Shown piece after piece: positions 1 to 64,000 of a stretch of 64,000 bases of DNA (the stretch's first letter is position 1; every line of letters starts with the position of its first letter). The notes under the pieces were generated by a model. The model was not told the DNA's origin. It made no database searches and saw only the letters and a program-made list of their open reading frames with translations. The DNA comes from Rhizobium rhizogenes NBRC 13257. Its GTDB lineage: Bacteria > Pseudomonadota > Alphaproteobacteria > Rhizobiales > Rhizobiaceae. The stretch lies in contig NZ_BAYX01000001.1 in the NCBI RefSeq assembly GCF_000696095.1, positions 124,001 to 188,000 on the forward strand, in the 5' to 3' direction. The translations under genes and the position numbers were made by a program.

Positions 1-1670
1 AGCGGCAATGTTTGTGTCTTGCCGGAGGGAGACTTGATCGTGGCGGGGCCGGGATCATCGCCGATCGTCTGGCGGGTCACTTCCAGCGTGCGGCCAACGG
101 CGCGCGCCGTCAGCGCCTCTTCCTCGAGCGCTGGCTCCTTCAGCAGCCAGTGGGCGATGCGGCGATAGAGCGACACATGCGGGCCACCACCTTCGAAGCC
201 GCGTGCCCAGAGCCAGCCTTCATCGGACAGCAGCATGGCGACACGGCCCTGGCCGACGCGGTTCAGCACCAGCAGCGGATTGCTGTCGGCGCCGACCATC
301 ACGGTCTGGCCCTGCGGCTTCTCGACATCGACGCTGCGGAACCAACGGCCCCAATGCGGCGGCTCGGTATCCGATCCGTCGAGACCGCGCGTGACCGGAT
401 GCTTGCGGCCCTGATCCGACAGGCGCGGATAGAAGGGCTTCTCGATCATCTGCCCGGTCGGCTCGGCCGGGAGCACCGCGGAAAGCGGTGTCAGCGCGAT
501 CGAATTGCCGGCCGCGTGTTCAGGGCCGGCGGCCACCAGCAGCGCGCCGCCGTTTTCGACATATTGGGCCATGTAGTCGTAATAGATTGTCGGCAGGACG
601 TTGGGACGGTCCTGGTAACGGTCGAAAATGATCAGGTCGAACGAGTTGATCTTGTCGACGAAGAGTTCGCGCGTTGGGAAAGCGATCAACGACAACTCAT
701 TGATTGGCGTACCATCCTGCTTGTCCGGCGGACGCAGAATGGTGAAGTGCACGAGGTCGACGGAGGCGTCCGATTTCAGCAGATTGCGCCAGGCGCGCTC
801 CCCGGCATGCGGCTCGCCGGAGACCAGCAGCACGCGCATGTTCTGGCGGATGCCTTCGATCATCTGGACGGTGCGGTTGTTGATGGGCGTGACTTCGCCC
901 GGCACTTCGGCGACGGCGAATTCGAGTACGTTGTTGCCGGCGCGCGGCACCTTGAAGCTGAAAGGCGTATCCTGGCCGGGTGTCGCCTGCAGCGCCGCGA
1001 TCTCATCGCCGTTCATCTTGACGGTGACGTCTGCCGTGCCGCCGGGGCTCTTGCCGTCGTCGATGACACGCAGCACGAGTTGTTGCTCGTCATTGACGAT
1101 GCCGAAGCGCGGCGCGCGCACCACTTCGATGCGACGGTCGAACTCATCCGGCTTGCCGGTGATCAGTCCGTGGATCGGTGCGTCGAAGCCAAGCGCCTGA
1201 TTGACGCCTGGAATATCGTGGATCTGGCCGTCCGTCAGGAAGATCGCGCCGCCGACGCGGGCGGGCGGCACGTCAGCGATTGCCGAGGAGAGTGCGGAGA
1301 AGAGCCGTGTCGAGGGAGACTCGGATTCGGCGGGTTCTCGCACTTCGACGATGCGCGGCTCGATGCGTGGGAATTGCGCCAGCCGGTCCTTCAGCGCGTC
1401 CAGCGCTTCGTTGGTCATCTTGATGCGCTCCGGCGTCTGCTGGCTCAGGCTGCGGTCGACGATGACGGGCACGATGGTGGAGAGCTGGTCGCGGTCCTCC
1501 TGCATCAGCACGGGATTGGCGAGTGCGGTCAAGAGGGCGAATGCCGCGAGCGCACGGATCCAGCCGCCACGCATGCGCCGGAAGACCGCGAGCGCGGCAA
1601 TGGCAAGCGTGATCACCGCGAGGGCGGCGAGAACGGGCCAGGGCAGGAAGGGGGCGAAACCGATATTCAT
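1..1670 (-). CDS. Membrane protein with GATase-like domain, 3' part missing (BatA-operon partner)
   Basis: The reading frame starts at ATG 1668-1670 and runs off the left edge, so about 556 codons are visible and the C-terminus is missing. The N-terminus (MNIGFAPFLPWPVLAALAV) is a hydrophobic anchor, followed by a second hydrophobic stretch near residues 38-55. A VWA-like segment (VPVIVDRSLSQ) and a central part resembling the class I glutamine-amidotransferase-like fold (LLVSGEPHAGERAWRNLL, LIIFDRYQDRPNVLP) come next. The start lies one base after the stop of the preceding DUF4159 gene, so the two are translationally linked. It is the fourth member of the MoxR-DUF58-DUF4159 operon common in Rhizobiales. 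Its biochemical role is not known; a part in envelope stress or complex assembly is inference from the operon. Confidence 0.8.
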   Translation of the reverse strand, partial: MNIGFAPFLPWPVLAALAVITLAIAALAVFRRMRGGWIRALAAFALLTALANPVLMQEDRDQLSTIVPVIVDRSLSQQTPERIKMTNEALDALKDRLAQFPRIEPRIVEVREPAESESPSTRLFSALSSAIADVPPARVGGAIFLTDGQIHDIPGVNQALGFDAPIHGLITGKPDEFDRRIEVVRAPRFGIVNDEQQLVLRVIDDGKSPGGTADVTVKMNGDEIAALQATPGQDTPFSFKVPRAGNNVLEFAVAEVPGEVTPINNRTVQMIEGIRQNMRVLLVSGEPHAGERAWRNLLKSDASVDLVHFTILRPPDKQDGTPINELSLIAFPTRELFVDKINSFDLIIFDRYQDRPNVLPTIYYDYMAQYVENGGALLVAAGPEHAAGNSIALTPLSAVLPAEPTGQMIEKPFYPRLSDQGRKHPVTRGLDGSDTEPPHWGRWFRSVDVEKPQGQTVMVGADSNPLLVLNRVGQGRVAMLLSDEGWLWARGFEGGGPHVSLYRRIAHWLLKEPALEEEALTARAVGRTLEVTRQTIGDDPGPATIKSPSGKTQTLP

Positions 1671-1671
1671 T

Positions 1672-4497
1672 CTATTGCCCCAACCGTTCCAGGATATCAG
1701 GGATATGCACCTGGTCGGCCTTATAGTTGCCGGTCAGCATGTACATCATGATGTTGACGCCGGTGCGGTAGGCATATTCGCGCTGCGTCTCGTCCGGCGG
1801 CACTGTCGGCAGCAGCGGCGCGCCATTGTCGCCGATCGCCCAGGCGCCGGCGAAATCATTGCCGGTGATCATGATCGGGGTCACGCCATCCGCTGAAGTC
1901 ACGGCATTGCCGTCGCCGCGCGTATCCTGTCGTGCTTCGATCCACAACGGACTGTCGGCGTAACGGCCGGGAAAGCTGGAGAGCAGATAGAAAGACTTCG
2001 TCAGCACATGACCTTTCGGCACAGGCTCCAGCGCCGGAATATCGAGATTGGCGAGGATTTCCTGCAGTCGCTGGCCGTTCGGGCTTGGCGTGGTGTTGTC
2101 GCCCATGGTGTCGATGGCGTCGCGCGTGTCGAAGAGCACGGTGCCGCCGTTGCGCATATAGGCGTCGATGCGGTTGATGGCGTCGTTGGACGGCATCGGC
2201 GCGGTGGCGGAAATCGGCCAGTAGATGATCGGATAGAAGGCGAGCTCGTCTTTGGCGGGATCCAGCGCGACCGGAGGACCGGGCTCCAGCGTCGTGCGAT
2301 AGGTCAGAAAATCGGAAAGGCCGGCAAGGCCGCGCTCCGAAATACGGTCGACCTCGGACTCGCCGGTGACGACATAGGCAAGATGCGTCTTGTCGAGCCG
2401 CGAGAAGATGGTGTCGTCGCCGGGTTTGGAATCGTCGGCCGACGCGCTGCCCGGATGCAGGAAGATGGCAACCGAGACTGCGAGCAGCAACATCGCGGCA
2501 CCGGTTGCGGCCGTCTTCGCGGATCTGCGAAGGCGCGGGAAGGCGCCGTTCATGAAGAGCACGATCAGGCTGTCTGCAAGCAGGACCAGGAAGGCGACGG
2601 TGAAAAGGATTGGTTTGGCCGACCAGGCTTCACCGCCGATGAGGCCTTCTTGCGCGACCGAGAGGCCCGTTGCGGAGGCATCCAGGGGCTTCAGTTGCGC
2701 GCCGTCCGGCAGAACATTGAGTGCCGCAAAGCCTTCTTCCGAACCGTAGAGGCCAGGTGGATTGTCGAAATTGGCGGTGATGGTGCCTTTGTTGTTCGGT
2801 TCGAGCGGACGGGCAGCGCCGGTTTCGCTGATCAGCGCACCCTTGGCGGTCAGCAGCCGGTAGGGCGGCATGGCTTCGCTGGTCTTCGGCGCGCTATTGC
2901 CCGAGTTAACGCCGCCGGACCGGGAGAGCAGCACGATACGGCGCAGCATTTCGACGAAGTCACCCGAGATCGGCAGATCGGACCATTGCGGTTCGGCGCT
3001 GACATGGAAGAGGACGATGCGTCCGGCCTTCATCTGCTTTTCGGTCACCAGCGGCGTGCCGTCGGCAAGGCTTGCCCAGGTGCGTTCCGCAAGATCAGGC
3101 GTCGGCTCGGCCAGCACTTGCCGCTTGATAAGCACGTTGGCGGGCTTCGGCATGCCGGCGAAAGGGCCGAAGGCGGGGAAATCGGCGAGCGGTTGCGGTT
3201 CGGCCCAGGAGAGTGCGCCGCCGAAGGTGCGTTCGCCCTGGCGAAGCGTTACCGGAACCAGCGGGTCGTCGGCGGGAGCGGCGGCGAGGCGCGGTCCGGC
3301 AAAGCGCACCAGCGTGCCGCCATTCTGGATCCATTGCTGCAGCGGGCCATAGCTTTCCTGCGGCAGGCGACCGACATCGGCCATGATGATCACGGATGGA
3401 TTGCCGGCGAGCAGTTCAGGGATCGACTTTGCCAGATCGGCGCTGTTCGGCTGGACCAGGTCGGCATAGGGCTGCAGGGCGCGCTGGATATAATAAAGCG
3501 GGGACAGGATCGGCTGGAATTCGTCGGCGGCCTGCCCGGACAGCAGCGCAACGCGCCGGCGCTTGAAGCCGTCGTCGAGCAGATGCACGGTGCCGGCGCT
3601 CGCATGCCGGTCGATGCTGATGCGCGCGAAATCGTTGCGCATCTCGAAGGGAGCAGCGATGGAGCCGGTCGCGACCGTCTGGCCACCGGCGAAGTTCAGC
3701 GAACCCGCCGCGATCGGCCGTCCCTGGTTGTCGAGGGCGGATAGCCCGAGCCGGAGCGGGTTGGTGGCGTTCAGCCGCGTCGCGGTAACCGTCATGTCAT
3801 TGGCGGCATTGGTGGCGCCGGTGATCGCCAGCACATCGCCGCCGTCGCCCTGGATCAGGCGCAGCTCGCTCGGCTTCAAGGCGGCGAGCTGGGTGAGGAT
3901 ATCGTCCTTGTCCCTGCTTTCGACGCCGTCGGAGAGGAAGGCGATCGTGCCCGGCTCGGTGCCGTTGAGGGCGGACTTGATGGCCTGGACCGCGCGCTGA
4001 CGATCGGGCACCAGCGGTCTCGGATTGATCGCATGCAGCCTGTCGCGGGCAGTTGTCGCAGCGCCGGGCGTGCTGTCGTTGCTCTGTTCGGCGGTAAACG
4101 CGATGGACACGGGTATGCCCTTGGCGTCGGCATCGTCGATCAGTGCATCGGCCGTCTGCACGCGGCGCTCCCAGTCGGAGGCTGTCGCCCAGCTATTGTC
4201 GATGAGCAGCACCAGCGGACCGCTGCTCGACAGCGTATTGGTGCGCGGATTGAACATCGGATTGGCGATGGCAAGGATGACGAGGGCGGCGAGCGCCATG
4301 CGCAGCAGCGTCAACCACCAGGGGCTGCGCGCCGGCGTTTCCTCACGCTTCAGAATTTTTGCCAGGATGCGCAGAGGCGGAAAGACCTCCGCCCTTGGAT
4401 GCGGCGGGGTGAGACGCAGCAGCCACCAGATCGCCGGAAGCAGGATCAGGGCGCCAAGGATTGCGGGGGAGGCGAATGCGAAGGAGAGACCGCTCAT
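1672..4497 (-). CDS. BatA-N / DUF4159 domain membrane protein
   Basis: The product is 941 residues. Residues 1-80 carry the paired transmembrane anchor typical of BatA-type proteins (hydrophobic near 8-25 and 58-76, with PPHPRAEVFPPLRIL between). Residues about 92-210 resemble a VWA domain (PLVLLIDNSWA), but the MIDAS metal motif DxSxS is incomplete. Two more membrane segments lie near 640-660 and 670-690. The remainder, from about 715, matches DUF4159 (FSRLDKTHLAYVVTGES, FYPIIYWPIS). The start codon overlaps the stop of the DUF58 gene (ATGA, 4494-4497), which indicates translational coupling. With MoxR and DUF58 it forms the conserved ATPase/VWA envelope operon linked in other bacteria to chaperoning or stress tolerance. 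The specific target is unknown. Confidence 0.88.
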   Translation of the reverse strand: MSGLSFAFASPAILGALILLPAIWWLLRLTPPHPRAEVFPPLRILAKILKREETPARSPWWLTLLRMALAALVILAIANPMFNPRTNTLSSSGPLVLLIDNSWATASDWERRVQTADALIDDADAKGIPVSIAFTAEQSNDSTPGAATTARDRLHAINPRPLVPDRQRAVQAIKSALNGTEPGTIAFLSDGVESRDKDDILTQLAALKPSELRLIQGDGGDVLAITGATNAANDMTVTATRLNATNPLRLGLSALDNQGRPIAAGSLNFAGGQTVATGSIAAPFEMRNDFARISIDRHASAGTVHLLDDGFKRRRVALLSGQAADEFQPILSPLYYIQRALQPYADLVQPNSADLAKSIPELLAGNPSVIIMADVGRLPQESYGPLQQWIQNGGTLVRFAGPRLAAAPADDPLVPVTLRQGERTFGGALSWAEPQPLADFPAFGPFAGMPKPANVLIKRQVLAEPTPDLAERTWASLADGTPLVTEKQMKAGRIVLFHVSAEPQWSDLPISGDFVEMLRRIVLLSRSGGVNSGNSAPKTSEAMPPYRLLTAKGALISETGAARPLEPNNKGTITANFDNPPGLYGSEEGFAALNVLPDGAQLKPLDASATGLSVAQEGLIGGEAWSAKPILFTVAFLVLLADSLIVLFMNGAFPRLRRSAKTAATGAAMLLLAVSVAIFLHPGSASADDSKPGDDTIFSRLDKTHLAYVVTGESEVDRISERGLAGLSDFLTYRTTLEPGPPVALDPAKDELAFYPIIYWPISATAPMPSNDAINRIDAYMRNGGTVLFDTRDAIDTMGDNTTPSPNGQRLQEILANLDIPALEPVPKGHVLTKSFYLLSSFPGRYADSPLWIEARQDTRGDGNAVTSADGVTPIMITGNDFAGAWAIGDNGAPLLPTVPPDETQREYAYRTGVNIMMYMLTGNYKADQVHIPDILERLGQ

Positions 4498-5414
4498 GGC
4501 TGCCCTCCAGATATCGCCCGGGCCGGCATGCCGGAAAGATACATATGCACGGCGACCAGCGCCTCCGATGCCAGCCGGTCGGTGCGGTGGCTTACGAAGG
4601 TCCAGCCGAGATGGCGGAGCGATTGGCCGAGACTGTCGCGACGGGCGAGATAGGCGCGCTGATAATCCTCGCGCAGGTTTTCCGCCCGTCCGGCTACCAG
4701 CTTCGTGCCGGTTTCCGGGTCGCTGAACTCGGTGCGGCCGCTATAGGGAAAGATTTCCTCCGCCGGGTCGGCGATCTCGACCACATGGCCGCGCAGTCCC
4801 CGGCGGCCAAGCGGCCCGATCCGGCTCATGACATCGTCGGCATCATCCAGAAAATCGCCGATCAGTACGATATCGCTCCAGCCGCGGATCATGCTTGTCT
4901 GCGGCAGTCCGCCTTCGAGCGGCGTGTGCATCAGCGCCGCTGCCAGCCGTTCGGCGGCATTGCGGGTGGAAACCGGCTCCATGATGCCGGGGCAGCCGAC
5001 GCGTTCGCCGGAACGGGCGAGAATTTCGGCAAGCGCCAGCATCAGCACCAGCGCACGGCTTTCCTTGGAGACATGGCCGTAGGTCGATTTGTACATCATC
5101 GACGGCGACATGTCGGCCCAGAGCCAGATCGTGTGCGCCGCTTCCCATTCATGGTCGCGGATATAGGTATGATCGTCGCGGGCCGAGCGGCGCCAGTCGA
5201 TGCGCGACAGGCTTTCACCCTCGCTATAGGGGCGGAACTGCCAGAAATTCTCGCCGATGCCGCGCTTGCGCCGGCCATGCCAGCCGGCAATGACGGTGTT
5301 GGCGATGCGCTTGGCTTCGACAAGGCAATCCGGCACGAGGGCGGCACGGCTGCGAGCGCGGGAGAGGGCATCATTGCCTGAGGTCGGGCTGACGATCTGT
5401 CCGATGGATGCCAC
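4494..5414 (-). CDS. DUF58 domain-containing protein
   Basis: This is a 306-residue soluble protein with the DUF58 core (GIGENFWQFRPYSEGESLSRIDW), which in the family precedes a VWA-like fold (HTIWLWADMSPSMMYKS, LVLIGDFLDD-like stretch). I chose GTG 5412-5414 (VASIGQIVSP) because AGGAG lies about 11 bases upstream and the start then follows the moxR stop by 28 bases. A longer frame to 5474 would overlap moxR. DUF58 proteins accompany MoxR AAA+ ATPases and are probably their substrate or adaptor. The gene is coupled by a 4-base overlap to the DUF4159 gene downstream. Confidence 0.9.
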   Translation of the reverse strand: MASIGQIVSPTSGNDALSRARSRAALVPDCLVEAKRIANTVIAGWHGRRKRGIGENFWQFRPYSEGESLSRIDWRRSARDDHTYIRDHEWEAAHTIWLWADMSPSMMYKSTYGHVSKESRALVLMLALAEILARSGERVGCPGIMEPVSTRNAAERLAAALMHTPLEGGLPQTSMIRGWSDIVLIGDFLDDADDVMSRIGPLGRRGLRGHVVEIADPAEEIFPYSGRTEFSDPETGTKLVAGRAENLREDYQRAYLARRDSLGQSLRHLGWTFVSHRTDRLASEALVAVHMYLSGMPARAISGGQP

Positions 5415-5442
5415 GCGCTTATAGTCTCCTCGATATCCCGAG

Positions 5443-6456
5443 TTACGTTCTTGACTGTTTGACCAGCCCTGCAATCACGTCTCGCACCGACATGCCTTCG
5501 GCACGGGCGGAAAAGGTCAGTGCCATGCGGTGTTGCAGCACCGGCTCGGCCAGCGCGTGCACATCGTCGAGCGAAGGCGCAAGCCGGCCTTCATAGAGCG
5601 CGCGGGCGCGGGCGCAGAGCATCATCGCCTGGCCGGCGCGCGGGCCGGGACCCCAGGCGACATGCTTGTCGGTCGAAGCATTGCCCTGGCCGGGGCGGGC
5701 GGAGCGCACAAGCGAGAGGATGGCGTCAACGACGCCGTCGCTGACCGGCATCTGGCGGATCAGCGTCTGGATCTCGATCAGTCGTTCGGCATCGATCATC
5801 GCATGCGGAGTCGCTTCGTTGAGGCCTGTGGTTTCGAGCAGGATCCGGCGTTCGTCGGCAAGCTCCGGATAGTCGACGTCGACCTGCAGCAGGAAACGGT
5901 CGAGCTGGGCTTCCGGCAGCGGATAGGTGCCTTCCTGCTCCAGCGGGTTCTGCGTTGCCAGAACATGGAACGGCGCCGGGAGGTCGTAGCGCTGGCCGGC
6001 GATGGTGACGTGATATTCCTGCATCGATTGCAGCAGCGCCGATTGCGTGCGCGGCGAGGCGCGGTTGATTTCGTCGGCCATCAGCAATTGCGCGAAGACC
6101 GGGCCTTTGACAAAGCGGAAGGAGCGGCGGCCGCTTTCATCCTGGTCCATGACTTCGGAGCCGAGAATATCCGACGGCATCAGGTCCGGCGTGAACTGCA
6201 CGCGGTTGGCGGCAAGGCCGAGGACGGCGCCGAGCGTGGTCACCAGCTTGGTCTTGGCAAGGCCCGGTACGCCGACAAGCAAAGCGTGGCCACCGGCAAG
6301 CACGGCGAGAAGCGTGTTTTCAACAACGCTTTCCTGGCCGAAAATGACCTTCGAAACCTCGTCGCGGATGGTGGCGATATCGCCCAGTGCCCGCTCGGCC
6401 GATGCGATCATGGCCTGGTCATCGAGGCTCGTTTCGGTCGATTTGATCATACCCAT
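5443..6456 (-). CDS. MoxR-family AAA+ ATPase
   Basis: The product is 337 residues with a clear P-loop (GVPGLAKTK), Walker B (LLMADEINRASP) and the sensor-1 region (LATQNPLEQEGTYPLPEAQLDRF) typical of MoxR/RavA-type ATPases. The family is thought to act as chaperones that insert metals or cofactors or assemble complexes together with VWA-domain partners. It is the promoter-proximal gene of the operon running to the left edge. The longest frame begins with TTG at 6468. I prefer ATG 6454-6456 because GGAG ends 6 bases before it; ATG 6460-6462 is the alternative. Confidence 0.93.
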   Translation of the reverse strand: MGMIKSTETSLDDQAMIASAERALGDIATIRDEVSKVIFGQESVVENTLLAVLAGGHALLVGVPGLAKTKLVTTLGAVLGLAANRVQFTPDLMPSDILGSEVMDQDESGRRSFRFVKGPVFAQLLMADEINRASPRTQSALLQSMQEYHVTIAGQRYDLPAPFHVLATQNPLEQEGTYPLPEAQLDRFLLQVDVDYPELADERRILLETTGLNEATPHAMIDAERLIEIQTLIRQMPVSDGVVDAILSLVRSARPGQGNASTDKHVAWGPGPRAGQAMMLCARARALYEGRLAPSLDDVHALAEPVLQHRMALTFSARAEGMSVRDVIAGLVKQSRT

Positions 6457-6624
6457 TTGCATCTCCAACGGCTGAAAAACGGTACGCGCGATTCGCAGAC
6501 CTTACACATTTGCCTCATACTCAATACAACTTACCGCCATGAAGATAGCTGACAAGCGCGTTTCGAATGACTATCTCGTGAGAAACGGCTGTATTCAGGA
6601 CTAAGTGCAAACCGGGACGGAACA

Positions 6625-7248
6625 ATGGCAAGCGAAGAAATCAAGGCGACCAGCGATGCGGCAAGTCTGGCTGCGCTGATTTCGCGCGCGGCCGGCGACA
6701 GTGGCGGACGCAAGAAGGGCTTGCCACCCGTAGAGCGCTGGAACCCGCCGTTTTGCGGCGATATCGATATGGAAATCCGCGCCGACGGCACTTGGTTCTA
6801 TATGGGCACACCGATCGGCCGCGCGCCGCTGGTACGGCTGTTTTCCACCGTTCTGCGCAAGGATGCGGATGAGAAGACCTATCTCGTCACGCCTGTGGAA
6901 AAGGTCGGCATCCGCGTCGTCGATGCGCCGTTCGTCGCCGTCGAGATGAGCGTGACCGAACGTGATGGCAAACGGCTGCTGACGTTCCGCACCAATGTCG
7001 GCGATGTCGTCGAGGCGGGCAGGGAGCATCCCATTCGCTTCGTCATCTGCGGCGACAATGACGAACTGAAACCCTATCTGCATGTTCGCGGCCGGCTGGA
7101 AGCGCTGGTGACACGCGCGGTGATGTATGATCTCGTCGAGCTGGGCGAGACGGTGGAGATCGCCGGGCGCGACATGTTCTGCGTGCGCTCCGGCGGCACG
7201 ATCTTCCCGGTCATGCCGGTTGCCGAATTGGATGCCCTGACGCGATGA
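6625..7248 (+). CDS. DUF1285 domain-containing protein
   Basis: This is a 207-residue protein with the DUF1285 signature (PPVERWNPPFCGDIDMEIRA, then WFYMGTPIGR and LVRLFSTVLRKD). These proteins are widespread in proteobacteria and have no agreed function. A weak Shine-Dalgarno (GGACGG) precedes the ATG. It transcribes divergently from the MoxR operon across a 168-base intergenic region. Its last bases overlap the next gene (ATGA at 7245), so it is the first gene of a three-gene operon with the Nudix hydrolase and the CCA-type enzyme. Confidence 0.9.
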   Translation: MASEEIKATSDAASLAALISRAAGDSGGRKKGLPPVERWNPPFCGDIDMEIRADGTWFYMGTPIGRAPLVRLFSTVLRKDADEKTYLVTPVEKVGIRVVDAPFVAVEMSVTERDGKRLLTFRTNVGDVVEAGREHPIRFVICGDNDELKPYLHVRGRLEALVTRAVMYDLVELGETVEIAGRDMFCVRSGGTIFPVMPVAELDALTR

Positions 7249-7880
7249 GCGAATTTCCTCTTTATTCCGCCGGTGAATTCCGGCGTCGCGCGCTCAATCA
7301 GAGCGGCGGCCCGGTCGAACTTGCCTGGCGCGACCATGGCGACCATGTGCTCAATCCTGAAACGATCGTGCAGGTCGAGGGGCTAAACCTGCGCGATGCG
7401 GCGGTGCTGGTGCCGGTAGTGGATGACGGCGAGGACGCCAAGGTCATCTTCACGCTGCGCACCTCGACCCTGCGCAAGCATTCCGGCCAGATCGCCTTTC
7501 CCGGCGGGGCCATCGATCCGGAGGACGTATCGCCGGAAATGGCGGCCATGCGCGAGGCGGCCGAAGAGATCGGTCTGGCGGATATCTTCATCGAGCCGGT
7601 GGCCCGGTTGCCTTATTATTTGGCGGCGACCGGCTTTCGCATCACGCCGATCCTTGCCGTGGTCAAGCCCGGCTTCGAGCTGACGCTCAATCCGACTGAG
7701 GTGGAGGATGCTTTCGAAGTGCCGCTCTCCTTCCTGATGGACCCCGATCATCACGTTACCGACAGCATGGTGTGGCAGGGGATCGAGCGCCAGTTTTATC
7801 GCATGCCCTATGGATCGCACATGATTTGGGGCATTACAGCGGGCATTGTCCGCACGCTTTATGAAAGGCTCTATTCATGA
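7245..7880 (+). CDS. Nudix hydrolase, CoA pyrophosphatase type
   Basis: This 211-residue Nudix hydrolase contains both marks of the CoA diphosphatase subgroup: the UPF0035-type lead-in (FTLRTSTLRKHSGQIAFPGG) and a complete Nudix box (G-x5-E-x7-REAAEEIGL, residues about 93-118). The family hydrolyses coenzyme A and its derivatives to phosphopantetheine and 3',5'-ADP with Mg2+ or Mn2+. It overlaps both neighbours by 4 bases, so the three genes are translated as a coupled unit. Confidence 0.92.
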   Translation: MSEFPLYSAGEFRRRALNQSGGPVELAWRDHGDHVLNPETIVQVEGLNLRDAAVLVPVVDDGEDAKVIFTLRTSTLRKHSGQIAFPGGAIDPEDVSPEMAAMREAAEEIGLADIFIEPVARLPYYLAATGFRITPILAVVKPGFELTLNPTEVEDAFEVPLSFLMDPDHHVTDSMVWQGIERQFYRMPYGSHMIWGITAGIVRTLYERLYS

Positions 7881-9133
7881 CTTCCGTTGCCGGTCAGACC
7901 TGGTTCAAGGACGAGGCCCTGCAGCGCGTGCTGTCCCTGTTGAACGCCGAGGGCGACGAGGGGCGTGTCGTTGGCGGCGCGGTGCGTAACAGCCTGCTGG
8001 GATTGCCCGTCGCCGATATTGATATCGCCACGACCTTGCTGCCGGAGGCAGTCATCGAAAGGGCAACTACCGCCGGTATCAAGGCGGTGCCGACAGGCAT
8101 CGCGCATGGGACTGTGACGCTGGTAATCGATGGAAAGCCGTTTGAGATCACCACCTTGCGCCGCGATGTTGAGACGGACGGACGGCGCGCCCAGGTGGCC
8201 TTCAGTAATGACTGGCAGGCGGATGCCGAGCGGCGCGACCTGACGATCAACGCGCTCTATGCCTCTGACAATGGCGAGGTCATCGATATGGTCGGCGGAC
8301 TCGCCGATCTTGAGCGCCGCAATATCCGTTTCATCGGGGATGCTGCTACGCGGATCGCCGAAGACCATCTGCGTATCCTGCGCTTCTTTCGATTCTTCGC
8401 CTATTACGGCAGCGGCCGGCCGGATGCCGACGGGTTGCGTGCCTGCGCGGCGGCGCGCTCCAAGATCGCATCGCTGTCGGCGGAGCGCGTCTGGTCGGAG
8501 ATGAAGAAGCTGCTTGCGGCCAAGGATCCGGGCCGGGCTTTGCTCTGGATGCGGCAGGTCGGGATCCTGACCGAGGTGCTGCCGGAGACCGAGAAATGGG
8601 GCATCGACGCCATTCCGGCGCTGATCGCCACGGAACAGGCGCTCGGCTGGACGTCAGATCCGTTGCTGCGGCTTGCGGCTATAGTCCCGCCGGATGCCGC
8701 GAGACTGGCAAAGCTTGCCGAGCGGTTGCGGTTGTCGAAGGCGGAGGCCGCCTATTTGCAGGGCTGGGCGAATGCGCCAGGTATCAAGGACGACATGTCT
8801 GAAGTGGTCTTTGACCGCTTGCTTTACCGCTATGATACGCCCGGCGTCGCCGCTCGGTTGAAGCTGGCGCTTGCCGTTGCGCGGGGCAAGGCGGAGGGTG
8901 ATTTCGAGGAGATGGCGCGCACGGCCCGGCTGGGCAAGTTGCTGGAGCGGACGGCAGGCTGGAAGAAGCCGGCCTTTCCGGTCAGCGGTGCGGATGCGCT
9001 GGCCGCTGGCGTCAGCGCCGGGCCTCGGGTCGGCGAAATTCTCGGCAAGCTCGAGCAGCAATGGCTCGACGGCAATTTCGCCATGGACCGGGCGGCTCTG
9101 CTCGCCCGGCTGAAGGAATTGATCGAGTCCTGA
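7877..9133 (+). CDS. cca: CCA tRNA nucleotidyltransferase / poly(A) polymerase family protein
   Basis: The 418-residue protein has the class II nucleotidyltransferase head (VVGGAVRNSLLG, then the metal-binding DIDIAT) and the nucleobase-recognition motifs RRDVETDGR and RRDLTINALY, followed by an all-helical C-terminal part. No HD domain is visible. Members add or repair the 3' CCA of tRNA; some close relatives are poly(A) polymerases, and sequence alone does not separate them safely. The first motif has Asn where many members have Asp (GGxVRD). It is the last gene of the DUF1285-Nudix-cca operon, with an ATGA overlap at its start. Confidence 0.9.
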   Translation: MTSVAGQTWFKDEALQRVLSLLNAEGDEGRVVGGAVRNSLLGLPVADIDIATTLLPEAVIERATTAGIKAVPTGIAHGTVTLVIDGKPFEITTLRRDVETDGRRAQVAFSNDWQADAERRDLTINALYASDNGEVIDMVGGLADLERRNIRFIGDAATRIAEDHLRILRFFRFFAYYGSGRPDADGLRACAAARSKIASLSAERVWSEMKKLLAAKDPGRALLWMRQVGILTEVLPETEKWGIDAIPALIATEQALGWTSDPLLRLAAIVPPDAARLAKLAERLRLSKAEAAYLQGWANAPGIKDDMSEVVFDRLLYRYDTPGVAARLKLALAVARGKAEGDFEEMARTARLGKLLERTAGWKKPAFPVSGADALAAGVSAGPRVGEILGKLEQQWLDGNFAMDRAALLARLKELIES

Positions 9134-9149
9134 CGTCCATGGGCTTGGA

Positions 9150-9335
9150 TTAGGCGGCGTTCGCTTCGTCGCGAATGCGTGCCTTGATGTTATCGACCAT
9201 GCCTTCCCGGATGATCGTCTCGCCATGGGCGTTACGCATGTGCTCGACGGCGCGACGAACCACTTCGGCATCGTCGTTGGCGCGGGTGTGCCAGTCGCAG
9301 CCGGGCACGAGCGTACCACATTCGAACAGTCGCAT
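9150..9335 (-). CDS. DUF1059 small protein
   Basis: The 61-residue product (MRLFECGTLVPGCDWHTRAN) has the DUF1059 pattern: two cysteines and a histidine in CG-x5-CDWH near the N-terminus, and a helical tail (EVVRRAVEHMRNAHG). AGGAGG ends 5 bases before ATG 9333-9335, which decides the start; the longer frame uses an upstream TTG that overlaps this ribosome binding site. Function is unknown; the Cys/His set could bind a metal, which is inference. It converges on the cca gene 16 bases away. Confidence 0.85.
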   Translation of the reverse strand: MRLFECGTLVPGCDWHTRANDDAEVVRRAVEHMRNAHGETIIREGMVDNIKARIRDEANAA

Positions 9336-9425
9336 ATCTGCCTCCTGATATTTCAACGTGATGTCATCTCTTCATGCCGTAGGGGCATGAAGGTCGAAAC
9401 GCGAAAGGTGGAGAAAGGTTTCGTG

Positions 9426-9480
9426 CGTCCGGCAAGGCTTTCACCCCGCCGGACGATGCTTTCCGGACATCAGTCCGGCA
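9426..9480. other. Pair of GC-rich hairpins between two small genes
   Basis: CGTCCGGC at 9426 pairs with GCCGGACG ending at 9455, and CCGGAC pairs with GTCCGG around 9463-9478. The second hairpin overlaps the stop of the 92-residue gene. There is no clean U-run, so factor-independent termination is possible but weak. A third hairpin (CTTCATGCC / GGGCATGAAG) lies near 9370-9392. Confidence 0.35.
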
Positions 9481-9748
9481 TGGCCCATGCCTTGAAGCAA
9501 TCCGAAGATTGATATTTCGGAGCCGGCGTTTGTCGTGCCGGATGATCCGCCGCCATGCTGGCGATCTCGCCTGGTGACTTACCGGAGAGCTGCATCCTGA
9601 CCTGCTCGATGAAGCAGGAGAGGGGCAGATCCGATCCGCTTCGGACCCGCATATCCTCGGCCAGCCGAACGATGAACTCCGGCGTGTCGACGCTACGCGA
9701 GAGCTTCTGTTCATTCGCAGTCTCTGCAACTTGATTCTGTACTGCCAT
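9470..9748 (-). CDS. Small hypothetical protein (92 aa)
   Basis: I do not recognise this family. The 92-residue protein is hydrophilic and has no signal peptide or membrane segment. The middle (TPEFIVRLAEDMRVRSGSD) looks helical, and the C-terminal third contains one of its two cysteines (SSDCFKAWAMPD). The gene is real on translational grounds: GGAGGAG lies 6 bases before ATG 9746-9748. It may be co-transcribed with the DUF1059 gene downstream (134 bases apart) and, like it, may be a conserved rhizobial small protein. Confidence 0.6.
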   Translation of the reverse strand: MAVQNQVAETANEQKLSRSVDTPEFIVRLAEDMRVRSGSDLPLSCFIEQVRMQLSGKSPGEIASMAADHPARQTPAPKYQSSDCFKAWAMPD

Positions 9749-9837
9749 TACAATCTCCTCCGATTGAAACGCGCATTACCTAACCTAGGTACTCCTCCGA
9801 GTGATTTCAGGGTTCTCCTGATGTTTTATGTTGGCGC

Positions 9838-10749
9838 CTAAGGCCAACGCACCACGGGCGGCAAGGACGATAGGATCGACTCAACATTGCCGCCTGTCTT
9901 CAGCCCGAAGATTGTACCCCGGTCATAGAGCAAATTGAACTCCACATAGCGCCCGCGGCGGATCAATTGTTCGTCACGATCCTCTTCGGTCCATGTTTCG
10001 TTGAAGTTCGAGCGGACGATCCGAGGATAGACCATGGAGAATGCGCGGCCGACGTCGCGGGTGAAGGCGAAATCGGCATCCCAGCCGCCTGCCTCTTCTG
10101 TGGAGTGCAGCCAGTCAAAGAAGATGCCGCCGATGCCGCGCGATTCATTGCGGTGCTTCAGATAGAAATATTCGTCGCACCATGCCTTGTAGCGCTGGTA
10201 ATCCGCTACCTTGTGGCGATCGCAGACGATCTGCATCGCGCGGTGAAAGAGGACGCTGTCGGTGTCTTCCTGCGTGCGCCGCCGGTTGAGCATCGGCGTT
10301 AGATCGCAGCCGCCGCCGAACCATTGGCTTGTCGTCACCACCATGCGGGTGTTCATGTGCACGGTCGGCACATTCGGATTGACGGGATGAGCGATCAGCG
10401 ACAGGCCGGAGGCCCAGAAGCGGGGATCTTCTTCGGCGCCGGGGATCTGGCTGCGAAAGTCGGGCGAGAATTCGCCGTAGACGGTGGAGGTGTGGATGCC
10501 GACCTTCTCGAAGACGCGACCTTCCATCATCGACATGCGCCCGCCGCCGCCTTCGCCGTTCTCCCGCTGCCAGTCCTTGGCGACGAAGCGACCCGGTGTC
10601 TGATCGGAAAGCGGACCGGCAAGCTCGTCTTCCAGCTGTTCGAACTCGGCGCAGAGTGCATCGCGCAGGCTCTGAAACCAGCCTTGTGCCGCTTCCTTCT
10701 TGTCTTCGATGTCCTCGGGTAGTTCCTTGGGGAGGTTCGGTCGTTCCAT
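9838..10749 (-). CDS. hemF: Oxygen-dependent coproporphyrinogen III oxidase
   Basis: The 303-residue protein matches HemF across its length, including [20 protein letters not shown], the substrate-pocket stretch [19 protein letters not shown] and the C-terminal [21 protein letters not shown]. It converts coproporphyrinogen III to protoporphyrinogen IX using O2 in haem synthesis. I set the start at ATG 10747-10749 ([13 protein letters not shown]) because GGAGAG precedes it and the family begins here; the longer frame adds 38 residues that do not look like the family. It is transcribed divergently from the small gene at 10908. I looked for an FNR-type TTGAT-N4-ATCAA box in the 158-base gap and did not find one. 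Confidence 0.97.
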
Positions 10750-10907
10750 ATGTGCTCTCCGGATGCGGGCGGCCAGAGGCCCGCGATTCGATTTGTCGCC
10801 TTGAATATCAGCAACATCGTGGCGGAACCAGCTCGCTTGCCTCGCAGGAGAATCGACTCGCAAATTGTCAAATGCGGTATTATGTTCCCTGTTAAAGGCG
10901 AGGTTTC

Positions 10908-11168
10908 ATGATGAAGATACCCGGACCGCCGCCCCTCGATGGGTTGAAACGTAGACTATTCCGGTACCGGCAGGAAAACCCGACCGGTAGAAAAAGCGAG
11001 TTCGTTCGCGAGACCTTTTGTCTCAGCCGTCCGGAAGCCCGCGCCAAGGCGCGCGAATGGTTCGATACTTTCCCGAAAGCTGCTTACTGGACCGAAGTCG
11101 AGAGTTGGCGGCAGGTCGATGGCGACCGTATTGAGTTCACCATGCGACGCCTTCCATCGGCGGATTGA
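10908..11168 (+). CDS. Small conserved-looking hypothetical protein (86 aa)
   Basis: The product is a basic, soluble 86-residue protein with no signal peptide. A proline-rich start (PGPPPLDGLKRRLFRY) is followed by a likely helix (SRPEARAKAREWFDTFPKAAYW) and an acidic/strand tail. GGCGAGG lies 6 bases before the ATG. The composition matches flanking genes and the frame is not a shadow of another gene. I do not recognise the family. Confidence 0.6.
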   Translation: MMKIPGPPPLDGLKRRLFRYRQENPTGRKSEFVRETFCLSRPEARAKAREWFDTFPKAAYWTEVESWRQVDGDRIEFTMRRLPSAD

Positions 11169-11210
11169 CCGGAAGACAGTAACAGCGCCGTCGCCAGCGG
11201 TTTGAAACGG

Positions 11211-12854
11211 CTATTGCGTGTTCCGTAGCCGGCTCTCGATCAACAGACCGCTTTCATCCAGGATCGGATGCGCCACGGAGACGATGTGGGCGTTGATGCG
11301 CTTCAGGTCGCGCAGCATGTCGAGATGCAGCGAGCTGGTCTGCAGGCTGTCGACGCGGCCGTCGCGCAGGCGTTCGAGATGGCGCTCGGAGGATTGCTTC
11401 TCCAGCCGGCGGACATCGACCTTCACCTCCATAAGCTGGCGGGCGAGATTGAAATCGCGGGTGACGAAGATAGTCTGGGCGATGCGCAAATTGTCGATCG
11501 TCATGCCGAAGAGCTTATGCAGCTCCTGATAACCGTCGTCCGAGAAGGTCAGGCCCTTGCCGATCTTCTTTGCCACCTGTTCGGCCAGGCCCTTTTCGAT
11601 GATGTCGCCGATATGCTCGAGGTTGATGGCATAGTCGATGATGACGATCGAGCGGCGGCCATTCTCGTCGTCCAGCCCTTCACGGCCGAGCTTGGAGAGA
11701 TAGATCTTCACCTCCTGCTGGATGCGGTCGACCCGCTTTTCCAGAACAGCGATTTCCTTCAACGGTGACAGGTCATTGTGGTTGAAGGCATTTTCCGTGC
11801 GGATCAGCATACGCTCGATGAGATCGCCGACGCCGAGCACTTCGCGCGTCGCGCTGGCGAGCGCCACGACCGGCGTGATGAGCGCGTTATGATCGAGGAA
11901 CTTCGGTCCGTCATCGGCCTGCGGATCGTCGCGTACCAGCCTCAGCATCGTCTTCGACAGGAAGGACGAGAAGGGCCAGGCGCAGATGGCAAGGGCGATA
12001 TTGAAGAGCAGATGCACGTCGACCGGCAGCTTGGCGGGCGAAAAATGCAGGCCCTGCATCCACGCACCGATATAGCTTGCAAAGGGCAGGACGATGAGAC
12101 AGCCGATGGTGCGTACGATCAGATTGCCAAGCGTCACGCGCCGGGCGGTGGCGGGGCCGGAGAGAGTGGCCATGACGGGCGGGATCGCGCCGCCGAGATT
12201 GGCGCCGAGCACGAGCACCACCGTGAGGGCCGGAGACAGGATACCGGCCGAGGCAAGCGACAGGATCAGCACGACCACGGCAAGGCTGGACGAGGAGACG
12301 AAGGCAAGCACGGCCGAAAAGATCAGCGCTACCGGCAGTGCGCCGTCGAGCAGGCCAATGAAGGCGGCGAGTGCGGGAGACTGCCGCATCGGTTCCGTGG
12401 CGAGGCTCAGGAGCTGCAGCGACAGCAGCATCAGGCCGATGCCAATCAAGGCTGTGCCCGCGCCCTGTTGCGTGGTGGCCGAGCGGCGGTAGAGCACGAT
12501 GCCGATGAGGATGATCAGCGGCGACAGCCATTCGATGCCGGTCGCGACGATCCATGCCGTTACCGCAGTGCCGACATTGGCGCCGAGCAGCACGATCTGG
12601 GCCATGCTGGGCAGAACGAGATCGCGCTCGACGAAGGAGGCGATCATCAGTGCGGTCGCGGTCGAGCTTTGCAGCGCCACGGTTGCGACGAAACCGGAGA
12701 CGAAGGAGCGAAGGCCGCCGCGTGTGCCGCTGGCAAGGCCGGTTCTAAGCCTCGCGCCGAAGGCACGCGACACACCATCCTTTACCTGCGCGAGGCCGAA
12801 TAGCAGCAATGCGACGGCTCCGAACAGATTGATCATCACGACGGTGGATTCCAT
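11211..12854 (-). CDS. Na+/phosphate cotransporter family protein (NptA/YjbB type) with PhoU-like tail
   Basis: The 547-residue protein starts with a membrane domain of repeated hydrophobic segments (residues about 5-310) containing the duplicated Na/Pi-cotransporter signature (FVATVALQSSTATALMIA and AVLAFVSSSSLAVVVLIL, each with a QSS- or SSS-type motif). A PhoU-like helical domain follows in residues about 340-540 (IDYAINLEHIGDIIEKGLAE). The family moves inorganic phosphate across the inner membrane with sodium, in some bacteria as export. It is a single-gene unit; a pair of TTTCA-type motifs lies 64-94 bases upstream of the start. Confidence 0.88.
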   Translation of the reverse strand: MESTVVMINLFGAVALLLFGLAQVKDGVSRAFGARLRTGLASGTRGGLRSFVSGFVATVALQSSTATALMIASFVERDLVLPSMAQIVLLGANVGTAVTAWIVATGIEWLSPLIILIGIVLYRRSATTQQGAGTALIGIGLMLLSLQLLSLATEPMRQSPALAAFIGLLDGALPVALIFSAVLAFVSSSSLAVVVLILSLASAGILSPALTVVLVLGANLGGAIPPVMATLSGPATARRVTLGNLIVRTIGCLIVLPFASYIGAWMQGLHFSPAKLPVDVHLLFNIALAICAWPFSSFLSKTMLRLVRDDPQADDGPKFLDHNALITPVVALASATREVLGVGDLIERMLIRTENAFNHNDLSPLKEIAVLEKRVDRIQQEVKIYLSKLGREGLDDENGRRSIVIIDYAINLEHIGDIIEKGLAEQVAKKIGKGLTFSDDGYQELHKLFGMTIDNLRIAQTIFVTRDFNLARQLMEVKVDVRRLEKQSSERHLERLRDGRVDSLQTSSLHLDMLRDLKRINAHIVSVAHPILDESGLLIESRLRNTQ

Positions 12855-12917
12855 GTCGTCTTTTTATATCTTTCTCATGCCGTGATGCTATCGCCGATGA
12901 AATGGAAATTTGACGTA

Positions 12918-12952
12918 TTTCACTGAAAAGGCATGTATTTCAGTGATTTTTT
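12918..12952. promoter_or_regulatory. Paired TTTCA(C/G)TGA motifs upstream of the Na/Pi cotransporter
   Basis: TTTCACTGAAA (12918-12928) and TTTCAGTGATT (12938-12948) start exactly 20 bases apart. The first is a perfect 11-base palindrome around its central C. Together they also form an inverted repeat TCACTGAAA / TTTCAGTGA followed by T6, which on the plus strand would look like a terminator although no plus-strand gene ends here. A dimeric regulator site is more likely. It does not match the alphaproteobacterial Pho box CTGTCAT-N4-CTGTCAT. Confidence 0.45.
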
Positions 12953-13066
12953 CTCTGTCTGGAATCGCGGCAACTTTACTCGCCGGCTAAGGATTATACG
13001 CTCGTAGCGCCAGTGCTCCAACACTATGCGCGACATATCGGAGTAATATTTGCGCAGTGTCCGATT

Positions 13067-14197
13067 TTAGTGCGGCTTCGGCGGCGGCGCCTCGTCGGAA
13101 GGGCTGGTTTCTTTCGGCAGAATCTTGGGTAAGGTCTTGTTCGAGAATGCTTTTTTCACCTTCTCGATCGGCACGGGCCGCCGCGCCGGTCGTATTGAAG
13201 GTGAGGTGGCGGCGGGTTCGGCCATCGAGGTTTCAGCTTTGGTTTCGACCTGCAGCGACGGTGTGGCGGCCAGGATCTCTTTCAACACTGATGTCACCGG
13301 CAGATGGCTGTGCAAATCGGTATTGGTATGATGCCCGGCATGCGGAACGCGATGGTCGGCGGCAATGAACGGCCGGGAATTCATTTCGCCGAACCAGTCC
13401 CACTCGCCGATGACGTCGACCACATCGGAAAAAGTCGGCGGCATGGCTATGCGGGTGCCGATGGTGACGATCTTCGTGCCCTCCGCCAGTTTCGCGGCTC
13501 GGGTCTCGTCCTGCCGACCGAGGTCGTGAAGGGCTGCCGAGAGCACCAGATTGCCCTTGGAGTGGCCGACGAGTAGGCGGAAGGAGAAGCGGGGATCGGC
13601 CAGAAGCGCGCGCAGGGTGCGGGTGTCGAGGCTGGTACGCGAGGTCGTCTCGTTGCCGCTCGCGTCGGCGGCGCCGAATTTCGGCCGTCCGGCAAGGTCG
13701 TCCAGCATTTCAAGGACGGGGCGCAGGCCTTTGAGATGTCCGAAGAAGAAATGTCCGCCGAGCGTCTCGGTGATGACATCGGCGAGGCCATAGCCGGAAA
13801 CGACGACCGCGGCCGGTGCACCGATCGCATCGGCAACATTGCGGGTAAAGGCCGCCGCGCCGAGAGCGGAGCCGCCGATGCCGGCGACAGCCAATGCTTG
13901 CACATTATGGCCGCCGCGCAGCGCGAACTCCTCCAACGTCTCGCAGAGAATGATCGCGCCGCTGCCGCTTGGCGGCACGATCATGATCGTGCCTTCGGCG
14001 GCCAGAGAGTCGCTGATGTAGAAAGCTTCGTCGGGAGTGATGACCTTGATGTCGTAGAACAGTGCATCGAGCGTCGTGTTGCGCTGGCGAAGGGCTTCCA
14101 GGGCGAGATTGCGCATCGGCGAGCGTTGCAGCCGTTCGGGCAGGCTAAGGGTGCGCGCGAACTGAGTAAGAGTGAGGGTGAATGCCGTCTGGAACAT
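13067..14197 (-). CDS. Alpha/beta hydrolase-fold protein
   Basis: The 376-residue cytoplasmic protein has a serine-hydrolase nucleophile elbow G-H-S-K-G in FRLLVGHSKGNLVLSAAL, an oxyanion-type glycine-rich stretch earlier (VAGIGGSALGAAAF) and a possible catalytic His in HAGHHTNTDLHSH. A proline- and lysine-rich tail (about 60 residues, ending SPSDEAPPPKPH) looks disordered. The substrate cannot be predicted. It is not obviously in an operon: 212 bases separate it from the cotransporter gene downstream. Confidence 0.7.
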   Translation of the reverse strand: MFQTAFTLTLTQFARTLSLPERLQRSPMRNLALEALRQRNTTLDALFYDIKVITPDEAFYISDSLAAEGTIMIVPPSGSGAIILCETLEEFALRGGHNVQALAVAGIGGSALGAAAFTRNVADAIGAPAAVVVSGYGLADVITETLGGHFFFGHLKGLRPVLEMLDDLAGRPKFGAADASGNETTSRTSLDTRTLRALLADPRFSFRLLVGHSKGNLVLSAALHDLGRQDETRAAKLAEGTKIVTIGTRIAMPPTFSDVVDVIGEWDWFGEMNSRPFIAADHRVPHAGHHTNTDLHSHLPVTSVLKEILAATPSLQVETKAETSMAEPAATSPSIRPARRPVPIEKVKKAFSNKTLPKILPKETSPSDEAPPPKPH

Positions 14198-14279
14198 GGG
14201 TCACCTCGCCAAGGTTGCCGTAAGTTAGAGCATTCCGATGGAAAGCTTCTCACACTTTATTCAGCATGCCAACGGCAAT

Positions 14280-14741
14280 TCACGACCACGTCGTCTGCCG
14301 CAAAGCCTCACCCGATATCATCGCGACGGACATGGCCAGATTGATCGAGCGCTGGCCTTCGAGCATGGGTATGAGGATGCGGCCATCGGCCGTTTCGTGG
14401 ACGTGATCGGGCACGCCGGCGCTCTCGCGGCCGAAGAGCAGGATATCGTCTTCCCGGAAGGCAAAGTCCGTGTAGCGCTCGGCCGCCTTGGTGGAGGCGA
14501 GCACCAGCCGCCGCCCGGTTGCCGCGCGCCAGGTCTCGAAGCGCTCCCAATTGACATGCCGTGCCAGCGCAACGGCGGAGAGGTAATCCATGCCGGCGCG
14601 CTTCAGGTTGCGGTCCGAAATATCGAAGCCGGCGGGCTCGATGATATCGACGCCAAGGCCGAGGCAGGCGGCAAGCCGAAGGATCGTGCCGGTGTTGCCG
14701 GGAATGTCGGGCTGATAGAGGGCGATGCGCAGCGAAGTCAT
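14280..14741 (-). CDS. trmL: tRNA (cytidine(34)-2'-O)-methyltransferase
   Basis: This is a 153-residue minimal SPOUT methyltransferase of the TrmL type. It has the N-terminal IALYQPDIPGNTGTILRLAACLG, the motif-2 LLFGRESAGVP and the C-terminal knot IPMLEGQRSINLAMSVAMI, which bind S-adenosylmethionine. It methylates the ribose of the wobble base in tRNA-Leu isoacceptors. ATG 14739-14741 gives the family N-terminus; the longer frame starts at a TTG three codons upstream. No Shine-Dalgarno is evident. Confidence 0.94.
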   Translation of the reverse strand: MTSLRIALYQPDIPGNTGTILRLAACLGLGVDIIEPAGFDISDRNLKRAGMDYLSAVALARHVNWERFETWRAATGRRLVLASTKAAERYTDFAFREDDILLFGRESAGVPDHVHETADGRILIPMLEGQRSINLAMSVAMISGEALRQTTWS

Positions 14742-14927
14742 GGTTTGCAACTAGCGAAAACACCTGAGCCTGTCTTCAGATAATCGTCGAATAGCTCTGT
14801 TTTTGTGATGGCGTCCATCAGCAAAATTGAAGATTTCGGCGCGTTTTTAGGCATATTCCGCTTTTCAAAGCTAAAAATGCACGGTAAAAGGGAGCCGCTC
14901 TACAACTTGCGACACAGGGAGGCTTAG

Positions 14928-14981
14928 ATGAATATATCGTTCGTGATGATGCGCCTCCTGGCCATTCGACCATGGCTGTGA
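14928..14981 (+). CDS. Candidate leader peptide ORF upstream of the ABC exporter
   Basis: This 17-codon ORF (MNISFVMMRLLAIRPWL, stop TGA) has an excellent Shine-Dalgarno: AGGGAGG ends 5 bases before the ATG. It ends five bases before a short perfect hairpin and 158 bases before the exporter start at 15140. Its position, length and structure suggest a regulatory upstream ORF (ribosome-stalling or attenuation type). Expression is not shown, and no family is recognised. It sits in the 398-base interval 14742-15139, in which I see no other gene. Confidence 0.45.
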   Translation: MNISFVMMRLLAIRPWL

Positions 14982-14986
14982 TTCAG

Positions 14987-15000
14987 GCGCTATAAAGCGC
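14987..15000 (+). promoter_or_regulatory. Hairpin just after the leader ORF stop
   Basis: GCGCT (14987-14991) and AGCGC (14996-15000) form a perfect five-pair stem with loop ATAA, starting five bases after the leader-peptide stop. A C4T6 run follows 16 bases later (15013-15022), too far for a standard terminator. The hairpin could switch with ribosome position on the leader ORF. Confidence 0.3.
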
Positions 15001-15139
15001 ACTTTCGCGAGTTCCCCTTTTTTCGATTCGATACGCGGCTGGTAGGGCCTCGTTCTTTTATCACCCGGCCACCATGTCAGCCTGTGATCCTTTGAGATGC
15101 AGCAGCCGTGGCCAAAGGGTCGAGTCTTTGGAGCATTTC

Positions 15140-16993
15140 ATGTTTGGCTGGTTCGAACAGCGACTAAATCCCTTTCCGAGCGAAGTGCCGGACGTTCCGC
15201 CGCGCGGGCTGTTTGCCTTTTGCTGGCACTACACAAAGCCCGCAGCCCCCTGGCTGCTCGCCATGGCTTTTCTCGCCATGCTGATTGCTGCCGGCGAAGT
15301 CGCGCTGTTCCAGTTCCTCGGCAATATCGTCGATTGGCTGTCGCATGCCGACCGGGCGACGTTCCTGCAGATGGAATGGAAAAAGCTTTTCTGGATGGGC
15401 GCCATGGTGGTGGTCGGCCTGCCGCTGGCTGCCGTCATTCATTCCGTCATCATGCATCAGGTCCTGCTCGGCAACTATCCGATGATTGCCCGCTGGCAGA
15501 TGCATCGCTTCCTGCTGCGCCACAGCATGACCTTCTTCGCCAACGAATTTGCGGGCCGCGTCGCCACCAAGGTGATGCAGACCTCGCTTGCCGTGCGCGA
15601 AGCGGTCATCAAGATCCTCGACGTCTTCGTCTATGTCGTCACCTATTTCCTATCGATGATCCTGGTCATCGCGGTGGCGGACTGGCGGCTGATGTTGCCG
15701 ATCCTGGCTTGGCTGGCGGCCTACATCGCCATCGTCGGCTATTTCGTGCCGCGGCTGCGCAAGATCGCCGCCGCCCAGGCCGATGCGCGCTCGACGATGA
15801 CGGGCCGGGTGGTCGACAGCTATACGAATATCGCAACCGTGAAGCTGTTTTCGCATGCGGGTCGTGAGGAGAGCTATGCCAAGGCCGGCATGGATGGCTT
15901 CCTGCAGACCGTCCACGGACAGATGCGCAAGGTGACGCTGTTCTACATCGCGGTTTACGTCAACAACTGCGTGGCGCTCTTTGTCGTCTCGGCACTGTCG
16001 ATCTGGTTCTGGCTCAGCGGCTCGATCTCGATCGGCGCCATCGCCATCGCCATCGGTCTTGCGATGCGCGTCAACGGCATGTCGCAATGGATCATGTGGG
16101 AAGTCTCGGCATTGTTCGAGAATATCGGCACGATCTATGACGGCATCGAGATGCTGACGAAGCCGCACGATATCGTTGATGTGCCGGCGGCTCCGGCGAT
16201 CACGGCCAAACAGGGCGCGATCCACTTCGATCACGTCCGCTTCCACTATGGCAAGACCAAGGGCGTCATCGACAACCTGACCTTCGACATCCGTGCCGGC
16301 GAGAAGGTCGGCCTTGTCGGCCGCTCCGGCGCCGGCAAGACGACGCTGATGAACCTGCTGCTTCGGTTCTACGACCTCGAAAGCGGGCGCATCACCATCG
16401 ACGGCCAGGATATTTCCAAGGTGACGCAGGACAGCCTGCGCTCGCTGATCGGGGTGGTGACGCAGGATACGTCGCTGCTGCATCGCTCGATCCGCGACAA
16501 CATCGCCTATGGTCATCCGGAGGCGACCGACGCCGACATTATCCAGGCGACCAAGCGCGCCAATGCCTGGGAGTTCGTCGAGGGTCTGGTCGACATGCAA
16601 GGCCGCCAGGGGCTCGACGCACAGGTCGGCGAGCGCGGCGTCAAGCTCTCCGGCGGCCAGCGGCAGCGCATCGCGATCGCCCGCGTCTTCCTGAAGGACG
16701 CGCCGATCCTGGTGCTTGACGAGGCAACCTCGGCGCTCGATTCCGAAGTGGAAGCGGCGATCCAGGAAAACCTCTTCGCGCTGATGCAGGGCAAGACGGT
16801 GATCGCGATCGCCCACCGTCTGTCGACACTGACCGAGATGGACCGCCTGATCGTTCTCGACAAGGGCCACATCATCGAGACAGGCACGCATCAGGATCTG
16901 GTCCAGAGCGGCGGCATTTACGCCGACCTCTGGAACCGCCAGTCCGGCGGGTTCCTGGCGGATCATGAAGAGGCCGAGGCGGCGGCGCAGTAG
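15140..16993 (+). CDS. ABC exporter, fused permease and ATP-binding protein (1)
   Basis: This is a 617-residue MsbA/MDR-type half-transporter. A six-helix transmembrane domain (about 1-340) is followed by an ATPase domain with Walker A GRSGAGKTTL, Q-loop VVTQDTSLL, signature LSGGQRQRIAIARV, Walker B ILVLDEATSALD and switch His in AHRLST; all catalytic elements are intact. GGAG lies 6 bases before ATG 15140; the longer frame (15074) lacks one. It is followed by a paralogue on the same strand 187 bases on, with a probable terminator between them. The substrate is unknown; lipids or drugs are usual for the family. A short leader ORF lies upstream. Confidence 0.93.
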   Translation: MFGWFEQRLNPFPSEVPDVPPRGLFAFCWHYTKPAAPWLLAMAFLAMLIAAGEVALFQFLGNIVDWLSHADRATFLQMEWKKLFWMGAMVVVGLPLAAVIHSVIMHQVLLGNYPMIARWQMHRFLLRHSMTFFANEFAGRVATKVMQTSLAVREAVIKILDVFVYVVTYFLSMILVIAVADWRLMLPILAWLAAYIAIVGYFVPRLRKIAAAQADARSTMTGRVVDSYTNIATVKLFSHAGREESYAKAGMDGFLQTVHGQMRKVTLFYIAVYVNNCVALFVVSALSIWFWLSGSISIGAIAIAIGLAMRVNGMSQWIMWEVSALFENIGTIYDGIEMLTKPHDIVDVPAAPAITAKQGAIHFDHVRFHYGKTKGVIDNLTFDIRAGEKVGLVGRSGAGKTTLMNLLLRFYDLESGRITIDGQDISKVTQDSLRSLIGVVTQDTSLLHRSIRDNIAYGHPEATDADIIQATKRANAWEFVEGLVDMQGRQGLDAQVGERGVKLSGGQRQRIAIARVFLKDAPILVLDEATSALDSEVEAAIQENLFALMQGKTVIAIAHRLSTLTEMDRLIVLDKGHIIETGTHQDLVQSGGIYADLWNRQSGGFLADHEEAEAAAQ

Positions 16994-17002
16994 GAATCGG
17001 GG

Positions 17003-17032
17003 GAAGGGCGGGCTTTGGAGCTCGCCCTTTTC
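17003..17032 (+). terminator. Rho-independent terminator after first ABC gene
   Basis: AAGGGCG (17004-17010) pairs with CGCCCTT (17023-17029), followed by TTTC. It lies 10 bases after the stop of the first exporter gene. Confidence 0.65.
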
Positions 17033-17180
17033 ATTTGGGATGGCGGGGCATTTTGTCATCCTCGAGTGCATTCGAAACTTGTTTGACGGTTTGCAATCAC
17101 CTCAAACATGACAAAAATATAATGTTTTCCACCCACGACATTCCTTTGCGCCGTCGGCGAAACCTCCTATATCGCATGGG

Positions 17181-19043
<1,863 letters not shown>

Positions 19044-19099
19044 CCTCGTCATCGCAAGCGTCGTACGATTTTCCGGGAAGCTCGCGCAAAATCAAAAGG

Positions 19100-20038
19100 C
19101 TACTTTGAAACGCTGAACTCGGTCATCAGACCAAAATGGTTCGAACCCATGGCATCCGGTATCTGTCGGACGGATATCAGCTGCAACGGCGCGTGGGCGA
19201 AGACATGGTCGATGGCGATGCCGTAAGCACCGGCCACGATCGGCCAGGTGGCCGGCTCCGGAAAGGTGTGGCTGAGTCCGGTGTCGTTGAGGAAATCCCG
19301 CATATCCGGGGCAATGACCGACGCATTGAAATCACCGGCAAGGATCAGCGGCCCTTGAATACCCTTGAGGATCGGGCCGAGGATGCTCAACTCGTCGGCA
19401 TGAAATTCATCGAAGTAAGGCTTGCTGAGATGCGCTGAAACAAAGTTCACCGGCTGACCGTCCATGTCGATGGTCGCGAGAATGAAACGATTGCGCCAGA
19501 GGCTGCCGAGGCTGCGCATATCCTGTGCCTGAAACGGACGTTTCGACAGCAAAAGTGAATCGCATTCGACGCTCATGTCGCTGCAGCCGATGCGATAGGG
19601 ATAGGCGCCACCGATACGCTGCAAGTCGGCTTTGATCGGCTCGGCCTCGAAAATCTCCACGACATCGGCGTTGGAGCCCACGATGAGGTCGGCGATGCGA
19701 GTGCCGTTTTCGAAATTGCTGTTTTCGATGTTGAAGGAGAGGAGTTTGAAGCTCTTGCCTGTGCCGGGTGCTAGCGGGGAGGCGGCATATTCCCGCAGCA
19801 TCAGGACCGAATGGACCGCAAGCCCGACGCCGAAGACGATGAGGAGAACCGCATACCAGTGTCGCCGGAAAACAAGCGCGAGCAGGGCAAGCGCAATGCC
19901 GAAAAGGCTGAAATGGGTTTGTAGGCTTTCGAAGAAGGCGAGCAGCCAGATGTCGATGACATAGCGCGCCGACAGCGTGACCAGCAATAAGGTCGCGAGC
20001 ACGCATAAAACGCAGTAAATCGTCTGCCTCATAAACAT
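19100..20038 (-). CDS. Membrane-anchored endonuclease/exonuclease/phosphatase (EEP) family protein
   Basis: The 312-residue protein begins with three hydrophobic segments (about 7-25, 40-57 and 60-80) and continues as an EEP domain (about 95-310). Catalytic landmarks are SFNIENSN, VNFVSAHLSKPY, LILAGDFNAS, IDHVFA and the final SNHFGL histidine. Relatives hydrolyse phosphodiester or phosphomonoester bonds in nucleic acids, sphingomyelin or inositides. With the catalytic domain anchored at the membrane, a lipid or envelope substrate is plausible but unproven. No operon partner. Confidence 0.85.
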   Translation of the reverse strand: MFMRQTIYCVLCVLATLLLVTLSARYVIDIWLLAFFESLQTHFSLFGIALALLALVFRRHWYAVLLIVFGVGLAVHSVLMLREYAASPLAPGTGKSFKLLSFNIENSNFENGTRIADLIVGSNADVVEIFEAEPIKADLQRIGGAYPYRIGCSDMSVECDSLLLSKRPFQAQDMRSLGSLWRNRFILATIDMDGQPVNFVSAHLSKPYFDEFHADELSILGPILKGIQGPLILAGDFNASVIAPDMRDFLNDTGLSHTFPEPATWPIVAGAYGIAIDHVFAHAPLQLISVRQIPDAMGSNHFGLMTEFSVSK

Positions 20039-20414
20039 ATCCTTGGCATTGCTAAAACGCAGTTCAAAAGCGGGCGGCAGAGCGTGAAATGGTGCGTGAT
20101 GCGGTCATGAAATCCATAGCGCTTAAAGACGAGGAAAGACTATCGTCTTAGAGATCAATGATCGGCGTGTCATCGAATTTGTTGCGATGCAGCATTGAAA
20201 TCATTGTTTATTTTGCTCTGCAATGAGAAATTTTATTATGCGAATCTTACGGTTTTTCATGCTCTTACGCCGATTTGACTGACGGCCGTGATTTTAAGCT
20301 CGGTGCTCGCAGCCAAATAGCGCGCTTTTCCCGCGACATTGTGCCTCCACCCCTTGCCAAGACTGGACATAATTTGCGATCAAGCTTAGAACGCGGCGGG
20401 ATACGGAGGAATCT
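20039..20414. other. Intergenic region between the EEP gene and petABC
   Basis: The 376 bases contain no convincing gene. They hold the divergent promoter region for the EEP gene and the petABC unit, plus a small hairpin (AAGACGA / TCGTCTT, 20126-20149). The stretch 20150-20275 is AT-richer than its surroundings. No regulator box was identified with confidence. Confidence 0.5.
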
Positions 20415-20438
20415 ATGGCGGAATTATGGTCGCGTTGA
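20415..20438 (+). CDS. Candidate 7-codon leader ORF upstream of petA
   Basis: ATG at 20415 is preceded by GGAGGA with 4-5 bases spacing, a near-ideal ribosome binding site, and encodes MAELWSR before TGA. A terminator-like hairpin follows 20 bases after its stop, and petA starts 65 bases after it. The arrangement (strong SD, mini-ORF, hairpin, operon) suggests a regulatory leader. No known leader of the bc1 operon is recognised, and translation is unproven. Confidence 0.4.
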   Translation: MAELWSR

Positions 20439-20457
20439 TTCGCCGTTAGTGAGGGGG

Positions 20458-20482
20458 TACCGCAGCGCCTAGCTGCGGTTTT
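20458..20482 (+). terminator. Terminator-like hairpin (possible attenuator) ahead of petA
   Basis: ACCGCAGC (20459-20466) pairs perfectly with GCTGCGGT (20472-20479) around a five-base loop, followed by TTT and then G. The U-run is short, so termination may be partial. It lies 22 bases before the petA start, so it would act on the petABC transcript itself. Confidence 0.55.
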
Positions 20483-20503
20483 GCGGAAGAGGATGGTCCG
20501 GCT

Positions 20504-21082
20504 TTGAGCGAGCATACTACGACAAGTGAAACCACGGGCGAGCCAACTCGCCGAGATTTCCTTTATCTGACGACGGGCATGGCCGGCGCGGTCGGTGCCG
20601 TGGCTGTTGCTTGGCCGTTTATCGACCAGATGCGGCCGGATGCCTCGACCCTTGCCCTTGCTTCCATCGAAGTTGACGTGTCCAGCCTGGAGCCGGGCAT
20701 GTCTCTGACGGTGAAATGGCGCGGTAAGCCGGTCTTCATCCGCAACCGCACGCAAAAGGAAATCGACGACGGCAAGGGCGCACAGATTTCCGATCTGAAG
20801 GACCCGGTTGCCCGTAACGCCAATCTGCCGGCGGATGCGCAGGCGACCGATGTCGCGCGTTCGGCCGGTGACGGGAAGGAAAACTGGCTGGTCATGATCG
20901 GCGTCTGCACCCATCTCGGTTGCATACCGCTCGGTCAGGCAGGGGAATATGGCGGGTGGTTCTGTCCCTGTCACGGTTCGGTCTATGATACTGCCGGTCG
21001 CATCCGCCATGGGCCGGCGCCGCAGAACCTCGCCATTCCGCTATATGCGTTTACCGCAGAAAAAAAGATCAAGGTCGGTTGA
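20504..21082 (+). CDS. petA: Ubiquinol-cytochrome c reductase, Rieske iron-sulfur subunit
   Basis: The 192-residue protein has an N-terminal twin-arginine type anchor ([24 protein letters not shown]) and the Rieske [2Fe-2S] motifs CTHLGC and CPCHGS, with two Cys and two His ligands. It carries electrons from ubiquinol to cytochrome c1 on the periplasmic side of the bc1 complex. The start is TTG 20504: the upstream in-register options end in stops, and the frame gives the standard family N-terminus. It is first in petABC, 14 bases before petB. Confidence 0.96.
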
Positions 21083-21096
21083 GGGGGAACTGAATC

Positions 21097-22371
21097 ATGA
21101 GTGGTCATTCGTCTTACGAGCCATCGACAGGGCTCGAAAAATGGGTCGACGCGCGGTTGCCGCTGCCGCGCATGGTCTATGACAGTTTCATTGCCTATCC
21201 GGTCCCGCGCAATCTGAACTATGCCTATACGTTCGGCGCCATGCTGGCCGTGATGCTCATTCTGCAAATCCTGACCGGCGTCGTTCTTGCCATGCATTAT
21301 GCGGCGGACACGACCGTCGCCTTCAACTCCGTCGAAAAGATTGTGCGAGACGTCAACCACGGTTGGCTGCTGCGCTATATGCACGCCAATGGCGCTTCCT
21401 TCTTCTTCGTCGCGGTCTATCTCCACATCGCCCGTGGCCTCTATTACGGCTCCTACAAGGCGCCGCGCGAGATCCTCTGGATCCTCGGCGTGATCATCTA
21501 TCTCCTGATGATGGCAACGGCCTTCATGGGCTACGTTCTGCCCTGGGGCCAGATGTCCTTCTGGGGGGCGACCGTCATCACCGGCTTCTTCTCGGCCTTT
21601 CCCTGGGTCGGCGACTGGATCCAGACCTTCCTGCTCGGCGGCTTCGCCGTCGACGATCCGACGCTCAATCGCTTCTTCTCGTTGCACTATCTGCTGCCGT
21701 TCATGATCGCCGGTGTGGTTATCCTGCACATCTGGGCGCTGCATGTGACCGGTCAGACGAACCCGACCGGCGTCGAAGTCAAGCTGAAGACCGATACCGT
21801 ACCCTTCACGCCCTATGCGACGCTGAAGGATGCGCTCGGCGTTTCCATCTTCCTGCTGGTATTCGCTTATTTCGTCTTCTATCTGCCGAACTTCCTTGGC
21901 CACGCCGACAACTACATTCCGGCCAATCCGCTGAAGACGCCGGCTCACATCGTTCCGGAATGGTACTTCCTGCCGTTCTACGCGATGCTGCGCTCGATCA
22001 CCTTCAACATCGGCCCGATCGACTCCAAGCTCGGCGGCGTTCTGACGATGTTCGGCGCGATCATCGTGCTGTTCTTCCTGCCCTGGCTGGATACGTCGAA
22101 GATCCGCTCGGCGGTCTATCGTCCCTGGTACAAGCTGTTCTTCTGGCTGTTCGTCGCCGATGCCGTTCTGCTCGGCTGGCTCGGTTCGCAGCCGGCGGAA
22201 GGCAGTTTCGTCGTGATCTCGCAGTTCGCGACGCTGTTCTACTTCCTGTTCTTCCTCGTCGCCATGCCGGTTCTCGGTCTGGTCGAAACACCGAGGCGCA
22301 TTCCAAATTCGATTACGGAGGCGGTCCTTGAGAAGCAGAACGGCAAGACAGCCGTTCCGGCTCAAGCGTAA
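21097..22371 (+). CDS. petB: Cytochrome b subunit of the bc1 complex
   Basis: The 424-residue integral membrane protein holds the two b haems. It shows the Qo-site PEWY motif ([12 protein letters not shown]), paired His-containing helices ([20 protein letters not shown] and [13 protein letters not shown]) and about eight transmembrane segments. It is a separate gene, not fused to cytochrome c1 as in the fbcH genes of Bradyrhizobium. It is separated from petA and petC by about 15 bases each, and all three are surely one transcript. Confidence 0.98.
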
Positions 22372-22386
22372 CCGGGGAAGAGAACA

Positions 22387-23253
22387 ATGAAAAAGCTTGT
22401 TGCCGGCCTTCTGTCGCTCGCACTCATCGGTGGCTTCGCCACGGTTGCCGCCGTTGCCGCGGAAACCAAGCCCGCCGCCGAAGAAGCGACCCCGCACTAC
22501 CCGCTCAAGGAGCCGAGGACCCAGCATTGGACCTTCTCCGGCCCCTTCGGCTATTACGACAAGGCGCAGCTCCAGCGTGGCCTCAAGGTCTACACGGAAG
22601 TCTGTTCCGCCTGCCATTCGATGAAGCTGGTGGCTTTCCGCACGCTGGGTGAACTCGGCTATTCGGAAGCGCAGGTGAAGACCTTCGCGGCGAACTACGA
22701 AGTGCAGGACGGCCCGAATCCCCAGGGCGAGATGTTTACGCGCAAAGCGCTTCCGTCCGACCATTTCCCGTCGCCGTTCCCGAACGACGAAGCGGCAGCC
22801 GCCTCGAACAACGGCGCCGTGCCGCCGGACATGTCGCTGCTTGCCAAGGCGCGTGAAATCGAGCGCGGTTTCCCGCAGTTCATCTTCGACATCTTCACGC
22901 AGTATCAGGAAGGCGGCCCGGATTATATCTACTCGCTGCTGACCGGCTACGAGGAGCCGCCGGCTGGCTTCCAGGTTGCGCAGAATTCGCACTATAATCC
23001 GTATTTCGATGCGGCCGCGACCTTCGCCATGCCGAAGCCGCTCTCCGACGGTCAGGTCACCTATGACGATGGCTCGCCGCAGACGGTCGATCAGTATTCG
23101 CACGATGTTTCCGCCTTCCTGATGTGGGCCGCGGAGCCGCATCTGGAGGAGCGCAAGCACCTTGGCTTCATGGTCATCATATTCCTGCTGATCTTCTCGA
23201 CGCTGATCTATCTCACCAAGCGGTCGGTCTATGCCAAGGCTGGCGCTCACTAG
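22387..23253 (+). CDS. petC: Cytochrome c1 subunit of the bc1 complex
   Basis: The 288-residue protein has a Sec signal peptide (MKKLVAGLLSLALIGGFATVAAVAAE), the haem c attachment motif CSACH followed by SMK, a likely Met axial ligand in FAMPKPLSDGQ, and a C-terminal membrane anchor (HLGFMVIIFLLIFSTLIYLTKR written in part: LIFSTLIYLTKRSVYAK). It accepts electrons from the Rieske protein and passes them to soluble or membrane cytochrome c. It is the last gene of petABC, followed by a strong terminator. Confidence 0.97.
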   Translation: MKKLVAGLLSLALIGGFATVAAVAAETKPAAEEATPHYPLKEPRTQHWTFSGPFGYYDKAQLQRGLKVYTEVCSACHSMKLVAFRTLGELGYSEAQVKTFAANYEVQDGPNPQGEMFTRKALPSDHFPSPFPNDEAAAASNNGAVPPDMSLLAKAREIERGFPQFIFDIFTQYQEGGPDYIYSLLTGYEEPPAGFQVAQNSHYNPYFDAAATFAMPKPLSDGQVTYDDGSPQTVDQYSHDVSAFLMWAAEPHLEERKHLGFMVIIFLLIFSTLIYLTKRSVYAKAGAH

Positions 23254-23271
23254 GCAGTTCGGCCCTGCAAT

Positions 23272-23308
23272 CAACAAAAGGCGGCCCGTTGTGGTCGCCT
23301 TTTTTGTT
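23272..23308 (+). terminator. Strong terminator after petC
   Basis: CAACAAAAGGCGGCC (23272-23286) pairs with GGTCGCC plus TTTTTTGTTG (to about 23308), giving a long stem with a U-run inside its 3' arm. It separates petABC from apt. Confidence 0.9.
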
Positions 23309-23373
23309 GGTATCGCGCACGCGTCTTGCTAGGGTGCTGCCGGCCCTATCTTAGCCTGAGAGTACATATTTCC

Positions 23374-23916
23374 ATGAAGACCATTGCTTCGGAGCTTGCC
23401 GCCAGCATCCGCTCCATCCCGGACTATCCCAAGCCCGGTATCATCTTCCGCGACATCACCACGATGCTTGGCGACGCCAAGGCGTTTCGCCGTGCCGTTG
23501 ATGCGCTAGTGCAGCCCTATGCCGGCACCAAGATCGACAAGGTCGCCGGCATGGAGGCCCGCGGCTTCATTCTGGGCGGCGCAGTGGCGCATCAGCTGTC
23601 GGCCGGTTTCGTGCCGATCCGCAAGAAGGGCAAACTGCCGCATGATATCGTGCGTATCGCCTACAGCCTCGAATATGGTGTCGACGAGATGGAGATGCAC
23701 CGTGACGCGGTGAACCCCGGCGAAAAGGTGATCCTGGTCGACGACCTGATCGCGACGGGCGGCACCGCGGTTGGCGCCACCCAGTTGCTGCGCCAGATCG
23801 GCGCGGAAGTTGTCGCCGCCTGCTTCGTCATCGACCTGCCGGATCTCGGCGGCCGCAAGAAGCTGGAAGCACTCGATGTGCCGGTCCACACACTGGTGGA
23901 ATTCAGCGGGCATTGA
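23374..23916 (+). CDS. apt: Adenine phosphoribosyltransferase
   Basis: The 180-residue protein has the full Apt pattern: [19 protein letters not shown] near the N-terminus, [12 protein letters not shown], and the PRPP-binding loop [14 protein letters not shown] (residues about 118-131). It salvages adenine to AMP using PRPP. I chose ATG 23374 ([14 protein letters not shown]) to match the family; the frame extends 16 codons upstream into the petC terminator region without a ribosome binding site. Confidence 0.97.
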
Positions 23917-23949
23917 TGGAAAGACCTTCTGCCCAATGGAGAGAAGGCA

Positions 23950-24417
23950 TCACTCAAACTCCAGAACAGTGCTCTCGAAGCGTATCACCGGTACGCCATG
24001 CTGGTTGGTTCCGTCGCAGAGGATGGTGTTGAGCGTCCAGCCCGAGCGTGACGCCAGGGGGCGGCTGGAAAGCAGGGTGACGCCGTAGGTGACGGTGTCA
24101 CCGGCAAAGACGGGGCGAAGCCACTGCAGCTTCTGGAAACCGGCCGAGGGACCGAGTTTGGGCGGCTTTCCGCCCTCGGCAATCAGGCGGGCGGTTTCGC
24201 CTTTCCAATAGTCGATGAAGGTCCTCATCCAGGCTGCACAGGTGTGCCAACCGGAAGCGCAGAGGCCGCCGAATAGCGTCTCCTTGGCTGCTTCCGCGTC
24301 CATATGGAAAATCTGCGGGTCGAAGCGCGAGGCGAAGTGGACGATGTTTTCAGCCGTAAACGTATGGCTGCCGATCTCGGCCCGTTCGCCGGTGGGATAG
24401 AGCTCCATCATCTTCAT
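23950..24417 (-). CDS. MaoC-like dehydratase/hydratase (second of pair)
   Basis: The 155-residue hotdog-fold protein has the hydratase active-site region FASRFDPQIFHMDAEAAKET, in which the Asp and His of the R-hydratase motif are kept, and GLCASGWHTCA before the second half. The family hydrates or dehydrates enoyl-CoA-type substrates. Its start overlaps the stop of the neighbouring MaoC gene (ATGA, 24414-24417). Two similar proteins made from coupled genes suggest a heterodimer or tandem-hotdog-like pair. Confidence 0.88.
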   Translation of the reverse strand: MKMMELYPTGERAEIGSHTFTAENIVHFASRFDPQIFHMDAEAAKETLFGGLCASGWHTCAAWMRTFIDYWKGETARLIAEGGKPPKLGPSAGFQKLQWLRPVFAGDTVTYGVTLLSSRPLASRSGWTLNTILCDGTNQHGVPVIRFESTVLEFE

Positions 24418-24878
24418 GGCGAGACCTCCACAGGCGAGCGCATGCGGATCATGGTGGCGTTCTCGCCGAGGCAGACGAGTTCGTCGTGCTGGTTTTTCAC
24501 TTCATGCCGGAACTTGACGATGCCGAGGCCAGGGCGAGAGCGCATGGCACGGGATTCGAGCACAATTGAACGGCCGGAAAGTGTGTCGCCCGCGAGAACG
24601 GGCTTTTTCCAGTCCATGAAGTCGATGCCCGGCGCACCTTCGGATTCGGTGTTAAGCAGATAGCTGTCGCACATCATCCGCATGAACATTGCCGATGTGT
24701 GCCAGCCGGAGGCGGCAAGCCCACCCAGGATACTGGCCCGGCCGGCGGCTTCATCGAGATGCATCGGCTGCGGGTCGAACTCGCTTGCGAATTCAATGAT
24801 TTCCTCGGCCGTCACATGCTTCGGCCCAAGCGGAAACATCTGTCCCGGCTGAAAATCCTCATAGGTCAGTTTCGCCAT
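24414..24878 (-). CDS. MaoC-like dehydratase/hydratase (first of pair)
   Basis: The 154-residue hotdog protein is homologous to its partner: FASEFDPQPMHLDEAAGRAS carries the conserved Asp and His, followed by GLAASGWHTSAMFMR. I chose ATG 24876-24878 (MAKLTYEDFQPGQMF), which begins at the family N-terminus; AAGGAGG lies about 12 bases upstream. The longer frame adds 46 residues without support. The substrate is unknown and no CoA-ligase or thiolase is nearby. Confidence 0.88.
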   Translation of the reverse strand: MAKLTYEDFQPGQMFPLGPKHVTAEEIIEFASEFDPQPMHLDEAAGRASILGGLAASGWHTSAMFMRMMCDSYLLNTESEGAPGIDFMDWKKPVLAGDTLSGRSIVLESRAMRSRPGLGIVKFRHEVKNQHDELVCLGENATMIRMRSPVEVSP

Positions 24879-25088
24879 ATCCGTCAGCAGCCTCCTTATT
24901 CCTCCCGAGCGCAATCGCATGGCGGGCGGGAGTGGCGCAAGTATTTTCGTGACGGGGAAGGACGTGCGGCCCTTGGCTGCGCCTTGGTGATCGGTGCTGG
25001 CTGGTCGCATCTGCACCGCGCAACCGTCCGACGGCCACGCAGGGAAGACTGCCGGCGCTCAGGTGAGGGCCGGCAATCTCTTTATGTC

Positions 25089-26192
25089 TTAGGCATTGAA
25101 GAGGAAGTTGAGGACGTCGCCGTCCTGGACGACATATTCCTTGCCTTCGGAGCGCATCTTGCCGTTTTCCTTGGCGCCGACTTCGCCCTTGAAGGCGATG
25201 TAATCGCTATAGGCGATGGTTTGGGCGCGGATGAAGCCGCGTTCGAAATCGGAATGGATGACGCCGGCCGCCTGCGGGGCCTTGGTGCCTTCCTCGATCG
25301 TCCAGGCGCGCGTTTCCTTCGGGCCGACGGTGAAATAGGTGATGAGATGCAGCAGCTTGTAGCCGGCGCGGATCAGCTGGTCGAGGCCGGCTTCCTTGAG
25401 ACCGAGTTCGGAGAGGAACTCCATGGCTTCGTCTGCGGGCAGCTGCGCCACCTCCGCTTCGATGGCGGCGGAGATGATCACTACTTCGGAATTCTGCTCC
25501 TTCGCCATGGCGGCGACGGCGGCTGTATGCTCATTGCCGGCAACGGCATCGGCTTCGGCGACGTTGCAGACATAGAGCACGGGATGCGAGGTCAGAAGGT
25601 TCAGGCTCTTGAGGATACGGAGCTCCTCGTCGTCGAGCTTCGACAGCAAGGTGCGAACCGGCTTGCCTTCGTTCAACAGCTTGAGCGAGGCTTCCATCAG
25701 CGGCAGCATCGCCATGGATTCCTTGTCTTTGCCGGTGGCGCGCTTGCGCGTCTGCTCGGTGCGGCGCTCCAGGCTCTCGAGATCGGAGAGCATCAGCTCG
25801 GTCTCGATGGTCTCGGCGTCGGCAACCGGATTGATGCGACCTTCGACATGGGTGATGTCGCTGTCTTCGAAGCAGCGCAGCACATGCACGATTGCATCGA
25901 CTTCGCGAATGTTGGCAAGGAACTGGTTGCCCAGGCCTTCGCCCTTCGATGCGCCGCGCACCAGGCCGGCAATATCGACGAAGGAGATGCGCGTCGGGAT
26001 CAGTTCTTTCGACTTGGCGATTTGGGCAAGCTGCTCCATACGCGGATCGGGAACCGCCACTTCACCCGTGTTCGGCTCGATCGTGCAGAACGGATAATTC
26101 GCCGCCTGCGCCGCCGCCGTCTTGGTCAGCGCGTTGAACAGAGTGGACTTGCCGACGTTCGGCAGCCCGACGATACCGCATTTGAAACCCAT
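25089..26192 (-). CDS. ychF: Redox-regulated ATPase YchF (Obg family)
   Basis: The 367-residue protein has G1 GLPNVGKST, switch/G3 ISFVDIAGLVRGASKGEGLG, and NVAEAD in place of the NKxD guanine motif, which is why YchF prefers ATP. A coiled-coil middle (ESLERRTEQTRKRATG) and a C-terminal TGS domain (GTKAPQAAGVIHSDFERGFI) follow. It binds ribosomes and modulates stress responses in other bacteria. The ATG at 26190-26192 matches the family start; the 46-residue upstream extension is not conserved in type. Confidence 0.96.
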   Translation of the reverse strand: MGFKCGIVGLPNVGKSTLFNALTKTAAAQAANYPFCTIEPNTGEVAVPDPRMEQLAQIAKSKELIPTRISFVDIAGLVRGASKGEGLGNQFLANIREVDAIVHVLRCFEDSDITHVEGRINPVADAETIETELMLSDLESLERRTEQTRKRATGKDKESMAMLPLMEASLKLLNEGKPVRTLLSKLDDEELRILKSLNLLTSHPVLYVCNVAEADAVAGNEHTAAVAAMAKEQNSEVVIISAAIEAEVAQLPADEAMEFLSELGLKEAGLDQLIRAGYKLLHLITYFTVGPKETRAWTIEEGTKAPQAAGVIHSDFERGFIRAQTIAYSDYIAFKGEVGAKENGKMRSEGKEYVVQDGDVLNFLFNA

Positions 26193-26450
26193 GGCACCTT
26201 GTCCATATCTTGAAATCTTTGCAGTGCGTATGGGGGAAGGGCCGTTGCTGGTCAAGTCTTGCAGGGGAAAAGCGCTGTTTTTCTGCGGTGGATCGTGCTT
26301 GGACGCCGTTGCCGTCCTCTTCCTGCTCACGGTCGATTGATCCGAACGGCTATCGCGAGGCCATCGTCTTGCTTGAATGGCCGGTTGCGGTGCGGTATAA
26401 ACCTGTTATCAGCGACAAGCCCTTTTCCCCTGTCATCAACGGTGACTCCG

Positions 26451-26762
26451 ATGAGTGACAATGATGTTGTCCTAAAACCGAAGACCAAGACGAAGCCCAA
26501 GGTCGAGCGGCCGAAGCTCTATAAGATTATTCTCGTCAACGACGATTACACGCCGCGCGAATTCGTCATCATGGTGCTGCAAGCTGTCTTCCGCATGAGC
26601 GAGGAGGCCGGTTATCGTGTGATGATGACTGCGCATAAGCTTGGCAGCTGTGTGGTGATGGTCTGTGCGCGGGACATTGCCGAGACCAAGGCGCAGGAAG
26701 CCATCGATCTGGCGAAAAGCGCCGATTTCCCGTTGATGTTCACCACCGAGCCAGAAGAATAG
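26451..26762 (+). CDS. clpS: ATP-dependent Clp protease adaptor ClpS (ClpS2-like)
   Basis: The 103-residue N-end-rule adaptor has a lysine-rich flexible lead (LKPKTKTKPKVERPKLYKI), then the ClpS core VNDDYTPREFVIMVLQAVF, with DD and the N-degron pocket, and MTAHKLGSCVVMVC. It delivers proteins with destabilising N-terminal residues to ClpAP. clpA is not adjacent. The sequence resembles the solitary ClpS2 of Agrobacterium (for example the LMFTTEPEE tail) more than the clpA-linked ClpS1. ATG 26451 matches the family; the longer frame is spurious. Confidence 0.93.
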   Translation: MSDNDVVLKPKTKTKPKVERPKLYKIILVNDDYTPREFVIMVLQAVFRMSEEAGYRVMMTAHKLGSCVVMVCARDIAETKAQEAIDLAKSADFPLMFTTEPEE

Positions 26763-26783
26763 AATTTCGGAGGAGGACGACGG

Positions 26784-27260
26784 TCAGCCTGCAATAGGAC
26801 GGCGGATCTGGAAGCCGGTCTTGTCCTGCGAGAAGCCGCAATTGGCATAGAAGCGCAATGTTGCGGGTGTCTTCGAGCCGGTGAGCAGCATCACCTTGTA
26901 GCAATTCTTCTCCCAGGCCGTTGCGATGGCCTTATGGATCAACGCCCGGGCGTGACCGCGCTGGCGATGGTCGGCATGGGTGACGACATTCTCGATCAGC
27001 GCATAGGGTGCGCCGCCGCGTGTCAGGTTGGGGGTGATGACCAGGGTGACGGAGGAGATGGCAAGGTCGCCGACGAAGGCAGCGAAGATCGTCATTCCAG
27101 GGTGTTGCAGGATCTCGGCAAAGCGGCTTTCGGCCAACGCCGGTTCCAGCTCCGGATCGCCGTGATTAAGGTGCCGGTAGAGCGCGAGAAGGGTGGGGAG
27201 ATCGCCGGCGGCAGCCGGACGGATCACCACCGTGTCGCTGCCGTTTGCGGCTTCCGCCAT
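26784..27260 (-). CDS. GNAT family N-acetyltransferase
   Basis: This is a 158-residue GNAT protein with the acetyl-CoA-binding motif A (ENVVTHADHRQRGHARALIHKAIATAW, R/Q-x-x-G-x-A type) and a motif B region (RFYANCGFSQDKTGF). The acceptor substrate is not predictable. It starts one base past the pth stop, so pth and this gene are almost certainly one transcript. Confidence 0.88.
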   Translation of the reverse strand: MAEAANGSDTVVIRPAAAGDLPTLLALYRHLNHGDPELEPALAESRFAEILQHPGMTIFAAFVGDLAISSVTLVITPNLTRGGAPYALIENVVTHADHRQRGHARALIHKAIATAWEKNCYKVMLLTGSKTPATLRFYANCGFSQDKTGFQIRRPIAG

Positions 27261-27261
27261 A

Positions 27262-27978
27262 TCAATCGTCCTTCTTGCCGAACATTCTCTTCAGCATCTC
27301 AGCCATCGGACCGCTCTCGGGCATGCGCGGCTGATTGTGGTTGCGGGCCTGATGAATGTGCGATTTGGCGACAGTCTTTTTTTCCGGCTTCGGCGCTGGT
27401 TCCTCCGTCTTGCCGCCCAGCGCTAGCGCAATCTTGTTCATCAGCTGCGAATCCTCGCCGCGCACCAGCATGTCGGCATTGTCGGCGAGTGCGTCGAACA
27501 GCGGCTCCAGCCAATCGCGATCAACCTTGGCGAAGTCGCCGAGCACATGGTTCTGCACCAGCTCCTTGACGCCGGGATGGCCGATGCCGAGGCGCAGCCG
27601 CCGGTATTCGCGGCCGCAATGGGCATCGATCGACTTGATGCCGTTGTGGCCGCCATGGCCGCCGCCGGTCTTCAGCCGCGCCTTGGCGGCCGGCAGGTCG
27701 AGTTCGTCATAGATGACGACGAGGTCGGACGGCTCAAGCTTGTAGAAGCGCATGGCCTCGCCGACGGATTCGCCGGAGAGGTTCATGAAGGTCTGCGGCT
27801 TGATCAGCAGGACTTTCTGGCCGCCGAGTTCGCCTTCGGAAATCTCCGCCCTGAATTTCTTCGCCCAGGGTGAAAAGCTGTGGCGACGGTGGATCGCATC
27901 CACGGCCATGAAGCCGATATTGTGACGGTTGCCCTGATATTTGGCGCCGGGATTGCCGAGGCCCACGATGAGAAGCAT
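27262..27978 (-). CDS. pth: Peptidyl-tRNA hydrolase
   Basis: The 238-residue protein releases peptides from peptidyl-tRNA that dropped off ribosomes. Catalytic residues are visible: Asn and His in [16 protein letters not shown], then FMNLSGESV and the Asp in [11 protein letters not shown]. The C-terminus runs about 45 residues beyond the usual 190 (proline/lysine-rich, ending [11 protein letters not shown]); I believe this is common in rhizobia. ATG 27976-27978 ([11 protein letters not shown]) is the family start; the frame upstream is not conserved. Confidence 0.96.
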
Positions 27979-28053
27979 GCGCTTCGCCCTTTGGAAAATG
28001 CCGATGCCCTTCACGACAAGGAATTGACGGCAAAGTCAAGGCGGGACCTCTCG

Positions 28054-28785
28054 TCAGTCTCCGAGGTGCAGGCCGTATTTCAGGAATATCCGTTTCTGCG
28101 TGCCGTCGGCAATCAAGCTGTCGAGCGCTGTCTGCATCCTCTTCAGCAGATCGTCCGGAAAATCCTTCTGGCAGGCGATGCCCATGGGCTGCGCGGAGAG
28201 CACGGTTACCTTTTCGACGGCGTTGCCTTCTTTCCTCAATTTGTCGAAATAGCTTTCAGAGATCGGCATCAGGTCGATGCGGTCGCTCATCAGCTTCTTC
28301 AGCGTCGCTCTGAAGTCGCTGGCGACATCGATCCGTGGGAAATTGGCCTGCCGCAAGGCGGCCTCGGTGTAGTCCTCCCGCCATGTGCCGACGGTATACT
28401 TCCGTGCCTCATCGAGCGTGGCGGCGACGACGCTGGATCCAGTGTGTTTGATCAGGATGTTGCGGTCGACCAGCAGCGGCTGGACCCATTTGAATAGCTT
28501 GTCGCGTTCTTCATTGTGGGCAGTGGCGAAGACGCAGGTCATCGGTACTGTCTGCGCCTGGGAATAGGCTCGCGCCCACGGCATGACCTCGATCGAATAA
28601 TCGACGCCGATATCGGCCATCACCTTGCGCACCTGCTCGACGGTCGCGCCCACGGCAATCTTGCCATCGCGGTAATTGAAGGGCGGATATTCTTCCGTGG
28701 TGAAGGCGACCGTTTCTGCTCGGGCCACGGAGAGAAGGCTATAGGAGGAGAGGCTGAGAAGGACGAGGAGAAGCAGTTTCCGCAT
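28054..28785 (-). CDS. Periplasmic solute-binding protein (transporter substrate-binding family)
   Basis: The 243-residue exported protein has a signal peptide (MRKLLLLVLLSLSSYSLLSVARA) and the family opening TVAFTTEEYPPFNYRDGK. Later MPWARAYSQAQ and KYTVGTWREDYTEAAL match the bacterial SBP family 3. No ABC permease or ATPase is nearby. It starts 14 bases after the stop of the GGDEF-EAL gene, so it is probably co-transcribed with it and may supply a ligand-sensing partner rather than serve uptake (inference). Confidence 0.85.
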   Translation of the reverse strand: MRKLLLLVLLSLSSYSLLSVARAETVAFTTEEYPPFNYRDGKIAVGATVEQVRKVMADIGVDYSIEVMPWARAYSQAQTVPMTCVFATAHNEERDKLFKWVQPLLVDRNILIKHTGSSVVAATLDEARKYTVGTWREDYTEAALRQANFPRIDVASDFRATLKKLMSDRIDLMPISESYFDKLRKEGNAVEKVTVLSAQPMGIACQKDFPDDLLKRMQTALDSLIADGTQKRIFLKYGLHLGD

Positions 28786-28799
28786 GTGGTTTCCCGCCT

Positions 28800-31166
28800 C
28801 TACGATGCTTGCGCCACGGAGAGAAGGCTGTCTGCTTGCGATCCCGCCAGTGTTTTCATCAGATCATTCGGATGCTGCGGCCGGTGGAACAGATAGCCCT
28901 GGCCGTAATCCAGTCCCATGGTGCGCAGCGTCGTGCACTCCTCTTCGGTCTCGATGCCTTCGGCAATGACCGTGCAGTTCATCTTGTGCGACAGCGTCGT
29001 GATGCTTTCGACCAGCATGCGGCTCTTGGCGCTGACATCCGAGGCGGTGTCGTTGATCGCGCGAATGAAGGATTGGTCGATCTTGATGATATCAACCGGG
29101 AAACGGTTGATATAGCTCAGCGACGAATAGCCCGTGCCGAAGTCATCGAGCGCGATGCGGCAGCCGTAGCGGCATATCTCGTTGATGACCATGCGGGTTT
29201 CCGGGTTGTCGTCCATCAATACCGCTTCGGTGATTTCGACGACGATCCGCTTCGGGGAGATATCGTGGCGGGAGAGCAGGGCGGCGATGCGGACGGGTAG
29301 CTCCGGCTCAAACTGCAGCGGCGAAAAATTGATGGCGAGATAGGTGTCCTGCATGCCGTCGAGGCGCGAGAGACGCGCAAAATTGGAGACGGCCTTCTCC
29401 ATGATGCGATTGCCGATGCGAATGATCGAGCCCGTCTCCTCGGCGACCTCGATGATCCGGGCCGGCGGCAGAATGCCCTTCTGCGGATGATGCAGCCGCA
29501 TCAGCGCCTCGAAGCCGGCGATGGAGCGATCATCGATATTGACGATCGGCTGCAGGTGGGCCTCGAACCAGTCTTCACTGAGGCCGTTCTCGATATGGTT
29601 CTCGAGTTCGGCGCGGCGGCGGGATGCGTCCAGCATGCCGTTGTCGAAGATCTGCGCGCCGTTCTTGCCGTCGTGCTTCTTGGCATACATGGCGATATCG
29701 GACTTCAGCAGCAGTTCGGCCGCATTGGCGGCATGGCGGGGATAGATGGCGATGCCGATGCTGGCGCTGAGGCGGGCATCGCCACCAAAGGGGGCCTCGA
29801 ATACATCGGCGATGCGGGTTGCCATGTCGATCGCCCTCGCTTCGGCGTCCTCGGCAAGCAGCAGGATAGCAAACTCATCGCCACCAAGGCGGGCGGCGAT
29901 GTCGCCGGGCTCCAGCCGTGCCTGCAAGCGGGCAACCAGTTCGCGTAGGGCCGCGTCGCCGGCGGCATGGCCCTTGTTGTCGTTGATCCACTTGAAGCGG
30001 TCAAGATCGATGAACAGGCAGGCAAGCTCGCGCTTGCGCTTGTCCGCCTCGTTGATCTTGGCATCCAGCGCTGTTTCGAAACCCTGGCGATTCAGCAGGC
30101 CGGTGAGATGATCGGTGATCGCCTGGCGTAGGTTTCGGTCTTCGGATTGCTTGAGATCGGTGACATCGGTCATGACCGAAAGCGAAAGACCATCCTGGAT
30201 TGCCGTCGTCTCAAGGATCAGCACATCCATGACCCGTTCATCCCGGCAATGGAATTTTACCGTGACGTCGAAGCGGGCGGCGCTGTCGGGATGGCTGCGC
30301 TTGCGCTCGATGTATTTCGCGCGCGATTCCGGCAGGACCAGGCTTGCGAACTTGCGTCCGACCACGTTTGCGCGGGCGTAGCCGGTGGCGGCCAGCCAAT
30401 AGTCGCTGACGGCGGCGATGCAATCGTCCTTGTCGAGCGAGAAGAGCATGGCCGGCGTCAGATTATAGGTATCGGTGGCGCGGCGATGGGCGAGCTTCAG
30501 CTCGGTCTCCTCGCGCTCCAGCTTGCTCTGCATCTCGTTGAAGCTATGGGCGAGCCGGCCCATTTCGTCGTTGGACTGCCAGTCGACATGATGGCGCGAA
30601 CCCAGTTGCCGTGTCGCCTCTATCGCATGGGTCAGCCGCATCAGCGGCTGGATGACGAAGATGCGGTTGCCGATCAGGGCGGCGCCGAAAACGGTCAGGA
30701 CGGCGAAGATGAAGATCGAGATGAAGACGATCTCCTCGCTTTTCAATCCGTCGAAGAGGCCGAGCTTCGGATAGTAGACGGTGATGGAGCCGAGATTCCT
30801 TGCGCCATCCACACCATTGTAGATGATCGAACGCGAGACGGCCTCCAGCGGACCCTTATAGGCTTTGGGGATGGTCGATTGCGTGACGTCGAGCTGGCCG
30901 GAGAGATCGCGGACATTGACCTTGACGATCGCCCCCTCGGCAACCGTCGTTGCACTGATCTGCGTGACACTGTCCTCGTCGAGATCCCATAGCGGTTTGG
31001 CGAGCGCCTGGGCGTTGGCGACCAGCAGAACGGAAATATGGTCCTTGATTTCCTTTTCGGCCCGTCCGGAGGAGAGGAAAAGGAACAGCACAAAAAGCGG
31101 CGCGACGAAAACGAGCAGCGCACCGCAGACGATCGCGAAAAACCTGTTTTCGACGGAATGGTTCAT
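28800..31166 (-). CDS. Membrane-bound GGDEF-EAL cyclic-di-GMP signalling protein
   Basis: The 788-residue protein has a transmembrane segment at about 10-32, a periplasmic sensor of about 110 residues, a second segment at about 145-170, a HAMP domain, a PAS-like region, then GGDEF with the intact motif LGGDEFAIL and EAL with GFEALMRLHHP plus DDFGTGYSSL. Both active sites look competent. The RxxD inhibitory site before GGDEF is not present (EPGD there), so product feedback may be lacking. Predicted to make and/or degrade c-di-GMP at the membrane. First gene of a likely two-gene unit with the solute-binding protein. Confidence 0.92.
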   Translation of the reverse strand: MNHSVENRFFAIVCGALLVFVAPLFVLFLFLSSGRAEKEIKDHISVLLVANAQALAKPLWDLDEDSVTQISATTVAEGAIVKVNVRDLSGQLDVTQSTIPKAYKGPLEAVSRSIIYNGVDGARNLGSITVYYPKLGLFDGLKSEEIVFISIFIFAVLTVFGAALIGNRIFVIQPLMRLTHAIEATRQLGSRHHVDWQSNDEMGRLAHSFNEMQSKLEREETELKLAHRRATDTYNLTPAMLFSLDKDDCIAAVSDYWLAATGYARANVVGRKFASLVLPESRAKYIERKRSHPDSAARFDVTVKFHCRDERVMDVLILETTAIQDGLSLSVMTDVTDLKQSEDRNLRQAITDHLTGLLNRQGFETALDAKINEADKRKRELACLFIDLDRFKWINDNKGHAAGDAALRELVARLQARLEPGDIAARLGGDEFAILLLAEDAEARAIDMATRIADVFEAPFGGDARLSASIGIAIYPRHAANAAELLLKSDIAMYAKKHDGKNGAQIFDNGMLDASRRRAELENHIENGLSEDWFEAHLQPIVNIDDRSIAGFEALMRLHHPQKGILPPARIIEVAEETGSIIRIGNRIMEKAVSNFARLSRLDGMQDTYLAINFSPLQFEPELPVRIAALLSRHDISPKRIVVEITEAVLMDDNPETRMVINEICRYGCRIALDDFGTGYSSLSYINRFPVDIIKIDQSFIRAINDTASDVSAKSRMLVESITTLSHKMNCTVIAEGIETEEECTTLRTMGLDYGQGYLFHRPQHPNDLMKTLAGSQADSLLSVAQAS

Positions 31167-31350
31167 AGTTCCGCTTGCTCCCCGGTCGCAGACCGGCTGA
31201 TCTTGGGGCGTGCCGTTCTCTACAACTGTTTGGCGTAAACTTTCATGAATGTGTTAAATGTTGCTGAAACCATGGGGTTAATGGATTTAAACCAAGTATT
31301 GATTCCGCAAATTGTAGAAGTTCTGGTTACTTTTATTAGAATCTACACAT

Positions 31351-31384
31351 GAAAAACCCGCCATCCCCAGAGGGGAGGCGGGTC
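31351..31384 (-). terminator. Terminator downstream of rplY
   Basis: On the minus strand ACCCGCC and GGCGGGT form a stem, extended by CCCC/GGGG, followed by TTTTTC. It lies 27 bases past the rplY stop. The rest of the 244-base interval 31167-31410 is the promoter region of the GGDEF-EAL gene; I see no gene in it. Confidence 0.92.
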
Positions 31385-31410
31385 TGAATGCGTAGCGATG
31401 AAGACGCTGA

Positions 31411-32022
31411 TTAAGCGCTGGCTTCTTCGCTGCCTTCTTCTTCCGTAAGACCGGCAGCCGGAGCGACGATCGTTGCGATCGTGAAGTCGCGGTCGGCGAT
31501 GACCGGGACTACGCCCTTCGGCAGGGTTACGTGCGAGATGTGGATGCTGTCGCCGGCCTTGAGGCCCGACAGATCAACGGTGAAGAATTCCGGGATCGCA
31601 TCGGCCGGGCAATGGACTTCGACTTCGTGGCGAACGATGTTCAGCACGCCGCCAGCCTTGAGGCCCGGGGACTTTTCCTGGTTGACGAAGTGAACCGGGA
31701 TTTCAACGGTCACCTGGCTGTTGCCGGAGACGCGCAGAAAGTCGATATGGAGCGTGAAGTCACGGACCGGATCGAGCTGGTAGTCCTTCGGCAGAACCTT
31801 GATCTTCGTGCCGTCGACGTCGATCGTCGCGATCGTGGTGAGGAAACCACCGGCATGAATACGCTTCGTCACTTCATTGGTGTTGAGAGTGATCGAGATG
31901 GGGGCCTGCTTGTCACCATAGATGACAGCGGGAATCAAACCATTGCGGCGAAGTTCACGGGCGGACCCCTTACCAACCCGTTCGCGCGCCTCGGCCTTGA
32001 GCTCGTAGCTTTCGTGGCTCAT
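31411..32022 (-). CDS. rplY: 50S ribosomal protein L25/general stress protein Ctc
   Basis: The 203-residue long-form L25 (CTC type) has the N-terminal 5S rRNA-binding domain ([30 protein letters not shown]) and a C-terminal beta domain ([22 protein letters not shown]), ending with an acidic tail. It binds 5S rRNA in the large subunit. AAGGA lies 6 bases before the ATG. In many alphaproteobacteria it sits directly beside pth; here two unrelated genes intervene. Confidence 0.97.
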
Positions 32023-32324
32023 AGCTATTCCTTTCGAGGTTATTTGGAGAGTTCATCCGGTCGCCGGCATGCGGGGACCGATTGAACTGGAGGAGGGCAA
32101 GCCCTGCCTCATCCGCGTTGCCTCCAAGGGTGTCTACGCGGACGCGTGGCGTATAGTACAAACAGGCCCAAGGCGCAAGTCTCACCGGAGAAAGCGCATC
32201 TGTGATGACATTGCAACTCTCGATAAAGAGCCGGCGATGCTATTTCTATCAATGCCTTGACATATACCCCCAGCCTCTTCAACAGTCGATTTCAATCGAT
32301 CAGGGTCAAAAGGAGAGGTCGGGT
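32023..32324. promoter_or_regulatory. Divergent promoter region, rplY / exported protein 1
   Basis: The 302 bases separate two divergent genes and contain no convincing ORF. CTTGACATATA at 32257-32267 resembles a sigma-70 -35 element for the plus-strand gene, but no clear -10 follows at 17 bases. A Shine-Dalgarno (AAGGAGAGG) lies at 32310-32318. Confidence 0.4.
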
Positions 32325-33785
32325 ATGCGCTCCAGGGCTATTGCCGCCGCCGCGGTTTTTTCCATCGGTCTTGCTGGCGCGTCGCAGGCGGCTGACGTCA
32401 ACGAACAGGGCGCCAAGGAATTGCGCAATATCCTGACGCATTCCCTCTCTCGCGATCTTGCCCGCAGCGGCTTCGTCACCGTGACGCCCTCGGGCGATCA
32501 ATATCAGATCACCTACGACCTCGCGAAATTCTTCGACAAGATCAATTCCAGCGCGCTGTCGGTTACCGGTTTCAAGCCGCTATTGCTGTTTGCGCAGCCG
32601 CTCGCGGAAGGCAAATGGCATCTGAAAGGCGATAATAGCCTCGATGTTTCGGTCCATTCGCCGACAGCTGATGTCAGCTATTCGGTTGCCTCCAACTCGG
32701 TCGACGGCATTTTCGATCCGGCGCTCGAGGTGATGCGGTCGCTGGAGACGAAGAGCAGCGGCATCAAGTTCTCCAGCATTGGCAGTGGCAGAAACACCGG
32801 TCACGCGATGGACGCCACCATCGATAGTGCATCGTTCTCCAGTTTGGTGACCGACGGCACCGGGGCCGGCAAGGTCAACCTGCAGTCGCAGGGCACGTTG
32901 CAGCACTTCAATGAAACAGTGACCGGGTCTGGCGCCTCGTCCGTCAACCTCGGCGCCGACAGCATCGATATCAAGGTGGTGGCGACAAGCCTGCCGGCGA
33001 AGGAACTGCGCGAACTCGTCCACTTCTTCATTCAGCACGTCAAGGCCAAGCAGCTATCCGACAGCGGCAGCGAGAAATTCGCGGAACTGGTGCGTCGCGC
33101 CTTGCCCGGCTTCGGTTCGCTGGACGAGTCCGTGACGCTGAACAATCTGCTGGTGACGACCGCCAAGGGAAAGGTCGGCGTCAAGACAGTCGACTACAGC
33201 TTCAAGATGGATGGCCTCACCAAGGCCTCCAACGTCAATTTCGGCCTGCGTGCGGAGCACTTCACGCCTGACGCCGGCCTCATTCCGTCGGCCTATGCCG
33301 CCTTCCTGCCGGAGACGCTCGATGTGCAGATCGGCATGCCCGATATCAATTTCGAGGGCATTGTCGATGCGGCGCTGAAGAATGTGTCGACGCGCGCAAC
33401 GCCGGTTTCCGGCGAGGCGCTGAAACGCATCGCGTTCCCGGGCGGCCTTGCGACGCTCGAGTTCCCGAAAATCAGCGCGACTTCCGGCGTTTACGATGTC
33501 GAGGTTTCCGGTGCGTTGAAGAGGGCCACCCAATCCCATGCCGGTTACTCGCTGCAGGCGACGATCCTGGCTCGTGATTTCGACAAGACGGTCACCGCCA
33601 TTCAGGATGCAGCCAAGACGGACCCGCAACTGAACAAGGTGTCCTTCGGCCTGATGGCCGCCAAAGGCTTCGCCAAGACCGATCCGGATGGCCGCCTGCG
33701 CTGGGATGTCACCATGGATGAAAACCGCACCGTCACGGTGAACGGACAGGTGCTGAAGGGGCCGAAAGGCCAGAAAAACCCTTAA
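32325..33785 (+). CDS. Exported protein of tandem 486-residue family, copy 1
   Basis: The 486-residue protein has a Sec signal peptide (MRSRAIAAAAVFSIGLAGASQA, cut before ADVNEQGAK). The rest is soluble and predicted periplasmic, rich in beta-strand and low in cysteine. ATG 32325 follows AAGGAGAGGTCGGGT; the longer frame is not supported. It is clearly homologous over its whole length to the next gene (both start ADVNEQGAK, share FGLRAE, PKISA-SG-YDVE, and end AKGFAKTDPDGR-RW). I do not recognise the family with certainty; DUF2125-type rhizobial periplasmic proteins are a possibility. No function is assigned. Confidence 0.82.
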   Translation: MRSRAIAAAAVFSIGLAGASQAADVNEQGAKELRNILTHSLSRDLARSGFVTVTPSGDQYQITYDLAKFFDKINSSALSVTGFKPLLLFAQPLAEGKWHLKGDNSLDVSVHSPTADVSYSVASNSVDGIFDPALEVMRSLETKSSGIKFSSIGSGRNTGHAMDATIDSASFSSLVTDGTGAGKVNLQSQGTLQHFNETVTGSGASSVNLGADSIDIKVVATSLPAKELRELVHFFIQHVKAKQLSDSGSEKFAELVRRALPGFGSLDESVTLNNLLVTTAKGKVGVKTVDYSFKMDGLTKASNVNFGLRAEHFTPDAGLIPSAYAAFLPETLDVQIGMPDINFEGIVDAALKNVSTRATPVSGEALKRIAFPGGLATLEFPKISATSGVYDVEVSGALKRATQSHAGYSLQATILARDFDKTVTAIQDAAKTDPQLNKVSFGLMAAKGFAKTDPDGRLRWDVTMDENRTVTVNGQVLKGPKGQKNP

Positions 33786-33829
33786 GAGTTTGTACCCGAC
33801 GCTCGTTTCGGCGTCTTCGATCTGACCGG

Positions 33830-33852
33830 GAACCCACTTCAGGGTTCTTTTG
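33830..33852 (+). terminator. Terminator between the paired exported-protein genes
   Basis: GAACCC (33830-33835) and GGGTTC (33842-33847) form a stem with loop ACTTCA, followed by TTTTG. A second hairpin, GACGC/GCGTC, lies just before it (33799-33815). Confidence 0.8.
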
Positions 33853-33891
33853 TTTCCAACTGTTTTTCTAAGTATTTTGGGGGAATGAAAT

Positions 33892-35352
33892 ATGCGTTTC
33901 AAAGCAGTAGCCGCGGCGGCGGTTTTCGCCGCGGGCTTGGCTGGCGCGTCGCAGGCGGCTGATGTCAATGAGCAGGGCGCGAAGGATCTGCTTGGCAATC
34001 TGACCTATTTCCTGCCCGACGATATGGCCAAGAGCGGCTTCGTCGCGGTGAAGCCGGTGAGCGGCCATTACGAGATTACCTATGATCTCCAGAAGCTCTT
34101 CGACAAGCTGAAGATCAGCGATATCGTCATCAGTGGTCTCAAGCCGCTAACGGCGCTTGCAACGCCGCAGGATAGTGGTCTCTGGGCAATTGAGGGCAGC
34201 AACGCCATTGACGTGACGGCGCGTTCGAAGCCGGGTAGCGCGACGGACATGGAATTTCGCTATGCCCTGGCGTCTTCCAGCTTCCAGGGGATCTTCGATC
34301 CTGCGCTCCACTACGTCCGTTCGATGGATCTGAAGGGCAGCGGCATTACCTTCGCCAGCAAGACCACCGACAAAGACAATGGCGTGCAAAAGAACGATGC
34401 CACGGCCGACAGCATCGTCTACAAGCTGTCTTCGACGGACAGCGGCGAGCCGGGCAAGCTTGATCTCAAGATGGACGGCAGCCTGCAATCCCTCAACAAC
34501 AAGATTTCCTCCGGCGACATGGCGTTCGGTGAGATCAAGGTCGGGGCGATCGATTTCAATGCGAGCGCGACCAAGCTGCCGTTGAAGGCGCTGAACGAAA
34601 TATTGCGCTTCGTCTCCGATCACAAGGAGAAGAAAACCTTGTCCGATAGCGAGAGCGCCGAGATCAAGGCATTGCTGCAGAAGGCGATGCCGATTGCCGG
34701 TTCGTTCGAGGAGAAGGTCTTCATCAAGGATCTTTCCGTCTCGACGCTCTTTGGAGACGGCGGCCTGCAGAATATGGGCTACTCCTTCAAGGTGGACGGG
34801 CCGAGCAATGCGATGAATGCCGATTTCGGTCTGCGTGCTGAAAAGCTCACTTTGGCATCCGGTCTGGTGCCGCAAGACTATGTCGCTTTCATTCCCGACG
34901 CTGCCGAAATGCAGGTGCAACTGCCGAACCTGAACTTCACCGCTCTCGCGGACGTTCTGCAGCAGACCGACTTCAACCATCCTGCCGGTCAGGAAGCCGT
35001 GGATAACCAATTGCAGCGGGCCATGTTCCCGGATGGAACGATAACGGTCAATTTTCCGAAGATCAGTGCGGTTTCGGGGCTCTACGACGTCGAAGCTTCC
35101 GGCAGCATGCGCGGGGCTCTGGGCGACAGCGACCGTGTCACCATGAACATGACGGTGCTTGCCCGCGATCTCGACAAGACGATTGCCGCTGTTCAGGAGG
35201 CTGCGAAGACGCAGCCGGATCTCAATCAGTTCTCTTTCGGCCTGATGATGGCCAAAGGTTTCGCCAAGACTGATCCCGACGGACGTTCGCGTTGGGAGGT
35301 CAGCATCGCCGACGACAAGACCGTGACGATCAACGGCCAGGTCATCAAGTAA
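33892..35352 (+). CDS. Exported protein of tandem 486-residue family, copy 2
   Basis: The second paralogue is also exactly 486 residues, with signal peptide MRFKAVAAAAVFAAGLAGAS and mature start ADVNEQGAK identical to copy 1. The two align from end to end but differ at many positions, so this is an old duplication rather than a recent repeat. The product is predicted periplasmic, with no membrane segments after the signal. A terminator lies between the copies, so they may be expressed independently. The MFS gene follows by 25 bases and may be co-transcribed with it. Confidence 0.82.
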   Translation: MRFKAVAAAAVFAAGLAGASQAADVNEQGAKDLLGNLTYFLPDDMAKSGFVAVKPVSGHYEITYDLQKLFDKLKISDIVISGLKPLTALATPQDSGLWAIEGSNAIDVTARSKPGSATDMEFRYALASSSFQGIFDPALHYVRSMDLKGSGITFASKTTDKDNGVQKNDATADSIVYKLSSTDSGEPGKLDLKMDGSLQSLNNKISSGDMAFGEIKVGAIDFNASATKLPLKALNEILRFVSDHKEKKTLSDSESAEIKALLQKAMPIAGSFEEKVFIKDLSVSTLFGDGGLQNMGYSFKVDGPSNAMNADFGLRAEKLTLASGLVPQDYVAFIPDAAEMQVQLPNLNFTALADVLQQTDFNHPAGQEAVDNQLQRAMFPDGTITVNFPKISAVSGLYDVEASGSMRGALGDSDRVTMNMTVLARDLDKTIAAVQEAAKTQPDLNQFSFGLMMAKGFAKTDPDGRSRWEVSIADDKTVTINGQVIK

Positions 35353-35377
35353 GTCGCTCGAATACCAGAATGCGAAG

Positions 35378-36613
35378 ATGTTTGTCCTAAGGCCGCTGGC
35401 CCAGCGTTCGATTTCTCTCCTATGGGCCGGCCAGGTGCTGGCGGCGACCGGATCCGAATTCTACATGGTCGCCGTCGTCTGGATTGCGGCGGATTTCATC
35501 GGCAGCAACGCGGGCTACGTGTCCGCGTTGCAGTCGGGTATGCTTCTGTTCGGCAGTCTCTTCGGCGGCATCCTGACGGATCGCTGGCGGCATAGCACGA
35601 CGATGATTTCGTCCGACGTGCTGCGCGCGCTTTTGTTGCTGGTGCTGTCCGTCGCCGGCTTGATGCATGTCATGAGCCTGCCATTACTGATAGTGCTTGC
35701 CGGATGTATCGCCCTGCTGACGGCAGCGTTCGATCCGTCGTTGCAGGCGACCTTACCGACCATCGCCGTCGACCCCGACATCCGGCATGCGACCAACGGA
35801 TTGTTCGACGCCACGAGGCGCATGGCCCGCATTCTGGGGCCGAGCCTGATTGCATTGGTTAACGGCTTCCTGCCGAAATCGCAGTTCTTCACCGTGACGG
35901 CGGCGACATTGCTGCTGTCTGCCCTGGCGGTCTGGCTGGCTGTCGCCAGATTGCCGCCCGCGCCTCGCCGTCGCGATTTCTCAGGCGCGGCTGCGGTAAT
36001 CGACGGCGTGCTGGGCGGATGGAGGGCAGCGCGGGGTCATGCCGCGATACTCTATGGGCTGTTCACCAACCTGATGGGAAATATCGCCTGGGCCATGGGC
36101 ATTCTGCTTGGGATGATCCTGCACCTGCGCGAAACCAGCACCGATCCCTTGACCGATTACAGCCTGATGATGATGGCCTACGGCGTCGGCAACGTGACGA
36201 CCAACCTCATCCTCAGCAATATGAAGCCGCGGCGGCCGGTGGTCTGGATCATCGTGGCAAAACTGATTTTTGGCACCGGCGTTTTCCTGCTGCCGCTGAT
36301 GCATGACCGTCTATGGTTGATGGCCGTTGCATGCTTTGCCTCGATCAACGGTCCCTTCGAAAATCTCGCCATGCTGCATCTGATGCAGACGAGGAGCGAG
36401 CCACACCGTCTGGCGCAGATCTATCGCTTGATGATGTGCGCGATCTTCCTTGGCCTTTTCCTGGCCTATCTCATGTCGCCGACGCTCTTTGCCTGGTTCG
36501 GCATCGGGCCGTCGATCATGGGGGCGGGCGCCGCGGTTTTCGTCGCCGGGCTGATCGGAATAGGGCTGCTTGTCTGGCGGCAAAGACATCCGGCCGGTGT
36601 GACACCGGCATAA
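35378..36613 (+). CDS. MFS transporter
   Basis: The 411-residue protein has 10-12 hydrophobic segments and the MFS motif A-like loop after helix 2 (GGILTDRWRHST). It resembles enterobactin-exporter/EntS-like and macrolide-efflux-like MFS proteins (MFS_3/MFS_1 branch), which are drug or metabolite exporters. The substrate is unknown. It starts 25 bases past the second exported-protein gene on the same strand. Confidence 0.88.
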   Translation: MFVLRPLAQRSISLLWAGQVLAATGSEFYMVAVVWIAADFIGSNAGYVSALQSGMLLFGSLFGGILTDRWRHSTTMISSDVLRALLLLVLSVAGLMHVMSLPLLIVLAGCIALLTAAFDPSLQATLPTIAVDPDIRHATNGLFDATRRMARILGPSLIALVNGFLPKSQFFTVTAATLLLSALAVWLAVARLPPAPRRRDFSGAAAVIDGVLGGWRAARGHAAILYGLFTNLMGNIAWAMGILLGMILHLRETSTDPLTDYSLMMMAYGVGNVTTNLILSNMKPRRPVVWIIVAKLIFGTGVFLLPLMHDRLWLMAVACFASINGPFENLAMLHLMQTRSEPHRLAQIYRLMMCAIFLGLFLAYLMSPTLFAWFGIGPSIMGAGAAVFVAGLIGIGLLVWRQRHPAGVTPA

Positions 36614-36631
36614 GGAAGGGATGGCCGGTTT

Positions 36632-36632
<1 letters not shown>
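36604..36632 (+). terminator. Probable terminator at the MFS 3' end
   Basis: ACCGGC (36604-36609) pairs with GCCGGT (36624-36629), followed by TTTC. It overlaps the last codons of the MFS gene and touches the stop of the convergent prs gene. Confidence 0.5.
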
Positions 36633-37564
<932 letters not shown>

Positions 37565-37670
37565 TTTGGCCCGCCTGTTACCAACCTGATAGCCGCGCTT
37601 TTAACCGCCTTGCTCCCGAATGCAAGGGGGGAGAGGCATGATAGCTTTCATATTTCTGAAAAGCCTGTGG

Positions 37671-38552
37671 CTATCCACCGCGAGAGTCACGCCAGGAATT
37701 GAATTCCGACATGGTTTTGGTGGCGATTTTCTGCATGACGGCAGGCGGAACGGCGCTCCATGGATCGCCACGCTTCAGCGGCGCACTTTCCGCTCCCTGG
37801 ATTCGGTGCAGGCGGGCACCGCTATTGTCGAGGACATCCCAGACATAGGTAACGGAAATCTGCGGTCCATCCTGGAAGGCGGAAAGGTAGCCCTTCAGGA
37901 TATAGCTGGCGCTGGAATCGCTCGAACTCTTGATCGCAAGACCAAGCGAACGTGCCTCCGCGCCGAGTTGACGTGAAAGCGGTGTGACGGCCTCGACCGG
38001 CGCGCCGATGATCGGCAGGAAGCGAACGCTGTTTTCACCGGTTGCGGCTGCGGGGGCGATGGAGGCTTGTTGTTGCTGTTGTGCGGGCGGCTGTTGATCG
38101 TCCTGCTGATCCTGAGCCGCCTGCTGTTGCGGTTGTGGCTCGTCGGCGAGGCGGCGATCGGCCTCGCGCTGCTCGTCGGATTCCGAGATCGGCGCACTGC
38201 CCGGCGGAATGGATGCAGTCTGGGAGCCATCAAGAGGGCGGGAGGCGTAAGGGTTGCCGCCGCCACTTCTGAGCGCTGCCGCCTGATCGTCCAGCGAGCC
38301 TCCACTGGGGCTTTGCTGTTGGTAACCCTGCTGCTGATAACCCTGTCGTTGGTAGCCGTAGCTGTCCTGCGCGGTCTGATAGCTCCGCTGGCGCTGCGGC
38401 GCGGAGGCCATGCGTTCGACATCGCGTTGCGTGACGGGGCTGGAGCCGGCATCGCCGATGGTTCCGGGCGGCGTCAGGGCGTCTGTCGTGTTGCAGGCGG
38501 CGAGCGCAAGGCAGAAGCCAACGGAAATCAACGTTGTCCTGACCTGTCCCAT
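37671..38552 (-). CDS. Outer-membrane-type lipoprotein, Gln-rich
   Basis: The 293-residue protein has a lipoprotein signal peptide with the lipobox LAAC (Cys at about residue 20 of MGQVRTTLISVGFCLALAAC). The middle (about 55-165) is low complexity: QRQGYQQQGYQQQ repeats and Q/P-rich tracts. The C-terminal third (SRQLGAEARSLGLAIKSS, YILKGYLSAFQDGPQISVTYVWDVLD) looks like a folded domain. ATG 38550-38552 has AAGGA 15 bases away, so spacing is not ideal; the GTG two codons upstream is an alternative. Function unknown. Confidence 0.8.
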   Translation of the reverse strand: MGQVRTTLISVGFCLALAACNTTDALTPPGTIGDAGSSPVTQRDVERMASAPQRQRSYQTAQDSYGYQRQGYQQQGYQQQSPSGGSLDDQAAALRSGGGNPYASRPLDGSQTASIPPGSAPISESDEQREADRRLADEPQPQQQAAQDQQDDQQPPAQQQQQASIAPAAATGENSVRFLPIIGAPVEAVTPLSRQLGAEARSLGLAIKSSSDSSASYILKGYLSAFQDGPQISVTYVWDVLDNSGARLHRIQGAESAPLKRGDPWSAVPPAVMQKIATKTMSEFNSWRDSRGG

Positions 38553-38607
38553 GTACACGATCCTTTCCTTCGAGGGGCACCCCGTTCAGGATCGCTATTT
38601 TACGCTG

Positions 38608-39759
38608 CTAACGGTTAAGAAATTCGAGCTGATGGCGCGACAAGGCTCTGGGGGCTTGGGACGTCGTCAGATAGGTCTGGCCGAGCGTCATCGCGGTGCC
38701 GGTATCGGAATCCATGATGATCATATGCACGAAGAGCGACATGCTCTCCTCGATCTCCTGCGGATTGCCGGCAACGAACATCTCATGCTCCATCCAGGAG
38801 GGCGAGAAGCGGGCGCCAAGCGAATAACCGCAGGCGTTCAGCCGGTGGCGGGCAAGGCCGCGCTCGTCCATGATCTTGGCATGCATGTCGAACACGTCGC
38901 CGAAGGTATGGCCGGGTTTCAGCACGGTTTCGATCGCCTGGATGGTTTCGAGGCAGGCGCTGAAGAGTTCGCGATGGCGATGGGTTGGATCGCCGATGAC
39001 GACTGTCCGCATCATGGCGGCATGGTAGTGGGCATAGGTGCCTGCCCATTCGAGGGTGAGCTGGTCATTGGCGTCGAGCTTACGGCGGCCGGCCTTGTAG
39101 CGGCAGAGCAGGGCCTCTGGCCCGGAGCCGACGATGAACTCGTTGGCGGGATAATCGCCGCCGCCGGAAAAGATCGTGCCCTGCATGGCAGCCAGGATAT
39201 CGGCTTCGTCGGCATTGGGCTTGATCAGCGCAAGGGCTGTATCCAACGCATCGTCGGCGAGGGCGGCGGCGTGCTCGACATAGGCGATTTCCGTCGGGCT
39301 TTTGACGAGACGCAGACGCCCGACGAGATAGGAGGCGTCGACGATCTGGCCGAAGGTGGCGATCTGGCTGTCGAGCAGGCGGGCGACGCGGCCGGTCATG
39401 CCGTGCGTGTCATACTCGACGCCGATGCGGGCGCCGAGCAGGTCGAGCTCCACCAGCAATTCCTTGAGATCGACCGTCGGATCGGCATTGACGCGATCGA
39501 CCCAGATGCGAATGTCGGAAATGACGGACGTCAGCTGCGCCTGGCGAAGATCGGCCGAGCGGGTCAGAAGCACCATCGTGCCGTCCGATTTGACCACCAG
39601 CGTCTGGAAAAAGCAGTAGCCGAAGGTATCGTAGCCTGTCAGCCAATACATGCTCTCCTGCGCGAAGAGCAGCATGGCATCTAGCTTTTCCTCCTGCATT
39701 TTTGCGAGGAGACGGGCCAGGCGGGCGTCGAATTCGCTACGTTCGAAATGCAGGGCCAT
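38608..39759 (-). CDS. M24 family (Xaa-Pro peptidase/creatinase-like) protein lacking metal ligands
   Basis: The 383-residue protein has the creatinase N-terminal domain (about 5-135) and the pita-bread M24 domain (about 145-380). Aligned by eye to E. coli PepP, all five metal ligands appear replaced: LTLEWAG for LLDAG, HAAMMRT for AGDITRT, GYSLGA for the HGxxH His, FVHMIIM for TVEPGLY, and TLGQTYLTT for the final Glu. This places it with the metal-independent creatinase/ectoine-hydrolase-like side of the family, or makes it inactive. The start ATG 39757-39759 lies one base after the pgeF stop, so the two genes are coupled. Confidence 0.85.
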   Translation of the reverse strand: MALHFERSEFDARLARLLAKMQEEKLDAMLLFAQESMYWLTGYDTFGYCFFQTLVVKSDGTMVLLTRSADLRQAQLTSVISDIRIWVDRVNADPTVDLKELLVELDLLGARIGVEYDTHGMTGRVARLLDSQIATFGQIVDASYLVGRLRLVKSPTEIAYVEHAAALADDALDTALALIKPNADEADILAAMQGTIFSGGGDYPANEFIVGSGPEALLCRYKAGRRKLDANDQLTLEWAGTYAHYHAAMMRTVVIGDPTHRHRELFSACLETIQAIETVLKPGHTFGDVFDMHAKIMDERGLARHRLNACGYSLGARFSPSWMEHEMFVAGNPQEIEESMSLFVHMIIMDSDTGTAMTLGQTYLTTSQAPRALSRHQLEFLNR

Positions 39760-39760
39760 T

Positions 39761-40543
39761 TTAGGAGGTCTCCTCGATGGCGATGGCGGAAATCTGCCGG
39801 CCGTAATCCGGCTCCTTCGCATGCGTGGTGCGGCGATAGGAGAAGAAGCGGTCGGGATCGGGATAGGTGCAGAGAGCGAGGCTTTCGGCGGTCACGCCAG
39901 CCTTGCGCAGGCGGTCGACCGTCAGCGCCGGCAGGTCGAACATCGCGTGGCCAGGCTTTTCGGACGGAATGAAGTACTTGGTGTAGTCCGGGTCGTAAGC
40001 GGTGAAGCGATCGACGAATTCCGGGCCGACTTCGTAGCTTGCCTGGCTGATCGAGGGGCCAAGGCAGGCCGTGATCGTCTCGCGCTTGGCGCCGAGCGCG
40101 ACCATCGCCTCGATGGTGTTCTCCAGCACGCCGGTCAGGGCGCCCTTCCAGCCGGCATGGGCGGCACCGATCACTCGGTTTTCCGAGTCGGCAAAGAGGA
40201 TCGGGCCGCAATCGGCGGCGAGCACGCCAAGCACCACCCCCGGCGTCGCCGTCACGATCGCGTCCGCCTGCGGACGATTGCCGTCATAGTTCATGCCGAC
40301 GGTGATCACATCGGGCGAATGGACCTGATGCACGGTCGCAAGCCGCTCCAGCGGCAGGCCGAACCAGCTGGCGACGCGGCGGCGGTTTTCTTCCACATGG
40401 GCGCGTTCGTCATGGGAGCCGAGGCCGACGTTCAAGCCACGATAGAGGCCCTCCGAAACGCCGCCCTCGCGGGTGAAATAGCCGTGGCGGATACCGGCGC
40501 TTTTGGCGGCGCTCAGCAGCGTGCTTTCGATCGGAGTCGGCAA
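39761..40543 (-). CDS. pgeF: Polyphenol oxidase/laccase-domain family protein (purine nucleosidase-type, PgeF/YfiH)
   Basis: The 260-residue YfiH/DUF152 protein has the conserved HGYFTREGGVSEG, a His in TVHQVHSPDV, the Cys in LAADCGPILFAD and the His in AAHAGWKG: the Cys/His zinc site of the family. Members act on purine nucleosides and edit peptidoglycan precursors. The frame has no ATG near the family start. I chose TTG 40541-40543 (LPTPIESTLL), with AAGGA 9 bases upstream; the longer frame overlaps the upstream gene and is not conserved in type. Coupled to the M24 gene downstream. Confidence 0.9.
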   Translation of the reverse strand: MPTPIESTLLSAAKSAGIRHGYFTREGGVSEGLYRGLNVGLGSHDERAHVEENRRRVASWFGLPLERLATVHQVHSPDVITVGMNYDGNRPQADAIVTATPGVVLGVLAADCGPILFADSENRVIGAAHAGWKGALTGVLENTIEAMVALGAKRETITACLGPSISQASYEVGPEFVDRFTAYDPDYTKYFIPSEKPGHAMFDLPALTVDRLRKAGVTAESLALCTYPDPDRFFSYRRTTHAKEPDYGRQISAIAIEETS

Positions 40544-40677
40544 TACTGCGTGTCCTTGATATGGTCTTTGGCGTGGATCGTGATGAATAACGCATCTGTG
40601 GCGAAGCGGTTCGATTTGGCCGGGATGTTGGCCCAGCCATACGCGCCCTGTCAATCCGCTGGCTTTAGCAGTCTTGT

Positions 40678-41778
40678 TCAGCGCGCCGGGCGAAAGGGTT
40701 GGAGATCGATCGCGGGGCTCGAGACTGCCAGCACCTTGAAGAGCTCGCCCATCTTGCCTTCGCCGGCGCCGGCAAGCCGTTCGACGGCGGCACGGATGCC
40801 GTCCTGCGTTGCCGCGTCGCGGTCGCGGCCAAGTGCTGCCGCCCGCTCCAGTAGTCCGAGCCCGATGAGAAAATCGCCCTGATGACAGCATCCGTTGATC
40901 TGCAGGCCGGAAGCGGCGGCGGTTGCCGCCAGATGCTGGAAATCGACATGGCTGGTGAGATCCGCTTCACCGGGGTGCTCCAGCGGCGGATCATATTCAT
41001 GCATACGCACGGCTTGCAGCGTGTCGCCGAAGCCGGTTGCCATGTGTCCGTAGTCAATGGCAAGCGCGGTGCCGCCATGCGCGGCGATCCGGTCGCAGAC
41101 CGTCGTCATCACCGCCTGGCGGGCAGGGGCGATCTCGAAGATCGTGCCGATGGGCGGTAGCTGCCCGTCCGGGAGGAACGCCGAGTCGAGGCCTGCGACG
41201 CCGACCGCGAAGGTCAGCTCGTCATTGGCATCAAGCCCGACCGTGCGCTCGCGAAACCCGTTGGCAGTGCGAACGAACTGACGGATGGGAATGGCGTCGA
41301 AGAGCTCGTTGGCGGCGAGCAGGGTAAAGCCTGCCGGGACATCATTGAAGTCGGAATGCCAGGAAACCTTGTCTCCATGGTCGGCAAGCGTCTGCCGCTG
41401 AAACTCCTGCAGCCGATCGCTGGTTTCGACCAGGTGTACGCTCATGGCGTCATAAAGCGGCGGCGCGAGCTTGCTGATGACGCGCAGCATGTCGGCCATC
41501 ATCGTGCCGCGGCCGGGGCCGATTTCGACCAGTTGGACCTCTGAGGGTGCGCCGTGGCGCTGCCAGGCATGCACCATGAAGATGCCGATCATCTCGCCGA
41601 AGAGCTGGCTGATCTCGGGCGCAGTGACGAAATCGCCGACGCTGCCGAAGGGTTCGCGCGTCTTGTAATAGCCGTGTTGCGGATCGGCGAGACAGAGCGA
41701 AAAGTAGTCGGTGATGCTGACCGGTCCGTTTGCACGGATAATGGCTTTGATTTTTTCGCCGAGGGGGGTCGTCATCAT
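40678..41778 (-). CDS. SAM-dependent methyltransferase, MidA/NDUFAF7 family
   Basis: The 366-residue protein matches the NDUFAF7/MidA family: LCLADPQHGYYKTREPFGSVGDFVTAPEIS (in part), the SAM-binding motif VEIGPGRGTMMADMLR, NELFDAIPIRQF and ALAIDYGH. In mitochondria this enzyme methylates an Arg of a complex I subunit during assembly; alphaproteobacterial members are assumed to act similarly. It lies between lgt and pgeF, a common rhizobial order, probably one transcript lgt-midA-pgeF-M24. Confidence 0.93.
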   Translation of the reverse strand: MMTTPLGEKIKAIIRANGPVSITDYFSLCLADPQHGYYKTREPFGSVGDFVTAPEISQLFGEMIGIFMVHAWQRHGAPSEVQLVEIGPGRGTMMADMLRVISKLAPPLYDAMSVHLVETSDRLQEFQRQTLADHGDKVSWHSDFNDVPAGFTLLAANELFDAIPIRQFVRTANGFRERTVGLDANDELTFAVGVAGLDSAFLPDGQLPPIGTIFEIAPARQAVMTTVCDRIAAHGGTALAIDYGHMATGFGDTLQAVRMHEYDPPLEHPGEADLTSHVDFQHLAATAAASGLQINGCCHQGDFLIGLGLLERAAALGRDRDAATQDGIRAAVERLAGAGEGKMGELFKVLAVSSPAIDLQPFRPAR

Positions 41779-41792
41779 TTGGTCTCGCTAGT

Positions 41793-41836
41793 GCATGATT
41801 CCGAAAAATATAAGGCAGTTTTCGGAAGGATCACGC
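41793..41836. repeat. Rhizobial-type intergenic palindrome
   Basis: GCATGATTCCGAAAA at the left and TTTTCGGAAGGATCACGC at the right form an imperfect inverted repeat around a short AT-rich centre. It resembles the abundant RIME-like intergenic palindromes of Rhizobiales that carry CATGAT-CCGAAAA arms. It sits between lgt and the MidA-like gene and would be transcribed in the lgt mRNA. Confidence 0.6.
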
Positions 41837-41853
41837 GATATTTCACCCTGAGA

Positions 41854-42738
41854 TCAAGCCGTCTGCCTGGCGGCGGCATGGTGGGCGCGAATGACTGCCC
41901 AGAGGCCGATCGCGACCATCGGCAGGGACAGCACCATGCCCATGGTCAGCCAGCTGGTGCCGAGGAGGTAGCCGAGCTGTTCGTCGGGCTGACGGAAGAA
42001 CTCGACAAAGATGCGCGAGAAGGCGTAGCCGATGACGAAAACGCCGCTGATGGTGCCGGGCTTCTTCAGCGCCAGAGCCCAGCGCGTCAGAATGAAGAGG
42101 ACGATGAAGAGGACAATGCCTTCGACGCCGGCCTCGTAGAGCTGGCTCGGATGGCGCGGATCAGGGCCGGCCGGGCAGATGCCCTCATGGGCGGCTATGA
42201 GATGCGGGCTGCAGAAGACCATAGCCCAAGGAACGTCTGAAACCCGGCCCCAGAGCTCGCCGTTGACGAAATTGGCTATGCGGCCGAAGAAAAGGCCGAT
42301 AGGGGCGACGGCGGCGACGATATCGAACAGGCCCCAGACCGGGATCTTGTTGCGTTTGGCGAACAAGAACATGGCGATGGTGGTACCGATCAATCCGCCA
42401 TGGAAGGACATGCCGCCTCTATTGATCTGAATCGCGCGGATCGGCTCGGCGAGCACGTTGTCCAGATCGTAGAACAGGATATAGCCGATGCGGCCGCCGA
42501 GAACGATGCCCAAGGCGACCCAGAGGATGAAGTCGTCCAGATGCTCGCGCGTCATCGGAGCAGTATCGTTCACCCAAAGCTTGCCATCGTCGACCAGCCG
42601 CCTGTCATAGAGCCAACCAAGCAGGATGCCTGCGACATAGGCGAGACCGTACCAATGAATGGGCCATGACACGATTGAAAAGGCAATCGGATCGATATCG
42701 GGAAACGGCAGGATGGCGGCGAGGTTGGCGGTCAGCAA
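41854..42738 (-). CDS. lgt: Prolipoprotein diacylglyceryl transferase
   Basis: The 294-residue inner-membrane enzyme has about seven hydrophobic segments, the GGRIGYILFYDL motif, GMSFHGGLIG (catalytic-region His) and the signature GLFFGRIANFVNGELWGR, then RHPSQLYEA. It transfers diacylglycerol from phosphatidylglycerol to the lipobox Cys of prolipoproteins, including presumably the lipoprotein at 37671. The start is TTG 42736-42738; no ATG lies in register before the first membrane helix, and no clear Shine-Dalgarno is seen. Confidence 0.96.
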   Translation of the reverse strand: MLTANLAAILPFPDIDPIAFSIVSWPIHWYGLAYVAGILLGWLYDRRLVDDGKLWVNDTAPMTREHLDDFILWVALGIVLGGRIGYILFYDLDNVLAEPIRAIQINRGGMSFHGGLIGTTIAMFLFAKRNKIPVWGLFDIVAAVAPIGLFFGRIANFVNGELWGRVSDVPWAMVFCSPHLIAAHEGICPAGPDPRHPSQLYEAGVEGIVLFIVLFILTRWALALKKPGTISGVFVIGYAFSRIFVEFFRQPDEQLGYLLGTSWLTMGMVLSLPMVAIGLWAVIRAHHAAARQTA

Positions 42739-42749
42739 GATTGTCAGAT

Positions 42750-42803
42750 CCGTTAGAGCATGGTTCGCAAAATTGCGATGCGATTCTTGGACAAGAGCAT
42801 GCT
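42750..42803. repeat. Second partial intergenic palindrome upstream of lgt
   Basis: TTAGAGCATG at 42752 and its counterpart CAAGAGCATGCT ending near 42802 flank GCAAAATTGCGATGCGA, which itself folds (GCAAAATTGC). It resembles the degenerate AGAGCATG-type repeats common in rhizobial intergenic DNA. It lies in the divergent promoter region of lgt and the ubiK-like gene. Confidence 0.4.
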
Positions 42804-43000
42804 AAATCCAATGTGGCCGGAAGATGGCGTTCGGTATTGAAACGGTCAAGTCGATTTTCGTCAGTCTTCCGTCATGGCCGGGCTTGTCCCACTCTATCTC
42901 AATTTGCTTGCATCGAACTCTCGGAAATCCTACCTCATCCCTATCTGGCCCCTATAGGATGTTATTCACGTTCGGGGCTGACGGCCGCAAGGAGACTGCA

Positions 43001-43261
43001 ATGAGCACTGGACCGAACCGTATCATGGACGAATTCGCCAAGTTGATGACCGATGCCGCCGGTGCTGCCCAGGGCGTGCGCCGCGAGATCGAGACGGCTT
43101 TCAACGCACATGCCGAACGCTGGTTGAACAGCCTCGATATCGTCAAGCGCGAGGAGTTCGAAGCCGTCCGCGAAATGGCGATCAAGGCGCGTGACGAGAA
43201 CGAAGCGCTGCTCGCCAGAATCGAGGCGCTGGAAGCGCGTCTTTCCTCGAAAAGCAAGTAA
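43001..43261 (+). CDS. ubiK: Accessory factor UbiK family protein (BMFP)
   Basis: The 86-residue protein has the BMFP/YqiC layout: an amphipathic N-terminal helix (RIMDEFAKLMTDAAGAAQGVRREIE), then VKREEFEAVREMAIKARDENEALLARIEALEARL, a trimeric coiled-coil tail. UbiK assists ubiquinone synthesis under oxygen in enterobacteria and has membrane-fusogenic activity in Brucella. AAGGAGA lies 6 bases before ATG 43001; the longer frame is a non-coding extension. It stands divergent from lgt. Confidence 0.92.
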   Translation: MSTGPNRIMDEFAKLMTDAAGAAQGVRREIETAFNAHAERWLNSLDIVKREEFEAVREMAIKARDENEALLARIEALEARLSSKSK

Positions 43262-43286
43262 CTGCAATTAATTTTGCGAGAAATCG

Positions 43287-43315
43287 GCGTGGCAGGCCTC
43301 TGCCACGCACTTTTC
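43287..43315 (+). terminator. Terminator after the ubiK-like gene
   Basis: GCGTGGCAG (43287-43295) pairs perfectly with CTGCCACGC (43300-43308) around GCCT, followed by ACTTTTCC. Confidence 0.88.
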
Positions 43316-43652
43316 CTCTAAAATTTTCGGCGATTTATCCACCTGTGGACACTGGCAAAAAAGCCAATCGCCAGAGTCGGTTATGACTCCCTTCTGTATA
43401 GACATCGGAAGAGCTTTCCACAGCGCCTTTGTCCAAAATCTCCCTTCAGGGGCTGGCATGCCGGGCATGCCGTTATACACTGATTTTAAATGATGATTCG
43501 AAACGGACTTGGTAAGCTCCGGGCAGGGTGGATGCGTTAGTCTGGCAGCCGTTCAACATCATCCCGAAGATGTTTCCGGAGTAAAACAGTTTGCGTTCTC
43601 TCAATGTTGAAGCACGCGAAAGCTGCATTCGTTCCGGTCAAGAAGGTGCTGC
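43316..43652. other. Intergenic region upstream of the ybjN-like gene
   Basis: The 337 bases have no convincing gene. A 70-codon minus-strand frame (43268-43480) overlaps the terminator and lacks a ribosome binding site. A DnaA-box-like TTATCCACC (43335-43343) lies within the palindrome TCCACC/TGTGGA; being isolated, it is not enough to call an origin. Confidence 0.45.
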
Positions 43653-44153
43653 ATGAGCCTTATGGAAATAGAAGTCGAACGCCAGTCAAATCCGGTCGAT
43701 ATGATCGAGTTCGTGGCCGCCAATAACGACTGGTCGTTTGAGCGGTCGGGCGAAGACGAAATCGCCATGACCGTCGAGGGTAAATGGACGGACTATCATG
43801 TATCCTTCTCCTGGATGGAGGAGTTCGAGGCGCTGCATATCGCCTGCGCTTTCGACATCAAGGTCCCGGATATCCGCGCCAACGAAGTCATCAAGCTTCT
43901 GTCCTGCGTCAATGGCCAGGTGCTGATGGGTCATTTCGACCTGTGGCGGCAGGAGGATATCGTCATCTTCCGGCAGTCGCTGCTGCTTTCCGGCGGGGCC
44001 GAGCCGACCAACCGGCAGGTGGAAGTGCTGCTGTCCAACGCTCTTGACACCTGCGAGGCCTATTATCAGGCTTTCCAGTTCGTCGTATGGTCGGGTCTTG
44101 ACGCAAATCGCGCCATGGAAGCTGTACTGTTCGAAACCGTGGGCGAATGCTGA
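43653..44153 (+). CDS. YbjN domain-containing protein
   Basis: The 166-residue soluble acidic protein matches the YbjN family (DMIEFVAANNDWSFERSGEDEIAM, LHIACAFDIKVPD, DLWRQEDIVIFRQSLLL). The fold resembles type III secretion chaperones; the cellular role is unclear. AAGGTG lies 6 bases before the ATG. It ends one base before proC starts, so the two genes are an operon; this pairing is common in Rhizobiales. Confidence 0.92.
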   Translation: MSLMEIEVERQSNPVDMIEFVAANNDWSFERSGEDEIAMTVEGKWTDYHVSFSWMEEFEALHIACAFDIKVPDIRANEVIKLLSCVNGQVLMGHFDLWRQEDIVIFRQSLLLSGGAEPTNRQVEVLLSNALDTCEAYYQAFQFVVWSGLDANRAMEAVLFETVGEC

Positions 44154-44154
44154 T

Positions 44155-44994
44155 ATGACGACTGAGGCATCCTCAAGCGCTCTCGCATCTTCCGGGGCCA
44201 TCATCCTGATTGGCGCCGGCAATATGGGCGGCGCGATGCTGACGGGCTGGCTGAAGAACGGTGTGCCGGGTTCCTCGGTGACCGTGGTCGATCCCAATCC
44301 GTCCGAGACGATGCTGAAACTGATTGCCGATGCTGGCGCAAGCCATGTCACTGGTGTTCCCGCCGGGGTCACCGCAGGCGTTCTCTTTGTTGCGGTCAAG
44401 CCGCAGCTTATGGATGTGGTGCTTCCGCCCTTCAAGGACATTGTCGGGCCGAATACGGTGGTGGTATCGATCGCTGCCGGCAAGACGCTTACCTTCCTCG
44501 AAAAGCATCTTGGGAAAGCGGCGATGGTGCGTGCCATGCCGAATACCCCGGCCATGGTCGGTCGCGGTGTTACCGGCGCCTTTGCCAATGCCGAGGTCGG
44601 CGAAGGCCAGCGGCAGTTGGTGCATGATCTTCTGAAAGTGTCCGGCCCGGTCGAATGGGTGCCGGAAGAGGGCGATATCGATGCCGTGACTGCGGTGTCC
44701 GGCAGCGGACCGGCCTATGTTTTTTATCTCGTCGAGTGCATGGCGGAAGCGGGCCGGAAGCTTGGCCTGCAGGCGGACCTCGCCATGCGGCTCGCACGGG
44801 AAACTGTCGCGGGGGCTGGTGAATTGTTGCATCAGTCCCCCGATGACGCTTCGCGGCTGCGCCAGAACGTAACGTCTCCCGGCGGCACGACGGCCGCCGC
44901 CCTTGCCGTCCTGATGGCCGAAGGCGGCATGCAGCCGCTGTTCGATGAGGCGCTGGAAGCGGCGCGCAAGCGCGCGCAGGAACTGGCCGGCTAA
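44155..44994 (+). CDS. proC: Pyrroline-5-carboxylate reductase
   Basis: The 279-residue enzyme reduces 1-pyrroline-5-carboxylate to proline with NAD(P)H. It has the Rossmann motif ILIGAGNMGGAMLTGWL, VAVKPQLMDVVL, MPNTPAMVGRGVT and the C-terminal dimer domain TAVSGSGPAYVFYLVE and NVTSPGGTTAAALAVL. ATG 44155 (MTTEASSS) is used; the longer frame overlaps ybjN by more than 100 bases. Confidence 0.97.
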   Translation: MTTEASSSALASSGAIILIGAGNMGGAMLTGWLKNGVPGSSVTVVDPNPSETMLKLIADAGASHVTGVPAGVTAGVLFVAVKPQLMDVVLPPFKDIVGPNTVVVSIAAGKTLTFLEKHLGKAAMVRAMPNTPAMVGRGVTGAFANAEVGEGQRQLVHDLLKVSGPVEWVPEEGDIDAVTAVSGSGPAYVFYLVECMAEAGRKLGLQADLAMRLARETVAGAGELLHQSPDDASRLRQNVTSPGGTTAAALAVLMAEGGMQPLFDEALEAARKRAQELAG

Positions 44995-45020
44995 ATTTCC
45001 ACGACCAAGAGGGTATGCGT

Positions 45021-45362
45021 ATGGCGGAAGAGATCACCTATGGCGATTTCGAGCGGGTGGATATCCGTGTCGGGACGATCATCGAGGCAGAGGCTTTTCC
45101 GGAAGCGCGCAAGCCGGCTTACAAGCTGAGGATCGATTTCGGACCGGAGATCGGTATCAAGCGCTCTTCGGCGCAGATTACGGTGCATTATACGCTGGAG
45201 AGCCTTATCGGCCGCCAGATCCTTGCCGTCGTCAATTTTCCGCCGCGACAGATCGGCCCTGTCCGCTCCGAAGTGCTGACTCTCGGCTTCGAGGATGAAA
45301 ATGGCGCCATCGTGCTTGCCGCCGTGACCCAGCCGGTGCCGAACGGCAGGAAGATGATGTGA
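45021..45362 (+). CDS. csaA: tRNA-binding protein, CsaA-like
   Basis: The 113-residue protein is a single OB-fold tRNA-binding domain (YGDFERVDIRVGTIIEAEAFPEARKPAYKLRIDFG written here in part: VDIRVGTIIEAEAF, KRSSAQIT, ILAVVNFPPRQIGPVRSEVL). CsaA has export-related chaperone-like activity in Bacillus and binds tRNA. I prefer ATG 45021 (MAEEITYG), for which GAGGG is 7 bases upstream; ATG 45015 is the alternative. It probably follows proC on the same transcript (26 bases). Confidence 0.93.
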   Translation: MAEEITYGDFERVDIRVGTIIEAEAFPEARKPAYKLRIDFGPEIGIKRSSAQITVHYTLESLIGRQILAVVNFPPRQIGPVRSEVLTLGFEDENGAIVLAAVTQPVPNGRKMM

Positions 45363-45395
45363 TTTTGGCCTTCTCCCCGCTGGGGCGAAGGTCTT

Positions 45396-45977
45396 TTAGT
45401 GAATATCCCGCGACACCGGGTCCGTCAGGCTGAAATCCAGAAACTCCGCTTCAAAACCTTCGCGTTGCGGTGAGCAGAAGGCAGGGCCGACGGAGACCTC
45501 TTCCAGGGCCGGATCGAACCAGGCGAGCCGGGCCATACGCCACTCGCTCATCTTATCGGTGCGGTACTGGATGAAGAGCGCGTCGCCGTTGCGTGTCACT
45601 CGCACCGACATGGCGTCGAACCCGTGATCGAGCCGGAAGGCGGACCAGTCGGAATTGCCGTTGGTGACCACGACGCTGAAATGCCTGGCGCCGTCGGTAT
45701 ATTCGATCCCGCATTTCATCCAGTGCGTGGCGTCATGGCGGACCATCAGGCCGGCCTGGTCGTAGAGTTCGCGATATTGCCCGATGAAGGTGATTTCGGC
45801 GGTGAAGTCGCCTCGACGCGGCCGGCCGAGGAAGTGGCCGTTGTCGCGGTGAAAGCCGTAATAGGTTTCCTGCCATAAATCGGTCTTGTCGCCGGAGCGG
45901 ACGAGCAGACGCCCCTGGTTCATTTCCCAGACGGGCGGCGGATTCAGCCAATGCATGTCGTTGATGTCAATCGGCAT
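45396..45977 (-). CDS. DUF1349 domain-containing protein
   Basis: The 193-residue soluble protein matches DUF1349, a concanavalin-like jelly-roll family (LLVRSGDKTDLWQETYYGF, ITFIGQYRELYDQAGLMVR, SVRVTRNGDALFIQYR). Relatives such as yeast YPL067C-type proteins have no defined role. AAAGGA lies 5 bases before ATG 45975-45977; the longer frame overlaps the histidine kinase. It follows the kinase stop by 10 bases and so may be co-transcribed with the two-component genes. Confidence 0.88.
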   Translation of the reverse strand: MPIDINDMHWLNPPPVWEMNQGRLLVRSGDKTDLWQETYYGFHRDNGHFLGRPRRGDFTAEITFIGQYRELYDQAGLMVRHDATHWMKCGIEYTDGARHFSVVVTNGNSDWSAFRLDHGFDAMSVRVTRNGDALFIQYRTDKMSEWRMARLAWFDPALEEVSVGPAFCSPQREGFEAEFLDFSLTDPVSRDIH

Positions 45978-45987
45978 GTGCGTCCTT

Positions 45988-47367
45988 TTAAGCAGGAATG
46001 CGGATGGTGGCGCGCAGGCCCCCGAGTGGGCTGTCGCCGAGCGTGACGTTGCCGCCATGGCTGCGGGCAATATCGCGGGCGATCGCCAGGCCGAGGCCGG
46101 TGCCGGAATTATCGAGATTGCGCGCCTCGTCCAGCCGGAAGAATGGCTTGAACACGTCTTCGCGCGCATTGACGGGAATGCCGGGACCGTCGTCGTCGAA
46201 AATGACCGTCAGCCACTTGGCGCTGTGCTTGGCGTCGACGCGCAGCGTCTGGGCATAGCGGCGCGCATTGGAGGCAAGGTTCGTCACCAGCCGCGCGAAG
46301 GCGTTCGGGCGGACGGAGATTTCATCGTCGCCGTCGATCGAGTAGGTCATGGATTTGCCGTGGAGAGAGAAGTCCTGCTCGACCTTGTCGAGAATATCGC
46401 TGAGATGCAGCGTGCCGACATCCTCTTCCGCCTCGCCACGGGCGAAGGCCATGTAGCCCTCCAGCATGCTCTGCATGTCCTCGACGTCCTCGCTAAGGCC
46501 CACAAGGTCCGGGTTTTCGCCGACGAGGGCAAGCTGCAGCTTGAAGCGGGTGAGCACGGTGCGCAGGTCGTGGCTGACGCCGGAGAGCATCGCCGTGCGC
46601 TGCTCGATCTGGCGCTCGATGCGCTCGCGCATCAGGATGAAGGCGAGGCCGGCGCGGCGGACTTCGTCAGCACCGCGCGGCGAATAATTCTCCAGCCGCT
46701 GGCCCTTGCCGAAACTTTCGGCGGCCTGCGCCAGTGCCAGGATCGGTCGGATCTGGCCGCGCAGGAACAGAACGGCGATGCCGATCAGCACCAGCGAGGT
46801 GCCGACCATCCAGAGAATGAAGATGTGGGTGTTCGAAGCATAGGTCTGGCTGCGCTTGGCAAAGACGCGCAGCACCTTGTCCGGCAGCTTGACGCGGATT
46901 TCGACAAGGCTGGAATTGCCGAGTGTGTCGACCCAGAACGGCAGGTTGATCTGGTCGCGGATTTCGTCGCTGAGAATGCTGTCGAGGATCGAGAAGAACG
47001 GCTTTTCGCGCGGCGGCGGCAGCTCGCCGCCCGGCTCGATCGAGATGGTGAGATCGAGTTTTTGCCGGGCTATCTGCGTGACAGCCGAATAGTCGGCATC
47101 CTGCGGATAGGTTTCGATGATCGAAATGATGGCGGCGATGTCGCGCGTGGTTGCCATCGACAGGCGCTGCGTCACCATCTGCCAGTGGCGTTCCATGAAG
47201 ACGACGGTGACGACCGCCTGCAGGATGATCATCGGCAGGATGAAGATCAGCAGCGAACGTGCATAGATACCGGTCGGCAGACGTCGACGCAGCCAGCGCG
47301 ACAGCCATCGCATGCCGTTGGACGGCGGGTGGTCCTGATCGCGCCTGATCGAGTCGAATGTCACCAT
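45988..47367 (-). CDS. Sensor histidine kinase (EnvZ-type, HAMP)
   Basis: The 459-residue kinase has a transmembrane segment at about 28-48, a periplasmic domain, a second segment at about 186-206, a HAMP linker, an H-box with the phosphorylated His in SGVSHDLRTVLTRFK, an N-box NLASNARRYAQ, DDDGPGIP and the G2 box GTGLGLAIARDI. The motifs are intact. It is transcribed after the OmpR-type regulator 25 bases upstream, which is its evident partner. The signal is unknown; in the Rhizobiaceae a similar pair is called PetR/CenR-CenK-like. Confidence 0.93.
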   Translation of the reverse strand: MVTFDSIRRDQDHPPSNGMRWLSRWLRRRLPTGIYARSLLIFILPMIILQAVVTVVFMERHWQMVTQRLSMATTRDIAAIISIIETYPQDADYSAVTQIARQKLDLTISIEPGGELPPPREKPFFSILDSILSDEIRDQINLPFWVDTLGNSSLVEIRVKLPDKVLRVFAKRSQTYASNTHIFILWMVGTSLVLIGIAVLFLRGQIRPILALAQAAESFGKGQRLENYSPRGADEVRRAGLAFILMRERIERQIEQRTAMLSGVSHDLRTVLTRFKLQLALVGENPDLVGLSEDVEDMQSMLEGYMAFARGEAEEDVGTLHLSDILDKVEQDFSLHGKSMTYSIDGDDEISVRPNAFARLVTNLASNARRYAQTLRVDAKHSAKWLTVIFDDDGPGIPVNAREDVFKPFFRLDEARNLDNSGTGLGLAIARDIARSHGGNVTLGDSPLGGLRATIRIPA

Positions 47368-47392
47368 CGCCGCTGGCCCTTGAGACTTGATA

Positions 47393-48094
47393 TCAATCTA
47401 TGCTCAGGCGGTAGCCGATGCCACGCACCGTCTGCAGCCAGATGGGATTGGCCGGGTCGTCCTCGATCTTGCGGCGCAGGCGGTTAATCTGCACGTCGAT
47501 CGTGCGCTCGCCGACTTCGGCATCGCTGCCGATCAACTCGTGGCGCGGAATGGTGTCGCCGGCGCGCTTGGCAAAGAGCAGCATGATTTCCTGCTCCCGG
47601 TCGGTCAGGCGGATGAGTTCCGAGGCTCTCTTCAGCTCCTTGCGGGTCAGCGAGAAGGTATAGGGGCCGAACATCACCTGTTCGATCTTCGGCGAGTCGG
47701 CCGGAGCATTGCGGCGGAGGATATTGTTGATACGCAGTACCAGTTCGCGCGGATCGAAAGGCTTCGGCAGATAGTCGTCGGCGCCGGCTTCCAATCCGGC
47801 GATGCGCGCATCGGCTTCGGCAAGGGCGGTCAGCATGATGATCGGGATGTTCTTGATGGCGCGCAGGCTAGACGTCAGCACGATCCCGGATTCGCCGGGC
47901 ATCATCACGTCCATGATGATCAAGTCGAAGTCCAGCCCCTCGAGCTTGCGACGGGCCTCGGCGCCTTCGGCGGCGACCGTCACCCGGAAACCCTTTTCCA
48001 TGAGATAGCGATTGAGAAGGGCGCGGATACGCGTGTCGTCATCCACGACCAGGAGATGCGCCGCATCATCGGAAATTGCTGTCTTTGTCGTCAT
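47393..48094 (-). CDS. OmpR/PhoB-family response regulator
   Basis: The 233-residue regulator has a receiver domain (LLVVDDDTRIRALL, phospho-Asp in IIMDVMMPGESG, Lys in YLPKPFDPREL) and a C-terminal winged helix (LTDREQEIMLLFAKRAG, ERTIDVQINRLRRKIE). It matches the PetR/CenR-type regulators that control envelope genes in alphaproteobacteria, though I cannot fix which orthologue. It precedes its kinase by 25 bases. The gene upstream is marR-like, 88 bases away. Confidence 0.93.
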   Translation of the reverse strand: MTTKTAISDDAAHLLVVDDDTRIRALLNRYLMEKGFRVTVAAEGAEARRKLEGLDFDLIIMDVMMPGESGIVLTSSLRAIKNIPIIMLTALAEADARIAGLEAGADDYLPKPFDPRELVLRINNILRRNAPADSPKIEQVMFGPYTFSLTRKELKRASELIRLTDREQEIMLLFAKRAGDTIPRHELIGSDAEVGERTIDVQINRLRRKIEDDPANPIWLQTVRGIGYRLSID

Positions 48095-48182
48095 TCAATC
48101 CGTCTCGATCTTGTTTTATCTATTTGATTGAGATGATCTTATCCCAAACCCGCTTCGCGGTTCTCCGGTTCGAGATCATGTC

Positions 48183-48659
48183 TTAGTCCTGCATTCCCCT
48201 CAGGAACCGTTTGACGCTTTCGCGCGTCGCGTCGGACGCGCCTTCGAATGCCCGTTCAATACGGCGTGATTGCGGCTCCGCCAGCGCCAGCGCCAAATCG
48301 CGGCCGGCCTGCGTCGGATACAGCTTGCGCTGACGACGATCCTCCGGCCCGGCCACCTGACGAATATAACCCGAATCGATCAATTGTTTGAGAACCCGCG
48401 CCAAACTCTGTTTGGTGATCTTCAATGTTTCCAAAAGGTCCGCAACCGTCATGCCGGGTTCGCGGTTAACGAAATGGACGACGCGGTGATGTGCTCGCCC
48501 GAACCCGCTCTTGTCCAGGATCTGGTCCGGATCGGATACGAAGTCGCGATAGGCAAAGAAAAGCAGCTCGATGATTTCGAAATCGATGATCCCGACATTT
48601 TGCATCGGCGCGGCCAGTAGCTCCGGTTTTGCCGCTTTTTGATTCACCTGCCGTGTCAC
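48183..48659 (-). CDS. MarR-family transcriptional regulator
   Basis: The 158-residue regulator has the winged-helix core GRAHHRVVHFVNREPGMTVADLLETLKITKQSLARVLKQL (only part: MTVADLLETLKITKQSLARV) and wing GPEDRRQRKLYPTQAG. I chose GTG 48657-48659 (VTRQVNQKAAKPEL), for which AAAGGA is 9 bases upstream; the TTG ten codons upstream is the alternative. A near-perfect 37-base palindrome lies 42 bases upstream and is the likely autoregulatory operator. Probably transcribed with, or just before, the OmpR-type pair. Confidence 0.88.
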   Translation of the reverse strand: MTRQVNQKAAKPELLAAPMQNVGIIDFEIIELLFFAYRDFVSDPDQILDKSGFGRAHHRVVHFVNREPGMTVADLLETLKITKQSLARVLKQLIDSGYIRQVAGPEDRRQRKLYPTQAGRDLALALAEPQSRRIERAFEGASDATRESVKRFLRGMQD

Positions 48660-48701
48660 CTTGGCATTTCCTTTCCTGTTTCGGGGCAACGGGGAAACTT
48701 G

Positions 48702-48738
48702 CGCAAAAATATGTCAGCTTTATTGACGTATTTTTGCG
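48702..48738. promoter_or_regulatory. Probable MarR operator (37-base palindrome)
   Basis: CGCAAAAATATGTCA (48702-48716) and TGACGTATTTTTGCG (48724-48738) are inverted repeats with one mismatch in 15, separated by 7 bases. It lies in the promoter region of the marR gene. Such a long dyad is typical of dimeric regulator binding. Confidence 0.75.
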
Positions 48739-49129
48739 TCACTGCAAGTTTCCTGAACCTTTTGCAGCCTGGACGGATAGCCATAAATGGAAACTAGACC
48801 GGGCTTGGCAAAACTCCAACAGGTCTCATGCCCTCCCACGTACTTTGTGGAGAAAATGCGTCGGAACAACAACCGGCAGTCATGGGGCTTAGATGCGACT
48901 GGCTGTGGGGGATTTTCAAGGGCAATGCTACGACTATCGTAGCGAGATAGCAGAGGTGACGGGCGCATTATCGCTTCGCGTCGGCAAGCGATCAGCGAAA
49001 GCCTGACAAGTCACCATACAGCAAGAAGCTGCCCGACTGCCGCCGCCGTCGGGCAAAATCGCAGGATACTCAAGGAAAGCCGGATGCGGTTTCTTCCCGC
49101 CCGGCTTTCCTTGATCTGATGTGCTCGTC
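48739..49129. other. Gene-free interval with two strong hairpins
   Basis: I find no credible ORF in these 391 bases. GCCCGAC/GTCGGGC form a hairpin (49031-49054), and TCAAGGAAAGCCGG / CCGGCTTTCCTTGA form a perfect 14-pair stem (49070-49114) with a smaller GCGG/CCGC stem inside the loop. The second lies just after the stop of the 86-residue gene on the minus strand and could terminate it, though no long U-run follows. A small RNA is possible but not supported by a recognised family. Confidence 0.45.
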
Positions 49130-49390
49130 TTACTTACGGCCGAGCACTGCGCCGACGATTGCCGAGAGTATGCCGCCAGCGACCAGTGAGGAGAGGCCCT
49201 GTGCGATATAGCCGGTCAGGGCTTCGCTGCCGATCAGGTTGAGAATGAGGCCGCCGCCGAGACCGCCGACAGCGCCGGCAATCGTCCTGGCGACGAGATT
49301 GATCCCTTCCTGCTTCAAAACGGCGCTGGCGCCGTTGCCGCCGATCGCGCCGGCAACCAGTTGCGTGATGATAGGCCCTAAACTTTCCAT
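49130..49390 (-). CDS. Small glycine-zipper-like hydrophobic protein (86 aa)
   Basis: The 86-residue protein is almost entirely hydrophobic and glycine-rich, with G-x3-G repeats (AGAIGGNGASAV, AGAVGGLGGGLILNL, ISSLVAGGILSAIVGAVLG-like tail). It probably inserts in the membrane as two or three helices. GGAGAAGG lies 6 bases before the ATG. No signal-peptidase site is evident. I do not recognise a named family; DNA-binding or toxin functions are not indicated. Confidence 0.75.
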   Translation of the reverse strand: MESLGPIITQLVAGAIGGNGASAVLKQEGINLVARTIAGAVGGLGGGLILNLIGSEALTGYIAQGLSSLVAGGILSAIVGAVLGRK

Positions 49391-49636
49391 GATCAGCCTT
49401 CTCCCATTGTACCGGAAGCCATTTCCGGATGCCGTCGCGCCGCGCCCCGGATCGAGCCTTGGGAGTGGCGATAATCCTAATTTATATAAGAATTACATCA
49501 TGCATCGACTGGTGGAAATAGAAAGGCAACTCAAACGGGAGAAATCTGCAATAATTCGGGGGAAAAGTCACATATGAGGGAAGGCGGCCATGCAGCCGCC
49601 CGTGATTTCGACGTATTGCTGCCGCCGCAACGCGAA

Positions 49637-50275
49637 TCAGCGATAGACATAGACGATGCGGCGCGTGTCGGGATCGACCAACACCGGCAGACGATTTACC
49701 TCGACATAGCTGTATTGGTAGTCCGGTATCCGGTGAACGGTCACGCTTTGCGGCAAAGTGGCACCAACGACGACGTCACCGCGCAACTGAACCGTGTCGA
49801 CCGGATTGTCCGTGATGTAGGTCTCCACCTCGCTTGGCGGCGTGATCGCAACGACATCGCCGCCGCTCTGGCCGACAGGGCCGAGCAATTCGTCATTCGG
49901 ACCTGGCTGCGCCGTCTGGATGCTTCCGGTGCTCGTTGGATCGGTCTGTTGGTAGATGATGGTCGGGACGCCGAGATCGTCGCGATGTTCTTCGACTATC
50001 AGCGTATTGCCGTTTTGCTCGACGTTGAGATATTGAGCATAGACCCAGCCGCGCATGCCGTTGACGTCGACGCGGCACCACCGGCTGCCTTGGATGCAGC
50101 CGTCAAGCGTAGCCTCGGAGCCACGGGTTGCCATGCCGACAGTGGGATATTGCGGGCCAGGGCCAGAGCGAACCTCCATGTCGGTGGCTGTGGTCGCAGA
50201 CATTTCGGCCTGCGCCAGTCCGGCGCTTCCGAGGAGAACGAGGCCGGCGAGCAGCAGGTTTTTCTTCGAGGACAT
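49637..50275 (-). CDS. Periplasmic SH3-domain protein with DUF1236
   Basis: The 212-residue exported protein has a signal peptide (MSSKKNLLLAGLVLLGSAGLAQA), a bacterial SH3 domain (about 25-85: DMEVRSGPGPQYPTVG ... GWVYAQYL), a linker, and a C-terminal DUF1236-type segment (VTVHRIPDYQYSYVEVNRLPVLVDPDTRRIVYV in part). Bacterial SH3 domains often bind the cell wall, so peptidoglycan association is plausible. Typical of Rhizobiales. It is divergent from the MBL hydrolase gene. Confidence 0.9.
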   Translation of the reverse strand: MSSKKNLLLAGLVLLGSAGLAQAEMSATTATDMEVRSGPGPQYPTVGMATRGSEATLDGCIQGSRWCRVDVNGMRGWVYAQYLNVEQNGNTLIVEEHRDDLGVPTIIYQQTDPTSTGSIQTAQPGPNDELLGPVGQSGGDVVAITPPSEVETYITDNPVDTVQLRGDVVVGATLPQSVTVHRIPDYQYSYVEVNRLPVLVDPDTRRIVYVYR

Positions 50276-50558
50276 TGGCTATCTCCTTTTGCTTTGAGAG
50301 CCTAGCAGCAAACGCCTCGAATGCTTCGGTGTTCCGCCCGATGGGTATGTCGATTGATGCGCCACGGAAGAAATTTTCTCTAAGCATCTGGTTCTGCTTC
50401 CGCTTTCGGAGAGTTCGTGATGCCCTGAATTTTCGATTATGGTCATCGGAGTACGGCGTGCCGTCCTTGCTGCCCCGGCATTTTCAGAGCAAGGGGCTGT
50501 TTTGGCCAATATTTGTGATTATACCGGCAGGACGGACATCAAACAGACGAGGCGCTTC

Positions 50559-51203
50559 ATGGGCATGCTCCAGGCCGGCATCATTCCGGTGACACCCTTC
50601 GAACAGAATTGCACGATCCTGTTCGATCCGGAGACGAACGAAGGGGTCGTGGTCGATCCCGGCGGCGATGTCGATCTCATCCTGCAAACGGTTCGTGAGA
50701 ACAACATCACGCTGAAGGCGATCTGGCTGACACATGGTCACATCGACCACGCCGGCGGCGCGGACGAAGTTCGTGAAGCGCTTGGCCTGGAAGTCATCGG
50801 TCCACATGAGGATGACCTGACGCTGCTGCAGGACATCGAGGGTAAGGCAGAGATGTTCGGCATAGAGGGCGTGCGCAACGTCGTGCCGGATCGCTTCCTT
50901 AAGGATGGCGACAAGGTATCCTTCGGCGAGCATGAGTTCGAGGTCTTCCATTGCCCCGGTCATGCGCCGGGCCATGTCATCTATGTCAACAGGAAGCAGA
51001 AATTCGCGCATCTCGGCGACGTGCTGTTCCACGGCTCGATCGGCCGCACGGACCTGCCGGGCGGCAATCATCAGCAGTTGCTGGACTCGATCCGGGACAA
51101 GGTATTTCCGCTCGGCGATGATGTCGGCTTCATCTGCGGCCATGGCCCGGGCGGCCAGATCGGCGAGGAGCGCCGGACCAACCCCTTCCTGCGCGGGCTC
51201 TAG
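50559..51203 (+). CDS. MBL-fold metallohydrolase (glyoxalase II-like)
   Basis: The 214-residue metallo-beta-lactamase-fold protein has the zinc motif THGHIDHAGG, then HCPGHAPGHV, LGDVLFHGSIGRTDLPG and the terminal His in CGHGPGG. It resembles the YcbL/glyoxalase-II-like hydrolases, which cleave thioesters such as S-lactoylglutathione. ATG 50559 follows GAGGCG; the longer frame is not conserved in type. The substrate is not proved. Confidence 0.92.
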   Translation: MGMLQAGIIPVTPFEQNCTILFDPETNEGVVVDPGGDVDLILQTVRENNITLKAIWLTHGHIDHAGGADEVREALGLEVIGPHEDDLTLLQDIEGKAEMFGIEGVRNVVPDRFLKDGDKVSFGEHEFEVFHCPGHAPGHVIYVNRKQKFAHLGDVLFHGSIGRTDLPGGNHQQLLDSIRDKVFPLGDDVGFICGHGPGGQIGEERRTNPFLRGL

Positions 51204-51209
51204 GATCAA

Positions 51210-51238
51210 AAAAAGCGCCGCGGGAGGCGGCGCTTTTT
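51210..51238. terminator. Bidirectional terminator
   Basis: AAAAAGCGCCGC pairs with GCGGCGCTTTTT around a short G-rich loop. It serves the MBL gene on the plus strand and the convergent BA14K-like gene on the minus strand. Confidence 0.93.
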
Positions 51239-51260
51239 ATCGAGACCACCGATACGTCGA

Positions 51261-51692
51261 TCAGTCGGCCGTGCAGAAATGACGCATGCCATCAAAGCCG
51301 ACATAGGTGCCGCTGCGGCCATCGAAGCTTCTGTAGCGATCATAGCAATAGCGCATCCATTGCGACGACCAGGGGCGCAGGCCGGCGGTTGCCGGAGCGT
51401 AATAGCTGACATCACGCTCGACATAGACGCGGCGCGGCGGTGCGCGATAGTAATAGGGCGGGGGCGGTGCCTCATAGTCGGGATCGACGTAGACCGGGCC
51501 TGGCTCGACATAACGCGGCTGGCTGGCGATAGCGGAGCCGACGATCAGGCCGGTGGCAAGGCCTGCGGCGCCGCCCAATACCCAGCCGTCGCGGTGATGC
51601 CAGCGATCGTCGGCCGAAGCGGCTGACATGGAGGTCAGCGTCAATGTTGCAGCCATGGCGGACATGAGGAGGGTTTTGCCGAGCATGTTCAT
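51261..51692 (-). CDS. BA14K family protein
   Basis: The 143-residue exported protein has a signal peptide (MNMLGKTLLMSAMAATLTLTSMSAASA, cleaved before DDRW), a hydrophobic glycine-rich segment (GGAAGLATGLIVGSAIA), a proline/tyrosine-rich stretch and the BA14K box W..C..RYRSFDGRSGTYVGFDGMRHFC (only part quoted: RYRSFDGRSGTYVGFDG). The family was first known as an immunoreactive Brucella protein. AGAGGA precedes ATG 51690-51692; the longer frame is not supported. Confidence 0.88.
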   Translation of the reverse strand: MNMLGKTLLMSAMAATLTLTSMSAASADDRWHHRDGWVLGGAAGLATGLIVGSAIASQPRYVEPGPVYVDPDYEAPPPPYYYRAPPRRVYVERDVSYYAPATAGLRPWSSQWMRYCYDRYRSFDGRSGTYVGFDGMRHFCTAD

Positions 51693-51788
51693 TCGTCTAT
51701 CCTCTGAACGGGAGCGGTAGAACCGTCGTTCCCAATCTTGCATTGGGGGATAAACTAGGCACGGCAAGCTGAATGCAGACTGAATGAC

Positions 51789-51810
51789 AAAACCCGGCAT
51801 CTCTGCCGGG
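51789..51810 (-). terminator. Terminator after the cold-shock gene
   Basis: On the minus strand CCCGGCA and TGCCGGG form a stem (51793-51799 / 51804-51810), followed by TTTT. It lies 31 bases after the stop of the cold-shock gene. Confidence 0.88.
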
Positions 51811-51840
51811 CCTCAACTCGAATGATAGCCGTCAGGCTTT

Positions 51841-52056
51841 TCAGCCGGCAATCTGGAGATTGACGGCCTTCGGTCCCTTGCCGCGGCGATCCGGTTCCGT
51901 GTCGAAGCTTACCTTCTGGTTTTCCGACAATCCTGCCAGACCAGAAGCCTGTACTGCGGAGATGTGTACAAAGATGTCAGCGCCACCCTTGTCCGGTTTG
52001 ATGAAACCGAAGCCCTTATCGGTATTAAAAAACTTTACAGTGCCAGTCTCGGCCAT
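51841..52056 (-). CDS. Cold-shock domain protein (CspA family)
   Basis: The 71-residue protein is a single cold-shock domain with RNP1 (KGFGFI) and RNP2 (DIFVHI), the nucleic-acid-binding aromatic residues, and a C-terminal RRGKGPKAVNLQIAG. It binds single-stranded RNA or DNA. Its long untranslated upstream region (52057-52552) is typical of temperature-regulated csp transcripts; paralogues are common, so no specific symbol is given. Confidence 0.95.
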   Translation of the reverse strand: MAETGTVKFFNTDKGFGFIKPDKGGADIFVHISAVQASGLAGLSENQKVSFDTEPDRRGKGPKAVNLQIAG

Positions 52057-52552
52057 GCGTCAGGTCCTTTTCTCTCTGCCCACCATCCACACGGGCAGCA
52101 TTGCTGTATTGCCCTTGCGGGCGCTCGCAGGCAGTTCTCGCAATTTGAAGGAAAAGGTCCCCTATACCTCGGCGTGGTCACGAAACGATATCCGCGTATC
52201 ATTTCTCGACCAGGCTGACCGGAATATTAGCGTTCCCGGCGCGCACTTTCTTAAGGACTTTCCATGCTTTAAAAATGCCCGAACACCGTTGAGAGTGCTG
52301 TGTTTATCGGGAATTGGCAAGTAAAAGTTTTTAATGTCCTAAAAGGGGCGTATTGCTGTTATGCGCGCGTGCTAGGGCGATTCGCAAATTTTCCCTCATG
52401 CGAAATGGATTTCCAAGGTTTTTGTATCGTTTGCGATATAAGTTTGGCGAAATTTTCCCAAATGACGGCCTCGAGATACGTCTTTCGGGTCATTTAAAAA
52501 AATCTAACGGAAGCGGTCTGGCACAGCCATGACGGGCATTTCCAGCAACCTT
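52057..52552 (-). promoter_or_regulatory. Long upstream region of the cold-shock gene
   Basis: These 496 bases hold no convincing gene. A palindrome CAGCA-T-TGCTG lies within GGGCA/TGCCC near 52093-52114, and several short inverted repeats follow. Such a structured leader could act as a thermosensor, as in other csp mRNAs; this is inference. The EamA gene on the same strand ends at the other side. Confidence 0.4.
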
Positions 52553-53443
52553 TTATGCGGTGACGCTGCGCCGGCGCTTGAGCTCGGGCACCAATTCCAC
52601 TGCAAGCATCGCGCTGAACATCAGGGCGCAGCCGGCATAGCCGAGTGGCCCCATGGTTTCGCCGAGCAGCAGCGCGCCAAGGGACGCGCCGAACAATGCC
52701 TCTGAAGAGAGGATGATCGCCGCTTGCGGGGCGCTCGTATAGCGCTGGCCGATGACCTGGAGCGCGAATGCAAGGCCGGACGAAAATATCCCGACATAGA
52801 GAATTTCGCCGAGTGCGGCCCCGATGGCGGCAAAGCTGATGGGCTCGACCAGTGCGGCGGCGATGAGGGCAAGGACAGCGGTGACGGCGAATTGTGCGGC
52901 GGAAATGCCTAGAGGCCGACCGGTTTCGCGAACCGACACGCCGGCAAGGGTGATTTGCGCAGCCCAGAAGACGGCACAGACGACGGTCAGGAAATCACCT
53001 GATGTAAGCCGGGACAGAGAGCCGCCGGACAGCAGATAGATGCCGCTCAGCGCCGTCAACGCTGCCGGCCAGATGATCCAGTGCGGCTGCCGGCGCAAAA
53101 ACACGACGGCGATCAGCGGAACGAAGACGACGTAAAGGCCGGTGATGAAGCTGGAATTGGTGACGCTGGTCGTCAAGAGCCCGAGTTGCTGCGTTGCCGC
53201 GCCGCCGAAGAGCGCGATACCGATGCAGAGGAAGGAGAGCCAGTTGCCGCGCGTGAGAGGTTTTTCGGCCCTCCGGTTTTCCATCCAGACAAAGGGCAGG
53301 ATGACGATGGTGGCGACGGCAAAGCGCAGGCCGATGAACCAGAACGGCCCGATCGCCTTCATCGCTGTCGACTGCGCGACGAAACCGCCACCCCAGATAG
53401 CGGCGGCCAACAACAATACCAAGTTCGCTTGTATGCGCGTCAT
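52553..53443 (-). CDS. EamA/DMT superfamily transporter
   Basis: The 296-residue inner-membrane protein has about ten hydrophobic segments in two EamA repeats (LVLLLAAAIWGGGFVAQS and LTVVCAVFWAAQITLAG starts). Family members export amino acids or other metabolites. ATG 53441-53443 (MTRIQANLV) is used; the TTG two codons upstream is the alternative. No operon partner. Confidence 0.9.
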   Translation of the reverse strand: MTRIQANLVLLLAAAIWGGGFVAQSTAMKAIGPFWFIGLRFAVATIVILPFVWMENRRAEKPLTRGNWLSFLCIGIALFGGAATQQLGLLTTSVTNSSFITGLYVVFVPLIAVVFLRRQPHWIIWPAALTALSGIYLLSGGSLSRLTSGDFLTVVCAVFWAAQITLAGVSVRETGRPLGISAAQFAVTAVLALIAAALVEPISFAAIGAALGEILYVGIFSSGLAFALQVIGQRYTSAPQAAIILSSEALFGASLGALLLGETMGPLGYAGCALMFSAMLAVELVPELKRRRSVTA

Positions 53444-53552
53444 CGACAACCTGCGGGAGAAGGAAGCAAAGGAGGGAAGATGGCGGTGCGTTAGCAGTTG
53501 CTTTTCTCCGGGGCAAGGGTGAAAGGCTGACCGCCAGCGGCAAATCCCGTCG

Positions 53553-54698
53553 CTAGTTCATTGCTCTCGAAACACGCAGCAATGCGCCGTCATCTTCATC
53601 CGTGGTGATCAGCAGCGCGCCATCCGGTGCGACGATGATATCGCGCAGTCGGCCGAAATTACCTGAGAACAAGCGTTCTCGCTCGATCACCTTGCCACTG
53701 CCGTCACGATCGAGACGCGAGAGAAGCTTGAATTTCAGCGCCGTAACCAGGAAGTCGCCGTTCCATTCGGGAAACATCTTACCGCGATAGACGGCGATGG
53801 CGCCGGGCGCGATCGATGGATCCCAATAGAAGATCGGTTGTTCCATTCCCTCTTTCGCCGTGCCGACCCCGATCTTGGTGCCGGAATAGTTGCGTCCATA
53901 GGAAATGATCGGCCAGCCATAATTCTTGCCCGCTTGAGGTGTGTTGATCTCGTCGCCGCCTCTGGCGCCATGCTCGGCCGTGTAAAGCTTGCCGTCTGCG
54001 GCATCGAAGGTGATACCCTGGGGATTGCGGTGGCCCTTGGACCAGATCTCCGGTTGGGCCTTGGCGCCGTCCTTGAAGGGATTGTCGCCGGGAATGCTGC
54101 CGTCTGCCCGGATATGGATAATCGAACCAGCGTCGTCATGGAAATCCTGGGCGCGATCCTGCTCGCCGCGATCGCCGAGGCCCACGAACAGGCTGTCATC
54201 CCTGGCGATGGCAATGCGAGCGCCGTATTGGATATTGCCGCGCGACAGCTTGTTCATCAGGAAGATGCGCTTCACATCGGTCAGCCGCCGCTCGTCCGGC
54301 GACAGGACAGCACGAAAAACCGCCGTACCGCTGCCGCCGTCCTCGGAAATGGAGGCGGTGAAGAAGATTGTGCGGTTGCTGGTGAATTTCGGATCAAGTG
54401 CAATGTCGAGCAACCCTCCCTGGCCACGGGCATGGACTTCGGGTACCCCGGCAAGCGGCTCCGATAGCTTGCCGTTGCGGATGATGCGGATGTTCCCAAC
54501 TCGTTCCGTCACGAGATAGGCGCCGTCTGGCAGCGCTTCCACGGCCCACGGGTGATCGAGCCCGCTTGCGATGGTCTCGACCTTGACGGCGACCTTCTGC
54601 GTGTTGACGATCTTCGCCGGGTCGGCGAGGGCAGCGCTTGCCGCCAGCATGGCAGACGCTGCAAAAGCAACGGAAAATCCCGCTCTGTGAAAACGCAT
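53553..54698 (-). CDS. PQQ-dependent sugar dehydrogenase (Asd/Yli family)
   Basis: The 381-residue exported protein has a signal peptide (MRFHRAGFSVAFAASAMLAASAALA), then the six-bladed propeller of soluble aldose/glucose sugar dehydrogenases (LDHPWAVEALPDGAYLVTER, GLLDIALDPKF, GHRNPQGITFDAADGKLYTAEHG in part, DEINTPQAGKNYGWP). Oxidises sugars in the periplasm, with PQQ if it is available; no pqq genes are in the window. GGAGG lies about 10 bases before ATG 54696-54698. Monocistronic. Confidence 0.9.
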   Translation of the reverse strand: MRFHRAGFSVAFAASAMLAASAALADPAKIVNTQKVAVKVETIASGLDHPWAVEALPDGAYLVTERVGNIRIIRNGKLSEPLAGVPEVHARGQGGLLDIALDPKFTSNRTIFFTASISEDGGSGTAVFRAVLSPDERRLTDVKRIFLMNKLSRGNIQYGARIAIARDDSLFVGLGDRGEQDRAQDFHDDAGSIIHIRADGSIPGDNPFKDGAKAQPEIWSKGHRNPQGITFDAADGKLYTAEHGARGGDEINTPQAGKNYGWPIISYGRNYSGTKIGVGTAKEGMEQPIFYWDPSIAPGAIAVYRGKMFPEWNGDFLVTALKFKLLSRLDRDGSGKVIERERLFSGNFGRLRDIIVAPDGALLITTDEDDGALLRVSRAMN

Positions 54699-56515
<1,817 letters not shown>

Positions 56516-56536
56516 GCAGCCTCAGCCAAGACAAAT

Positions 56537-56568
56537 CAGAAAGCCCGCCAGTGATGGCGGGCTTTCTG
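56537..56568 (+). terminator. Terminator after aatA
   Basis: CAGAAAGCCCGCC (56537-56549) pairs perfectly with GGCGGGCTTTCTG (56556-56568) around AGTGAT. The U-run after it is poor, so it may also act for transcripts from the other side. Confidence 0.75.
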
Positions 56569-56663
56569 CGTTTGTCGGTTTTAGAAGCGGCGCTGCTTCA
56601 TCACTTGAGTCAAGTCTCTCTCAAACCGATTCCGCCGCCTACTCCAACCCTTTGAAATCAGGC

Positions 56664-57770
56664 TCAAAGTCCCAATATCGTCAGCATAATGAAGGTGGCG
56701 AAGAGGATGAAATGGGTCATGCCTTCGATGGCATTGGTTTCACCGTCGTTGAGGTTGATGGCGGCGGCGATGAGGGTGATCATGATCATCACGGTCTGCA
56801 CCGGCGTCATCGCCATGATAAAGGGCTGGCCGGTATAGAGCGCGATCCCTTCCATGATCGGCACGGTGAGGATGACGGTCGAGAGCGAGGCGCCCATGGC
56901 GATGTTGATCGTCGCCTGCATGCGGTTGCGCAATGCCGAACGCAATGCCGTCAGGATTTCCGGGGCGGCGGAAATGGTGGCGACGACGATCGCCGCGATC
57001 GCGGGCGGTGCGCCGCTATTCTTGAGGCCGACATCCATGAAGGCGGACATGAACTCGGCAAGTCCGCCGATCAGCACGACGCCGATCAGGATCGTGATGA
57101 TGGAGGTCATCGTCGATTCCTCGCCGTGATGCTCCTCCTCGGCTCCTTGATGCTTTTCGATGCGCGGATAGCTGTAGCTGAAGAAATAGCTGTGCTTGCC
57201 GACCTGCATGCGCAGGAAGAGCGCATAAAGCGCGATCATCGCAACGATGGTAAAGGCGGAATAATAGTGCCATTTGGCCTCGGGGGCGAATTCCGGCACG
57301 ATCATCGAAATGCCCATGGCCGTCAGGATCATCACGCCATAGGACCTGCTGGAGTCGTCATTGTAGGGTTGCTCGCCGTGCTTCAATCCACCGATCAGGG
57401 CGGCGAGGCCGATGATGCCGTTGATGTCGAGCATGACGGCGGAATAGATGGTATCGCGCACCAGCGTCGGTGAGCTTTCGCCACCCATCAGGATCGCCAG
57501 CATGATGACTTCGACTGCGACGGCCGATAGCGTCAGGATCATCGTGCCGTAGGGGTCGCCGACCTTGACCGCCAGGATTTCGGCGTGATGGGCGACGCGC
57601 ATGGAGGCGAGTACGATGGTCGCAACCAGCGCAGCGGCGGCCACCATCGATGCGGTCTGTCCCATCTCCAGCACGGAATGTTCGCTGAGATAGGCGATCA
57701 CGCCGATTACCAACGCGATGATCAGGAATTTTTCCTGCTTCAGCCAATTCGATATAGCCAAGATCCCCAC
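56664..57770 (-). CDS. Ca2+:H+ antiporter (ChaA/CaCA family)
   Basis: The 368-residue integral membrane protein has about eleven hydrophobic segments and two halves. Each half has a CaCA alpha-repeat motif (GTMILTLSAVAVEVIMLAI and VVATISAAPEILTALRSA, with the conserved acidic residue after SA). The central loop (EKHQGAEEEHHGEEST) is His/Glu-rich. It exchanges Ca2+ (or Na+/K+) for H+. The start is GTG 57768-57770; a nearby TTG in better register with GAGG is an alternative. Monocistronic. Confidence 0.88.
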   Translation of the reverse strand: MGILAISNWLKQEKFLIIALVIGVIAYLSEHSVLEMGQTASMVAAAALVATIVLASMRVAHHAEILAVKVGDPYGTMILTLSAVAVEVIMLAILMGGESSPTLVRDTIYSAVMLDINGIIGLAALIGGLKHGEQPYNDDSSRSYGVMILTAMGISMIVPEFAPEAKWHYYSAFTIVAMIALYALFLRMQVGKHSYFFSYSYPRIEKHQGAEEEHHGEESTMTSIITILIGVVLIGGLAEFMSAFMDVGLKNSGAPPAIAAIVVATISAAPEILTALRSALRNRMQATINIAMGASLSTVILTVPIMEGIALYTGQPFIMAMTPVQTVMIMITLIAAAINLNDGETNAIEGMTHFILFATFIMLTILGL

Positions 57771-57992
57771 CTCGCGCGCCGATTCATTTTTGCACTCTAA
57801 ACCAATGATTTTTCACATCAAGCACGTACGAGGGCGACAAAATTTGCAGTCGGCGGCGTTTAATGGAATACTGAGCTTATAGGTCTGCCCAATAAAATGT
57901 CGCGGCATCCTCGATACTCGTCTCAGATGGACCGCGGTCCTGCCGGGTGTGCCCGGCTCTCAAGGTCTTGGCAGATGAGAAGGAGGATATGC

Positions 57993-58274
57993 ATGGTCAA
58001 GGTCACTTACGAAATCGTGCCGCATGACGGCGGATGGGCGTATCGATTTCGAGACGTCTATTCCGAGGCGTTTCCCAGCCATTCAGAAGCCGTGGAGGCA
58101 GCCCGGATCGTAGCGGCCGAGCAACAGGTCGGTGGCGATTCAGCCGAGATCAGTTGGCAGGACGAAAGGGGCAAGTGGCACGAGGAATATGCCGATGGCG
58201 GCGATCGACCGGAAACGGAAGTGGTCGACGGCAAGGTGCATTTCCCGCCAGTGGATACGGCGCCGGGTGCCTAG
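57993..58274 (+). CDS. DUF2188-like small protein
   Basis: The 93-residue protein has the DUF2188-like pattern (EIVPHDGGWAYRFRDVYSEAFPSHSEAVEAARIVAAEQ), predicted beta-alpha, only part being quoted: GGWAYRFRDVYSEAFPSH. AAGGAGG lies 6 bases before ATG 57993; the longer frame lacks one. Its stop overlaps the stop of the convergent LysR gene by 4 bases. Function unknown; small proteins of this type are common in soil bacteria. Confidence 0.8.
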   Translation: MVKVTYEIVPHDGGWAYRFRDVYSEAFPSHSEAVEAARIVAAEQQVGGDSAEISWQDERGKWHEEYADGGDRPETEVVDGKVHFPPVDTAPGA

Positions 58275-59161
58275 TTACGAACGTATTCCAGCAACCCCGC
58301 CACCAGCGCATCGAACGTCACGCGGCAGCGCGGCGATGTCTTGAGATTTTTGTGCATGGCAACCCAGGTGTCGAGCGGCAGCCCGATCTCGGGCAGCAGC
58401 CGAACAAGTTCCCCATCCCTTTTTGCAAGCGGTATCTGATAGAAGCCGATGCCGATGCCGGCGCGCAAGGTATTGTGCAGGGCAATGCTGTGATCGGACT
58501 TGAAGGTGAAAGAGACACCGTCAAGCAGGGGATAGCGCTTCATCATGGTGCGGATGTAAGCGGTCTGGCGGTCGAACCCGATCAGTTTATGCTGGTGCAG
58601 CTCTCTTATGTTCTTGGGTTCGCCATATCGTTCGAGATAATTGCGATGAGCGAATAAGCCGAGGGGGATGGAGCCGATATAACGCGCCAGCAACACATCC
58701 TGCGCGGGCGCGACCATGCGAACAGCGATATCGGCCTCGCGCTGCAACAGATCTTCGACGGCATCCGAAGCGGAAAGCTCGATAGTGAGGTCGGGATATG
58801 CTGCCTGCAGTCCGGCCAGGATCGGCGGCAGAACTTCCACGCCGATAACCTCGCTGGCACTGATGCGGACTGTACCGCTGACGCGGTCGCGGGAACTGGA
58901 AGCGACACGCAGAAGAGCGGCGGTCGTATTGGCCAGCGTTTCCGCATAGGGCTTCAGGGCGAGTGCCGCGTCCGTCGGCAAAAGGCCTTGCTGCGAGCGG
59001 GTAAACAGCTCGGCGCCGATCGCTTCTTCCAGCGCGTCGATGTGGCGGCCGATGGTTGGTTGGGTAAGGCCAAGCTCTCGGGCGGCAGCGGACAGCGAGC
59101 CGTGTTGCAGCACGGCGAGGAATGTGCGGTAGAAATCCCAGCTAGGTTTCGATGTTGTCAT
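58271..59161 (-). CDS. LysR-family transcriptional regulator
   Basis: The 296-residue LTTR has an N-terminal HTH (GSLSAAARELGLTQPTIGRHIDAL) and a substrate-binding domain. It is divergent from the NAD-dependent epimerase gene across 91 bases, so that gene is the natural regulatory target. The intergenic DNA contains an AT-rich ATATGCATAT palindrome near the start. Effector not known. Confidence 0.92.
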   Translation of the reverse strand: MTTSKPSWDFYRTFLAVLQHGSLSAAARELGLTQPTIGRHIDALEEAIGAELFTRSQQGLLPTDAALALKPYAETLANTTAALLRVASSSRDRVSGTVRISASEVIGVEVLPPILAGLQAAYPDLTIELSASDAVEDLLQREADIAVRMVAPAQDVLLARYIGSIPLGLFAHRNYLERYGEPKNIRELHQHKLIGFDRQTAYIRTMMKRYPLLDGVSFTFKSDHSIALHNTLRAGIGIGFYQIPLAKRDGELVRLLPEIGLPLDTWVAMHKNLKTSPRCRVTFDALVAGLLEYVRN

Positions 59162-59169
59162 AAATTTTT

Positions 59170-59192
59170 GTATATCATATGCATATTTTTTG
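59170..59192. promoter_or_regulatory. Candidate LysR binding region
   Basis: ATATGCATAT (59177-59186) is a perfect palindrome within the longer imperfect dyad AAATTTTTGTATA / TATTTTTTGG. It sits 16 bases from the LysR start and about 70 from the epimerase start, as usual for LTTR-controlled divergent promoters. A canonical T-N11-A pair cannot be assigned by eye. Confidence 0.45.
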
Positions 59193-59252
59193 GCAATTTC
59201 GTTTATTGCCGCTGCACGGCATAGTCACGCTATCAAAGTGATGGAGATGACG

Positions 59253-60227
59253 ATGACTGAGCAGATGGAGAATGGAAAGACGGCTCTCGTACTGGGAGCC
59301 ACTGGCGGCATCGGTGGTGCGGTTGCGCGGGAGTTGGCCGCTCGCGGCTGGCGCATCCGGGCGCTAAATCGCAACGCTGCTGAGGCAGCGCGTCGTGAAT
59401 CCGGTTTCAACTGGATACAGGGCGATGCGATGCAGGCAAGCGATGTGCTGAAGGCGGCGCATGGGGTCGACGTGATTGTGCATGCTGTCAACCCGCCCGG
59501 TTATCGCAACTGGGGGCAGCTGGTTCTGCCGATGCTCGACAGCACGATCGCGGCGGCGAGGGCGGTCGGCGCGCGGATCGTTCTGCCAGGTACGGTCTAT
59601 AATTTCGGGCCGGATGTGCTTCCCGATGTGACCGAGGACAGCCCGCAGCGTCCCCGGACGCGCAAGGGGGCGATCCGTGTCGAAATGGAGCGGCGGCTGA
59701 AGGTGGCGGCGGAGAATGGAACGCCCGTCATCATAGTTCGCGCTGGCGATTTTTTTGGCGAGCACGCCGGCAATAGCTGGTTAGCGCAGGGGATCGTGAA
59801 GGCTGGCAAGCCGGTGACGTCGGTGAGTTATCCGGGGAGGGCTGGTATCGGCCATCAATGGGCCTATCTGCCGGATGTTGCCGAAACGATGATCCGGCTG
59901 ATTGAGAAGGGTGACGCGCTTCCCGCCTTTGCCGTTTATCACATGCGCGGCCATTGGGATGGCGATGGTCGGCAAATGATCGGTGCGATCGAGCGCGTGG
60001 TTGGGCATAGGGTGAAAGTGAAGGCTTTTCCCTGGTGGGTGCTGCCGCTTGCCGCACCCTTCGTGCCGCTCATGAAGGAACTCCGCGAGATGCGCTACCT
60101 ATGGAGCGTGCCGCTACAGATGAGAAACGACAGGCTCCTGGCCGTGCTCGGTGAGGAGCCGCATACGCCGATCGATGCGGCGATGAAGGCAAGTCTGATG
60201 GGGATCGGCTGCTTGCCTGCGCGATAA
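59253..60227 (+). CDS. NAD(P)-dependent epimerase/dehydratase family protein
   Basis: The 324-residue extended SDR has the Rossmann motif ALVLGATGGIGGAVARELA, TVYNFGPDVLPDVTEDSP and a Tyr/Lys-less middle typical of atypical SDRs, then an N-terminal-type hydrophobic region near 265-285 (FPWWVLPLAAPFVPLM). Substrate unknown; NmrA-like or sugar-epimerase-like. GGAG lies 6 bases before ATG 59253; two in-frame ATGs at 59241 and 59247 are alternatives. Divergent from the LysR gene. Confidence 0.87.
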   Translation: MTEQMENGKTALVLGATGGIGGAVARELAARGWRIRALNRNAAEAARRESGFNWIQGDAMQASDVLKAAHGVDVIVHAVNPPGYRNWGQLVLPMLDSTIAAARAVGARIVLPGTVYNFGPDVLPDVTEDSPQRPRTRKGAIRVEMERRLKVAAENGTPVIIVRAGDFFGEHAGNSWLAQGIVKAGKPVTSVSYPGRAGIGHQWAYLPDVAETMIRLIEKGDALPAFAVYHMRGHWDGDGRQMIGAIERVVGHRVKVKAFPWWVLPLAAPFVPLMKELREMRYLWSVPLQMRNDRLLAVLGEEPHTPIDAAMKASLMGIGCLPAR

Positions 60228-60236
60228 GGCGCGCCG

Positions 60237-61061
60237 TCAGGTTTGGAGTTCGGCGAGTGCGATCCGGGCGACGGTAAAATCCGACTCCGCGTTCTTCGTG
60301 TCGCCATCGCTGAGGAACCAAGTGGCGGAAAGGCCGGCATAGGCGATGATCCATTGCAGCAATCGCTTCGGTTCCAAGGCGGCCTCGGCGCAGACAATCG
60401 GCAATTGTTTTTGTAGGCGGCCCGGAGCGGTTACGATGGGCAGTTCCGGATTGCAGAAAGTGTTGGCGAAATCGAAACCGCGTTCGCCGTGAACGCGCTT
60501 CGGGTCGATGGCGAGCCAGCCGCGAGGGCCGAAATCCAGGATGTTCTCGTGGTGGATATCGCCGTGGAGCACGGTAACGTCCCGCTGATCTGCCAGCAGA
60601 CCCCGAGCCACTTCTGCGCAGGTGGCGAGCATGCCGCCATGTGCACGCGCGGCCGGTTCCAGTTCGTGGAACCAGCGGTCGAGCGGCACGAGATCGGATG
60701 GCAATTCCGCCAGCCGTGGCGCATGCAGCTTCGCGGCCGTACGGCACATGATCCGGCTTGCCTCGTCATCGGCGCCGTCCATGGCCATGGTCAGCAGCGA
60801 GCCTGGTCCTGTCGCCCGTTCCAGAAGTGCCGCATCGTCATCGTGTTGATAGACGTAAGCGGCTCCGTCGCCCTCCCACCAGCGCAAGACCCTATTGCCG
60901 AATTTCTCGTCGATATTGAGCGCGACCTTTAACATGGCCGGCTTGTCGTGCCAGATGACAGGGAGGAGATGGCTGGAATGGGTAATGATGGGCTTGCCAT
61001 CGGGTGTCAGCGACCAGCGCTTGAGGTAGGATTCGAACATGTCTGTAACTTTAGCGTTCAT
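60237..61061 (-). CDS. APH(6)/hydroxyurea-type phosphotransferase
   Basis: The 274-residue protein belongs to the aminoglycoside/hydroxyurea kinase family (APH_6_hur; StrB-like). It has a short N-lobe (PVIWHDKPAMLKVAL), catalytic loop HGDIHHENILDFG and metal motif AIDPKRVHGERGFDFAN. Chromosomal members are common in rhizobia; whether it phosphorylates streptomycin is unknown. It starts 6 bases past a strong terminator of the upstream gene, so it either depends on read-through or has a promoter inside that terminator. ATG 61059-61061 is used; ATG 61040 is the alternative. Confidence 0.85.
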   Translation of the reverse strand: MNAKVTDMFESYLKRWSLTPDGKPIITHSSHLLPVIWHDKPAMLKVALNIDEKFGNRVLRWWEGDGAAYVYQHDDDAALLERATGPGSLLTMAMDGADDEASRIMCRTAAKLHAPRLAELPSDLVPLDRWFHELEPAARAHGGMLATCAEVARGLLADQRDVTVLHGDIHHENILDFGPRGWLAIDPKRVHGERGFDFANTFCNPELPIVTAPGRLQKQLPIVCAEAALEPKRLLQWIIAYAGLSATWFLSDGDTKNAESDFTVARIALAELQT

Positions 61062-61066
61062 CGTTC

Positions 61067-61098
61067 AAAAAGAAACCCCGCCTTCCAGCGGGGTTTCT
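61067..61098 (-). terminator. Terminator after the alkene reductase gene
   Basis: On the minus strand GAAACCCCGC and GCGGGGTTTC form a perfect 10-pair stem with loop TGGAAG, followed by TTTTTG. It ends only 6 bases before the APH start codon. Confidence 0.93.
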
Positions 61099-61123
61099 CA
61101 ATCTCGACGGGAGCTGGTTGGCG

Positions 61124-62233
61124 CTAGGCTACTTCGTCCAGCGTCGGATAGTCTGCGTAGCCCTTTCCGCCGCCGCCATAGAGCGTTGCCTGGTCGAGGC
61201 CATTGAGCGGGGCGTTTTCCTTCAGTCGGCGGACGAGATCTGGATTGCCGATGAACGGCTTGCCGAAGGCGACAACGTCGGCTCTGCCGCTGTCGATGGC
61301 TTCCTCGGCCAACTCGCGGTCGTAGCCGTTGTTGAGCATCCAGCCGGCCTTGCCGCCGGCAGCCTTGTAAGCAGCGTGCAGCGCGTCATAGTCGAAGGGC
61401 AGGAAGTCGCGCGCGCCACCGGTTGCGCCTTCGATGACGTGGATATAGGCGAGATCGTATTTTGCCAGGCCTTCGATGACATAGGTGAAAAGCGGCTGCG
61501 GCTGCGGATCACTGGCATCGTTTGCCGGCGTTACCGGCGAGATGCGGATAGCGGTGCGGCCGGCGCCGATTTCCTTGGTCACGGCGTCGACTACCTCGAA
61601 GAGGAAGCGAGCGCGGTTCTCGATCGAGCCGCCATACTGGTCGGTGCGGTCGTTGATGTCAGCGCGCAGGAACTGATCGAGAAGATAGCCGTTGGCGCCA
61701 TGGATCTCGACGCCGTCGAACCCGGCATCGATCGCAGCGCGAGCGGCCTTGCGATAGTCCTCGACGATCCCCGGGATCTCGGCGGTTTCAAGCGCCCGTG
61801 GTTCGGAGGTCTCGGCAAAGTGGCCGCTGCCGTCCTTTTCGACGAGATAGGTCTTGGCCTTGGCGGCTCTGGAGGTCGACGAGACCGGTTTGCCGTCGTT
61901 CGGCTGCAGGCTGGTGTGCGAGATGCGGCCCACATGCCACATCTGCACGACGATCTTGCCGCCATTGGCATGCACGGCGTCGGTCACCTTCTTCCAGCCG
62001 TCGAGGGCGTCCTTGGTGTAGAGACCGGGCACGTCGGCATAGCCCTGGCCTTGATGGGTGATGGCGGTGGCTTCGGTGATGATCAGGCCCGCCGTGGCGC
62101 GCTGGGCATAATACTTGACGTTCAGATCGTTCGGAACAGCGTTGGGAGAGCGGTTGCGCGTCAGCGGCGCCATGACGATGCGGTTGGCGATGGCGATATC
62201 GCCCAGCTTTGTCGGGTCGAAGAGTTTGGTCAT
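61124..62233 (-). CDS. nemA: Alkene reductase, Old Yellow Enzyme family (NemA-like)
   Basis: The 369-residue flavoprotein has the OYE marks: PTKLGDIAIANRIVMAPLTRNRS at the N-terminus (in part), LTRNRSPNAVP, GVEIHGANGYLLDQFL, the His/Asn substrate pair in that region, and FGKPFIGNPDLVRRL. It reduces activated C=C bonds, nitro-esters and N-ethylmaleimide using NADPH and FMN. AAAGGA lies 6 bases before the ATG. It is 78 bases downstream of the ArsR gene, on the same strand, and so is its probable target operon. Confidence 0.95.
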   Translation of the reverse strand: MTKLFDPTKLGDIAIANRIVMAPLTRNRSPNAVPNDLNVKYYAQRATAGLIITEATAITHQGQGYADVPGLYTKDALDGWKKVTDAVHANGGKIVVQMWHVGRISHTSLQPNDGKPVSSTSRAAKAKTYLVEKDGSGHFAETSEPRALETAEIPGIVEDYRKAARAAIDAGFDGVEIHGANGYLLDQFLRADINDRTDQYGGSIENRARFLFEVVDAVTKEIGAGRTAIRISPVTPANDASDPQPQPLFTYVIEGLAKYDLAYIHVIEGATGGARDFLPFDYDALHAAYKAAGGKAGWMLNNGYDRELAEEAIDSGRADVVAFGKPFIGNPDLVRRLKENAPLNGLDQATLYGGGGKGYADYPTLDEVA

Positions 62234-62311
62234 TGGGGGTCCTTTTTTGCTATGCGGATTGTTGGGTGGAGGAGGGGCTCGATGTGAGGGTGAAGAGAGC
62301 CAAGGCTATTG

Positions 62312-62605
62312 TCAGAGTTCTTTCTGCAAGGTCGCGAGGAATTCGGCGATGGTTTCCTCGTTGCGCTTGTAGAAGATCCACTGGCCAAGGCGCTTGGTGG
62401 TTACCAGCTCTGCGCGTTGCAATGTGCCGAGGTGGGCGGAGACGGTCGATTGTGACAGGCCGCAGCGCTCGAACTGGCTGGCGCAGACGCCCAGCTCCAG
62501 CGGGTGCTCCTGGGTCGGGAAATGTGCGCGCGGATCTTTGAGGTGATTGAGGATTTCGAGCCTGGCCGGATGGGCCAATGCCTTCAGTATCTCAGTCCTG
62601 TCCAT
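62312..62605 (-). CDS. ArsR-family redox/electrophile-type regulator
   Basis: The 97-residue winged-helix regulator has the ArsR core (EILKALAHPARLEILNHLK, SQSTVSAHLGTLQRAELV). Two cysteines (VCASQFERCGLS) flank the recognition region rather than forming the metal-binding ELCVCDL motif. Such placement suggests thiol sensing, consistent with controlling an electrophile-detoxifying OYE; this is inference. AGGT precedes ATG 62603-62605; the longer frame runs through the operator. A dyad lies 17-58 bases upstream. Confidence 0.9.
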   Translation of the reverse strand: MDRTEILKALAHPARLEILNHLKDPRAHFPTQEHPLELGVCASQFERCGLSQSTVSAHLGTLQRAELVTTKRLGQWIFYKRNEETIAEFLATLQKEL

Positions 62606-62621
62606 CGAACTTACCTCGCGA

Positions 62622-62663
62622 ATATCGAAAGTAGACGATTTATGTATCGTCGGATTTCGATAT
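62622..62663. promoter_or_regulatory. Probable ArsR operator (nested dyad)
   Basis: ATATCGAAA (62622-62630) and TTTCGATAT (62655-62663) are perfect inverted repeats, with an inner pair GACGAT/ATCGTC (62634-62639 / 62646-62651) around TTATGT. It lies immediately upstream of the arsR start and covers its promoter. Confidence 0.7.
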
Positions 62664-62727
62664 ATCAAGGTCTGCCGTCAGATATTATTTTACGTGGCGT
62701 ATTTTGTTGCGTGCTCAGAAAATGGGC

Positions 62728-62838
62728 AAAAAAAGAGGGCCACCGGAATGAACCAGGGCCCTATAGGTGTGAAGGTCAAAAACCTCCAGAGGGGAACAGC
62801 TGCTGCGGTGGAACTGGGAGGAAAAGCCACCATATGCA
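62728..62838 (-). ncRNA. abcR: AbcR-like trans-acting sRNA (alpha-r15 family), distal copy
   Basis: On the minus strand this segment folds into three hairpins. The first (GGTGG/CCACC, 62807-62831) presents the anti-Shine-Dalgarno CCTCCC (62816-62821) in its loop. The second involves CCTC/GAGG and the GGTTTTTGACC arm. The third is the terminator: GGGCCC/GGCCCT arms ending in a U7 run (62728-62762). Members of this family (AbcR1/AbcR2) bind Hfq and repress ABC-transporter mRNAs. It differs from the second copy at about a dozen of 118 positions. The 5' end is estimated (about 10 bases either way). Confidence 0.85.
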
Positions 62839-62931
62839 TCAGCTATGGGCGTTATGATGCTAATTTGTGCACTGCGCAATGCTTTTTTGTGCATGGCAGT
62901 TATGCGTTGGTGGCGCTTGGTGAAAAAAGGC

Positions 62932-63041
62932 AAAAAAAAGGGCCTCCGGAGTAAACCAGGGCCCTATAGGTATGAAGGTCAAAAACCTCCAGAGGGGAAC
63001 AGCCAATGCGGTGGAACTGGGAGGAAAAGCCACCGTGTGCA
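62932..63041 (-). ncRNA. abcR: AbcR-like trans-acting sRNA (alpha-r15 family), proximal copy
   Basis: The second tandem copy has the same architecture: GGTGG/CCACC hairpin (63010-63034) with CCTCCC in the loop (63019-63024), middle hairpin and terminator (AGGGCC/GGCCCT, 62939-62965) with a U8 run (62932-62939). The tandem arrangement next to lsrB/vtlR is the known Rhizobiaceae arrangement for AbcR1/AbcR2. Which copy corresponds to which number cannot be told here. The 5' end is estimated. Both copies share upstream TTTTGTGCAT (plus strand) at the same distance, 51 bases from TGCATCAGCTATG. Confidence 0.85.
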
Positions 63042-63171
63042 TCAGCTATGTGCGATATGGTGTCTAAATGGGCATCCTTCAACTCTGTTTTGTGCATATC
63101 AGCCATGCATAATACGCGTAGCTGATATATTAGTTCAAAAAATCGTTGAATTTCCAATCATTTAGATCGGA

Positions 63172-63999
63172 TTAGAAGTTCCAGTTCCGCGCCTTCGCAA
63201 CGACAAAATCGCGGAAAACTTTAAGTTTCGCCGCATTTTTCATCTCGTCGGGATAGCAGAAATATGTGTCGAAGGACGGTACGTCGGCATTGATCGCGAG
63301 CTGAATCAGTCCGGGGTCGCGGCCAACGATGTAGTCCGGCAGCACTGCAATGCCGATGCCGAGCAGGCAGGCGCGCTTGATCGAGGTCTGGCTGTTGATC
63401 TGCAGATGCGGCAGGCGCTTGTTGTCCGACGAGCGGCCGGCGATCTCCAGCCAGTTGACGTCGAGAAGATAGTTCGGTGCTGGTTCGCCGAAGCTGATGA
63501 TGCGATGGTCGTCCAGATCCTCCACCGACTGCGGCTCGCCGTAGCGGTTGATATAGGAGGGGGCGGCGTAGACATGCATGTGCACGGTGAAGAGCTTGCG
63601 CTGGATCAGATCCGATTGCTGCGGCTGACGCAGGCGGATGGCGCAGTCTGCATGCCGCATGTTCACGTCCAGCTCCTCGTTGTCGAGGATGAGCTGGATC
63701 TGCATGTCGGGATAAAGCTGCAGGAATTCCTGGATCTTGTCGGTCAGCCAGCCCTGGCCCAGGCCGACCGTCGTCGTTACGCGCAGCTTGCCGCTCGGCT
63801 TGTCGGTCGTCTCGGTCAATTGCATCTTGACCGTTTCGAGCTTCAGGAGAACGTCATGCGCGGTGCGGTACAGCAATTCGCCCTGTTCGGTCAGGATCAG
63901 ACCGCGGGCATGGCGATGGAACAGCTTGATGCCGACATCCTGCTCCAATGCGCTGACCTGGCGGCTGATGGCGGATTGGGACAGGTGCAGTTTGTCGGC
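63172..63999 (-). CDS. lsrB: LysR-family regulator LsrB/VtlR, 5' end beyond the window
   Basis: The visible part encodes 275 residues, starting inside the HTH (ADKLHLSQSAISRQVSALEQDVGIKL in part: LSQSAISRQVSALEQDVG) and running to the C-terminus. The effector domain has VGLGQGWLTDKIQEFLQLYPD and the characteristic ILDNEELDVNMRHADCAIRLRQPQQ, as in S. meliloti LsrB and Brucella/Agrobacterium VtlR. These regulators activate small RNAs and genes for stress and host interaction; VtlR activates AbcR-type sRNAs. It lies on the same strand as, and just upstream of, the AbcR pair. Start codon is outside the window (only 63999 bases are readable). Confidence 0.92.
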   Translation of the reverse strand, partial: ADKLHLSQSAISRQVSALEQDVGIKLFHRHARGLILTEQGELLYRTAHDVLLKLETVKMQLTETTDKPSGKLRVTTTVGLGQGWLTDKIQEFLQLYPDMQIQLILDNEELDVNMRHADCAIRLRQPQQSDLIQRKLFTVHMHVYAAPSYINRYGEPQSVEDLDDHRIISFGEPAPNYLLDVNWLEIAGRSSDNKRLPHLQINSQTSIKRACLLGIGIAVLPDYIVGRDPGLIQLAINADVPSFDTYFCYPDEMKNAAKLKVFRDFVVAKARNWNF

Positions 64000-64000
64000 C

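Follow-up and report, generated by a model that had tools for sequence, protein, structure and literature searches.

Both tandem AbcR genes beside lsrB in Rhizobium rhizogenes NBRC 13257 carry an LsrB/VtlR-type box and are predicted to respond to LsrB

The last 1.3 kb of the window (the whole 64,000-nucleotide stretch of Rhizobium rhizogenes NBRC 13257 DNA that was analysed) contains two minus-strand RNA genes, flanked by an ArsR-type gene and a LysR-type gene. The LysR-type gene runs past the window edge, and its complete 303-aa product was read on a longer locus, L005. The protein contained the Pfam domains HTH_1 (PF00126) and LysR_substrate (PF03466), and everything from residue 5 onwards aligned with PDB entry 9hh1 (E 3e-194), a deposited LsrB structure from A. 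tumefaciens (PMC11975290; articles are cited here by PMC number). No NCBIfam model was reached by the protein; the best one, YafC, stayed far under its cut-off. Counted from MPLD, its cysteines are residues 142, 234 and 271; both redox cysteines, C144 and C273 in the numbering of A. tumefaciens, are conserved, and the C244 position is occupied by valine. trxB adjoins the gene on its other side, the AbcR tandem sits between the gene and arsR, and the resulting order trxB-lsrB-AbcR-AbcR-arsR matched that of S. meliloti Ak57; the same order has been described for A. tumefaciens C58 (PMC7486931). A preliminary description of this DNA had assigned the gene to the LsrB/VtlR type, which was borne out by the 9hh1 match, the adjacent trxB and the gene order. 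On the basis of its sequence and gene order, the gene is lsrB/vtlR. The accompanying statement that relatives of LsrB/VtlR activate AbcR RNAs agrees with the AbcR1 control already published for A. tumefaciens and S. meliloti (PMC7486931, PMC8844928).

Both RNA genes matched the Rfam family RF02345 (ar15/AbcR) end to end. In cmscan, copy D scored 120.5 bits (E 6e-25) and copy U scored 116.1 bits (E 8e-24), so that the covariance-model search proposed in the preliminary description placed both copies far above the gathering score of 40. The two copies were identical at 104 of 114 bases. The predicted fold of each has three hairpins, the first of which exposes CCUCCC in its loop, and the minimum free energies of the two folds were -41.1 and -42.4 kcal/mol. 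The z scores of the two folds were -3.1 and -3.3, and 0 and 1 of 200 shuffled sequences, respectively, were equally stable. Terminal T runs were found at 62728-62734 (T7) and 62932-62939 (T8). These results confirmed that the locus encodes two AbcR-like RNAs of about 110 bases, as first described, with three hairpins, a loop-exposed CCTCCC and U7-U8 terminators. The features of the locus are collected in Table 1.

Table 1. Positions of the genes, RNAs and predicted promoter elements of the AbcR locus and of the further AbcR copies in the same genome. Positions are those of the window unless a locus is named.
Feature	Position	Strand	Basis or remark
trxB	L005:3093-4067	-	adjoins lsrB
lsrB/vtlR, LysR-type regulator, 303 aa	63172..64000, on to window-equivalent 64083, then trxB	-	Pfam and PDB 9hh1 alignment
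AbcR copy U (AbcR1 position, adjoins lsrB)	62934..63047	-	RF02345, 116.1 bits, model 1-112; three hairpins
AbcR copy D (AbcR2 position, adjoins arsR)	62731..62844	-	RF02345, 120.5 bits, model 1-112; three hairpins
Putative LsrB/VtlR box of U, GCATGGCTGATATGC, -61 to -47	63094..63108	-	fits GCAT-N3-TG-N3-T; placed as in S. meliloti PabcR1
Putative LsrB/VtlR box of D, GCATAACTGCCATGC, -61 to -47	62891..62905	-	fits GCAT-N3-TG-N3-T
Element first noted at U, ATGCACAAAA on the transcribed strand	63088..63097	-	3' half-site and flank
Element first noted at D, ATGCACAAAA on the transcribed strand	62885..62894	-	3' half-site and flank
Predicted core promoter of U, GTTGAA-N17-CCATAT, -36 to -8	63055..63083	-	9/12 alpha sigma70, 10/13 RpoH1 consensus
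Predicted core promoter region of D, ATTGCG-N17-TCATAA, weak	62852..62880	-	best 6/12 sigma70, 6/13 RpoH1
CCTCCC anti-Shine-Dalgarno, first loop of U	63019..63024	-	
CCTCCC anti-Shine-Dalgarno, first loop of D	62816..62821	-	
ArsR-type regulator, ends the order trxB-lsrB-abcR-abcR-arsR	62312..62668	-	NCBIfam HTH_metalloreg above cut-off
Third AbcR copy, boxed at -61	L006:7250-7362 (own genome C42)		plasmid-like contig
Fourth ar15 copy, diverged, no box	L007:7939-8049 (own genome C48)		84.7 bits

To the two promoters the preliminary description had attributed a shared element, TTTTGTGCAT, as a candidate regulator box. The element was found where it had been placed in front of each copy, and its spacing to the segment TGCATCAGCTATG was equal at both; the segment itself starts at 62835 and 63038, which differs by one base from the positions first given. 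A regulator box does lie at both copies, but TTTTGTGCAT covers only the 3' half-site and flank of the published VtlR/LsrB box, and the published palindromic box begins 11 bases further upstream than had been drawn. When the first base of the Rfam match was assumed to be +1, the whole element at both promoters was a palindromic GCAT-N7-ATGC at -61 to -47, which reads GCAT-N3-TG-N3-TGCACAAAA on the transcribed strand. Its first 13 bases fit the VtlR/LsrB consensus GCAT-N3-TG-N3-T at exactly -61 to -49, where the same consensus lies in S. meliloti PabcR1 (PMC8844928); PMC7486931 describes the consensus as confirmed for B. abortus and as a hypothesis for A. tumefaciens. U and D were identical at 11 of 15 bases within the box, at 14 of 39 upstream of it and at 29 of 46 downstream of it, indicating that the box persists although the flanks have diverged. 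By eye, the box is followed some 22 bases downstream by a second TGC(A)C close to the -35 region (window 62845-62880 and the promoters of L008-L087); it resembles a second site of LysR regulators.

We searched the 7.04 Mb genome with the extended form GCAT-N3-TG-N3-TGCACAA. Three sites were found, all of them at -61 of AbcR genes, namely those of U and D and of an AbcR gene on the plasmid-like contig C42. The reversed control pattern gave 0 matches in the same genome, and a stricter box pattern returned the two window sites and no others. One hit of a looser pattern, on C40, was considered as an extra LsrB target; judged by eye, it falls within a gene for an ABC-transporter ATPase, and we took it for a chance match.

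The conservation of the box was analysed in the best 80 of 498 named loci related by LsrB, a set tilted to Rhizobium, in each of which an AbcR match was present. These lsrB loci provided 145 AbcR promoters, which come from related species and are not independent; GCAT-N8-TGC stood at -61 or -62 in 139 of them, and the remaining positions of the stretch from -150 through -16 held none. Copies with a model start above 3 were left out of this analysis and likewise of the comparisons of first loops, of likeness within and between genomes and of core scores; minus-strand antisense matches were disregarded in the counts. The fixed position of the box, together with the three sites in the own genome that all lie at AbcR genes, indicated that it is more than chance.

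Locus by locus, with GCAT-N8-TGC sought near -61 on both strands, two boxed copies were the commonest state (56 of the 80 loci). Three boxed copies in tandem were found in two loci (L036 and L037), a single boxed copy was the only AbcR gene found in 11, the box lay only at the first copy in eight, its strict form only at the second copy in two, and neither copy was boxed in one. At the partially matched second copies of L052, L053, L054, L059, L072 and L074, whose starts were extrapolated, the box was not found, and a 110-base scan agrees. The duplicated box is a real pair but is common in Rhizobium and not peculiar to this genome. In the tropici/rhizogenes clade (L008-L033 less L028 and L029), the D box GCATAACTGCCATGC was letter-identical in 24 of 24 loci. 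The profile of copy-2 promoters showed half-sites conserved within a poorly conserved upstream flank. In the leguminosarum/etli clade (L067, L070, L071, L073, L077, L079-L083 and L087), copy 2 had GCAT-N3-AG in place of GCAT-N3-TG in all 11 loci; because the element is palindromic, this is the published box on the other strand.

Whole genomes were also counted, from a per-genome table. At least one boxed AbcR gene was present in 146 of 148 genomes of the genus (own genome included), and at least two, in tandem or otherwise, in 143 (the exceptions were G063, G064, G102, G110 and G126); in G070 and G145 the boxed copies lie on opposite strands. Of fourteen copies in the genus that were selected because they fit the RNA core and lack the strict box, eight were one base off and six were three or four bases off. 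In a sample of the family (297 genomes, five of them from the genus), 189 genomes had at least one boxed copy, mostly just one.

Published work on relatives bears on how this box may function. In S. meliloti, AbcR1 is LsrB-dependent and AbcR2 is RpoH1-dependent; removing the predicted motif from PabcR1 lowered its activity more than 22-fold, LsrB bound this promoter in a gel shift, and AbcR1 was undetectable in Sm2011 without lsrB (PMC8844928). A Northern analysis of S. meliloti 1021, in which lsrB was without effect on AbcR1 and AbcR2 (PMC7486931), conflicts with that study on the link between lsrB and AbcR1; deletion of lsrB in Sm1021 was not achieved by the authors of PMC8844928. S. meliloti shares with the window the order trxB-lsrB-abcR1-abcR2-arsR, the RNA family, the AbcR1 box at -61 and the CCUCCC loop (PMC8844928, PMC3712013), and in strain Ak57 we found the box at -61 of the first copy and none at the second. 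Its AbcR2 is unboxed and RpoH1-driven, whereas D of the window is boxed and has no RpoH-like core, and the RpoH-like core of the window is on U. A. tumefaciens C58 has the gene order and the GCAT-N3-TG-N3-T box in common with the window; there, VtlR is needed for AbcR1, whereas AbcR2 is unaffected by vtlR deletion and is without the RNA-binding motif M1 (PMC7486931), while D carries both the box and CCUCCC. In Brucella, VtlR activates an AbcR gene and likewise genes of DUF1127 small proteins (PMC7486931, PMC12595884); B. abortus has its two AbcR genes on separate chromosomes, and of these AbcR2 alone depends on VtlR (PMC7486931), in contrast to the tandem pair of the window. Targets of the DUF1127 or VrsA type are known from Brucella and Agrobacterium. 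Both the repression of target mRNAs by AbcR and the action of LsrB/VtlR at AbcR1 (PMC8844928, PMC7486931) are published in relatives. In the accessible part of the open-access literature, we found no report that places the box at both members of the tandem or at plasmid-borne AbcR genes, and no expression or binding data for NBRC 13257 or any second Rhizobium copy. For the box, this outcome carries little weight, since PMC8844928 compared the PabcR2 homologs of several alphaproteobacteria and describes in them an RpoH1-like box, with no other motif conserved. A promoter survey of the AbcR family was reportedly made by del Val in 2012.

We consider it likely that LsrB binds and activates both tandem AbcR promoters, with binding and transcription as predictions. 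The locus would produce two trans-acting AbcR (ar15) sRNAs, one promoter apiece. LsrB, which is redox-responsive and encoded immediately upstream, would bind GCAT-N7-ATGC at -61 to -47 and activate U and D, so that D, in the AbcR2 position, would answer to LsrB, unlike its counterparts in S. meliloti (RpoH1) and A. tumefaciens (VtlR-independent). The exposed CCUCCC loop and the CCCCUCUGG stretch of each RNA would block the ribosome-binding sites of transporter mRNAs. Signals passing through LsrB would determine the dosage of U and D alike, and probably that of the plasmid-borne third copy, and U may receive a second, heat-shock sigma input. For this strain, the mRNA targets are inferred, as is the action of LsrB at U, D and the C42 copy, the latter from the identity, position and conservation of the box. 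That both copies may be controlled by LsrB had been suggested at the outset; it holds as a suggestion, dual control being a prediction from sequence conservation.

We then scored the core promoters by match counts against the alpha sigma70 consensus (of 12) and the RpoH1 consensus CTTGAA-N16-CCTATAT (of 13), for which the random means were 6.1 and 6.3. Copy U scored 9/12 and 10/13, but the two consensuses overlap and a match count cannot part them. Copy D scored 6/12 for sigma70, which is at random level, and an RpoH-like core was not found there (6/13). For comparison, S. meliloti AbcR1 scored 7/12 for sigma70 and 6/13 for RpoH1, S. meliloti AbcR2 scored 11/13 for RpoH1, and 10/13 was reached by the second copies of L038, L044 and L075, which are unboxed. 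Within one genome, the core promoters of copy 1 and copy 2 were 70% alike in the tropici/rhizogenes clade (24 genomes) and 60% alike in the leguminosarum/etli clade (11 genomes), whereas copy-2 core promoters of different genomes were 96% and 93% alike, respectively. The core promoters of the two copies thus differ, and the copies, with a common regulator, may be unequal in strength or use different sigma factors.

One alternative would add to the control of both copies by LsrB: heat-shock sigma factors may choose between the copies, the one with the RpoH-like core being stress-induced. The RpoH1 scores fit this idea. In the tropici/rhizogenes clade, copy 1 reaches 10/13 in 24 of 24 loci and copy 2 has 6; in the leguminosarum/etli clade, copy 2 is the one that reaches 10/13, in 11 of 11 loci, and copy 1 has 8/13. 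The RpoH-like core therefore changes copy between the two clades, and it adjoins an LsrB box in all 35 loci. The same 10/13 sites, however, also score 9/12 for sigma70, as expected from overlapping consensuses, and we regard a choice by sigma factors as somewhat unlikely. We also considered that Rhizobium might have lost the RpoH-like core altogether; this did not hold, since such a core is present at copy 2 of the leguminosarum/etli clade and copy 1 of the tropici/rhizogenes clade.

It is less probable still that only U (AbcR1) is driven by LsrB and that the box of D is a leftover of the duplication, D being silent or basal. The core of D, at random level under both consensuses, would suit this, and D may indeed be poorly expressed; moreover, AbcR1 alone is regulator-dependent in A. 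tumefaciens (PMC7486931) and S. meliloti (PMC8844928). A leftover does not readily explain why the box of D is kept throughout its clade, why its half-sites are conserved within a poorly conserved upstream flank, or why copy-2 cores are far more alike between genomes than copies 1 and 2 are within one. A weak core is also compatible with activity, since S. meliloti AbcR1 is active with the low scores given above.

LysR-type boxes are degenerate, and the binding of LsrB here is a prediction, so another LysR protein could conceivably occupy the box. This seems very improbable, as LsrB/VtlR binds the box-bearing AbcR1 promoter in both S. meliloti and A. tumefaciens (PMC8844928, PMC7486931). The least credible proposal treats D as orthologous to AbcR2 and driven by RpoH1, like the S. 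meliloti gene, with an irrelevant box: D does lie in the AbcR2 syntenic slot next to arsR, but its score of 6/13 against a random mean of 6.3 led us to reject RpoH1 control and falls short of S. meliloti AbcR2 and the second copies of L038, L044 and L075, all of which, unlike D, are unboxed. Three unlinked AbcR copies (L127, L130 and L134, in G021, G024 and G041) showed, by eye, a CCTATAT -10 element with RpoH-like spacing; it is possible that they are relocated RpoH-type AbcR2 genes in some Rhizobium. LsrB control of both tandem copies remains our preferred reading.

The history of the two RNAs was examined through their bodies. The likeness of sRNA bodies was 0.935 within and 0.932 between genomes of the tropici/rhizogenes clade, and 0.899 within and 0.901 between genomes of the leguminosarum/etli clade. 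Recent gene conversion between the two copies was thus unsupported, because the bodies are equally alike within and between genomes. A tree of 73 sRNA copies, with 40 of its 68 inner branches open, did not separate the two possible origins of D, namely a duplication of AbcR1 or a promoter change of AbcR2. The first-loop CCTCCC was missing in 32 of the 145 copies, all of them second copies, and is kept in D. All but three of the 32 (L038, L044 and L075) had CTCTCCC instead, which suggests that second copies of this type have diverged targets. In the RNA, the motif reads CUCUCCC in the first loop, for example in the second copies of L040, L042, L048, L063, L081 and related loci.

The third AbcR copy of this genome, on C42, is flanked on one side by the gene of a 1702-aa protein, which has weak Pfam matches to helicase and methylase, and on the other by that of a ParB-domain protein. 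A 281-base query holding this copy matched 381 of 72,556 plasmid records, some of them partially, and 273 were typed conjugative; at least one of the 381, labelled pSymB, holds the trxB-lsrB-AbcR-arsR locus itself. We hand-picked 20 plasmid loci to cover varied hosts and degrees of identity. GCAT-N8-TGC was present at -60 or -61 in 18 of them, and the published form in 16. The M. mediterraneum plasmid copy was one base short of the box, and no LsrB box was found at the Labrenzia plasmid copy (L148), which is from outside the Rhizobiaceae. In several of the 20 loci, a ParB-domain gene and a gene for a helicase or N6-methylase recurred as neighbours. These plasmid findings amount to a correlation at the level of sequence. 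The diverged fourth copy, on C48, has in its vicinity genes that by eye are ABC-transporter and monooxygenase-like. For S. meliloti, PMC7143759 gives the number of AbcR homologs as three.

The RNA family, the regulator family and the control of AbcR1 were known; our analysis adds boxed second and third copies and the prediction that the whole tandem is LsrB-responsive. It was in Sinorhizobium, and partly in Agrobacterium, that AbcR1 was identified as responding to growth (through LsrB) and AbcR2 as responding to stress (through RpoH1). If the wiring of Rhizobium differs, the division of labour between the sibling RNAs could not simply be transferred to R. leguminosarum, R. etli and R. tropici. 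The extended box is very specific, with sites in the own genome only at AbcR genes, which makes the link between LsrB and AbcR and the plasmid copies easily testable; the extension to LsrB-boxed AbcR genes on plasmids merits such a test. As a tentative proposal, to which we give less than even confidence, LsrB may drive an expanding AbcR family: both chromosomal copies of Rhizobium would be under LsrB, the heat-shock input would have been freed from the AbcR2 slot, and the large, often conjugative plasmids of several genera would carry an LsrB-boxed AbcR gene that uses the redox regulator of the host to adjust nutrient uptake on arrival.
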